From: an uncultured Eubacteriales bacterium
Lineage (GTDB): Bacteria; Bacillota; Clostridia; Oscillospirales; Oscillospiraceae
Length of the DNA stretch: 38,283 bases
NCBI GenBank assembly: GCA_900319275.1
Contig: ONNS01000016.1
Span: 1 to 38,283 of the forward strand
Reading direction: 5' to 3'
Below the pieces are notes generated by a model that was not told where the DNA came from, did no database searches, and saw only the letters and a list, made by a program, of their open reading frames with translations. A program made the position numbers and the translations under genes. This document shows, piece by piece, positions 1-38,283 of the stretch (within the stretch, counting starts at the first letter, position 1; every line of letters starts with the position of its first letter).

Positions 1-95
1 TGCATTGTAGTCTCCAATCCTTTGCATGAAGACATGCAAAGGATTGGGAAAAACAATGTTTTTCCCAAATCGCTTTCAGCGATTGGAGACGAAAA
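1..95 (+). repeat. Cloverleaf repeat A, copy 1 (cut by window edge)
   Basis: An outer stem GTCTCC (10-15) / GGAGAC (85-90) closes three hairpins. The first has AATCCTTTGCATG paired across an AAGA loop (16-45). The second is GGGAAAAAC / GTTTTTCCC with loop AAT (46-66). The third is AATCGCT / AGCGATT with loop TTC (68-84). An almost identical copy lies inverted at 7831-7926. The first bases also match the far side of that copy, so the repeat probably continues beyond the left edge. No gene is encoded here. Confidence 0.85.
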
Positions 96-108
96 TATAC
101 ATTTACGA

Positions 109-147
109 AACCATCCGGGCTCCGGCCCGGATGGTTTTTCTTTTATT
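109..147 (+). terminator. Rho-independent terminator, rightward
   Basis: The stem CCATCCGGGC / GCCCGGATGG (111-134, loop TCCG) is followed on the plus strand by TTTTTCTTTTATT. It would end a rightward transcript from outside the window. It may also stop leftward transcripts of the GNAT operon, although the T-run on that side is short. Confidence 0.75.
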
Positions 148-183
148 GCGAGAAACAGGCGCTTCCCCGCTCTTGTCCCCCGC

Positions 184-813
184 TCACTCGGTGATCAGCG
201 AACAGGCCGCGTCCTGCCAATCCTCCCGTGTCAGGAGCATTTCCACCGTCGGGATCTGCTTGCCGTCCCGCTCGTAAACAGATGCTCCATACCGCCGCAT
301 GCCCGCCTTCTCCTGGACGCGGCGCGAACCCTCGTTAAAGGTAAAATAGCCTGTATTCACAAAGTCCAGATCCGTGTGAGCAAAGACCCAGCCCAGAGCG
401 GTGCGCAGCAGCTCCGTCATCAGTCCGCGGCGCCAGTACGCCTCGTTCAGGACCATGGAGAAGGACAAGCCCCGTTTTTCCCGCAGCATGGGGTCCTGCT
501 CCAGAAACGGCGAGGCACCCAGCGAAAAACGCCCAACCACCCGCTCCTCCTCTTTCAGCACGATGGCAAAATCGAGCGGCGGATGTCCCGGATGCAGCAC
601 CCGGTCGAATTCTTCCCGCGCCTCTTCCACGGTGTCGATCTCTCTGTTGCCGCTGAGCCGCTGCTGCTCCTTTTGGAGCATGAACGCGGCAAAATCGGAA
701 AAATCCTCTTCCTGAAACAGCCGTAATTGCAGTCTCGCTGTCTCCGGCGGCTCCCGCTGTAAGGCATCAGAAACGGCTGCCAGTATTTCTTTTTGTTTAT
801 CCAAGCTCATCAT
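184..813 (-). CDS. GNAT-family N-acetyltransferase (RimJ/RimL-like)
   Basis: The 209-residue protein has the layout of RimJ/RimL-type GNAT enzymes, which move an acetyl group from acetyl-CoA to a protein N-terminus or small amine. After a short helical start come the RLQLRLF first strand, an IVLKEEERVVGRFSLG strand pair, and the acetyl-CoA loop region YWRRGLMTELLRTAL around residues 126-140. The usual late motif follows (FNEGSRRVQEKAGMRRYG). It is last in a five-gene leftward operon and overlaps the upstream FAD gene by 17 bases, so translation is probably coupled. Two adjacent ATG codons begin the frame and the choice between them is open. The substrate is unknown. Confidence 0.85.
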   Translation of the reverse strand: MMSLDKQKEILAAVSDALQREPPETARLQLRLFQEEDFSDFAAFMLQKEQQRLSGNREIDTVEEAREEFDRVLHPGHPPLDFAIVLKEEERVVGRFSLGASPFLEQDPMLREKRGLSFSMVLNEAYWRRGLMTELLRTALGWVFAHTDLDFVNTGYFTFNEGSRRVQEKAGMRRYGASVYERDGKQIPTVEMLLTREDWQDAACSLITE

Positions 814-2407
814 TCCTCATCTGAACTGCCTCTGCCAGCACGGCCTCGGCGCAGCGCAGGCCGTCGACTGCGGCAGAGGTGATGCCCCCGGCATAGCCCG
901 CGCCCTCGCCGCAGGGGTAGAGCCCGCGGATCGCCGAGCGGCAGCGCGCGTCGCGCAGGATGCGCACCGGCGAGGAGGAGCGCGTCTCGGGCGCGGTCAG
1001 CACCGCGTCGGGCGCATCAAAGCCCTGGAGCTTTTGTCCGAGGGCCGGCAGGGCCTGCTCGAGCACCGAAGTGATGCGCACAGGCAGCACCTCGCGCAGC
1101 TCGCCCCAGACGACGCCCGGGCGGTAGCTGGGCTGCACCTCGCCCGGCCCCACGCTGGGCCGATGTGCGAGGAAGTCCCCGACCCGCTGGGCGGGCGCGC
1201 GGTAGTCCCCACCGCCGTAAAGATAGGCCGCGCGCTCGATCTCGCGCTGCCAGGCCATACCGGCGAGTACCTCCGTACCGGGGAAATCCTCAGGGTGCAG
1301 CGTCACGAGCAGGGCGGCGTTGGCGTTCTCGCCGTCGCGCCGGGAGTAGCTCATGCCGTTGGTGCACACGCCCCCGGCCTCCGAGGCCGCGGCAAACACC
1401 TGGCCGCCGGGGCACATGCAGAAGGTATAGGCGCTCGTGCCGTCCGGCAGGTGGACGTTCAGCGAATAGTCCGCCGCCGGGAGCGCGCCGCGCGCACGGC
1501 CGTACTGGGCCCGGTCGATATCGGACTGCTTATGCTCGATGCGCACGCCCATCGAAAAGGCCTTGGGCTCCATCGGCACGCCGAGGGCGTGCAGCCGCTC
1601 AAAGCTGTCGCGCGCCGAGTGGCCGATCGCGAGGATCAGCTGGCTGCAGGGCAGCACCGTGCGCTCGCCGCCGTGCGTCACGACCACGCCCGTCAGGGCG
1701 CCGTTTTCAAGAATTAAATCGTCCATGCGGCTGCCGAAGCGGATCTCACCGCCGAGTGAGAGGATCTCGGCGCGGATGTTTCTGACCACATCCACTAAAA
1801 TATCGGTGCCGATGTGGGGCTTGGCATCGTAGGTGACGCTCTCCGGCGCGCCGTGGGCGGCAAACTCGGCGAGCACGAAGCGGATGCGTTTATCGTGCGT
1901 GCCGGTGTTCAGCTTGCCGTCGGAGAAGGTGCCGGCGCCGCCTTCGCCAAACTGGACGTTGTTCTCGGTGTCCAGCTCCCCGCCGCGGCGCAGGCGCTCG
2001 ACCGCCGCGGTACGCGTGTCCACATCCTGTCCGCGCTCGAGCACGATCGGCCTGGCCCCGGCGCGCGCGAGCAGCAGCGCGGCGAACATCCCCGCCGGGC
2101 CAAAGCCCACCACGACGGGCCGCGCAGCGTCCGCCGGGACCGCGGGGATCAGGTATTCCTCCTCGACATAGGGGGTGACACTTTTGTCCCGAATACGGCG
2201 CAGCGCGCTCTCCTCGCTGCCGCGCAGCTGCACGGCCACAGCGCAGACATAGTGGATATCGTCCTTTTTGCGCGCGTCCAGCGAGCGCCGCACGAGCTTC
2301 CAGTGCTCGATGCGCCGCGCGTCGACGCGCAGCCTCGCCGCCGCCTTTTCTTGCAGCGCCTCTGTCGGCTCCTCCGGCAGCAGGCGCAGATCCCTCACGA
2401 GTATCAT
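797..2407 (-). CDS. FAD-dependent dehydrogenase-like protein (COG2509)
   Basis: The 536-residue flavoprotein matches the widespread, uncharacterised COG2509 family. About 100 N-terminal residues precede the dinucleotide-binding motif GFGPAGMFAALLLARAG (about residues 101-117). Then come the NNVQFGEGGAGTFSDGKL segment and a C-terminal PCGEGAGYAGGITSAAVDGL motif that closes over FAD. The start is the ATG giving MILVRDLRL. It overlaps the TGA of the upstream flavoprotein (ATGA), and an in-frame start 14 codons earlier lies inside that gene. Two unrelated FAD proteins in tandem, both of unclear function, suggest a shared redox or housekeeping role, but no substrate can be read from the sequence. 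Confidence 0.9.
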   Translation of the reverse strand: MILVRDLRLLPEEPTEALQEKAAARLRVDARRIEHWKLVRRSLDARKKDDIHYVCAVAVQLRGSEESALRRIRDKSVTPYVEEEYLIPAVPADAARPVVVGFGPAGMFAALLLARAGARPIVLERGQDVDTRTAAVERLRRGGELDTENNVQFGEGGAGTFSDGKLNTGTHDKRIRFVLAEFAAHGAPESVTYDAKPHIGTDILVDVVRNIRAEILSLGGEIRFGSRMDDLILENGALTGVVVTHGGERTVLPCSQLILAIGHSARDSFERLHALGVPMEPKAFSMGVRIEHKQSDIDRAQYGRARGALPAADYSLNVHLPDGTSAYTFCMCPGGQVFAAASEAGGVCTNGMSYSRRDGENANAALLVTLHPEDFPGTEVLAGMAWQREIERAAYLYGGGDYRAPAQRVGDFLAHRPSVGPGEVQPSYRPGVVWGELREVLPVRITSVLEQALPALGQKLQGFDAPDAVLTAPETRSSSPVRILRDARCRSAIRGLYPCGEGAGYAGGITSAAVDGLRCAEAVLAEAVQMRNDELG

Positions 2408-3615
2408 CGGCCCAGCCTCCCGGCCATACGCCCGCTGGCCCAGGCCCACTGCAGATTGAAGCCGCCGCAGTCGCCGTCGATGTCCAGCAGCTCGCCGCAG
2501 ACGAAGAGCCGCGGCATAAACCAGCTTTCGAGTGTATCGCGGTTAAAGCCCGCCGTGCGGATGCCGCCCGCCGTCACCTGGGCGTGATCGAAGCCCTCAG
2601 TGCCCGTCACGGGCAGGGTGAAGTCCTTACAGATCGCGGCAACAGCGGCCAGCTGCCCCTCGGTCAGCGCCGCGAGCGGCACGCCCTGCGGCGCGCCCGC
2701 GGCCTTGAGCAGCATCCGGCCGAGACGGTTGTGGAGCATGCCGGTCAGAAGCTCGGCGCTCTCAAGCTTCGGGAAGGTCTCGCAGCGGCTGCGCAGAAGC
2801 TGCAGCAGCTCGTCCTTTCCGATCTGCCGCAGGAAATCGACGTGCAGCGTCAGCCCCTCGCCGCCGGTCGCGGCCGCGCGGCTGATGTCAAAGGCCGCCG
2901 GGCCTGAGACGCCCTTTTCGGTAAACTGCAGCTCTCCGCCGCTCTCGCCGAGCAGCTCTCCACCGCCGCACAGCCGCAGCGCGGTATCGGCGCGCACGCC
3001 CTTGAGCGAGCGCGGGTAGTCCGTGCCTGTCAGCAGCTGCACGAGCGAGGGGTAGAGCGCCGTGCGCTTGTGTCCGAGAGGCTTTAAGAGCTGATAGCCG
3101 TCCATCACGCCGCCGAGCTTCGCCCCGGCCGCGCCGCCGCAGGCCACGATCAGATCGTCGGCGTGCAGCGTCTCTTCGTCACAGACGACGGTATAGCCCG
3201 TCTTTTCGCGCCTGATGTCCCGCACCGGGCAGCCGCAGCGCACATCGACGGCGCGCTGCGCAAGCGCAAAGCGCAGCACGTCCACCACGCTGTTGGCGGA
3301 GTCCGACAGCGGATAGACCCGGCCCGAGGGCTCGGTCACGGTCAGCAGGCCGAGCGCGTGGAAAAAGTCCAGCGTGTCGCGCGGCGTAAAGCGCGTAAGG
3401 GCGGGGGCGGCAAAATCCCGGTCCTCGCCGTGGTAGTTGTCGATCGCCGCGCCGATGTTCGTCAGGTTGCAGCGGCCGTTGCCGGTTGCAAGCAGCTTGC
3501 GGCCCACGCGGCTCTGCCGCTCGAGCAGCAGCACGCGGTTAGTCTTATCCTCGGCCGCCGTCAGCGCGGCCATCATGCCGGCGGCTCCGCCGCCGATGAC
3601 GATTACCTGATTCAT
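2404..3615 (-). CDS. BaiN/HI0933-like FAD-binding oxidoreductase
   Basis: The 403-residue protein has the N-terminal FAD motif VIVIGGGAAGMMAALTAAE (residues 4-22) and the family hallmark GRKLLATGNGRCNLTN shortly after. It ends with CGELLDIDGDCGGFNLQWAWASG, typical of the HI0933/YhiN/BaiN group. BaiN in gut clostridia has been linked to bile acid dehydroxylation, but most members are uncharacterised, so that role is not assumed here. Two nearby ATGs are possible. The second (MNQVIV) is chosen because AGAGG sits six bases before it, whereas the first directly abuts it. It starts two bases beyond the asparaginase stop and overlaps the next gene by four bases. Confidence 0.88.
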   Translation of the reverse strand: MNQVIVIGGGAAGMMAALTAAEDKTNRVLLLERQSRVGRKLLATGNGRCNLTNIGAAIDNYHGEDRDFAAPALTRFTPRDTLDFFHALGLLTVTEPSGRVYPLSDSANSVVDVLRFALAQRAVDVRCGCPVRDIRREKTGYTVVCDEETLHADDLIVACGGAAGAKLGGVMDGYQLLKPLGHKRTALYPSLVQLLTGTDYPRSLKGVRADTALRLCGGGELLGESGGELQFTEKGVSGPAAFDISRAAATGGEGLTLHVDFLRQIGKDELLQLLRSRCETFPKLESAELLTGMLHNRLGRMLLKAAGAPQGVPLAALTEGQLAAVAAICKDFTLPVTGTEGFDHAQVTAGGIRTAGFNRDTLESWFMPRLFVCGELLDIDGDCGGFNLQWAWASGRMAGRLGR

Positions 3616-3617
3616 AG

Positions 3618-4616
3618 TCATCCTCTGTACAGAATATCGTTGGCCACGGGCGTGTAAAAGAGCCGTGCGGCCTCGTCGGCGTCGCGCGTCCGGCCGAGGA
3701 TCCACATGATCTTCGCAAGCGCCGCCTCGCTGGTCATATCGTAGGCCTCAAGCACGCGGCGGTAGCCCTTGAGCCGGTGTCCCACCTGGTAGATCGAGAG
3801 ATCCGAGCCCTCGTTCTGCACCTGGGTCGTCACGACGATGAATTTCCCGGCGTCGCAGGCGCGGCGCACGGTTTCGAACAGGCGGTCGTCGCTGTAGGAC
3901 GGCAGGCCGCCGACGCCGAAGCATTCGACGAGCAGCGCGTCCTTGCGCTCCAGCAGGTATTCGAGCAGCTCATTGTCGGTGCCCGGGATCATCTTGATGA
4001 GCCCGACGTTTTCATCGAGCGTATCGAAAAACAGCGGCCGCGGCAGCACCGCGGGCTCGATATAGGTCATCAGCCGGTGGTCGTGCAATATGCCGAGATC
4101 CGGGTAGTTGATGCTGGAGAAGGCCGTAAAGCTCTTCGAGCAGGTTTTGCGCGCCCTCGTGCCGACGATCACGCGGCCCGAAAACACGATGCACACGCCG
4201 TGCACGGTCTCGGAGCAGGCGCAGACAAAGGCGTCCATCAGATTCAGCTTCGAGTCGGTGGAGTCGTAGTTGATGGGCTTTTGCGCGCCGGTCAGGACGA
4301 TGGGCTTCCGGGCCCCCTGCACGAGATAGGACAGGGCCGCGGCCGTATAGGCCATCGTGTCGGTGCCGTGGCTGATCACAAAGCCGTCGTAGCTGTCGTA
4401 GTGCTCGCGCAGTGCCCGGGCCACGGCGACCCAGTGCGCGGGCGTCATATTGGTGCTGTCGATGTTGAAAAGCTCGAGACAGTCGACCTCGGCAATGGAG
4501 GAGATACCCGGCACGTAGCGCAGCAGCTGTGCGGGTGTCAGCTCCGGGCTCAGCCCGTCGGGCGTCATTTCCGAGGCGATCGTCCCGCCCGTGCCCAGCA
4601 TGAGGATCTTTTTCAC
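3618..4616 (-). CDS. ansA: Type I L-asparaginase
   Basis: The 332-residue enzyme hydrolyses L-asparagine to aspartate and ammonia. Both signature regions are present: MLGTGGTIAS with the nucleophile Thr12, and ISHGTDTMAYTA with Thr85-Asp86. The TGAQKPI segment carries the assisting lysine of the family. There is no signal peptide, which fits the cytoplasmic type I enzyme. The gene begins inside the last codon of the acyltransferase (ATGA overlap) and runs directly into the BaiN-like gene, so it belongs to the same transcript. Length and motifs are complete. Confidence 0.93.
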   Translation of the reverse strand: MKKILMLGTGGTIASEMTPDGLSPELTPAQLLRYVPGISSIAEVDCLELFNIDSTNMTPAHWVAVARALREHYDSYDGFVISHGTDTMAYTAAALSYLVQGARKPIVLTGAQKPINYDSTDSKLNLMDAFVCACSETVHGVCIVFSGRVIVGTRARKTCSKSFTAFSSINYPDLGILHDHRLMTYIEPAVLPRPLFFDTLDENVGLIKMIPGTDNELLEYLLERKDALLVECFGVGGLPSYSDDRLFETVRRACDAGKFIVVTTQVQNEGSDLSIYQVGHRLKGYRRVLEAYDMTSEAALAKIMWILGRTRDADEAARLFYTPVANDILYRG

Positions 4617-6190
4617 GGTGTGCTCTCCTCCTGTATATCCGATGTGTCATTCTCCGGCAGCCACGCGGCGGTAAAGCGGCGCAGCGTCGGGGCATGGTGA
4701 AAGAGCGCGGCGGCGAGCGTCCAGAGCGCATACCACGAGAACATCGTGCCGCTGTCCCCCCGCAGAAGGAAGAGGGCGAAATCCCCAGGGACGAGCAGCT
4801 CGCCGAGCGCCACCAGCGCCAGGCCGATCACGGCGCGCAGGCCAAGCTCCAGCGACAGCAGCGGCGCCCCTTCGGCACGGCTGCGCTCGATACAGATGCC
4901 TGCGGCCGTCCAGACCGCAAGCGCACATGCCAGCGCCGCGCGCAGGGCGTTGACCAGCTCGTTCATGCCCTCGTAAAGTACGGCTGTCGGCGTACCGTGT
5001 ACGGCACGCAGCAGCGGCAGCACCGTCGGCAGCAGGCCGAGCAGCACGGCCGCGGCGGCGGCCAGCGCCGCCCACGCCGCGCGGCGATGCGCCCGGTCCT
5101 CAACCGGACGTCCGCCGTGAAACCATCGGCTGAGCGCGTTTGCGGCGCAGTGGAGCCAAGCGTGAGCGGCGCACAGCAGCGCGTGCCCGCGCGGCAGCAG
5201 CACACGGTCGACCGCCGCCATCCACAGCCGCTCGACCGTCAGCCGCCGTACCCAGTCAACGGCAAAGCCCATCAGCAGCACGCACAGGCAGCATACCGTG
5301 GAATAGCCCAGCAGCTGTCCGCTGCCGTACCAGTCCGCGCCGTGGAACAGCGTTTTCCACAGATAGCTGCGGAAAAACGGGTTTTCATGGAACAGATACA
5401 CGCCAAAGGAGCCCGCGCCCAGCCAATTGATCACGCGACTGTAGTGCGGCTTCGATTCGGCAAAAAAGATCAGCAGCTCGACGGAGATCGCGATCGTCAC
5501 GGGGCTGTAGATCTCCTCAAAAATGCCGTGCACGGTCCCGCGCAGCAGCAGGAACAGCCACAGACCGAGCGCGAGCAGCAGATGCCGCCCGGGTTTTCCG
5601 CCGCGCGGATAGAGCCGGACATAGCCCGCGAGCAGATAGAAGAGGATAAAACGCCCGTAGGAGCTCAGCTGGTTGCTCGCGCGCGCGACTGTCGGCAAAA
5701 AGGAGCCGAGCAGAAACAGCACCGCGAGCAGAAGGCGCAGCTTTTCGCGCGGCAGACGGTGCAGCAGCTCGTTGAGGATCGGGCTTGTCAGCATCAGGCA
5801 GACGAAGGTCGTCGGGAACCAGTAGGTGCCGAAGCTCAGCGGGAAGAGGGCGTTGCGGACGTTTTCAAAGCGCAGCGCCGCGTTCTCCGGGCAGAGGACG
5901 AGCGCGCACAGCAGATAGATGGTTATGGAATACAGCCAGACTTGGCCCCAGAGCTTGAGGAACTTGCACAGGGTATAGCGGCTCTCGACCATGTAATAGC
6001 CCGAGATCACCACGAAAAAGTCCACGCCCATCTTGCCGAAGGCAAAAAAGCCGCTGATGACCAGCCGGTCGCGCATCGTGGCCGGGATCGTAAAGCCGCT
6101 GTAGCAGATATAGTGGTGCATGACGATCAGCACGATCGCCAGCACGCGCATCAGCTCGAGATTGGAATTTCGTTCCCTGATCCTGTCCAT
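4613..6190 (-). CDS. Acyltransferase-3 family membrane protein with extra C-terminal membrane block
   Basis: The 525-residue integral membrane protein starts with the acyltransferase-3 signature NLELMRVLAIVLIVMHHY, including the conserved histidine pair. About ten membrane helices typical of O-acetylating enzymes (OafA/WecH-like) follow to about residue 340. Such proteins usually acylate cell-surface sugars. The last 180 residues are unusual: an Arg/His-rich linker is followed by four or five more Ala/Leu-rich membrane segments that I do not recognise. The start (MDRIRERNSN) lies downstream of a G-rich ribosome site and a clear promoter. It is first in the five-gene operon. Confidence 0.85.
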   Translation of the reverse strand: MDRIRERNSNLELMRVLAIVLIVMHHYICYSGFTIPATMRDRLVISGFFAFGKMGVDFFVVISGYYMVESRYTLCKFLKLWGQVWLYSITIYLLCALVLCPENAALRFENVRNALFPLSFGTYWFPTTFVCLMLTSPILNELLHRLPREKLRLLLAVLFLLGSFLPTVARASNQLSSYGRFILFYLLAGYVRLYPRGGKPGRHLLLALGLWLFLLLRGTVHGIFEEIYSPVTIAISVELLIFFAESKPHYSRVINWLGAGSFGVYLFHENPFFRSYLWKTLFHGADWYGSGQLLGYSTVCCLCVLLMGFAVDWVRRLTVERLWMAAVDRVLLPRGHALLCAAHAWLHCAANALSRWFHGGRPVEDRAHRRAAWAALAAAAAVLLGLLPTVLPLLRAVHGTPTAVLYEGMNELVNALRAALACALAVWTAAGICIERSRAEGAPLLSLELGLRAVIGLALVALGELLVPGDFALFLLRGDSGTMFSWYALWTLAAALFHHAPTLRRFTAAWLPENDTSDIQEESTP

Positions 6191-6217
6191 AGCGGCCAGC
6201 CCCCCTTTTCCGTTAAT

Positions 6218-6247
6218 CAGTATAGCACAACCCGCCGCCCGTGACAA
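6218..6247 (-). promoter_or_regulatory. Sigma-A promoter of the acyltransferase-asparaginase operon
   Basis: TTGTCA (6242-6247) and TATACT (6218-6223) are separated by 18 bases on the minus strand, about 28 bases before the acyltransferase start. Confidence 0.75.
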
Positions 6248-6284
6248 TTTCCTCAAGCGAATAAAATCGGCGGGCAGGCAAACA

Positions 6285-6329
6285 ATTGCACCCGTCCGCT
6301 CTGCCGATCACAGGGCGGACGGGTGCTGT
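6285..6329 (-). terminator. Terminator after the permease gene
   Basis: A 12-bp stem, GCACCCGTCCGC (6288-6299) / GCGGACGGGTGC (6315-6326), lies just past the permease stop codon. The T-run is weak on both strands. Its position between the permease and the next operon promoter supports transcript termination. Confidence 0.65.
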
Positions 6330-6341
6330 ATTGTCTAATTT

Positions 6342-7616
6342 TCAGGCCCAGAGCAGCCAGATGGTAAGGGCGCCGGAGACGGCGGCGATCAGCGTGAAAG
6401 GCACGCCGATGCGCATAAAGTCGCCGGTCGAAACCTTGTAGCCCGCTTTTTGCAGAATGCCGATGCCGGCGATATTCGCCGAGGCGCCGACAGGCGTGAT
6501 GTTGCCGCCGAGTGTCGCGCCGATCAGCAGCCCGAAGGCGAAGAGATAGGGCTCCTCCCCCATGAGCGCGGCAATGCCGCTGACGACGGGCAGCATCGTG
6601 GCGACATAGGGAATGTTGTCGATAAAGGCACTCAGCAGCACCGACACCGCCACGATCAGCACAAACATCAAAAGCTTCGAGCCGCCGCCCAGCCGGACGA
6701 AGAGCGCAGCGATCGCGTCGATCACACCGGCCTGGGTGATGCCCTCGATCACCATGAAGAGGCCGGCCAGAAGCAGCAGCGTCTTGTAGTCGATGGCGCG
6801 CAGCACGTCCTTCACGACCTCGGCGCTGCGCCGGCGAAGCGTCTCATACAGGAGGCCGAGGATCGCAACACCCATGCAGATAGTGCCGTTGGTGAGCGCG
6901 GGCTTGTTCTCAAACTGCGAAGCGACGATCAGCAGCACCACCGTCCCGACCATCAGCACCGTGGGAACATAATCCGTGACCTTCGTTGTGATCTCGGCAC
7001 TGACGCGGTCCTTTTCCCGGCGAAAGAGGAACAGCAGCACCGGGATCGTCAGCAGCGCGCCGATCTCGACAGCCAGCGCGATGCCGGGGCGGCCGTGGAA
7101 CCAGAAGAAATCGTTAAAGCTCATGTCCATATAGCCGGCCAGCAGGATCGAGGTCGTATCGCCCACGAGTGTGGCGGCGCCCTGCAAATTGGAGGACACG
7201 GCGATCGAGATGATGAGCGGCACCGGGTTGGTATTGAGCTTTTTGGCAACAGCCAGACCCACCGGCGCCACCATCAGCACCGTCGCCACGTTGTCGACGA
7301 AGGCGGAGATCACGCCGGAAAACACGCTGAGCACGACAGCGGCCCACTGGACATTCGGCACCTTCTGCAGCAGTCCCTCGGCCATCAGGGCGGGCATATT
7401 GCTCTCGATAAAGAGCTCGACCGTGGCCATCGTGCCGCAGAGCATCATCAGCACGTTCCAGTTGACCGCCTCCAGCGCCGCCAGCGGCGGCAGCAGCCGC
7501 AGCAGCATGAAGACCGCCGCGGCGCCGAGCGCGATCATCCAGCGGCTGTCTGAGAAGACCAGCAGCATGGCGTACATGACGCCGAATAAAAGCAGGGCAA
7601 GGATCATCGGATTCAT
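6342..7616 (-). CDS. ArsB/NhaD/SLC13-type ion permease, riboswitch-controlled
   Basis: The 424-residue protein has about eleven hydrophobic helices arranged as two repeats. The recurring segments SAFVDNVATVLMVAPVGLAVAK and SAFIDNIPYVATMLPV are characteristic of the ion transporter superfamily that includes ArsB, NhaD and CitM. The two halves carry matching re-entrant motifs (SNLQGAATLVGDTTSILL and GATLGGNITPVGASANI). The start MNPMILALL follows AGGAGGAAACGCGT. The 5' leader carries a probable yybP-ykoY manganese riboswitch and an intrinsic terminator, so a role in Mn2+ export or metal homeostasis is a reasonable inference. The family alone would equally allow Na+/H+ antiport or anion export. 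Confidence 0.85.
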   Translation of the reverse strand: MNPMILALLLFGVMYAMLLVFSDSRWMIALGAAAVFMLLRLLPPLAALEAVNWNVLMMLCGTMATVELFIESNMPALMAEGLLQKVPNVQWAAVVLSVFSGVISAFVDNVATVLMVAPVGLAVAKKLNTNPVPLIISIAVSSNLQGAATLVGDTTSILLAGYMDMSFNDFFWFHGRPGIALAVEIGALLTIPVLLFLFRREKDRVSAEITTKVTDYVPTVLMVGTVVLLIVASQFENKPALTNGTICMGVAILGLLYETLRRRSAEVVKDVLRAIDYKTLLLLAGLFMVIEGITQAGVIDAIAALFVRLGGGSKLLMFVLIVAVSVLLSAFIDNIPYVATMLPVVSGIAALMGEEPYLFAFGLLIGATLGGNITPVGASANIAGIGILQKAGYKVSTGDFMRIGVPFTLIAAVSGALTIWLLWA

Positions 7617-7650
7617 ACGCGTTTCCTCCTGTATTGCCCGGTTCACAGGC

Positions 7651-7685
7651 AATAAAAAAAACAGATATGGCCGTGCCATATCTGC
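7651..7685 (-). terminator. Intrinsic terminator in the permease leader (riboswitch expression platform)
   Basis: On the minus strand, GCAGATATGG and CCATATCTG form an 11-bp stem with a short ACGG-type loop, followed by eight T residues. It lies between the riboswitch-like domain and the permease ribosome site, so read-through must be regulated for the permease to be made. Confidence 0.8.
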
Positions 7686-7714
7686 AGAGTCTATACCCCC
7701 ATGTATGGCCAGCG

Positions 7715-7825
7715 CCGTACATGAGTCTCACAGCTTCAGAAAAGACGCCGGGCCCTGTCCGAACACAGGCCGTGATGACGACGCCTTTTGCGGTTTCCCG
7801 CCCGTTACTCCCCCATGGATAGGTA
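7715..7825 (-). promoter_or_regulatory. yybP-ykoY-type manganese riboswitch aptamer
   Basis: The minus strand shows the conserved blocks of this class in order. GGGGAGTA is followed by a small CGGGAAACCG hairpin. Then comes GTCGTCA, a variable GC-rich hairpin (GGCCTG / CAGGGCC), the CCGGCGTC return strand pairing with GGCGTC, and a closing GAGAC. These are the residues that build the paired Mn2+ pocket in known structures. A terminator and a membrane transporter gene follow, as is normal for the class. The exact P1 boundary could not be fixed by eye. Confidence 0.72.
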
Positions 7826-7830
7826 ATATA

Positions 7831-7926
7831 TAATTTCGTCTCCAATCGCTGAAAGCGATTTAGGAAAACATAGTTTTTCCTAATCCTTTGCATGTCTTCA
7901 TGCAAAGGATCGGAGACTACAATGCA
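7831..7926 (-). repeat. Cloverleaf repeat A, copy 2 (inverted)
   Basis: Read on the minus strand this matches bases 1-95 with five differences. One G:C pair of the middle hairpin has become A:T on both sides. One change turns an A-T pair near the outer stem into G-T, one is in a loop, and one T is lost. The GTCTCC / GGAGAC closing stem (7838-7843 and 7912-7917) and all three hairpins are kept. It lies directly upstream of the riboswitch leader. Confidence 0.85.
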
Positions 7927-7937
7927 ATTTATTCCCA

Positions 7938-8122
7938 ATACACGCCTTACGGCGTGTATACAGAGAAGTTATTACTTCTCTACGTAAGCGGGCAATAGCC
8001 CGCAACTGACGCACAATGTGCGTCAGTTGGAGACGACGTTGCAACGGTATCCCCGAAAAACACAGATTATTCTGCGTTTTTCATGCGAAACAGCGTTTCG
8101 CATGCGCGCATTTCATGCGCGC
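7938..8122. repeat. Array of consecutive hairpins next to repeat A
   Basis: At least seven perfect or near-perfect hairpins follow one another with almost no spacer: 7938-7959 (ATACACGCC), 7962-7981 (AGAGAAGT), 7988-8003 (GCGGGC), 8004-8028 (AACTGACGCAC), 8055-8082 (GAAAAACaCAGA), 8082-8104 (CATGCGAAAC) and 8104-8122 (GCGCGCAT). Loops are three or four bases (TTAC, TATT, AATA, AAT, TTAT, AGC, TTC). The stems are unrelated in sequence. GGAGACG at 8029-8035 can pair with CGTCTCC at 7837-7843, enclosing both the cloverleaf and the first four hairpins. No open frame with a ribosome site is present. Confidence 0.85.
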
Positions 8123-8162
8123 GGAGATTTAATTATAACACACTCTTCGGCGTGCGTCAAGG

Positions 8163-8198
8163 GTAAAAATCCCGCGGGCCACAAGGTCCGCGGGATTT
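8163..8198 (-). terminator. Terminator of the PpiC foldase gene
   Basis: AAATCCCGCGGACC and GGCCCGCGGGATTT pair on the minus strand and run into TTTTTACCC, about 20 bases after the stop codon. Confidence 0.85.
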
Positions 8199-8218
8199 GC
8201 TTGATAGCTTGTGTCCGA

Positions 8219-9877
<1,659 letters not shown>

Positions 9878-9928
9878 TGCACTCTTCCTTTAACTGATAA
9901 TAGTATTGCCCAAGAAACAAGCCTGTAC

Positions 9929-9957
9929 ATTATACGGCGGCAGGCCGGAAAACGCAA
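9929..9957 (-). promoter_or_regulatory. Sigma-A promoter of the foldase gene
   Basis: TTGCGT (9952-9957) and TATAAT (9929-9934) are 17 bases apart on the minus strand, about 50 bases before the start codon. Confidence 0.8.
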
Positions 9958-10128
9958 GAGCGGAAAGTGAAAAGTTTGCAAACATTCCGTTTTCGACCGA
10001 TTTTTGTCCTTCGGGATGCTATTCTTGGCAGGCTGCCGACGCCATAGTGGGCAAAAGAATCTGTCATAGCTCTGCTGCGGCGGGCATAGAATAGTTGTAC
10101 GTGCCTGAAAGAAAGAGGTGTAAAATAG

Positions 10129-10191
10129 ATGGAAACCGACATTGATGATCTGATTTTCGGAGATTACGACCCCGGCCCGAGCCGCCGGTGA
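10129..10191 (+). CDS. Possible 20-residue acidic small protein
   Basis: The ATG is preceded by AGAGGTG at eight bases. It opens a short frame, METDIDDLIF followed by GDYDPGPSRR, in an otherwise empty intergenic stretch between two leftward genes. The product would be acidic with a basic end. I do not recognise it and found no convincing promoter. Apart from the foldase promoter at the left, the rest of 9878-10206 shows nothing else. Reality depends on conservation. Confidence 0.3.
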   Translation: METDIDDLIFGDYDPGPSRR

Positions 10192-10206
10192 GTCCCGCCT
10201 CCGCTG

Positions 10207-10250
10207 AGGAAAAGATATCTCCCGTTCTCATCGCGAAAACGGGAGATATG
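10207..10250 (-). terminator. Terminator of the secreted hydrolase gene
   Basis: ATATCTCCCGTT and AACGGGAGATAT form a 12-bp stem (10215-10249) about 25 bases beyond the stop. It is followed on the minus strand by a short CTTTTCC run. Confidence 0.65.
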
Positions 10251-10273
10251 GATATGTTCGCCTTCCGGCGCGC

Positions 10274-11239
10274 TTATTTCAGGATGCTGTCGAAATAGGC
10301 CACGATGTCGGCGTTTGCCTTCTGGCTCTCGGGATAGTCCATCTTCGTGATGTTGAACACGTGCACAAGGCCGCTGCCCTCGTCCTCGTAGGACATCAGC
10401 GTATGCGCCACGCCCTTTTCGGTCAGGAACGCGTCGAACTTCAGCGTTTCGGGGCCGGTGGTGGTGTCGCCCGGCGTGGTGATCATATAGACGGCGGGAT
10501 AGGTCTCGGGATTGATGATCGAATAGAGATCGCAGTGGGACATCAGATCCTCATCGTTCAAAATCTCCTCGCCGATCCGTCCGGCCGTGTAGCCGGCGGG
10601 GCCGGGCGCGCCGAGACAATCGCGCATCGCCAGCAGATCGGTGCCCGGGCAGGTCGTGACATAGGCGGCGAAGTCATAGGCGGGCTTAGTGACCTCGAAG
10701 TACTCCTGCAGCTCCGGCTGGGTCATGATGGCCGCGGTCAGCAGTACATAATAGCCGCCCGCGCTGTCGCCGCTGATGCCGACATGGTCAAGGTCGAAGT
10801 GGTACTCCTCGGCGTGCTCGGCCACCCAGTTATAGGCGGTAAACAGGTCCTGCATCGCGGTTTTGAAGGTGCCGGCGGGCACGTGGGTGTAGTTCGGCGC
10901 CACGACGAGATAGCCGTTTTCGGCGTAGAACTTGGCGTGGTCGGTGTTGATCGACGAGGTGCCGCCGATATAGCCGCCGCCGTGTACCTCGATGATGACG
11001 GGCATCGGCTCGGTGGCCGTCTGCGTGCCGAAGAGATCGACCGTGTGGTCGGCGTTGTCGTCGTCGAGATAGGGCACGGCGAAGAGCACGTCGTCCGCCG
11101 CCTCGACCGTACCGGTCACATCCGCGCCGATGATCTCGTTGAATTCCTTCTCCGCGTCGGCGGCGAAGGCCGCCGGAGCCGCCAGGCACAGGCCCAGCGC
11201 CAGCGTCAGGGTGATTGCCAGGATTTTCTGCATGCGCAT
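10274..11239 (-). CDS. Secreted alpha/beta hydrolase (BD-FAE/HSL-like esterase)
   Basis: The 321-residue protein has a signal peptide (about residues 1-27, ending APAAFA-ADA). The esterase signatures are an oxyanion loop HGGGYIGG near residue 85, a nucleophile elbow GISGDSAGGYY around residue 160, and a late VHVF histidine. These match the hormone-sensitive-lipase/BD-FAE branch, which removes acyl groups from small esters or glycans. The start follows AGGAGGATCCAACA. It is separated from the upstream two-component genes only by the multi-hairpin repeat C1 and no terminator is visible between them. It could therefore be read through from that operon or have its own weak promoter (TATAAT at 11259-11264 without a good -35). 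Confidence 0.85.
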   Translation of the reverse strand: MRMQKILAITLTLALGLCLAAPAAFAADAEKEFNEIIGADVTGTVEAADDVLFAVPYLDDDNADHTVDLFGTQTATEPMPVIIEVHGGGYIGGTSSINTDHAKFYAENGYLVVAPNYTHVPAGTFKTAMQDLFTAYNWVAEHAEEYHFDLDHVGISGDSAGGYYVLLTAAIMTQPELQEYFEVTKPAYDFAAYVTTCPGTDLLAMRDCLGAPGPAGYTAGRIGEEILNDEDLMSHCDLYSIINPETYPAVYMITTPGDTTTGPETLKFDAFLTEKGVAHTLMSYEDEGSGLVHVFNITKMDYPESQKANADIVAYFDSILK

Positions 11240-11302
11240 TGTTGGATCCTCCTATCAGATTATAAAATATTTAATTGCGAAACGCAGGCTTCGCAACTGT
11301 TG

Positions 11303-11470
11303 ATACTGTTTTCAAATTAAAATCAAAGATTTTAATTTGAGCTTTTGCAAAGCCTAAGTGCCGCATACATGCGGTTGGCTTTGCAAAAGTCGTCTCATAC
11401 GAACTCTACGCCACTGCGGTGGCTATCAAAAGCTTGAAAGGCTTTTCAAGCTTTTGATCAGAGTTCAGTA
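11303..11470. repeat. Multi-hairpin repeat C, copy 1
   Basis: The 168-bp element is co-linear with 20443-20610. It contains a 13-bp AT-rich hairpin (TCAAATTAAAATC, loop AAA). It also contains a long hairpin whose outer arms are CTTTTGCAAAGCC / GGCTTTGCAAAAG and whose inner tip is CCGCAT / ATGCGG. Last is a three-way junction closed by GAACTCT / AGAGTTC, holding GCCAC-TGCG-GTGGC and a 15-bp hairpin starting ATCAAAAGCTTGAAA. It has no T-run of terminator type. It lies between the response regulator gene and the secreted hydrolase. Confidence 0.9.
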
Positions 11471-12178
11471 CTACAGCTCGGAGATAAGGTTTAAATACTG
11501 CTCTTTGGTCTCTTTCAGCCGGTGCTTGCTGACCGGGAGACGGATACCGCCGTCGAGGACAAGCTCGGTCGGCCGGATAGAGGAGATGAAGCGATAGTTC
11601 ACGAGAAAGCTGTTGTGCGGCTTCAAAAATCCGTAGGGCTCGAGCAGTGTTTCCAGCTCCTTCATGCGGTAGTTGACCTCGATGAGCTGCTCAAAGAGAT
11701 GGATCTCCTGTACCTTTCCCTTGGATTCGAGATACAGGATGCGCAGGGGATCCACGCGGATAAAGGACTTGCGATACCGCAGCGACAGGTGCTGCTCTCC
11801 CCGCTCCTGCAGCTTTACGAGGAGGTCCCGGGAGAGCTGCGGCAGCTCCGCGTCAAGCCTGCTCTTTCTAAGAAAGCGGAAGGGCTCGGCGGCAAAGGAA
11901 TCGAACACCGCGTCGTCCTGGCTGGATACAAAGATCAGCAGTGCGTCGCCCAGCAGGGGGCGAATGTGCCGCGCAAGGTAGATGCCGTTCACATCCGGCA
12001 TATTGATATCGAGAAACAGCACATCGAAGCTGTGATTGGAAAGCAGACTCTCGCGCAGGGCCGAGCCCGACGAAAAGCAGGAGACGGAAAGCTCCTGTCC
12101 CGCAAGGGCGCGGGTAATATGCTCGGAGAGCATCTGCAGCGCGATCGGCTCATCGTCACAGATAGCAATGCGGATCAT
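11471..12178 (-). CDS. LytTR-family response regulator (AgrA-like)
   Basis: The 235-residue protein has a receiver domain (residues 1-120; acidic pocket DDE at 8-10, phospho-acceptor Asp57 in LFLDINMP). A LytTR DNA-binding domain follows at about 130-235 (SLRYRKSFIRVDPLRILYLES, then PHNSFLVNYRFISSI). Such proteins bind pairs of 9-bp direct repeats two helical turns apart. A repeat of exactly that spacing is present at 13610-13642. The gene overlaps the sensor kinase by four bases. No peptide precursor or processing gene of the agrBD kind is nearby. Confidence 0.92.
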   Translation of the reverse strand: MIRIAICDDEPIALQMLSEHITRALAGQELSVSCFSSGSALRESLLSNHSFDVLFLDINMPDVNGIYLARHIRPLLGDALLIFVSSQDDAVFDSFAAEPFRFLRKSRLDAELPQLSRDLLVKLQERGEQHLSLRYRKSFIRVDPLRILYLESKGKVQEIHLFEQLIEVNYRMKELETLLEPYGFLKPHNSFLVNYRFISSIRPTELVLDGGIRLPVSKHRLKETKEQYLNLISEL

Positions 12179-13497
12179 AGGCGGTCACCTCCCGCGCGCA
12201 GCATCAGTTTGGCGTGAAACATGCCGTTTCCGCTTTCAAAGGTCACCGAGCCGTCGTATTTCCGCACGAGCTCGCGGATGACCTTGAGACCGATACCGTG
12301 GATCTCCCGCTGCTGTTTGCTGGTGTTCAGCTGCGGATTTTCCTTCAGCACATCCCGGCCCACGGTGTTGCTGACGACCAGTGACAGATATTCCTTGACG
12401 CGCTTCATGCGCACAAGGATGACGGCGTTTTCCACGCCGATGCTGCCTTCGATCGCATTGTCCAGCAGATTGGAGAGCAGGATGCAGAGATCCTGCTCGT
12501 CGATCTCCGGCGGCACGGCGCATAGGATCTCATCGGTGATCCGGATCCCGTGCTGACCGGCTGTGCTGAGCTTCTGGTGCAGCACGGCGCTGAGGATGCC
12601 GCCGGAGCTGTCGACCTCCACAAGATTATGGTACTCGCGCTCGTAAAAGTCCCGGAAATAGTGGGTGAGCGCGTCGAAATCCTTTTTATCTATGAGGTAC
12701 TGCATGTAAAACATGTAGTTTTTCAGCTCGTGCCGCAGGGTGCGCATCGCCTCGCCGGCGGAGCGCAGCTCCTCCAGGTGCGCGTGCTGCAGCGAGAGCT
12801 GCTTTTCCATCAGCGTGCGCTGCAGCTTGTCGGAATACCCCTCGCAGGCGCGAAGGAACAGCAGATACACAACGACGCAGACCGCCAGCAGCGCGGTTTC
12901 GATCACCGGCGTCATCAGCGTGACCATTCGACCGCCGATCAGTGTGTCGGACACATAGACACTGCCGACATAGATCAGTGCGTACAGGGCGAAAATGCAG
13001 ATCCAATACGGCGCGGGTGGCAGGATCGCCACCCGGCGCGGATCGCCCTGCTTCCGCAGCGCAAAAACCAGAACGAACGCCAGTACCTGAAACAGCAGAT
13101 TCATAACAAGGCTGATGCGGCTTATGCCGATCACCGTGCCGAAGCGCGGCAGCAGCAGGACGGAGATCATCAGCGACAGCAGCAGCGAAATGGAATAGAG
13201 GACGTTGCTGAAAACGACATACAGCGCCTGATACCGGAAGCGGCCGCGAAAGAGCAGCGCGCAGAGCGCGAGCTGAAGCACAAGCGTATAGAAGAACGAA
13301 TAGGACAGGTGCGCGTCGCTGACAAGGCGGCAAAGCGCGTAGACGCAAAGGCCGACGATCAGGCTGAGAGCCGGAAAGACGATCGCCCTGTATCGAAGCG
13401 GGCATCGCGGCTCCCAATATGAAGCGCCGAGAGACAGCAGCACAAGCGTCTGCCATGCGATCAGCAGCGCGGTAAAGCGGGTCCTGTCGTAGAGCAT
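12175..13497 (-). CDS. GHKL sensor histidine kinase (AgrC-like)
   Basis: The 440-residue kinase has six or seven N-terminal membrane helices (residues 8-215) and a coiled segment. The H-box is TLRHELKNYMFYMQYL with the phosphorylated histidine near residue 256. The GHKL ATPase domain has the N-box LLSNLLDNAIEGS and G-box IHGIGLKVIRELV. The architecture is that of AgrC-type sensors that perceive peptides or membrane-associated signals. It has its own promoter, divergent from the secreted hydrolase at 13713, and is followed by its response regulator. The signal is unknown. Confidence 0.92.
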   Translation of the reverse strand: MLYDRTRFTALLIAWQTLVLLSLGASYWEPRCPLRYRAIVFPALSLIVGLCVYALCRLVSDAHLSYSFFYTLVLQLALCALLFRGRFRYQALYVVFSNVLYSISLLLSLMISVLLLPRFGTVIGISRISLVMNLLFQVLAFVLVFALRKQGDPRRVAILPPAPYWICIFALYALIYVGSVYVSDTLIGGRMVTLMTPVIETALLAVCVVVYLLFLRACEGYSDKLQRTLMEKQLSLQHAHLEELRSAGEAMRTLRHELKNYMFYMQYLIDKKDFDALTHYFRDFYEREYHNLVEVDSSGGILSAVLHQKLSTAGQHGIRITDEILCAVPPEIDEQDLCILLSNLLDNAIEGSIGVENAVILVRMKRVKEYLSLVVSNTVGRDVLKENPQLNTSKQQREIHGIGLKVIRELVRKYDGSVTFESGNGMFHAKLMLRAGGDRL

Positions 13498-13546
13498 GGG
13501 AATCCTCTAATCTCGATACACATCGTATTTTTCATGATCTGCTATG

Positions 13547-13575
13547 ATTTTAGCACATTTTCCACCGTAAAACAA
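13547..13575 (-). promoter_or_regulatory. Promoter of the two-component operon
   Basis: TTGTTT (13570-13575) and TAAAAT (13547-13552) are 17 bases apart on the minus strand. The direct repeat at 13610-13642 lies about 35 bases upstream, so autoregulation from the same site is possible. Confidence 0.7.
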
Positions 13576-13609
13576 GCTGATGGGGGCTGTAAACAGGCGG
13601 CAGTGCCCG

Positions 13610-13642
13610 CCCAGTTGTTCCCAAAATCCCCCCAGTTGTTCC
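13610..13642 (+). promoter_or_regulatory. Two-turn direct repeat, probable LytTR operator
   Basis: CCCAGTTGTTCC occurs twice (13610-13621 and 13631-13642), 21 bases start to start. The CAGTT core and spacing equal those of AgrA/ComE-type LytTR sites. The right half ends six bases before the -35 box of the hydrolase promoter, an activator position. Confidence 0.75.
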
Positions 13643-13648
13643 AAGCCG

Positions 13649-13677
13649 TTGAAACGGCAAAAACCATGGCTTATACT
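13649..13677 (+). promoter_or_regulatory. Promoter of the plus-strand secreted hydrolase
   Basis: TTGAAA (13649-13654) and TATACT (13672-13677) are 17 bases apart, about 35 bases before the start codon. Confidence 0.8.
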
Positions 13678-13712
13678 GTGCTTATCAAAGAAAAAAACAG
13701 GAGGAGAAGCAT

Positions 13713-14888
13713 ATGAAAACAAACTGGGTAAAAGCACTGTCAACGCTGCTGCTGGCGCTGGTGCTGACTGCGGCGCTCGCTGGCGCGGCCTTCGCGGATT
13801 ACGAGACCGGCGCGTTCGGGATCCGCGAGCTGACGACGGACCCGACGGCGGAGGGCTACAACGAGGAACTGCTCGAGAATGAGCGCTACAACTTCAAGGT
13901 CATCCGCGCCATCGCGCCGGCCTACGAGGCCGAGGGCTGGAACAGCTATGTGTCCACGGCAACGACCACATTCAAGGTACTCAACAACAGCAAGGAGATC
14001 GGTGAAAAACAGGTAGCCAAGCTCAACACCCTCGTCGAGCTGCGCCATGCTCTCGTTCCGGTCAAGGCGGAGGCCGACGTCGTGTGGCCGCTGTGGGGCG
14101 AGACCGTACCCCTGCTGGTCGAAGAGAGCTCGCTGGAATTCAGGCGCGGCAACCAGGACAACGCGGACTTCAAGCCCTTCCTGGTGCCCTATCTCGTCGA
14201 GGATCAGAGCCAGGCCAAGGGCAATCTGATCGTGGTCGCGGGCGGCGGCTATACCGAGCGCGCCAACACCACCGAGGGTTATCCCGTGGCCGAGGCCTTC
14301 GTGGCGCAGGGCTATAACGCCTTTGTGCTGCAGCGCCGCGTGACGCCCTACGGCGCAAAGGATATCTGGCAGGATATGCAGCGCGCGGTGCGCGTGGTGC
14401 GCTATGAGGTGGAGCAGCGCGGTCTCGGTGGCGGCGACTGCATCGCGGCGACGGGCTTCTCCGGCGGCTCGGCGACGGTGCTCGGCGCGATCGCCAACAA
14501 CTACGGCGATATGCTGCCCGGTGACTTCGACGGCAATTACGTGCCGGATGAAATCGACGCGCTGAGCTCTGATCTCGACGTGGCGCTGTGCATCTACGGC
14601 CCGAATTACAACCCCAGCCACGGCGGCTTTACCGGTCTCGTGAGCGACAACCCCCATGTCCCGGCGATGTTCCTCGCCGTCGGCATGCTGGATACCACGG
14701 GCGCCATTGACGACAACATCACCCTGGCGCAGTCGGTGCTTGACCGTGCGCCGCTGCTCGAATACCACGCCTTTGCCAACACGCGGCACGGCTTCGGCGT
14801 CGGCACCGAGGGCACCAATTCGATGTTCTGGGTCCCGATGGCCGCCTGCTTCATGCAGCAGGCCACGGCACTGAAAAACGCGGAATAA
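13713..14888 (+). CDS. Secreted alpha/beta hydrolase, probable target of the LytTR regulator
   Basis: The 391-residue protein begins with a signal peptide (cleavage after about residue 28, AGAAFA-DYE). About 140 residues follow that I do not recognise. The hydrolase core comes next: VVAGGGYTERANTTEGYP forms the oxyanion region, TGFSGGSATV the nucleophile elbow (about residues 248-257) and ANTRHGFG carries the histidine near residue 355. The layout resembles acetylxylan-esterase-like or BD-FAE-like enzymes. The ribosome site is AGGAGGAGAAGCAT. A strong promoter and a two-turn LytTR repeat precede it, so control by the divergent kinase/regulator pair is likely. The natural ester is unknown. Confidence 0.82.
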   Translation: MKTNWVKALSTLLLALVLTAALAGAAFADYETGAFGIRELTTDPTAEGYNEELLENERYNFKVIRAIAPAYEAEGWNSYVSTATTTFKVLNNSKEIGEKQVAKLNTLVELRHALVPVKAEADVVWPLWGETVPLLVEESSLEFRRGNQDNADFKPFLVPYLVEDQSQAKGNLIVVAGGGYTERANTTEGYPVAEAFVAQGYNAFVLQRRVTPYGAKDIWQDMQRAVRVVRYEVEQRGLGGGDCIAATGFSGGSATVLGAIANNYGDMLPGDFDGNYVPDEIDALSSDLDVALCIYGPNYNPSHGGFTGLVSDNPHVPAMFLAVGMLDTTGAIDDNITLAQSVLDRAPLLEYHAFANTRHGFGVGTEGTNSMFWVPMAACFMQQATALKNAE

Positions 14889-14904
14889 AGCCACACAATC
14901 AGAA

Positions 14905-14947
14905 TCGCCTCCGCAGTCTGCTTGTTTTGAGCAGCCTGCGGAGGCGA
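14905..14947. terminator. Shared terminator between convergent genes
   Basis: TCGCCTCCGCAG and CTGCGGAGGCGA form a 12-bp stem with an inner CTGCTT-GTTTTG-AGCAG tip. It is followed by ATTATTTAT on the plus strand. It lies between the stops of the convergent hydrolase and M23 genes. Confidence 0.7.
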
Positions 14948-14962
14948 ATTATTTATAGTGTA

Positions 14963-16177
14963 TCAGCAATTGTAATGCGGGACACCGGAGAACCAGGCCT
15001 CGGGGTCGACGGTGGCGCCGTTGATGCGGATCTCAAAGTGGCAGTGGGTGCCGGTGGAGTTGCCGGTGGAGCCGAGATAGCCGATCGTCTGGCCCGCGCC
15101 GACGCTGTCCCCGACCGAGACCGCAAAGCCGGACATGTGGCCGTAGAGCGTCGTATAGCCGTTGCCGTGGTCGATAATGACACAGTTGCCGTAGCCGCCG
15201 TAGTACTCGGCCAGGATCACCGTGCCCGCGGCCGAGGCCACGATCGGGCTGCCGTCCAGGCCGTAGCCGTCGATGTCGATGCCGGCGTGGAAGTGACTGG
15301 TGCGGTCCTCGCCGTAGACGCCGGTGATCAGGTACTTCGACGGCACCGGCCAGCCGAAGGCGCCGTTGAAGTTGTAGCTTTGCTGTTGCTTGGCGCGCTC
15401 CTTGGCCTCCTTCTGGCGCTGCTCTTCTTCGTACTGCTCGATCAGCTCGGTGATCTTGCGCGCGGCCTCTTCCTCGGCCTGGCGTTCGGCCTCGTAGGCG
15501 GCCTCAGCTTCGGCGATCGCGTCGGCCAGATTCTCCAATGTGGCATCGGCCTCGGCGATCTGTGCAAGCAGTGCGGCCTTCTCGCTCTCGAGTTCGGCCT
15601 GACGGGTCTTCTGCTCGTCGAGTGCCTGCTGATACTCGGCCTTGACGCGCTCGACCTCGCGGCGCGCGGCCTCGTAGGCGTCGGCCAGCTCGCGGTCGCT
15701 CTTCATGATCATGCTGATATCGTCCAGCGCCGTGAGCATCTGGGCGTAATTCTCCGCCTCGAAGAGCACCGTGAGGATCGAGTATTCGCCCCGCTCCTCC
15801 ATCGCGCGCACGCGCACGCGGAAGCGCTCGAGCTGCTTTTGCTCGGTCTCCAAGGCGGCCGCGAGCTCCTCGCTCTTCTCCGCGACAAGCCGGTCATAGA
15901 GCGCGATCTCCTCTTCGACCAGGGCGATCTCCTGCTCGGCGGTCTCCTTCTGGGCGTTGAGCGCGTCGCGCTGGCCGAGCACGTCGGTCTGCTCGCTCTG
16001 CAGACCGCTCAGGCGCTCCCGGATTTCCTCCATCTGGCGGCTGATCGCCTCTTTTTCGGCCTTGACGGCGTCGATCTCGTCCTGCGTGACGGCGAAGGCC
16101 AGGCCGGGCAGCAGCTGCACACACAGCGCGAGCGTCAGCAGCCAGACGGCCGCTTTTTTAATATGAAAAGATCTCAT
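14963..16177 (-). CDS. EnvC/NlpD-like M23 peptidase with coiled-coil
   Basis: The 404-residue exported protein has a signal peptide (residues 1-29). A long coiled-coil of Glu/Ala/Gln-rich helices follows to about residue 265, and then a C-terminal M23 metallopeptidase domain. The zinc ligands are visible in HFHAGID, LYGHMSG and THCHFEIR, so the enzyme should be active rather than a degenerate activator. Such proteins cut peptide cross-bridges of peptidoglycan during division or sporulation. It is a single-gene unit with its own promoter and shares a terminator with the convergent hydrolase. Confidence 0.9.
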   Translation of the reverse strand: MRSFHIKKAAVWLLTLALCVQLLPGLAFAVTQDEIDAVKAEKEAISRQMEEIRERLSGLQSEQTDVLGQRDALNAQKETAEQEIALVEEEIALYDRLVAEKSEELAAALETEQKQLERFRVRVRAMEERGEYSILTVLFEAENYAQMLTALDDISMIMKSDRELADAYEAARREVERVKAEYQQALDEQKTRQAELESEKAALLAQIAEADATLENLADAIAEAEAAYEAERQAEEEAARKITELIEQYEEEQRQKEAKERAKQQQSYNFNGAFGWPVPSKYLITGVYGEDRTSHFHAGIDIDGYGLDGSPIVASAAGTVILAEYYGGYGNCVIIDHGNGYTTLYGHMSGFAVSVGDSVGAGQTIGYLGSTGNSTGTHCHFEIRINGATVDPEAWFSGVPHYNC

Positions 16178-16219
16178 GGGATCGACCTCGCTGTTGTCAA
16201 TCTGTGATTGGTGCCCTCC

Positions 16220-16248
16220 ATTATACCCGCCCGAGGCAGAAATGGCAA
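16220..16248 (-). promoter_or_regulatory. Sigma-A promoter of the M23 gene
   Basis: TTGCCA (16243-16248) and TATAAT (16220-16225) are 17 bases apart on the minus strand, about 40 bases before the start. Confidence 0.8.
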
Positions 16249-16295
16249 CCGAAAGCCGGATTTTTCAACGAAAGTTCACATTTCCCGCTGCGCAA

Positions 16296-16343
16296 CTCCC
16301 CCTGCGAAGGACAGACGTCCTTCGCAGGGGGAGCGCGTTTTTC
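16296..16343. terminator. Strong hairpin after tldE, probable terminator
   Basis: CTCCCCCTGCGAAGGAC pairs with GTCCTTCGCAGGGGGAG over 17 bp with a four-base loop, then GCGCGTTTTTC on the plus strand. The T-run faces away from tldE, so termination of the leftward tldDE transcript would rely on the stem alone. Confidence 0.6.
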
Positions 16344-16351
16344 TATGGCAA

Positions 16352-17632
16352 TCAGCCGCCGGTGACTGTGACGCCCTTGAGGAGCGTCAGCGCCGGGATG
16401 CGCCAGTTATTGTACTGCACGGTCTCCCTCGAGGCGTACAGCGCCTTGACGAAGTCGTGCATCGAGCCCGAGACCGAGCCGCCGGAGACCGGCGTGACGG
16501 TCTCGCCGTCGTGCCAGTAGCCCAGGCGGATCTCGCCGAAGATATCGCCGGTCATGGCGTCTACCTGGAAATCGGAGAACTCCACAGCCTCGAGATACGC
16601 CCCGCTTCGAAGCTCCGCCTCGCTGTGCGTGCCGCCGGAGACCGCAAGGTTTGTCGGCACAAAGCAATCGTCCAGGCCGAGATAGGCCGAGAACTTGCGG
16701 CCGCCGATATAGTGCTCGGCCACGCCCTCGCGCAGCAGCACGAGATCGCGGATCGGCGCGCCCTCGCCGTCGTACAGGCGGTTATGGGAGGAATTCGGCA
16801 GCGTGCGGAGCGTCTCGACGGTCAGCTTGTCGCCGTCGAAGTGATCGGCCACGCTCTGGCCGAGCGCCCAGTCGCTGAGGCGGCGGGCCACCATCGCGGT
16901 GTCCAGGCGGGTGACAAAATAGCGGTAGATGTCCACGGCCGCGGACGAGGAGAACAGCACGTCCGTCTTGCCGAGATTCGGCGTCGCCGTCGTGTGCAGG
17001 CGGTCCTTGCCGTAGCGCATCGTCTTGGCGAGATCGCGCGCGAGCGCGGCGGCGTCACAGCTGCCGGACTTATAATTGCGGTAGAGCTCGATCTCGTGTC
17101 CGTCGTGCCGGGCGTTGACCACGACCTCGAGCATACTGTCGGGGAAGCTCTCCTCGACGTCGATACCCGCCGAGGTCACCAGGCGGCGCGTTTTGGCCGA
17201 GACAAACAGCTCGTAGCTGTTGATATCCTCGGTCGCCGTCTCGGGCAGGGCGCGCATGGCCTTGAGGAAGTCCCCGGCGATCGCGGCCACGTCGAGCGAG
17301 GGCGCGGCAGCCGTCGGCTCGGCCGCGCGGGGCGCGTGGAGCGTATAGGGCTTGTCCTTGACAAGGCTCGCGCGGTAGGCAAGGCTCTCGATCAGGGCCC
17401 TGGCCTCGGCTTCGTCGGCGGTCGGGGACAGCTCGGCCTCGGCCGAGCCCATGCTCTCGCCATCGTCAGAGAGCTGGTAGACCTTCAGCGTGATCGTCTC
17501 GATATCACGGACGCGGTTCTGGTCGAGTGCGTGGCGGATGAAGTAGAACTCCCAGCCGCGCTCCTTCACGTCGATCGCCTCCCAGGCGTGGACGCCGGAG
17601 GCCTTCAGCAGTTCCAGTACGGTTTCAAACAT
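16352..17632 (-). CDS. TldD/PmbA family protein, TldE-like partner
   Basis: The 426-residue protein has the TldD/PmbA fold: an N-terminal substrate-shielding domain and a C-terminal barrel (GRKFSAYLGLDDCFVPTNLAVSGGT). It lacks the HExxxH motif of its partner, as TldE/PmbA subunits do. In known systems TldD and TldE form a heterodimer that threads and degrades unfolded peptides or matures ribosomally made peptides. The chosen start (MFETVLELL) overlaps the tldD stop by one base (TGATG), so the two subunits are translationally coupled. No peptide precursor gene is seen nearby. Confidence 0.88.
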   Translation of the reverse strand: MFETVLELLKASGVHAWEAIDVKERGWEFYFIRHALDQNRVRDIETITLKVYQLSDDGESMGSAEAELSPTADEAEARALIESLAYRASLVKDKPYTLHAPRAAEPTAAAPSLDVAAIAGDFLKAMRALPETATEDINSYELFVSAKTRRLVTSAGIDVEESFPDSMLEVVVNARHDGHEIELYRNYKSGSCDAAALARDLAKTMRYGKDRLHTTATPNLGKTDVLFSSSAAVDIYRYFVTRLDTAMVARRLSDWALGQSVADHFDGDKLTVETLRTLPNSSHNRLYDGEGAPIRDLVLLREGVAEHYIGGRKFSAYLGLDDCFVPTNLAVSGGTHSEAELRSGAYLEAVEFSDFQVDAMTGDIFGEIRLGYWHDGETVTPVSGGSVSGSMHDFVKALYASRETVQYNNWRIPALTLLKGVTVTGG

Positions 17633-19065
17633 CAGCCCAGCCTCGCTTTCGTTTTGAGATAGGGGCCGCCGTCCGAGACCTTGACCCACTCCTTATAGCC
17701 CTTGCCGCAGCCGCCGGTGCCGAACACCTCGCGGTCTCTCGAGCGCATGGTGACGTTGCCCAGCAGTTCGGGCACATAGCCCGTCATGATGATCGGTGCC
17801 ACGACCTTGCCGGTCAGCTTGCCGTCGACGATCTCGCGCCCCATCTTGATGATGCACTGGATGCCCCAGTGCTTGGGGTCCTCCATGCCGCTCTCCATGC
17901 CCTCGAGCAGGTAGCCGTGCTTGACCGAGGCGATCATGTCCTCGAGCTTGTCCTCGCCGGAGTCGAAGATCGTGTTGGTCATGCGGGTGTAGACCTTGTG
18001 GGCGTAGTTTTCGCGCTTGCCGTTGCCGGTCGGCACGGTGCCGAGCCGCAGGGCGCTCAGCGCGTCGCAGATGCCGGTTTTCAGAATGCCGCGGTCGATC
18101 TCGGTCACGTCGCCGGCGAGCGTGCCCTCGTCGTCGAAGGCGTAGCTCGTCACGTCCTCGGCGCAGAGCGCGCCCTCGTGCATCGTCACCAGGTCGCTGC
18201 CGACGCGTTTGCCGATGTAGTCGCGGCCGAGCGCGCGGTTTTTGACAAACATGTCCATCTCGACGCCGTGGCCGAAGGCCTCGTGCGCGATCAGGCCCGA
18301 CACCTCGGGCGAGGTGATGATCTCGTACTCGCCCGGCTCGATCCGTCCGGCCGAGAGCAGCTCGCGCGCCTGCGCGATGGCTTTGTCCAGCTTTTCAGCA
18401 AGCTGGTCGAAGAGCTCGGGGCCGCAGAGACCGGAGATGCCCGCGTAGCCGTTCTGGACCTGGCCGTCCTTGCCCATCACGGTGACAACGACGCCCTCGG
18501 AATAGACATAGCTCTGGCTGAGATCGCGGTTGGCCGTCAGGAAGAGCTTGGAGATGTGGGTAGACTGGGCGTTGGCCATGCACTCGAGCATGTGCTCGTC
18601 CGCGGCCATGCCCCGATCGGAAATAGCCGTCAGCTTTTCGACCAGCGCCTTGACGTCCGCCGTCTCGGGCAGCGTTTCGGTCTCCTTCTCGACGAAGAGC
18701 GTCAGCGGCTCGTCGGGCAGCGCGCCGGTCGCGTAGGGCTTCACGCCGAGCGTGTCGAGCAGCGTCTGCTGGGAGGCGAGCTCGGCGCGGATGCGCGCGG
18801 CAGTCTCCTCGACCTGATCGGGGTCGAAGTCGGAGAGTGCAAATTCGCGGTACTGGCCGTCTTTACCGAGGCGCACGACCACGCCGCGCTCGGTCGTCAT
18901 GGTCTCGCTCGAAACGCTGCGGGCGCGCTGCGAGATGCGCACGGCCAGCCCCTTCGAGTCGGTCGCGAGCACCGAGACATAGTCATAGTCGCGCCCCAGC
19001 AGCTCCACCAGCCGCTTGAGAGCGGGCTTGATCGCACGGAGATACGCAGAAAATGGTGCTTTCAA
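17632..19065 (-). CDS. tldD: TldD family zinc metalloprotease
   Basis: The 477-residue subunit carries the catalytic motif HEAFGH (in VSGLIAHEAFGHGVEMDMF, about residues 259-278) and the C-terminal MRSRDREVFGTGGCGKGYKEWVKVSDGGP segment that supplies the further zinc ligand. It is the active partner of the TldE-like protein encoded directly after it. The start codon is TTG, supported by AGGAGG seven bases upstream and by the N-terminal sequence MKAPFSAYLR aligning with the family. A promoter lies about 35 bases upstream. Confidence 0.9.
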   Translation of the reverse strand: MKAPFSAYLRAIKPALKRLVELLGRDYDYVSVLATDSKGLAVRISQRARSVSSETMTTERGVVVRLGKDGQYREFALSDFDPDQVEETAARIRAELASQQTLLDTLGVKPYATGALPDEPLTLFVEKETETLPETADVKALVEKLTAISDRGMAADEHMLECMANAQSTHISKLFLTANRDLSQSYVYSEGVVVTVMGKDGQVQNGYAGISGLCGPELFDQLAEKLDKAIAQARELLSAGRIEPGEYEIITSPEVSGLIAHEAFGHGVEMDMFVKNRALGRDYIGKRVGSDLVTMHEGALCAEDVTSYAFDDEGTLAGDVTEIDRGILKTGICDALSALRLGTVPTGNGKRENYAHKVYTRMTNTIFDSGEDKLEDMIASVKHGYLLEGMESGMEDPKHWGIQCIIKMGREIVDGKLTGKVVAPIIMTGYVPELLGNVTMRSRDREVFGTGGCGKGYKEWVKVSDGGPYLKTKARLG

Positions 19066-19098
19066 TGGGTTTCCTCCTATTCATAATACGATGGCTGC

Positions 19099-19127
19099 AG
19101 TATAGCACAGAGTTGGTGCGAGTGCAA
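19099..19127 (-). promoter_or_regulatory. Promoter of tldD-tldE
   Basis: TTGCAC (19122-19127) and TATACT (19099-19104) are 17 bases apart on the minus strand. Confidence 0.75.
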
Positions 19128-19149
19128 CCGTCCGGCAGTCTTCGGTCAT

Positions 19150-19201
19150 AAGATAAAAAATATCGACAAATCCAGATTCGGAATCTGGATTTGTCGATAT
19201 T
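19150..19201 (-). terminator. Terminator of the GMP synthetase gene
   Basis: A near-perfect 21-bp stem (19159-19179 with 19181-19201, arms starting AATATCGACAAATCC) is followed on the minus strand by TTTTTTATCTTAT. Confidence 0.88.
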
Positions 19202-19227
19202 CGTATACTTGCGCGTTATCCTCAGCC

Positions 19228-20418
19228 TTATTCGTATTCGATCGTGGCCGTGGGCTTTTTCGTCACGTCGTAGACGCAGCGGGTGATGCCGGGGACCTCG
19301 TGGGTGATGCGGTCGGCGACCTTCTCGAGGAAGTCCCAGTCGAGGCGCTCGATGCTCGCGGACATGGCGTCGCGGGTGTTGATCGCGCGGATGATGCAGA
19401 TCCACTCGAAGGCGCGCTTGCCGTCCTTGATGCCGGTGGCCTTGAAGTCGGGCACGACCGTGAAGTACTGCCAGACCTTCTTGTCGAGACCGGCCTTGGC
19501 GAACTCCTCGCGGAGGATCGCGTCAGACTCGCGCACGGCCTCAAGACGGTCGCGGGTGATGGCGCCGACACAGCGCACGCCGAGACCGGGGCCGGGGAAG
19601 GGCTGACGGTTGACCATGCTGTCGGGCAGGCCGAGCGCGGCACCGACCGTGCGGACCTCGTCCTTGAAGAGGAGCTTGAGCGGCTCGACCAGCTCGAGCT
19701 TGACCTCGTCGGGCAGACCGCCGACGTTGTGGTGGGCCTTGATGCCGTCCTTGCTCTCGAGGATGTCGGGATAGATCGTGCCCTGGCCCAGGAAGCCGAT
19801 ACCGCTCAGCTTCGCGGCCTCTTCATCGAAGACCTTGATGAACTCGGCGCCGATGATCTTGCGCTTGCTTTCGGGCTCGGCCACGCCGGCGAGCTTGTCG
19901 AGGAAGCGGTCGGTCGCGTCGACGTAAATCAGGTTCGCGCCGAGCTGCTTTTCAAACACGTCGATGACCTGCTGGCTCTCGCCCTTGCGCATCAGACCGT
20001 GGTTGACGTGGATGGCCGTGAGCTGCTTGCCGACGGCCTTGATCAGCAGGGCCGCAACGACAGAGGAGTCGACGCCGCCGGAGAGGGCCAGCAGCACGCT
20101 GCCGTCGCCGATCTGCTTGCGCAGCAGGTCGACCTGGGCGTCGATGAAGGCCTCGGCCAGGGCGGGGGTGGTGATGCGCTCCATGCTCTCGGGGCGGAGG
20201 TTGCCGTCGAGGATGCCGGACACGGGATAATGCTCCAGCGCGCTCACCGCGGCGACAAGCTGATCGTCCGTCGCCGTGCCGTCATAGGTGACAACAGCCT
20301 CACCGGCCACGCGGCTGACAACGGCCTTGGAAACGCCGGGCACCGCCTCGAGCGCGGCCTTGACCTTGGCTTCGCACTTTTCGCAGCCCATGCCGGTGAT
20401 AAAGAGTACTCTCTCCAT
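19228..20418 (-). CDS. guaA: HMA domain fused to GMP synthetase ATP-pyrophosphatase, no glutaminase domain
   Basis: The 396-residue protein has two parts. Residues 1-70 form a heavy-metal-associated domain with GMGCEKCEAKV (Cys12, Cys15), PGVSKAVV and VVTYDG. Residues 80-396 are the complete C-terminal two thirds of GuaA: ATP loop LALSGGVDSSV (111-121), GTIYPDILESKDGIKAHHNVGG, RQPFPGPGLGVRCVG and the dimer end YDVTKKPTATIEYE. This part converts XMP to GMP using ATP and ammonia. The class I glutamine amidotransferase domain of about 200 residues that normally precedes it is absent. The start follows AAGGAGA and there is no frameshift or upstream remnant of a glutaminase. Either ammonia is used directly, a separate glutaminase subunit exists elsewhere, or a full-length guaA is also present. 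Confidence 0.9.
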   Translation of the reverse strand: MERVLFITGMGCEKCEAKVKAALEAVPGVSKAVVSRVAGEAVVTYDGTATDDQLVAAVSALEHYPVSGILDGNLRPESMERITTPALAEAFIDAQVDLLRKQIGDGSVLLALSGGVDSSVVAALLIKAVGKQLTAIHVNHGLMRKGESQQVIDVFEKQLGANLIYVDATDRFLDKLAGVAEPESKRKIIGAEFIKVFDEEAAKLSGIGFLGQGTIYPDILESKDGIKAHHNVGGLPDEVKLELVEPLKLLFKDEVRTVGAALGLPDSMVNRQPFPGPGLGVRCVGAITRDRLEAVRESDAILREEFAKAGLDKKVWQYFTVVPDFKATGIKDGKRAFEWICIIRAINTRDAMSASIERLDWDFLEKVADRITHEVPGITRCVYDVTKKPTATIEYE

Positions 20419-20442
20419 GGGAATCGCTCTCCTTTGTAAATA

Positions 20443-20610
20443 ATACTGTTCTCAAATTAAAATCTTTGATTTTAATTTGAGCTTTTGCAAAGCCTAAGTG
20501 CCGCACAAGTGCGGTTGGCTTTGCAAAAGTCGTCTTATACGAACTCTACGCCGCTGCGGCGGCTATCAAAAGCTTGAAAGGCTTTTCAAGCTTTTGATCA
20601 GAGTTCTGTA
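20443..20610. repeat. Multi-hairpin repeat C, copy 2, in the GMP synthetase leader
   Basis: The element has the same length and order of hairpins as 11303-11470, with 11 base differences. Four of these form two compensatory pairs (T:A to C:G at 20506/20509 and A:T to G:C at 20553/20560). One turns a T-G wobble into C-G, four are in loops, one is in the CGTCT linker and one is at the outer edge. It lies between the promoter and the ribosome site of the guaA-like gene, so it is transcribed as part of that mRNA. Confidence 0.9.
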
Positions 20611-20614
20611 TCAA

Positions 20615-20682
20615 ATCCGGCGGAGATAATCGTAACTATCTGCCGCCGGATGTATTATACTGTATTTCTTTTCTTAACACAA
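20615..20682 (-). promoter_or_regulatory. Promoter and 5'-end hairpin of the GMP synthetase mRNA
   Basis: TTGTGT (20677-20682) and TATAAT (20654-20659) are 17 bases apart on the minus strand. The predicted RNA begins almost directly with a hairpin whose arms are ATCCGGCGG-c-AGATA and TATCT-CCGCCGGAT (20615-20651), which would shield the 5' end. No purine or other known riboswitch pattern was recognised in the 230-base leader. Confidence 0.75.
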
Positions 20683-20773
20683 GAGCAAAGTCAAGCCGAC
20701 CCTTGCAAAATTCACGAATTTCCGCCGTGAAATTTTGTTGAAAAAGCTTGAAAACCGGTGTTTTCCGGCCAGC

Positions 20774-21385
20774 TTATCCGATCCGCACGCCGGCGGCCTT
20801 GAGTTCGCGCCGCAGTCGCGGCACGTCGTCGTAGAAGACCGAGCCGCGCATGCCGAGCCGGTTGGCCGCCTCCATATTGCCGGGCCAGTCGTCGATGAAC
20901 CAGCACTCCTCGGGCTTGAGGTTGTACGTCCGGAACAGCAGCTGGTAGATCTCCTTTTCCGGCTTTAAGATCCGGTGGTCGGCCGAGACGATCTTGCCGT
21001 CGAAGCACTCCGAGCCCGGGATGCGGTCGAAATAGCGGTGCAGGCAGGCCGTGGCGTTCGACAGGAGATAGATCCCGTAGCCCGCGGCCTTGAGCTCGCG
21101 CACCAGCGGCGCCATGTCCCGCACGGGCCAGAGTTCCTCCTCCCACCAGGCGCGGCAGAAGTGCTCAGCGGCCGGGTGCAGATGCGCGGGCAGGCGCGCG
21201 AGGATCGCGGGCAATACCTCCTCCACGCTCAGGCCGCGGTCGAGCGCGGTCCACTCGGCGCTCGTGAATACCTCGCGCTCGAGCAGCGCCGCGTCCTCGC
21301 CGGTATAGCCGAGACGCTCGACAAGGCGGTGGGGATCCCAGTAGATCAGGACCTTTCCCATGTCAAATACGATATTTTTAATCAT
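20774..21385 (-). CDS. HAD-superfamily phosphatase (HAD-IA, YihX-like)
   Basis: The 203-residue protein has HAD motif I as VFDMGKVL (nucleophile Asp8). The usual second aspartate is Gly, the same variation seen in the sugar-phosphate phosphatase YihX (FDLGNV). Motif II is YLLSNATA, the motif III lysine is in ILKPEKEIY and motif IV is CWFIDDWPGN. It should hydrolyse a small phosphate ester such as a sugar phosphate. It begins seven bases after the ABC permease stop and shares its transcript, so it may act on the imported substrate. That link is an inference. Confidence 0.85.
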   Translation of the reverse strand: MIKNIVFDMGKVLIYWDPHRLVERLGYTGEDAALLEREVFTSAEWTALDRGLSVEEVLPAILARLPAHLHPAAEHFCRAWWEEELWPVRDMAPLVRELKAAGYGIYLLSNATACLHRYFDRIPGSECFDGKIVSADHRILKPEKEIYQLLFRTYNLKPEECWFIDDWPGNMEAANRLGMRGSVFYDDVPRLRRELKAAGVRIG

Positions 21386-21392
21386 TTAGCGC

Positions 21393-23290
21393 TCAGCTTG
21401 CCTCCTTTTTTGCGTTTTTTCTTCCGCTGAGTTTTTCAAAGAACTTTCTGCGGCGGTCGCGCGCTTCCAGCCGCTCGCCGAGATCGCGCGAGCCCACGCC
21501 GTACACGAGATACAAAATCAGCCCGGACACCAGCATGATGAACACTGTCGAGGCGCAGCGGCGGCCCGAGGCGTTGACGTTGTAGCCGTAGAGCCCCTCC
21601 TCGGCGCACATGGCCTGGATGACCATGGCGTAGCTGGTGCCGTAGGTGCTGGCGAAGGTGGCGGACATGTCGTACTCGGTGAAGAGCGCGTTGAAGTTCA
21701 GCGCAAACACGGCCAGGACGCTCGGCAGGATGATCGGCAGCTTGACCTTCAGGAAGGTGCCGATCTGGCTGGAGCCGAGATTGCGCGCCGCGTCCTCAAG
21801 CTCCTCGTCGATCGAGTAGAAGCTGGCCTTGATCATGCGCAGCGAGAAGGGCAGCTTCGTCACCGTATAGGCCATGACGATCAGGAAGCGGACGTTCTGC
21901 GCGTAGTAGAGGTTCATGTTGCCGACGTACCACACGTTGTTGGAATTGAAGAAGGTGCGGTAGGAATAGCAGATCAGGATCGTGGGCAGCAGCCAGGGGA
22001 AGAGCAGGGCGTACTCGAGGATCACGCCGGTGCCCTTGTTCTTTTTCTTGAACATATAGTTGACCGCCACCACGACGATCACGCAGGCGAGCGCCGCCGC
22101 GAGCGCCGAGAGGATAAAGCTCAGCTTGATGCCGCCGAGCGTCGCGTCGTTCGAGAACACGCCCGAGATCGAGCCGACGCGGGTCTTGTACTTGCCGCGG
22201 CTGGTGAGATACTCAAAGTCCTGCTGGCCGAAGAAGTTGATCAGCGTCCAGTGGCCGAGATCCAGCTTTTTCAGCCGGATCGCGCTGTAGGTCTGGAAGG
22301 AGAAAATGATGATCATCACGACCGGGGTCATGTAGATGATGAAGAGCACATAGGCGTAGATGTGCGCGATCACATTGGCCACGGGGTTATTGATCTTCTG
22401 CTTCTGGAGCCTGGCCTTGGTCTTGGACACCGAGAGATAGTGGCCGCGGCGCTCGTAGGCCGAGAGCACGGTCAGCAGCACGATCGTGAACATGGCGAGG
22501 ATGATCGAGAGCAGGGCGGCGCGGGCCTGGGGGAAGGCCTCGTCGGCCGAGGAGGAGCCGGCCAGACGCACGATCTCGGGGTTGATCGAGTCATAGCCCA
22601 GCAGCGTCGGCGCCGACATGGCGCACAGGCCCGTGATAAAAGTCATGACCGTCAGCGAGAACAGCGTCGGGATCAGCGTCGGCAGCACGACCTTCCAGAG
22701 CACCTTGAAGGGGTTGGCGCCCATGTTGCGCGCAGCCTCTACGGTGTTGTAGTCGATGCCGCGGATCGCGTTTCTGAGGAAGAGCATGTGGTTCGAGGTG
22801 CAGGCGAAGGTCATGGTAAACAGCACCGCGTTGAAGCCCGAGAACCAGTTCGGGTTCATGTCCGGGAACGCGTTTTTCAGCGCCGTGGTGATGATGCCGT
22901 CGTTGGCGTAGAGGAACATATAGCCCGTGACGAGCGCAACGCCGGAGTAGATCATCGTGGTCATGTAGCCGAGACGCAGGATTTTCGCGCCCTTGATGTC
23001 AAAGTACTCGGTCAGCAGCACGATCGAGATGCCGACCACATTGACCGTGATCACGAGCAGCACGGCGAGCTTTAAGGAGTTCCAGACGTATTTGCCCATC
23101 GTGCCGGCCAGGAAGAAGCGGATGACCGCGAAGGGATCGCGCTCTCCTGCGGCGTTTTTCGTGTTGAAAATGCTTGTCAGCGTATTCAGGCAGGGCAGCA
23201 GCATAAAGCCAAAGAAGAGATAGGCGAAAAAGGCCACGCCCACCAGCCTGACAAGCAGCTCCGGGCGGAGCTTTCTGTCAAGCGTCTGGT

Positions 23291-23294
<4 letters not shown>
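21393..23294 (-). CDS. ABC importer permease with two fused transmembrane domains (FbpB-like)
   Basis: The 633-residue protein contains about twelve membrane helices in two BPD_transp_1 domains. Each has the ATPase-docking EAA loop (EAARNMGANPFKVLWKVVLP and EDAARNLGSSQIGTFLKVKLP). A fused double permease is typical of ferric-iron importers of the Fbp/Sfu type and of some phosphonate or thiamine systems. It overlaps the ATPase gene by four bases. The ATPase at 23291 and the binding protein at 24597 complete the transporter. Confidence 0.9.
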
Positions 23295-24307
<1,013 letters not shown>

Positions 24308-24335
24308 AGGAGCGTCTCTCCTTTTTATAAGATAA

Positions 24336-24359
24336 GGGGCTTGGGTGACCCCAAGCCCC
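24336..24359 (-). terminator. Intercistronic hairpin between binding protein and ATPase genes
   Basis: GGGGCTTGGG and CCCAAGCCCC pair across a short loop, followed on the minus strand by TTATCTTAT. A weak terminator here would give more binding protein than ATPase and permease, as is common for such operons. Confidence 0.6.
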
Positions 24360-24370
24360 CATGCGGGTTA

Positions 24371-24582
24371 TTTTGTTTTGTGGGTATCAGCTTGCTTCAT
24401 CTTGACAGGAACACCGTAGGGGCGATTCATGAATCGCCCGGCAGAACGAGGCTCGTTTTACCAATTCGCCCGGGCGATCCCGTAAAATACAAGATTCTCC
24501 CGCGCGGGCCGTTCGTGAACGGCCCCTACAGTGAAATACCCGTATACGAGCTAAGCGGACCCGATACCCATGTTTTGTTTTG
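24371..24582. mobile_element. Miniature inverted-repeat element with probable target duplication
   Basis: The ends TGGGTATC (24381-24388) and GATACCCA (24563-24570) are inverted. TTTTGTTTTG occurs just outside each end (24371-24380 and 24573-24582), as a target duplication would. Inside are two hairpins that begin and end with GTAGGGGC / GCCCCTAC (24416-24439 and 24506-24529). No coding capacity is present, so any movement depended on an enzyme encoded elsewhere. It splits the gap between the binding-protein stop and the intercistronic hairpin. Confidence 0.7.
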
Positions 24583-24596
24583 TCAGTCCGTCTCAA

Positions 24597-25814
24597 TCAG
24601 CCGGCGGCCTGGGTCAGGGTGGCCCAGTCAAGGCTGTCCCAGTTGGGCTCGGCGGGGGCGTCAGCGGCGTCCTTCCAGTAGAAGCCCAGGTTGGTCATGA
24701 TGTTGGTCCACTCGCTGTTGTGCGCGGCCACATATTCGGCATAGCTCAGATCGGTGCCTTCGACGGTGTTGAGCGCGAAGTTCGGGATCTCATAGATAGC
24801 GGGGATGCCGTCGGGATAGAGCTCGTCGGCAGCGGCCTTGTTGCAGGGATAGGAGTCAAACTCTTCACCCCAGGCAGCCTGTACCTCGGCAGAGCCGAAC
24901 CACTCGGCAAAGGCCTTGACAGCTTCGGTCTGCTCCTCGGTGCGGCCGGCCTTGTCGAGAATGCCGATGTACTCGGCGATGTAGTAGGTGCCGTCCTTGA
25001 TGTCGGCCAGAGCCCAGTTCTCAGGCTCGAAGGTGCCGAGCAGCGGATGGTCGGAGCCCTCGGCGGCCACGTCGATCTTGCCGTACAGGGCGGAGGAGTA
25101 GAACTCGGAGACGGCAACGTCGCCCTTGTTCAGCGGATCAAAGCCGTACTTGTAGTCGTCGCCGCCGAACTTGCCGTCCGCGCAGAACTTCCACAGCGTC
25201 TTCCAGCCGTCAAGGCTGATGCCGCCGGCCGGGGAGGCGGGATCGGTGAAGGGGTAGAGCATAGCGGAGTTGATGTTCATGTTGGTGGTGCCGCCGACCT
25301 TGTTCTGGCGGTACCAGGTATACCCGGAGTTAACCACATCGGCCCAGTGGTCGAAGTGCAGCTCCTCGCCGTTGGTGCCCAGCTCGTCGGTGCGGTAGAG
25401 CATCAGGACGTTCTGAATGACGATGCCGTAGGCCTTTCCGTCATACTTGAAGTCGCCGACTTCGTCAGCCCAGGTCGGCGTCCAGTCCAGAATGGAGAGG
25501 TTCTCATACTGGCCCTTGATCAGCTGGCTCCAGCGGGTCTCGTTCAGACCGAAGATCAGGTCGCCGTCTTTATTCTCGTTAGCGGCCTGGATGGCGGCGG
25601 AGTCGCCCGAAATGACCTCGTTGGTGTCAAGGCTGATGTTGAAGCCGGCGGCCTTGGCCTCGTTGATGAGCCAGGTCACACGCTCGGTGGAGTTGGAGTT
25701 GGAATAGATGCGGATGGTGTATCCGGAGTAATCCTTCCCACCGTCTGCGCTGGCCGTAATGCCCAGAGACAGCACCATGGTCAGTGCCAGAATGATTGCC
25801 AGGAATTTTTTCAT
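24597..25814 (-). CDS. ABC importer solute-binding protein (ferric-iron/thiamine-type)
   Basis: The 405-residue exported protein starts with a signal peptide (residues 1-23). The chosen ATG follows AGGAGGAAAGCAAC. The mature part has the extracellular solute-binding fold of the Fbp/thiamine/polyamine group (YTIRIYSNSNSTERVTWLI first strand, then GDLIFGLNETRWSQLI and a C-terminal AFAEWFGSAEVQAAWGEEF helix). It is unusually acidic. No lipobox cysteine is seen near the cleavage site, so membrane attachment is unclear. It heads the leftward importer operon from a strong promoter. The substrate could be iron, thiamine or another small cation. Confidence 0.87.
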   Translation of the reverse strand: MKKFLAIILALTMVLSLGITASADGGKDYSGYTIRIYSNSNSTERVTWLINEAKAAGFNISLDTNEVISGDSAAIQAANENKDGDLIFGLNETRWSQLIKGQYENLSILDWTPTWADEVGDFKYDGKAYGIVIQNVLMLYRTDELGTNGEELHFDHWADVVNSGYTWYRQNKVGGTTNMNINSAMLYPFTDPASPAGGISLDGWKTLWKFCADGKFGGDDYKYGFDPLNKGDVAVSEFYSSALYGKIDVAAEGSDHPLLGTFEPENWALADIKDGTYYIAEYIGILDKAGRTEEQTEAVKAFAEWFGSAEVQAAWGEEFDSYPCNKAAADELYPDGIPAIYEIPNFALNTVEGTDLSYAEYVAAHNSEWTNIMTNLGFYWKDAADAPAEPNWDSLDWATLTQAAG

Positions 25815-25889
25815 GTTGCTTTCCTCCTGTAATGTGATTTTGGGCGCATCGCGCGCTCCCGAGAAAGCCTTTGCTTTCTGCATAAGCCG

Positions 25890-25918
25890 ATTATAGTCCC
25901 GGCGCGTTTGTTTGTCAA
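25890..25918 (-). promoter_or_regulatory. Consensus promoter of the leftward ABC operon
   Basis: TTGACA (25913-25918) and TATAAT (25890-25895) are 17 bases apart on the minus strand. The leader begins TATAATCGG-CTTATGCAG and contains a GAAAGC / GCTTTC hairpin. The rest of the 325-base divergent region 25815-26139 is AT-rich and holds no gene. Confidence 0.88.
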
Positions 25919-26040
25919 TCATGCACAGAGAAAGAATCAATAATTTGATGATTTTATATGTCTGCGATGCCTGCTTCATTCCCCTACCGCGGTCAGCCCC
26001 CGTCTCTCCCTGCAAATTGTAAAATCATTTTGATAGAATG

Positions 26041-26069
26041 TTGACAACGTAAGGTGGAAGGTCTATAAT
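26041..26069 (+). promoter_or_regulatory. Consensus promoter of the rightward ABC operon
   Basis: TTGACA (26041-26046) and TATAAT (26064-26069) are 17 bases apart. TATAATCGG and GCTTATGCAG (26086-26095) recur in the leftward promoter, so the two may share a regulator. No convincing Fur or DtxR box was found by eye. Confidence 0.88.
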
Positions 26070-26139
26070 CGGTTTTGTTCAAAATGCTTATGCAGTTGTA
26101 GGCATTTTCCAGAAAATTTTTTAACAGGAGGATCCACCA

Positions 26140-27237
26140 ATGAAAAAAGCATTAGCACTGCTGCTCGCTTTCGTCATGGTCGCAGCTCTCATGGTCACAG
26201 CTTACGCCGATGACGACATGGACAAGCTGATCGCCGACGCGCAGGCCGAGGGCGAACTGGTCGTATACGGCTCCTGCGAGGAAGAATACCTTGCCGCCGC
26301 GTGCGAGAACTTCCAGAAGCTCTACGGGATCAAGACCTCTTACCAGCGCCTCTCCACGGGCGAGGTTCCTGCCAAGATCGAAGAAGAGAACGGCAAGCCC
26401 TCCGCCGATGTGTGGTTCGGCGGCACCAACAACCCCTACGACAGTCTGGCGGCCAAGGGCTTCCTGGACAATTCCTATGTCCCCATGAACGCCTCCCACC
26501 TGACCAAGGATATCTACAAGGACCCCAACGGCTACTGGTACGGCATCTACACCGGCCTGCTGGGCTTCATGGTCAACACCGATGAGCTCGAGCGCATGGG
26601 TCTTGAAGCGCCCCAGAGCTGGGACGATCTGCTCAAGCCCGAGTACAAGGGTCTGATCTGGCTGTCGAACTACAAGACCGCCGGCACCCCGAAGCTGGTC
26701 GCCAACCTCATGATCCAGCTCAAGGGCCATGACGAGGGCGTCCAGTACCTCGTAGACCTCGACAAGAACGTCCAGGTCTATACCAAGTCCGGCTCCGGCC
26801 CGTCCAAGAACGTCGGCACCGGTGAGTGCGTCATTGGTATCGGCTTCCTGCACGACGGCATCACCCAGATCGTCGACAACGGCTATGACAACGTCGCGCT
26901 GGTCGTCCCCTCTGACGGCACGGCCTGCGAGATCGGCCCCGTCGCCATCTTCAAGGGCGCTGCTCACCCCGCCGCGGCCAGGCTCTTCATGGAGTACGCC
27001 CTGAGCCCCGACTGCGTTGAGCTCGCTGCCCAGCACGGCTCTTATCAGTTCCTGGTCATCGACAACGCCGAGCAGCCCGCGGCGGCCGTCGAGTTTGGCC
27101 TGGATCCGAGTCTCGTTTGGGACGGCTATGACTTTGCCAAGGCTGTCACCGATACCGACCAGAACGTTGCTGACGTTATGGCAGCGATCGAGGCTGCGGG
27201 CAGCGACGTCGGCGAGGGCCGTTTCCAGACCTCGTGA
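26140..27237 (+). CDS. Ferric-iron-type ABC solute-binding protein (AfuA/FutA-like)
   Basis: The 365-residue protein has a signal peptide (residues 1-23, ending VTAYA-DDD). The mature part has the COG1840 pattern: LVVYGSCEEEYL, SADVWFGGTNNPYD, GLLGFMVNTDELE, SWDDLLKPEYKGLIWLSNY and a late ARLFMEYALSPDCVELAA. These proteins bind Fe3+ or, in some AfuA relatives, sugar phosphates. It is unrelated in close sequence to the binding protein of the divergent operon, so the two importers likely take different ligands or forms of one metal. An intrinsic hairpin separates it from the permease gene. Confidence 0.9.
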   Translation: MKKALALLLAFVMVAALMVTAYADDDMDKLIADAQAEGELVVYGSCEEEYLAAACENFQKLYGIKTSYQRLSTGEVPAKIEEENGKPSADVWFGGTNNPYDSLAAKGFLDNSYVPMNASHLTKDIYKDPNGYWYGIYTGLLGFMVNTDELERMGLEAPQSWDDLLKPEYKGLIWLSNYKTAGTPKLVANLMIQLKGHDEGVQYLVDLDKNVQVYTKSGSGPSKNVGTGECVIGIGFLHDGITQIVDNGYDNVALVVPSDGTACEIGPVAIFKGAAHPAAARLFMEYALSPDCVELAAQHGSYQFLVIDNAEQPAAAVEFGLDPSLVWDGYDFAKAVTDTDQNVADVMAAIEAAGSDVGEGRFQTS

Positions 27238-27276
27238 TCGCGCCGTTTGCAGCATCCAACATCTAAACACATCCGC

Positions 27277-27309
27277 AAGGATGGCGGGTTTCCCGCCATC
27301 CTTGTTTTA
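27277..27309 (+). terminator. Attenuating terminator between binding protein and permease genes
   Basis: AAGGATGGCGGG and CCCGCCATCCTT form a 12-bp stem with a three-base loop, followed by GTTTTAC. It should lower permease and ATPase expression relative to the binding protein. Confidence 0.8.
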
Positions 27310-27343
27310 CTCAAACACCCAATATAGATAGGGGGCTGTTTCT

Positions 27344-29053
27344 ATGGCCAAAAACCAGGGCGCGGCGCTGGACCGGAAAAAACTGATGGCGGACCCCATC
27401 ATGGTCACCACCATCGTCGTGCTGATCACCTTTCTGACTTTGTTTATCCTCTATCCGCTGGCGATCTTGCTGGTGGACAGCTTCGTGGGCGACGGCGGCT
27501 TCGGCTTTTCGATCTTTCAGCGCATCTTCGCCATGAAGAGCTTTACCCGCGCCATCACGAACACCCTCAAGGTCGGCTTTGTCGTCGGCATCCTCTCGAC
27601 GCTGATCGGGCTGCTGTTCGCGTATGTCGAGGTCTATGTGCGCATGAACAGATTCGTCGGCGGCCTGTTCAAGGTCGTGTCCATGCTGCCGGTCGTCTCG
27701 CCGCCCTTTGTGCTGAGCCTTTCGATGATCATGCTCTTCGGCCGGGCGGGCATCATCACGCGCTTCCTGCTGCATATCTATGACAACAACGTCTACGGCT
27801 ACTGGGGCATTGTCATCGTGCAGACCCTGACCTTCTTCCCGGTCTGCTACATGATGCTCAAGGGGCTTTTAAAGAACATCGATCCCTCGCTCGAGGAGGC
27901 CGCGCGCGACATGGGCGCGGGCCGCTGGAAGGTCTTTGCGGACGTGACGCTGCCGCTGATGCTGCCGGGTCTCGGCAACGCTTTCCTCGTCACCTTTATC
28001 GAGTCGATCGCGGACTTCGCCAACCCCATGCTGATCGGCGGCAGCTACGATACGCTGGCCACGACGATCTATCTGCAGATTACCGGCGCCTATGACAAGG
28101 CCGGCGCCGCCGCCATGGCCGTCGTGCTGCTGTGCATCACGCTGGCGATGTTTGCCGTGCAGAAGTACTATCTCGAGGCCAAGACCGCCGCGACCCTCAC
28201 CGGCAAGGCCAGCCGCGCGCGCATGCTGATCGAGGACAAGAGCGTCAAGATCCCGCTGACGATCTTCTGCGCGCTCTCCGCCGCCTTCGTCATCCTGATG
28301 TATATCTGCGTGCCGATCGGCGCGCTCTTCCCCACCTGGGGCCGTCATTTCTTCCCGCTGACGGGCAAGTGGTTCAGCCAGGTCTTCACGCGCTACAAGG
28401 GCTTCAAGGCCTTTAAGGACTCGTTCGTCCTGTCGCTGATCTCCGCGCCGGTCACGGCGCTGCTGAGCATGATCATCTCGTATCTCGTGGTCAAGCGGAA
28501 ATTCAAGGCCAAGGGCTTTATCGAGGCGGTCTCGATGCTGGCGATGGCTGTGCCGGGCACGGTGCTCGGCGTCGGCTATATCCGCGGTTTCTCCGGCGGC
28601 ATTTTCCACACGGGCTTTCTGCAGGGGCTTTACGGCACGGGCCTGATTTTGATCATCGTCTTTGTCGTCCGCTCGCTGCCGACCGGCACGCGCAGCGGTA
28701 TCTCGGCCCTGCGGCAGATCGACAAGTCGATCGAGGAGTCGGCCTACGACATGGGCGCCGACAGCTTCCGGGTGTTCATGACCGTGACGCTGCCCCTGAT
28801 CAAGGACAGCTTCCTCAGCGGCCTTGTGACCGCCTTTGTCCGCAGCATCACGGCTATTTCGGCCATTATCCTGCTGGTCACGCCGCAGTTCCTGCTCATT
28901 ACCGTGCAGATCAACGAGTTTGCCGAAAAGGGCTCGTACAGTCTCGCGTGCGCGTTCGCTACCATTCTGATCGTCATTACCTACGGCGCGGTGCTGCTGA
29001 TGAACCTGTTCATCAAGCACTTCGGCACCAGCAAGAGCATCAAGGAGGACTGA
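27344..29053 (+). CDS. ABC importer permease with two fused transmembrane domains (second system)
   Basis: The 569-residue protein contains about twelve membrane helices in two BPD_transp_1 domains, each with an EAA loop (EEAARDMGAGRWKVFADVTLP and EESAYDMGADSFRVFMTVTLP). It is the FbpB-type partner of the AfuA-like protein upstream and the ATPase downstream. It resembles the minus-strand permease in layout but not closely in sequence, so the two operons are not a recent duplication. The ATPase start lies within six bases of its stop. Confidence 0.9.
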   Translation: MAKNQGAALDRKKLMADPIMVTTIVVLITFLTLFILYPLAILLVDSFVGDGGFGFSIFQRIFAMKSFTRAITNTLKVGFVVGILSTLIGLLFAYVEVYVRMNRFVGGLFKVVSMLPVVSPPFVLSLSMIMLFGRAGIITRFLLHIYDNNVYGYWGIVIVQTLTFFPVCYMMLKGLLKNIDPSLEEAARDMGAGRWKVFADVTLPLMLPGLGNAFLVTFIESIADFANPMLIGGSYDTLATTIYLQITGAYDKAGAAAMAVVLLCITLAMFAVQKYYLEAKTAATLTGKASRARMLIEDKSVKIPLTIFCALSAAFVILMYICVPIGALFPTWGRHFFPLTGKWFSQVFTRYKGFKAFKDSFVLSLISAPVTALLSMIISYLVVKRKFKAKGFIEAVSMLAMAVPGTVLGVGYIRGFSGGIFHTGFLQGLYGTGLILIIVFVVRSLPTGTRSGISALRQIDKSIEESAYDMGADSFRVFMTVTLPLIKDSFLSGLVTAFVRSITAISAIILLVTPQFLLITVQINEFAEKGSYSLACAFATILIVITYGAVLLMNLFIKHFGTSKSIKED

Positions 29054-29056
29054 GTG

Positions 29057-30133
29057 ATGGAAAAAGTCAAAAAAGGCGTCCGTCTGGACCACATCTCGAA
29101 AATATACCAGGACCCGAAAACCGGAAAGGATTTTTACGCCGTCCGGGATACCTCGCTGAATATCGAGCCGGGCTCCTTCGTCACGCTGCTGGGGCCGTCC
29201 GGCTGCGGCAAAACGACGACGCTGCGCATGATCGCCGGCTTTGAGAGCCCGGACGAGGGCGAGATCTACCTCGGCGACGAGCCGATCAACGAGCTCACGC
29301 CGAACAAGCGCGACACCGCCATGGTCTTCCAGAGCTATGCCCTGCTGCCGCACTACAACGTATTTGACAACGTGGCCTATGGGCTGAAGCTGCGCAAGGT
29401 GCCGAAGGATGAGATCCGCGAGCGCGTCATGAAGATCCTCGATCTGGTCGAGCTGACCGGCATGGAGGGCCGCATGACCAACCAGCTCTCCGGCGGCCAG
29501 CAGCAGCGCGTCGCACTGGCCCGCGCCCTGGTCATCGAGCCGTCTGTCCTGCTCTTCGACGAGCCGCTGAGCAACCTCGACGCCAAGCTGCGCGTCTCGA
29601 TGCGCACGGAGATCCGCCGCATCCAGCAGGAGGTCGGCATCACGGCGATCTATGTCACCCACGACCAGTCTGAGGCCATGGCGCTGTCCGATCAGATCAT
29701 CATCATGAACAAGGGCGTCGTCGCGCAGATGGGCACCCCGCAGGAGATCTATTATCACCCGGTCAACGAGTTCGTCGCCGACTTCATCGGCGAGGCGAAC
29801 TTCCTGAAGGGGAAGATGCTCTCCGGCGACGGCAAAACCGCGACCCTGGAGGTTGAGGGCAACCGCGTCACGGTGCCGGGCAAGCCGGGCATGCAGGAAG
29901 GCGGCGAGTACACGATCGTCCTCCGCCCCGAGGCAGCCCGGCTGGCCGAGGCGGGCGGGCTGCCCTGCAAGGTCGTGCTCTCGTGCTTCATGGGCTCGTA
30001 CCAGAACTACCACGTCATGGTCGGCAATACGCTCGTCAAGCTGGAGGAGCACAACCCGAAAAACCGCCGGATCTTCTCGGTCGGCGAGCAATGCTCGCTG
30101 ATGTTCGAGCCGGAGTCTGTCCATATCCTTTGA
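29057..30133 (+). CDS. ABC importer ATPase (second system, FbpC-like)
   Basis: The 358-residue ATPase has Walker A GPSGCGKTT (about residues 48-56), Q-loop FQSYALLP, signature [15 protein letters not shown], Walker [13 protein letters not shown], switch YVTHDQSEAM, and a C-terminal TOBE domain (EYTIVLRPEAARL). It completes the rightward importer. The ATG is preferred over the GTG one codon earlier because AAGGAGG lies eight bases before it. Confidence 0.93.
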   Translation: MEKVKKGVRLDHISKIYQDPKTGKDFYAVRDTSLNIEPGSFVTLLGPSGCGKTTTLRMIAGFESPDEGEIYLGDEPINELTPNKRDTAMVFQSYALLPHYNVFDNVAYGLKLRKVPKDEIRERVMKILDLVELTGMEGRMTNQLSGGQQQRVALARALVIEPSVLLFDEPLSNLDAKLRVSMRTEIRRIQQEVGITAIYVTHDQSEAMALSDQIIIMNKGVVAQMGTPQEIYYHPVNEFVADFIGEANFLKGKMLSGDGKTATLEVEGNRVTVPGKPGMQEGGEYTIVLRPEAARLAEAGGLPCKVVLSCFMGSYQNYHVMVGNTLVKLEEHNPKNRRIFSVGEQCSLMFEPESVHIL

Positions 30134-30199
30134 TTGCCGCCGCCAAACCATAAAGGGCCAGTTGCAAAATACAAAACAGGAGCGGAAGCCTTGGTGGTA

Positions 30200-30348
30200 T
30201 CGTAGGGAAGGGCCTTGTGCCCTCCCGGCGGAATCAAACTCATTTAGCAAATAAATGTTCGGCGTATTCGCACTTTGTACGAATACGCCGAACTTTTTGC
30301 TGGTAAATATCTTTGCGCGCCGGGCGGCCGCGAGGGCCGCCCCTACGA
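30200..30348. mobile_element. GTAGGG-ended miniature inverted-repeat element
   Basis: The ends TCGTAGGG (30200-30207) and CCCTACGA (30341-30348) are inverted. Each opens a GC-rich hairpin (GGGaagGGC / GCCctCCC on the left; GGGCGGCC / GGCCGCCC on the right), as in the element at 24371. In between lies the terminator hairpin of the upstream ABC operon. There is no coding capacity. Flanking stretches 30134-30199 and 30349-30514 show nothing else. Confidence 0.65.
30257..30298 (+). terminator. Terminator of the rightward ABC operon
   Basis: GTTCGGCGTATTCG and CGAATACGCCGAAC form a perfect 14-bp stem followed by TTTTT. It lies inside the miniature element, which may therefore supply the terminator. 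Confidence 0.88.
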
Positions 30349-30514
30349 CAGGACTTTCGTTTTCACGGCTCCGACGCATTTTGTATCGCACCCTTTATGG
30401 CGGGATTTTTCTTCCCGGCGGCCGCTTTCGCGCCTCTTTTTTCTCCGGGGCGGGTATGCTGGTGCTGCTGCGGACAGGGCGTCCGCAAGCACAAGGCCGG
30501 AGAGGAGCGAGCAT

Positions 30515-31357
30515 ATGCAGGCAGTGCGCAGCCGCCCGGGGATCCGCCGGGGCGGCATTTTATATCTCAGTGTGGAGGATCTGGAGCCGAACCCGGTGCA
30601 GCCGCGGCAGAATTTTGACGAGGAGGGGATCGAGGAATTGAGCCGCAGCATACGCAGCTACGGCATCTTAAACCCGCTGACGGTCCGCTATCGCGGCGGG
30701 CACTATGAGCTGGTGGCCGGCGAGCGCCGCCTGCGCGCGGCAAAGCTGGCCGGACTGCGCGAGGTACCCTGTCTGCTGCTGAACGTGAACATGGAGGACG
30801 CGAGCCTGATCGCGCTGATCGAAAACCTGCAGCGCCGGGATCTCGACTTCATTGAGGAGGCCGAGGGCCTGCGCCAGCTGCAGCGGCTCTTCGGCATGAG
30901 CCAGGAGGAGGCCGCGCGGCGCATCGGCAAAAGCCAGTCGGCCGTGGCAAACAAGCTGCGGCTTTTGAAGCTGCCGGAGGACGTGCTGCACACGCTGCGC
31001 GACCGCGGGCTCAGCGAGCGGCACGGCCGCGCCCTGCTGCGCCTGCCGACGCCCGACGAGCAGCGCAGGGCGCTCGCCTATATCCTCGAAAACGACCTGA
31101 CCGTATCAGCCACCGACAGCTATATCGACACGCTGCTGACCGCGCCCGAGAAGGACGCCGCGCCGCGGCACACCCTGATTTTGAAGGACGTGCGGATCTT
31201 CCTCAATTCGCTCAACCGCTCGCTGGAAGTGATGAAGCAGGGCGGCATCGAGGCCGGCGTGAATCGCCGCGAGACCGACGAGGCGCTGATCTTGACGATC
31301 TCGATTCCGAAGGCAAAGCCGCATAATGCGGCAAGAGCGGATGTCGAGAAAAAATGA
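30515..31357 (+). CDS. ParB/Noc-family CTP-dependent DNA-binding protein
   Basis: The 280-residue protein has the ParB N-terminal domain (VEDLEPNPVQPRQNFDEEGI, the CTP-binding GERRLRAAKLAGL near residue 69 and ENLQRRDLDFIEEAEG near residue 103). A helix-turn-helix follows (MSQEEAARRIGKSQSAVANKLRLL), then a C-terminal dimer region. No parA is adjacent, which favours Noc (nucleoid occlusion) over a partition pair, but the two cannot be told apart safely by eye. The start ATG follows AGAGGAG. No nearby palindromic parS or Noc site was identified. Confidence 0.88.
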   Translation: MQAVRSRPGIRRGGILYLSVEDLEPNPVQPRQNFDEEGIEELSRSIRSYGILNPLTVRYRGGHYELVAGERRLRAAKLAGLREVPCLLLNVNMEDASLIALIENLQRRDLDFIEEAEGLRQLQRLFGMSQEEAARRIGKSQSAVANKLRLLKLPEDVLHTLRDRGLSERHGRALLRLPTPDEQRRALAYILENDLTVSATDSYIDTLLTAPEKDAAPRHTLILKDVRIFLNSLNRSLEVMKQGGIEAGVNRRETDEALILTISIPKAKPHNAARADVEKK

Positions 31358-31390
31358 GTTCTGATGATGGCGCTTTTTCGCAGAAATACT

Positions 31391-31575
31391 TAAGTGAGCT
31401 TCCAAATCTTTGATTTGGCTAAGCGAACTTATGCATGCGAGCAAAGCGAGTCGTATTGTGTATTTCAAGAAAAAGAGACGAAATCAGGGCACATTTTTTC
31501 CGGCAGACGCCTAAGTGAGCGTCCAAATCTTTGATTTGGCTACGCGAACTTATGCATAGCTGCAGACGTATTGTG
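31391..31575. repeat. Tandem structured repeat D (two units)
   Basis: Units at 31391-31460 and 31512-31575 share 46 bases with only two differences, and these two form a base pair (T31400:A31422 versus G31521:C31543). Each unit folds as AAGT-GA-GCxT-CCAAATC-TTT-GATTTGG-CT-AxGC-GA-ACTT, a two-stem hairpin with a tandem G-A internal loop. Both then continue TATGCAT and end in an (A)CGTATTGTG-like tail. The stretch lies between the ParB-like and YlmC genes and holds no convincing gene. Confidence 0.88.
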
Positions 31576-31650
31576 CGGTTTTGCCTTAAAGAACAGAAAA
31601 AAGGCATAACCCGGGCATCCCCGTCATAGGCTGTGGCGGGTGGTGAAAGT

Positions 31651-31926
31651 ATGATTCAGACATTTTCCGACCTTCGCTACAAGGAGGTCATTGATATCCA
31701 CACGGGCTTTCGTCTGGGCTACATCTGCGACGCGGAATTTGACGACCAGAAGGGGCAGCTCTGCTCGCTCATCACACCGGGGCGCGGCAAATTCTTCGGC
31801 CTGCTGGGGCGTGAGGACGATTTTGTGCTGCCCTGGAGCTGTATCGTGCGCGTCGGCAGCGATATCATCCTGGTCGAAAGCCCGCAGCCGCCGCGCCGCC
31901 GCAAACCGCGGAACAAGTGGTTTTGA
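31651..31926 (+). CDS. YlmC/YmxH family PRC-barrel protein
   Basis: The 91-residue protein matches the small PRC-barrel family found in spore-forming Firmicutes: SDLRYKEVIDIHTGFRLGYICDAEFD at the start, LPWSCIVRVGSDIILVE near the end, and a basic tail PRRRKPRNKWF. The molecular role is not established. YlmC/YmxH members are associated with sporulation. The start ATG after GGTGGTG is preferred over a GTG six codons earlier. Confidence 0.85.
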   Translation: MIQTFSDLRYKEVIDIHTGFRLGYICDAEFDDQKGQLCSLITPGRGKFFGLLGREDDFVLPWSCIVRVGSDIILVESPQPPRRRKPRNKWF

Positions 31927-31948
31927 CAATGATAGAAAGCGGTTTTGC

Positions 31949-31977
31949 TTGACATCTTTGGCGCAGCTATATATAAT
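31949..31977 (+). promoter_or_regulatory. Perfect consensus promoter for the antisense RNA
   Basis: TTGACA (31949-31954) and TATAAT (31972-31977) are exactly 17 bases apart. No plus-strand gene follows within the transcript, which instead runs into the complement of the 27-codon gene. Confidence 0.88.
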
Positions 31978-31983
31978 ATAGTT

Positions 31984-32076
31984 GAAAAAGGCGTTGCCGA
32001 AAAGCGGCTCCGCCCAGTTATTGGTTTATCTTAATAGAGAAACCGTCACTTGGCCGAGTGGCGGTTTCTGCTTTTT
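31984..32076 (+). ncRNA. Putative antisense antitoxin RNA (about 93 nt)
   Basis: Transcription from the consensus promoter should start near 31984. It should end at an intrinsic terminator: a 12-bp stem GAAACCGtCACT / AGTGgCGGTTTC (32039-32068) followed by CTTTTT. The RNA is fully complementary to the last codon, stop and 3' region of the minus-strand small gene and carries no open frame of its own. Its place and size match the RNA antitoxin of type I systems with convergent, 3'-overlapping transcripts. Confidence 0.7.
31985..32014 (-). terminator. Terminator of the 27-codon gene
   Basis: On the minus strand GGCG-GA-GCCG and CGGC-AA-CGCC pair around a CTTTT loop and run into TTTTT. The transcript ends almost exactly where the antisense RNA starts. 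Confidence 0.78.
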
Positions 32077-32129
32077 ACGGTGACAGTAATCGTGTATTTC
32101 CATACATGAAACGTCAATGTAATCGGCAT
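32046..32129 (-). CDS. 27-residue peptide, candidate type I toxin
   Basis: The peptide starts MPITLTFHVWKYTITVTVK and ends SRNRHSAK: a run of alternating hydrophobic and Thr residues, then a basic tail. It is below the usual gene-calling limit. A strong site GGGAGGTG lies six bases before the ATG, but it is buried in a hairpin (32134-32154). The gene has its own promoter and terminator and a convergent antisense RNA over its 3' end. This layout, not homology, is the basis for the toxin proposal. The peptide is not clearly membrane-spanning. I have an impression that similar short peptides occur in clostridial mobile DNA but cannot name a family. Confidence 0.65.
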   Translation of the reverse strand: MPITLTFHVWKYTITVTVKSRNRHSAK

Positions 32130-32133
32130 AGCA

Positions 32134-32154
32134 ACACCTCCCTTCCGGGAGTGT
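32134..32154 (-). promoter_or_regulatory. Hairpin sequestering the Shine-Dalgarno of the small gene
   Basis: On the minus strand ACAC-TCCC pairs with GGGA-(G)-GTGT around a GGAA tetraloop. The whole GGGAGGTG ribosome site lies in the 3' arm, so translation needs refolding or processing, as in many type I toxin mRNAs. Confidence 0.72.
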
Positions 32155-32194
32155 AGCGGAACCGCCTTTATACGCTTGGCAACGCCCAGCTTTG

Positions 32195-32223
32195 ATTTTA
32201 CAGGAACAGACTGTATTTGTCAA
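32195..32223 (-). promoter_or_regulatory. Promoter of the 27-codon gene
   Basis: TTGACA (32218-32223) and TAAAAT (32195-32200) are 17 bases apart on the minus strand, giving a predicted leader of about 60 bases and an mRNA of about 200. Confidence 0.82.
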
Positions 32224-32237
32224 TTAGAAGAGAACTC

Positions 32238-32400
32238 ATACTGATACCCAATAAAAACAAGACAATCTTTGCGGCCAGAATTGTGCCATACTTCGTTGGG
32301 CTCCTTGACCATATATGTCCATTATGCTCTGCGGAGCCCGCCTTGTCTGGCGCAATTCTGACTCGTAAATCTTTGTCTACTTTCTATCGGGTATCAGTAT
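32238..32400. mobile_element. MITE-like element with about 50-bp imperfect inverted ends
   Basis: ATACTGATACCC (32238-32249) is exactly inverted at 32389-32400. Pairing continues inward with AGACAA and CAGAATTGyGCCA blocks, then an inner GGGCTCC / GGAGCCC stem, so the entire 163 bp can fold on itself. It has no gene and no clear target duplication. It separates the small sense/antisense locus from the hflX promoter. Confidence 0.7.
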
Positions 32401-32418
32401 CATAGAGCGTATAAACCC

Positions 32419-32447
32419 TTGGCAAACCGGCATTCCTGCGCTATAAT
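32419..32447 (+). promoter_or_regulatory. Promoter of the hflX operon
   Basis: TTGGCA (32419-32424) and TATAAT (32442-32447) are 17 bases apart, about 38 bases before the hflX start. Confidence 0.82.
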
Positions 32448-32485
32448 TTATGATATATTATTTTAACCTGTAAGGAATCGAACGC

Positions 32486-33784
32486 ATGCAGACTACCACT
32501 GAAAAACGGGAACGGGCGGTGCTGGCGGGGCTGGCCGCTGCGAGCATGGACGCGGACGAGCGCTCGAGCGAGAGCTCGATGGAGGAACTGGCCGCGCTGG
32601 TGGACACCGCCGGGGGCGACACCGTGGCAATGGTGACACAGCAGCGCCCCTCGCCCGACCCGCGCAGCTTTATCGGCGACGGCAAGGTACAGGAGCTCAA
32701 GGAGCTGATCGCGATGAACGACTGCGATCTCGCCGTGTTCGACAACGAGCTCTCCCCCTCGCAGATGCGCGTGCTCTCCGAGGAGCTCGGCGTGCGCGTG
32801 CTCGACCGCTCGGGCCTGATCCTGGACATCTTTGCCCAGCGCGCCCAGACGCGCGAGGGACAGCTGCAGGTAGAGCTGGCGCAGTATAAATACCTGCTGC
32901 CGCGTCTGACCGGCATGTGGAGCCATCTGGTGCGCCAGACCGCCGCGGGCGGCTCGAGCCCGATCGGCACGCGCGGCCCCGGCGAGACCCAGCTCGAGAC
33001 CGACCGCCGCCATATCCGCCGCAAGATCCAGAAGCTGGAGGAGGAGCTGGCCGCTGTGCGCAAGGTGCGCGGCACGCAGCGCCGCCGCCGCGAGAAAAAC
33101 GCCATGCCGGTCGTGGCGCTCGTGGGCTATACGAACGCAGGGAAATCGACGCTGTTAAACTGCCTGACGGGCTCGGACATTCCGGCCAACGACCGCCTGT
33201 TCGACACGCTGGACACGACGACACGCCGCCTGCGCATCAATGAGACGCAGGAGGTGCTGCTCAGCGACACGGTCGGCTTTATCCGCAAGCTGCCGACGCA
33301 TCTGGTCGAGGCCTTCAAGGCCACGCTCGAGGAGCTGCGCTATGCCGACGTGCTGCTGCACGTCATCGACATCTCGAATCCTGAATGGGAACAGCAGGCG
33401 CGCATCGTCGACGCGCTGATCCGCCAGCTCGAGGCCGAGCAGACGCCATGCATCCGCGTATACAACAAGTGTGACCGCTATATCGGCATCCTGCCGCACG
33501 GCGAGGACGTGGTCTGTCTCTCCGCCAAAAGCGGCGAGGGGGCCGACGTGCTCGTCAAGAAGCTCGCCGCGCGTCTCGGCCACAGCCGCCGCACGGTCTC
33601 GCTGCGCATCCCCTACGCTGAGGCCGGGTTGGTGGACACGCTCAACCGCGAGGCCGAGATTTTCAAGTTAGAGTACACCGACGGCGGCATCAACTGCGAG
33701 GCCGTCGTGACGCCGGCACTCTTCGGCCGGGTCAAGGCCTTTATTCCCGGCTATGTCGAGCCGAAGGAGGACTGGGAGACATGA
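32486..33784 (+). CDS. hflX: GTPase HflX
   Basis: The 432-residue protein has the HflX N-terminal domain (DPRSFIGDGKVQELKEL, SQMRVLSEELGVRVLDRSGLILDIFAQRA), a glycine-rich linker GGSSPIGTRGPGETQLE and a helical segment. The GTPase domain follows: G1 GYTNAGKSTLLN near residue 213, G3 DTVGFIRKLPTHLVEAF, and G4 NKCD. HflX splits stalled 70S or 100S ribosomes during stress. It starts the plus-strand operon and overlaps yigZ by four bases. Confidence 0.94.
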   Translation: MQTTTEKRERAVLAGLAAASMDADERSSESSMEELAALVDTAGGDTVAMVTQQRPSPDPRSFIGDGKVQELKELIAMNDCDLAVFDNELSPSQMRVLSEELGVRVLDRSGLILDIFAQRAQTREGQLQVELAQYKYLLPRLTGMWSHLVRQTAAGGSSPIGTRGPGETQLETDRRHIRRKIQKLEEELAAVRKVRGTQRRRREKNAMPVVALVGYTNAGKSTLLNCLTGSDIPANDRLFDTLDTTTRRLRINETQEVLLSDTVGFIRKLPTHLVEAFKATLEELRYADVLLHVIDISNPEWEQQARIVDALIRQLEAEQTPCIRVYNKCDRYIGILPHGEDVVCLSAKSGEGADVLVKKLAARLGHSRRTVSLRIPYAEAGLVDTLNREAEIFKLEYTDGGINCEAVVTPALFGRVKAFIPGYVEPKEDWET

Positions 33785-34434
33785 CCGAATACTTCGTGCC
33801 CGCCGGTCCCGGCGAGTCAGAGCTGGTGGAAAAGCGCAGCCGCTTTCTGGGGCATCTGCGCGGCGTTGAGAGCGAAGAGGAGGCCCGCGCCTTCATTGAG
33901 GCTACGAAAAAGCAATATTACGACGCCCGGCATAACTGCTGGTGCTATCTGATCCGCGGCGGGGCCGAGCGCTACTCGGACGACGGCGAGCCCCAGGGCA
34001 CGGCCGGCATTCCGATGCTCGAGGTGTTTCGCCGCGCAGGCGTGACGAATCTCGTGTGCGTGGTGACGCGCTATTTCGGCGGCGTGCTGCTGGGCACGGG
34101 CGGATTGCTGCGTGCCTATACGCAGAGCGCCAAAGACGCGCTGGACATCGCCGGGATCGCCGCCGTGCGGCAGTGGGTGCAGCTGGATGTACCCTGCCCC
34201 TATGCCCTGCTCGAGCGCGTGAAGATAGAGCTCGCCGCCTGCGAGGGCGTAACCGAGGGCGTCGACTACGGCGCTGAGGTGCTGCTGCACGCCCTGCTGC
34301 CCGAGACCGCGGCCGCGCGCTTTGCCGACCGCATTTTCGAGCTCTCGGCCGGGAAGCTGCGCCCCACCGAGACCGGCCGCGTGTTCCGCGCCGCACCAAT
34401 AACTGTTTCGTCCCTTGCGGGACAAAACAGTTAG
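33781..34434 (+). CDS. YigZ/IMPACT family protein
   Basis: The 217-residue protein has the UPF0029/IMPACT core (YYDARHNCWCYLI, YSDDGEPQGTAGIPMLEVF, TRYFGGVLLGTGGLLRAY) and the smaller C-terminal DUF1949 domain. The biochemical role in bacteria is not settled; links to translation control have been made for eukaryotic IMPACT. The start overlaps the hflX stop (ATGA). The last nine codons and the stop are written by a near-perfect hairpin (34401-34432) that belongs to the following repeat cluster, so the C-terminus may have been altered by insertion. Confidence 0.88.
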   Translation: MTEYFVPAGPGESELVEKRSRFLGHLRGVESEEEARAFIEATKKQYYDARHNCWCYLIRGGAERYSDDGEPQGTAGIPMLEVFRRAGVTNLVCVVTRYFGGVLLGTGGLLRAYTQSAKDALDIAGIAAVRQWVQLDVPCPYALLERVKIELAACEGVTEGVDYGAEVLLHALLPETAAARFADRIFELSAGKLRPTETGRVFRAAPITVSSLAGQNS

Positions 34435-34605
34435 AAGGAATGCGCCCTGCTGCATGCACTCGCTTGCGTGGGACGCTCGCACACTGGCAGGGCGAGGAGT
34501 GTTTTTCCCGAGGCGCATGTCCCCGGAAAAAACAGATTTTTTCTCTTTTCCCGTTGCGACGGGAAAATCAGAGGGGAGTTCCCCTCTGAACTCCCCCGGA
34601 GCATG
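34401..34605. repeat. Hairpin cluster H between yigZ and rarA
   Basis: Five or more stems follow each other. They are AACTGTTTcGTCCC / GGGACaAAACAGTT (34401-34432), an outer GCCCTGC / GCAGGGC around 34444-34503, TGTTTTTCCcG / CGGAAAAAACA, TTTTCCCGT / ACGGGAAAA, and the alternative pair AGAGGGG / CCCCTCT or GGGGAGTTC / GAACTCCCC near 34570-34600. It resembles the array at 7938-8122 in style but not in sequence. No second copy lies in the window. It would form the rarA leader or the yigZ 3' region. Confidence 0.65.
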
Positions 34606-34632
34606 GTATTGAACATATACAGAGGTACGATC

Positions 34633-35883
34633 ATGTACAAACCCTTAGCCGATGAGATCCGGCCCCGCTCGCTCGACGAGGTCGTGGGGCAAAAACATAT
34701 TCTGGGCCCGAACGGCCTGCTGCGCCGCATTGCCGACAGCGGCCAGATCCCGAACATGATCTTCTACGGCCCCTCGGGCACAGGGAAAACCACTGTGGCC
34801 CGCATCCTGGCCGAGCGGACCAACCGCACGCTCCGCAAGCTGAACGCCACGACGGCCGGGATCGCCGATATCAAGCAGATCATCGCCGAGCTCGACACGA
34901 TGCTGACACCCGGCGGCGTGCTGCTGTACCTGGACGAGATCCAGTATTTCAACAAAAAACAGCAGCAGTCACTGCTGGAGTTCATCGAGGACGGGCGCAT
35001 CACGCTGATTGCCTCGACGACGGAAAACCCCTATTTCTGCGTCTTCAACGCGATTCTGAGCCGCTCGACCGTGTTTGAATTCAAAAGCGTGCCGGTCAGC
35101 GAGGTCGAGGGCGCCGTCGCGCGCGCCGTGGATATCTTAAACAGCCGCCGCGCTGCGCCGCTCACGCTTGAGAGTGGTGTGATACACCGCATCGCCCAGG
35201 GCTGCGGCGGCGACGTGCGCAAGGCCATGAACGCGCTCGAGCTGCTGTTCTCGGCCTCGGCCGGGCGCAACGTCATCACGCTTGAGGACGCCGCCGACAT
35301 CACCCAGCGCAGCGCCATGCGCTACGACCGCGACGGGGACGAGCACTTTGACGCGCTCTCGGCGTTGATGAAGTCGCTGCGCGGCTCGGATCCCGACGCC
35401 GCCATGCACTATCTGGCCCGCCTGCTCGAGGCCGGGGATCTGATCGGCGCCTGCCGACGCATCCTCTGCTCGGCCAGTGAGGACATCGGGCTTGCCTATC
35501 CGCAGGCCGTGCCGATCGTCAAGGCCTGTGTGGATTCCGCGCTGCAGCTTGGCCTGCCCGAGGCGCGGCTGCCGCTGGCCGAGGCCTGTCTGCTGCTGGC
35601 GACCGCGCCGAAGTCAAACTCGGCCTGCATGGCCATCGACGCGGCGCTCGCCGACGTGCGTGCGGGCAAGGGCCGCAGCGTCCCGCGCGAGCTGCAGAAC
35701 GTCCACGCCGACGGCACGGGCTTTGAGCGCGAGCAGGGCTATCGCTACCCGCACGACTTCCCCGGCCACTGGGTGCGGCAGCAGTATCTGCCCGACGAGC
35801 TGAAGGGCGCGCACTACTACGAGTACGGCGACAACAAGACCGAACAGGCCGCGAAGCGGTACTGGGAAGAGATTAAAAAATAA
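34633..35883 (+). CDS. rarA: Replication-associated recombination protein A (RarA/MgsA)
   Basis: The 416-residue AAA+ ATPase opens MYKPLADEIRPRSLDEVVGQ. It has Walker A GPSGTGKTT near residue 46, Walker B LLYLDEIQYF near residue 97, sensor 1 STTENPYF and the C-terminal tetramer domain (RRILCSASEDIGLAYPQA, PKSNSACMAIDAALADVR, YRYPHDFPGHW). It acts at stalled replication forks. The chosen start follows AGAGG; an in-frame upstream ATG lies in hairpin DNA and would add 55 non-conserved residues. Confidence 0.93.
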   Translation: MYKPLADEIRPRSLDEVVGQKHILGPNGLLRRIADSGQIPNMIFYGPSGTGKTTVARILAERTNRTLRKLNATTAGIADIKQIIAELDTMLTPGGVLLYLDEIQYFNKKQQQSLLEFIEDGRITLIASTTENPYFCVFNAILSRSTVFEFKSVPVSEVEGAVARAVDILNSRRAAPLTLESGVIHRIAQGCGGDVRKAMNALELLFSASAGRNVITLEDAADITQRSAMRYDRDGDEHFDALSALMKSLRGSDPDAAMHYLARLLEAGDLIGACRRILCSASEDIGLAYPQAVPIVKACVDSALQLGLPEARLPLAEACLLLATAPKSNSACMAIDAALADVRAGKGRSVPRELQNVHADGTGFEREQGYRYPHDFPGHWVRQQYLPDELKGAHYYEYGDNKTEQAAKRYWEEIKK

Positions 35884-36062
35884 TGGACATCCAGGTAAAC
35901 GATATTCTGACCATGAAAAAAGCCCACCCCTGCGGCTCGAAGCAGTGGCTGGTGCTGCGCACCGGCGCGGATTTCAAGCTGCGCTGTCTCGGCTGCGGGC
36001 ACGAGGTCACGGGCGCCCGCTCGAAGTTCGAGAAAAACATCCGCCAGGTGGAGCGGCCGTGA
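35883..36062 (+). CDS. DUF951 family small protein
   Basis: The 59-residue protein matches DUF951, found throughout Firmicutes: VNDILTMKKAHPCGSKQWLV, then GADFKLRCLGCGHEV with a CxxC pair, then a basic end. Its function is unknown. A single zinc-binding knuckle is plausible. The start overlaps the rarA stop (TAATG) and the end overlaps the next gene. Confidence 0.88.
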   Translation: MDIQVNDILTMKKAHPCGSKQWLVLRTGADFKLRCLGCGHEVTGARSKFEKNIRQVERP

Positions 36063-36307
36063 ACGGCGTCTATATTCTTCGCTGCGCCGACGGGAGCCTG
36101 TATACCGGCTGGACCAACGACGTCGAGGCGCGCATAAAGGCGCACAATGAAGGCCGCGGCGGGGCGAAATATACCCGCTCGCGCCGCCCGGTCACGCTGG
36201 TCTATTGGGAGGACTGCGGAACGAAGGAGCAGGCCATGAGCCGCGAATGGCACATCAAGCACCTGCCGCGCGAGCAAAAATTGGCGCTGATCGCCGAGCA
36301 AAGTTGA
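36059..36307 (+). CDS. GIY-YIG nuclease-fold protein (UPF0213)
   Basis: The 82-residue protein consists of a lone GIY-YIG domain: GVYILRCADGSLYTGWTND provides the two signature strands. The conserved arginine lies in VEARIKAHNEG and the glutamate in the C-terminal EWHIKHL region. The start is GTG, overlapping the DUF951 stop (GTGA) and preceded by AGGTGGAG. These short chromosomal members are thought to act in DNA repair or recombination, but this is not established. Confidence 0.9.
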   Translation: MNGVYILRCADGSLYTGWTNDVEARIKAHNEGRGGAKYTRSRRPVTLVYWEDCGTKEQAMSREWHIKHLPREQKLALIAEQS

Positions 36308-36324
36308 GGCTTCTGCGCGCGTTC

Positions 36325-36356
36325 CCGGAGGCATCTGGGGATGCCTCCCTACGGGT
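36325..36356. repeat. Solo CCTACGGG-type hairpin
   Basis: CCCGGAGGCAT and ATGCCTCCCTACGGG pair around CTGGGG. It looks like a single end of the GTAGGG-type miniature elements at 24371-24582 and 30200-30348, without a partner. Confidence 0.55.
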
Positions 36357-36421
36357 GCCCCGCACGGCTGTATGAGTTGGCTGTAAATACTGTTAATCAA
36401 TCTTTTAAGGAGGCATACCGC

Positions 36422-37378
36422 ATGGACTGGATCAGAGAAGAAAACTATGCCGAGGTGATGCGCTCGAAGGTTGAGCCCTATGTGGCCGCGCGAAAAGAGA
36501 GCGGAACCTTCGAGCGCGTGCCGGGGCAACCGATCTATTACGAGCACTTTCGCACCGAGGCGCCGAAGGGCGTGATCGTCATCAGCCACGGCTTTACGGA
36601 ATCCGTGCAGAAGTTCACGGAATCCATTTACTACATGCTGTGCGCGGGCTACGACGTCTGGGGCTTTGACCACCGCGGCCACGGCCGCTCCGTCCGGCTC
36701 AACGGCAACCCCTATGTCGTGCACGTCGAGCGCTTTCGCGACTATGTGGACGACCTGCACTATCTGGTCGAAACACTTGTCAAGCCGGCGGCCGGCACGC
36801 TGCCTCTGTATCTCTACTGCCACTCCATGGGCGGCTGTATCGGTGCCAAGATCATCGAGCAGTACCCCACGCTCTTCAATAAGGCCGTTCTCTCCTCCCC
36901 GATGCTCGGATTGAGCTTCGGAAAGGTGCCTGTCAAGGTCGTATACATCGGCGCAAGCCTCATGGGCATCGGCGAGCGGCGCAAGAACTCGACCAGCCCG
37001 ATCAACGAGTTTGACGCCACGCCGAACTTTGAAGCCTGCTGCGATTCCTCGGAATGCCGCTATCTCTATTATTTTGAAAAGCAGAAGGCAAATCGCCATC
37101 TGCAGACGCGCTCCCCCTCCATCCAGTGGGGCAAGGAAGCTGTAAAAGCCTGCTACCAGGCGGTTTCCGAGTCGCAGACCGCCCGGATTCAGATTCCCGT
37201 GCTGCTCTTCCAGGCCGGCAACGACACCGTGGTCGAAAACAGCGCACAGGATCTGTTCGCCTCGCGCGTCAGACAGTGCGAGCTCGTCCGCATCCCCGAC
37301 ATGAAGCACGAGCTGTACATGACCGATTCCGACGTGCTGATCCCGTACTGGGAAAAGATCTTCGCTTTTCTCCAGTAA
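36422..37378 (+). CDS. Alpha/beta hydrolase, lysophospholipase/monoacylglycerol-lipase-like
   Basis: The 318-residue cytoplasmic protein has the hydrolase pattern VIVISHGFTESV (oxyanion), WGFDHRGHGRS, the nucleophile elbow LYCHSMGGCIG (about residue 140), acid Asp in FQAGNDTVV and the catalytic histidine in DMKHELY. This is the PldB/monoacylglycerol lipase branch. There is no signal peptide. The start follows AAGGAGG at eight bases. A terminator follows directly. The substrate is unknown. Confidence 0.87.
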   Translation: MDWIREENYAEVMRSKVEPYVAARKESGTFERVPGQPIYYEHFRTEAPKGVIVISHGFTESVQKFTESIYYMLCAGYDVWGFDHRGHGRSVRLNGNPYVVHVERFRDYVDDLHYLVETLVKPAAGTLPLYLYCHSMGGCIGAKIIEQYPTLFNKAVLSSPMLGLSFGKVPVKVVYIGASLMGIGERRKNSTSPINEFDATPNFEACCDSSECRYLYYFEKQKANRHLQTRSPSIQWGKEAVKACYQAVSESQTARIQIPVLLFQAGNDTVVENSAQDLFASRVRQCELVRIPDMKHELYMTDSDVLIPYWEKIFAFLQ

Positions 37379-37404
37379 TTCTCATCCAATACCGTTCCAT
37401 ACGA

Positions 37405-37455
37405 CAGGAGCGGTCGGTTCAATCATGAACCGACCGCTCCTGTTTACTTTATTTT
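37405..37455 (+). terminator. Terminator between convergent hydrolase and surface protein genes
   Basis: CAGGAGCGGTCGGTTCA and TGAACCGACCGCTCCTG form a 17-bp stem followed by TTTACTTTATTTT on the plus strand. It can serve both converging genes. Confidence 0.88.
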
Positions 37456-37474
37456 ACTTTATGCTGTATGTTGA

Positions 37475-38283
37475 TTATTTCGCGCGCGCTTTTTTCCGTG
37501 CTGCAATCGAGACAGCGCCGACGCCGACCGCCGCGACAGCCAACAGGCCGAGCCAGAGCACGATGTTGCTGTTATCCCCGGTGGACGGTGTATTGCTGGG
37601 CGACACGCAGGAGAAGTTCGTCGACACGTTGCCGCTGGAGAACACCGCTCTGATCGTGTGGGTGCCGGCCGCCAGCTGGCTGAGATACAGGTTGTGCAGC
37701 GTAATGACCGTGCTGCCCGACGCCTTGCTGTAGTTGCGCGCATCCACCTTGTTGCCGTCAACATAGATGTCCTCGAAGAGTGCCAGCTCCTCGGAGAAGC
37801 GGAAGCTCAGCGTTTTTCCGCTGCCCTTGATGTACTTGCCGCCCGCGCCCTCAAGGGTCGTGATGGTAAAGGCTTCACTGGCAACGGTGCTGCACTCCGT
37901 GCAGGTATGGGTGCGGGTGCCTTCTTTGCCGTCTTCCGCCTTGACGGTGATCTCCCACGGGCCCCAGCTGTGCGGGAGCATGGGAATCTCTACGGTCTGG
38001 GTCTCGTTGCAGACCGTGCAGGTGACCGTCTTGCTGCCCTTTTCCTTGCAGCTGGCTTCCTTCGTCACGGTGCCTTCGTTCCAGCTGTGCTCGGTCTTCG
38101 CGATCGTCTGGCCCGCCTTGATGACCTGATTGCAGTTCTTGCAGACCTCGTCGCCCGTGTAGCCCTCTTCCTTGCAGCTCGCGTCCTTCTTGTTCCGAAG
38201 CTCCGTGACGTGGGCGGTCATCGGGATATCTTCGGTCTTCGTCTCGTTGCAGATCGAGCAGGTATAGGTTCTGACGCCCTTTT
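37475..38283 (-). CDS. CxxC-repeat cell-surface protein, C-terminal part (5' end outside window)
   Basis: The visible 269 residues are open to the window edge, so the start is missing. Four or more CxxC knuckles occur in repeats of about 40 residues (YTCSIC, VCKNC, VTCTVC, HTCTEC) of a type common in clostridial surface proteins. An Ig-like or beta-rich segment follows (KTLSFRFSEELALFEDIYVDG). The C-terminus is TPSTGDNSNIVLWLGLLAV, a membrane helix, then ARKKARAK. This has the order of a sortase anchor (xPxTG, helix, positive tail), although the first residue is Thr, not Leu. Confidence 0.85.
   Translation of the reverse strand, partial: KGVRTYTCSICNETKTEDIPMTAHVTELRNKKDASCKEEGYTGDEVCKNCNQVIKAGQTIAKTEHSWNEGTVTKEASCKEKGSKTVTCTVCNETQTVEIPMLPHSWGPWEITVKAEDGKEGTRTHTCTECSTVASEAFTITTLEGAGGKYIKGSGKTLSFRFSEELALFEDIYVDGNKVDARNYSKASGSTVITLHNLYLSQLAAGTHTIRAVFSSGNVSTNFSCVSPSNTPSTGDNSNIVLWLGLLAVAAVGVGAVSIAARKKARAK

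Follow-up and report, generated by a model that had tools for sequence, protein, structure and literature searches.

The window, by which we mean the whole 38,283-nt stretch of DNA analysed here, encodes a protein in which a metal-binding HMA domain is joined to the core of a GMP synthetase (GuaA) that carries no glutaminase domain. The account that best explains the data as a whole, and which we consider likely, is that of an ammonia-dependent GMP synthetase paired with a canonical enzyme across two nitrogen regimes, with the HMA domain tuning or protecting the enzyme in one small lineage. A bolder version, in which ammonia feeds GMP synthesis throughout the order via a clade of glutaminase-less GuaA enzymes and a captured HMA domain additionally brings direct control by copper or another soft metal in one lineage, appears doubtful to us; if it were true, guanine nucleotide supply would be linked to metal stress in the lineage with the fusion. 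The greater interest lies in the glutaminase-less enzyme rather than in its metal domain.

The fusion gene and its distribution

The fusion gene (19228..20418, minus strand) is a single uninterrupted frame of 396 amino acids with an ATG start, preceded at a distance of 8 nt by the ribosome-binding site AAAGGAGAG (20427..20435, minus strand), as a sequence-only reading of this DNA had described. That reading had also reported a canonical HMA domain with the motif GMGCEKC, followed by complete ATP-pyrophosphatase and dimer domains without an amidotransferase domain, and profile searches (Pfam, NCBIfam) confirm both statements. PF00403, whose cut-off is 24.8, scores 54.2 bits on residues 4–61 (20236..20409, minus strand), including the predicted metal-binding CxxC motif of C12 and C15 (20374..20385, minus strand), which none of the three distinct fused proteins has lost. 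Alignment with stand-alone paralogues, that is, related enzymes without HMA domain and glutaminase, places a junction at 20149..20235 (minus strand), made up of the last part of the HMA stretch and of the N-terminus that is native to the stand-alone form (N-x-RPE-x-M-x-RITT). Behind it lie the ATP-pyrophosphatase (PP-loop) domain (19510..20148, minus strand), with the P-loop SGGVDSS (20062–20082, minus strand) and the lid IKAHHN (19726–19743, minus strand), and the C-terminal dimerisation domain of GMP synthase (19234..19509, minus strand; PF00958, GMP_synt_C, residues 304–395, 121.5 bits), which brings the protein to its end in KPTATIEYE.

At the level of the whole enzyme, TIGR00884 scores 432 bits over residues 91–396 and NF000848 438 bits against a cut-off of 400, the latter profile being covered from position 196 only. 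PF00117 (GATase, the glutaminase domain) finds no match in the frame at E-values up to 1, and the Cys, His and Glu of a GuaA glutaminase are absent from it. The motifs of the GuaA ATPPase (P-loop, DxxES, lid and C-terminal KPPxTxE(F/W)x) can each be recognised; the lid motif IK(T/S)HHN has Ala at the T/S position, and in KPPxTxE(F/W)x the second Pro is replaced by Thr and F/W by Tyr. The earlier idea that the HMA domain takes the place of the glutaminase therefore holds in part: the one is present and the other absent, but no direct replacement occurred, since the N-x-RPE-x-M-x-RITT N-terminus of an already glutaminase-less enzyme persists behind the HMA domain. A terminator-like hairpin lies downstream of the gene (19158..19202, minus strand), such sites being no more numerous in the region than in shuffled sequences.

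Upstream, the leader region (20400–20720) folds strongly (z −11) and contains a structured, dispersed repeat of 168 nt (20443..20610, minus strand; the earlier reading's repeat C) that is 93% identical to a copy at 11303–11470. The source genome holds four copies or near-copies of this element, including those in C96 and C87 (the latter 130 nt long), and none was present in the four other genomes searched (G085, G068, G348 and G065, the last of which shares the fusion). No Rfam family matched the window at gathering thresholds. With no such match, and with an element that is dispersed and missing from a fusion-bearing genome, we rejected a riboswitch or a guaA-specific leader; the suggestion that the repeat adds a further layer of purine control is likewise not borne out. 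The presence of this dispersed repeat in the leader is incidental, and it may affect expression there. Elsewhere in the window, inverted repeat pairs at 1–103 and 7825–7926 have arms of 62 and 44 nt that are 95 and 93% complementary, with about 7.7 kb enclosed.

As the window stems from a draft genome (3.04 Mb, 161 contigs, 97.7% complete), an artefact that joined a guaA fragment with a gene resembling copZ has to be weighed. Identical architecture in one open frame occurs, however, in three other assemblies, namely RUG13498 (L128), UBA3758 (L129) and SRR873601_bin.80 (L130), at 85, 85 and 84% identity by tblastn; in the protein alignment, identity to the window protein is 86% for L013, which encodes the same protein as L129, and 83% for L130. 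RUG13498 and UBA3758 encode one and the same protein (their genes differ at 6 nt), so the four assemblies hold three distinct fused proteins, two of them in addition to that of the window. The recurrence of the fusion across four assemblies (83–86% identity) excludes an assembly error joining two genes, the objection that the earlier reading had itself raised, and we regard a chimera as practically out of the question.

The fusion is rare. Counting the source genome, it was found among the matches listed in 2 of 101 genomes of the genus sample, 1 of 350 of the family, 1 of 247 of the order and 1 of 398 of the phylum, the last with a 130-residue query from the HMA domain to the P-loop at an E-value of 1e-22, a strict cut that, together with the limited number of candidates scored, could miss divergent independent fusions. 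On these counts we rejected a widespread HMA fusion. A scan of species genomes used patterns confined to the HMA part of the fusion, and its fourth match (Demequina, L131) was to the HMA domain alone. A few rows of the fusion searches begin in the linker (query 47–61), some of them running across a stop codon, and none reaches the CxxC motif. In the open-access literature, we found no report of a GMP synthetase with an HMA domain, nor of one described as lacking its glutaminase domain.

Descent of the glutaminase-less core

Glutaminase-less paralogues of GuaA are common in the genus. At least 84 of 101 genomes of the genus sample carry one, fused forms included (tallied by eye among the matches listed; three paralogues are incomplete). 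Among the matches listed, the stand-alone forms are 67–80% identical to the window protein in alignments that begin past the HMA domain, and many of these genomes also encode a canonical GuaA with 50–55% identity to it. The family sample contains a second form of the paralogue, about 430 amino acids long, with a truncated glutaminase. In one such protein (L068), residues 7–80 match positions 1–76 of the 190 positions of PF00117, and an alignment of 12 truncated forms with three canonical enzymes shows that the half bearing the catalytic Cys, His and Glu is missing.

In a tree of 81 rows (54 labelled stand-alone and 18 truncated; L081 is a truncated-GATase form), canonical GuaA stands apart (100/100), and the stand-alone and HMA forms group together (100/99). 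The truncated-GATase forms branch first, at forks with values of 80–95 that are not all starred, and the HMA fusions form a single nested clade (100/100); stand-alone enzymes from another genus are sister to it (79–83% identity; 98/83). A second tree, which included references from E. coli and M. jannaschii, recovered the HMA clade again (100/100), with both long-branched references on the canonical side. From these alignments and trees, the most likely history is an order-wide paralogue clade that arose by stepwise loss, leading from canonical GuaA via a truncated remnant without the catalytic triad to an enzyme without any glutaminase, and then to a single, nested gain of the HMA domain. The order of branching, and the native N-terminus that the fusion retains, make it most likely that decay of the glutaminase preceded the addition of the HMA domain.

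Among known systems, the window enzyme shares ATPPase domain, dimer domain and catalytic residues with the two-domain GuaA of E. coli (1gpm; 329 bits), from which it differs by the missing glutaminase and the added HMA domain. The best match in the PDB is subunit B of the M. jannaschii GMP synthetase (6jp9; 333 bits), a stand-alone ATPPase and dimer domain that shares the DAMTA-type stretch; the archaeal type differs in its partner GATase gene, none of which was found for the window enzyme in the source genome, and it too has no HMA domain. The truncated GATase remnants indicate that the paralogue, unlike archaeal subunit B, descends from a two-domain enzyme. The same logic of a PP-loop synthetase without a glutaminase is found, with a different substrate, in NadE, the ammonia-dependent single-domain NAD synthetase, for which PMC3376133 describes the use of free ammonia in vivo without a glutaminase. 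By analogy, the paralogue clade would be the GMP synthetase counterpart of the NadE state, reached by loss, and its members should combine NadE-like chemistry with GuaA descent, lacking both the defining glutaminase of GuaA and the archaeal partner subunit. An order-wide clade of this kind contrasts with Table 1 of PMC3376133, in which GMP synthetase is 100% glutaminase-fused across 730 genomes, with no case of 'No Glnse'.

Origin and role of the HMA domain

Among the eight genomes searched, the best matches to the HMA domain outside the fusions are C-terminal-side HMA domains of large CopA-type ATPase frames (830–957 amino acids, one of 720; 42–56% identity). The fused domain has the GMxCxxC signature and the CEAxVKxAL stretch in common with the HMA domains of CopA-type ATPases and with CopZ chaperones; it differs from them in being attached to an enzyme of nucleotide biosynthesis and in scoring below the cut-off of the CopZ metallochaperone model (NF047957; 52.6 bits against 85). 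In an HMA-domain tree of 66 columns, the fused domains form one clade (99/100), apart from N-terminal copper-ATPase HMAs (95/88). They fall on the side of the C-terminal ones, which they resemble, with lower values (88/82). In a small lineage, a relative of the C-terminal HMA domains found in copper-type ATPases would have been joined once to the N-terminus of the enzyme.

The domain has changed faster than the enzyme behind it. Between lineages, HMA identity is 56–68%, compared to 88–91% for the core, and dN/dS is 0.19–0.28 (upper bootstrap limits 0.42–0.53, 59 codons), compared to 0.07–0.12; the uncorrected pN/pS of the HMA domain is 0.41–0.43, with silent sites near saturation. The CxxC motif is invariant across the fused proteins, though HMA identity falls to 56%. 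Judged by these ratios, the HMA domain is under purifying selection, with weaker constraint than the core, and this selection and the CxxC motif together fit metal binding. From its sequence, the domain would probably bind Cu(I) or another soft metal via CxxC and thereby tune or protect the enzyme, metal-dependent regulation of the enzyme, suggested by the earlier reading as control of purine synthesis by copper or another soft metal, being the weakest inference that we draw.

The HMA domain could instead be a passenger, an in-frame capture tolerated on a free N-terminus, with weak or no metal binding and with GMP synthesis unaffected. Such a reading agrees with the rarity of the fusion (three distinct proteins), its single origin, the faster evolution of the domain and its surroundings in the window, where by eye no metal genes were seen beside the fusion gene. 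It sits less well with a CxxC motif kept in 3 of 3 proteins despite HMA identity down to 56%, or with the above dN/dS values, all of whose upper bootstrap limits lie at or below 0.53 (59 codons). We rate a passenger as a serious possibility that falls short of being probable, and about as likely as a tuning role. The fusion is a rare natural test of wiring a metal-binding domain into nucleotide synthesis.

Nitrogen supply of the paralogue

The sites of the ATPPase that matter for catalysis and binding are largely preserved in the paralogue. When 28 positions were matched by motif to sites whose importance is known from mutagenesis and structures (PMC10526850), 24 of them proved identical in 75 of 75 paralogue rows; the remaining four are I226 (V/I/L) and A228 (A/S), both in the lid, P389 (74 of 75 rows) and T390. 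Row selection by script had relied in part on the P-loop, H[HM]N and FPGPGL, so that only the other positions provide an independent test of conservation. The residues that contact XMP are kept. The second Pro of KPPxTxE and the Phe within the canonical DFMTA stretch are replaced by other residues in the paralogue; A351, a position in the dimer domain, is found in 74 of 75 paralogues, where 6 of 6 canonical rows have F. Annotation masks the loss of the glutaminase, as the NCBIfam model with the title 'glutamine-hydrolyzing GMP synthase' is matched by each of the 27 members in the alignment; the window protein exceeds the cut-off of this model.

The distinct signature in the dimer domain (A351 versus canonical F) might be taken to mark an aminase of some other substrate, such as a modified or rare purine nucleotide, rather than a GMP synthetase. 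The DAMTA stretch is, however, also present in the M. jannaschii ATPPase, the XMP-contacting residues are retained, and many genomes show no GuaA-type match besides the paralogue. Moreover, it lies in purine operons of the order guaB-guaA (L090), purB-purA-guaA (L265) and purD-purL-guaA (L273), in which IMPDH and purL were called by NCBIfam and purB, purA and purD by Pfam. We therefore consider another substrate very improbable and continue with a GMP synthetase.

According to PMC10526850, ammonia supplied from outside can serve the ATPPase unit in vitro, for which the glutaminase is not required, and Table 1 of the same paper includes ammonium Km values of 10.8–174 mM for known GMP synthetases. 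These values are poor, so that use of free ammonia requires either high ammonia or an improved enzyme. The gut and the rumen are ammonia-rich, and an XMP aminase using ammonia was reportedly described early on in Aerobacter. With its catalytic residues kept and its glutaminase absent, the paralogue would aminate XMP with free ammonia instead of glutamine, and the ammonia-dependent GMP synthesis suggested from the sequence alone stands as its likely chemistry; ammonia would be used in vivo as well. The open-access titles and abstract openings listed revealed no ammonia-using GMP synthetase clade of this kind; what they offered on XMP aminase was a mutagenesis paper on Corynebacterium, and on GMP synthase and ammonia in Oscillospiraceae a riboswitch paper.

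Alternatively, the paralogue may be one half of a two-subunit enzyme that borrows a glutaminase in trans, either from a separate subunit or from the GATase domain of canonical GuaA. Archaeal GMP synthetases operate in this manner (PMC10526850), and canonical and paralogue genes lie close together in some genomes. The interface helix residues DxxES and KDEVR are also kept, but as they are catalytic as well, their retention is uninformative. In the source genome, PF00117 has two matches, canonical GuaA and PyrG, and no gene for a separate, archaeal-type GATase subunit was found there, so the independent glutaminase subunit that had been envisaged is rejected for this genome.

A query with canonical GuaA over 23 hand-picked genomes extends this picture. 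Ten of them hold the paralogue only and nine canonical GuaA too; one (G160) has an additional divergent two-domain match, and three (G151, G235 and G233) are without a GuaA-type enzyme. Six of the 10 paralogue-only genomes are 90–97% complete, and all six have an IMPDH-family match, four of these at 35–38% identity to the query. Their GATase matches number 16, including three paralogue remnants. From the other 13, 10 ORFs were scanned, of which nine are TrpG/PabA, HisH, PyrG or CarA and one belongs to no family, none of the 10 reaching the GuaA N-terminal cut-off; the three others resemble CarA, HisH and PyrG by eye. These assignments argue against a two-subunit enzyme, which we hold to be improbable. 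In these genomes the paralogue may depend on free ammonia, or it may make use of another enzyme's glutaminase.

In the order sample (at most seven candidates scored per genome, matches at E-values up to 1e-60), the paralogue is the only match in 45 of 247 genomes and is joined by at least one further match, not all verified as canonical, in 55, by eye among the matches listed (G556 at a contig end) and in drafts or species representatives, where a canonical guaA might fall in a gap. Where no other GuaA-type protein was found beside the paralogue, as is often the case, guanine nucleotide synthesis would depend on free ammonia.

The source genome does contain a second guaA, as the earlier reading had asked: a canonical GuaA of 513 amino acids with GICYG and QFHPE motifs is encoded on contig C130, and an IMP dehydrogenase exceeds its NCBIfam cut-off. 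This canonical guaA is flanked by an amt-PII fusion on one side and glmS on the other, with glutamine synthetase III, a type I-family glutamine synthetase that scores below the NCBIfam cut-off, an ANTAR regulator and pyrG nearby. A cluster with an amt-PII fusion, guaA, glmS, glutamine synthetase III, a glnA-like gene, an ANTAR regulator and pyrG spans L084:3973-15428. The order glnN-glmS-guaA-amt also occurs in L186, L190, L193, L200 and L201.

We compared the flanks of 31 paralogue and 21 canonical genes, chosen for long contigs (mean flank length 15.1 versus 18.2 kb), by tblastn. At least one of the six other cluster genes was found in 20 of 21 canonical flanks (pyrG alone in four), compared to 2 of 31 paralogue flanks, glmS in both cases (Fisher p 4e-11, a nominal value, given selected and mutually related loci and queries taken from one canonical flank, L084). 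The 31 flanks omit eight paralogue stretches, three of which have both genes; over all stretches of at least 6 kb, some of which overlap or repeat a genome, a cluster gene occurs in 5 of 73 paralogue-only stretches. Four stretches hold canonical guaA and the paralogue within 13 kb of each other, two of them with pyrG, and the two genes are adjacent in G596, G515 and G462, so that their settings are not always separate. With canonical guaA placed in a nitrogen-assimilation cluster, each of the two enzymes most likely has its own nitrogen regime: canonical GuaA, fed by glutamine, would act when ammonia is scarce and the ammonia-fed paralogue when it is plentiful, a division of labour that we infer from the contrast between the flanks.

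Directly upstream of the glutaminase-less guaA, a gene resembling F420-0:gamma-glutamyl ligase was observed in L260, L261, L263, L264 and L274, and upstream also in L089 (PF01996 in L260, the others by eye). The fusion gene of the window, by eye, has no purine genes beside it.

Downstream of guaA-like genes, tyrosine-type integrases were recognised by eye at L083:10292-11290, L086:9225-10298 and L088:4363-5451, as well as in L063, L066 and L102, and 25 loci with a guaA-like core, some of them redundant, also hold integrase sequence. The integrase of G065 is 100% identical (rounded) over 310 amino acids to those of L063, L066 and L102, which come from other genera. The 3' end of the guaA-like gene looks like an attachment site, and guaA figures in literature on integrase attachment sites. 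In rough, hand-made classes, the end of 21 of 47 minus-strand stand-alone matches of the family sample lies less than 400 bp from the start of a contig, compared to 2 of 22 mostly truncated-GATase matches; assembly breaks caused by mobile elements at the 3' end would give such an excess. Between the near-identical fused genes, an integrase is located downstream in RUG13498 (L128) and none was found in the UBA3758 stretch (L129); the two are possibly an occupied and an empty integration site.
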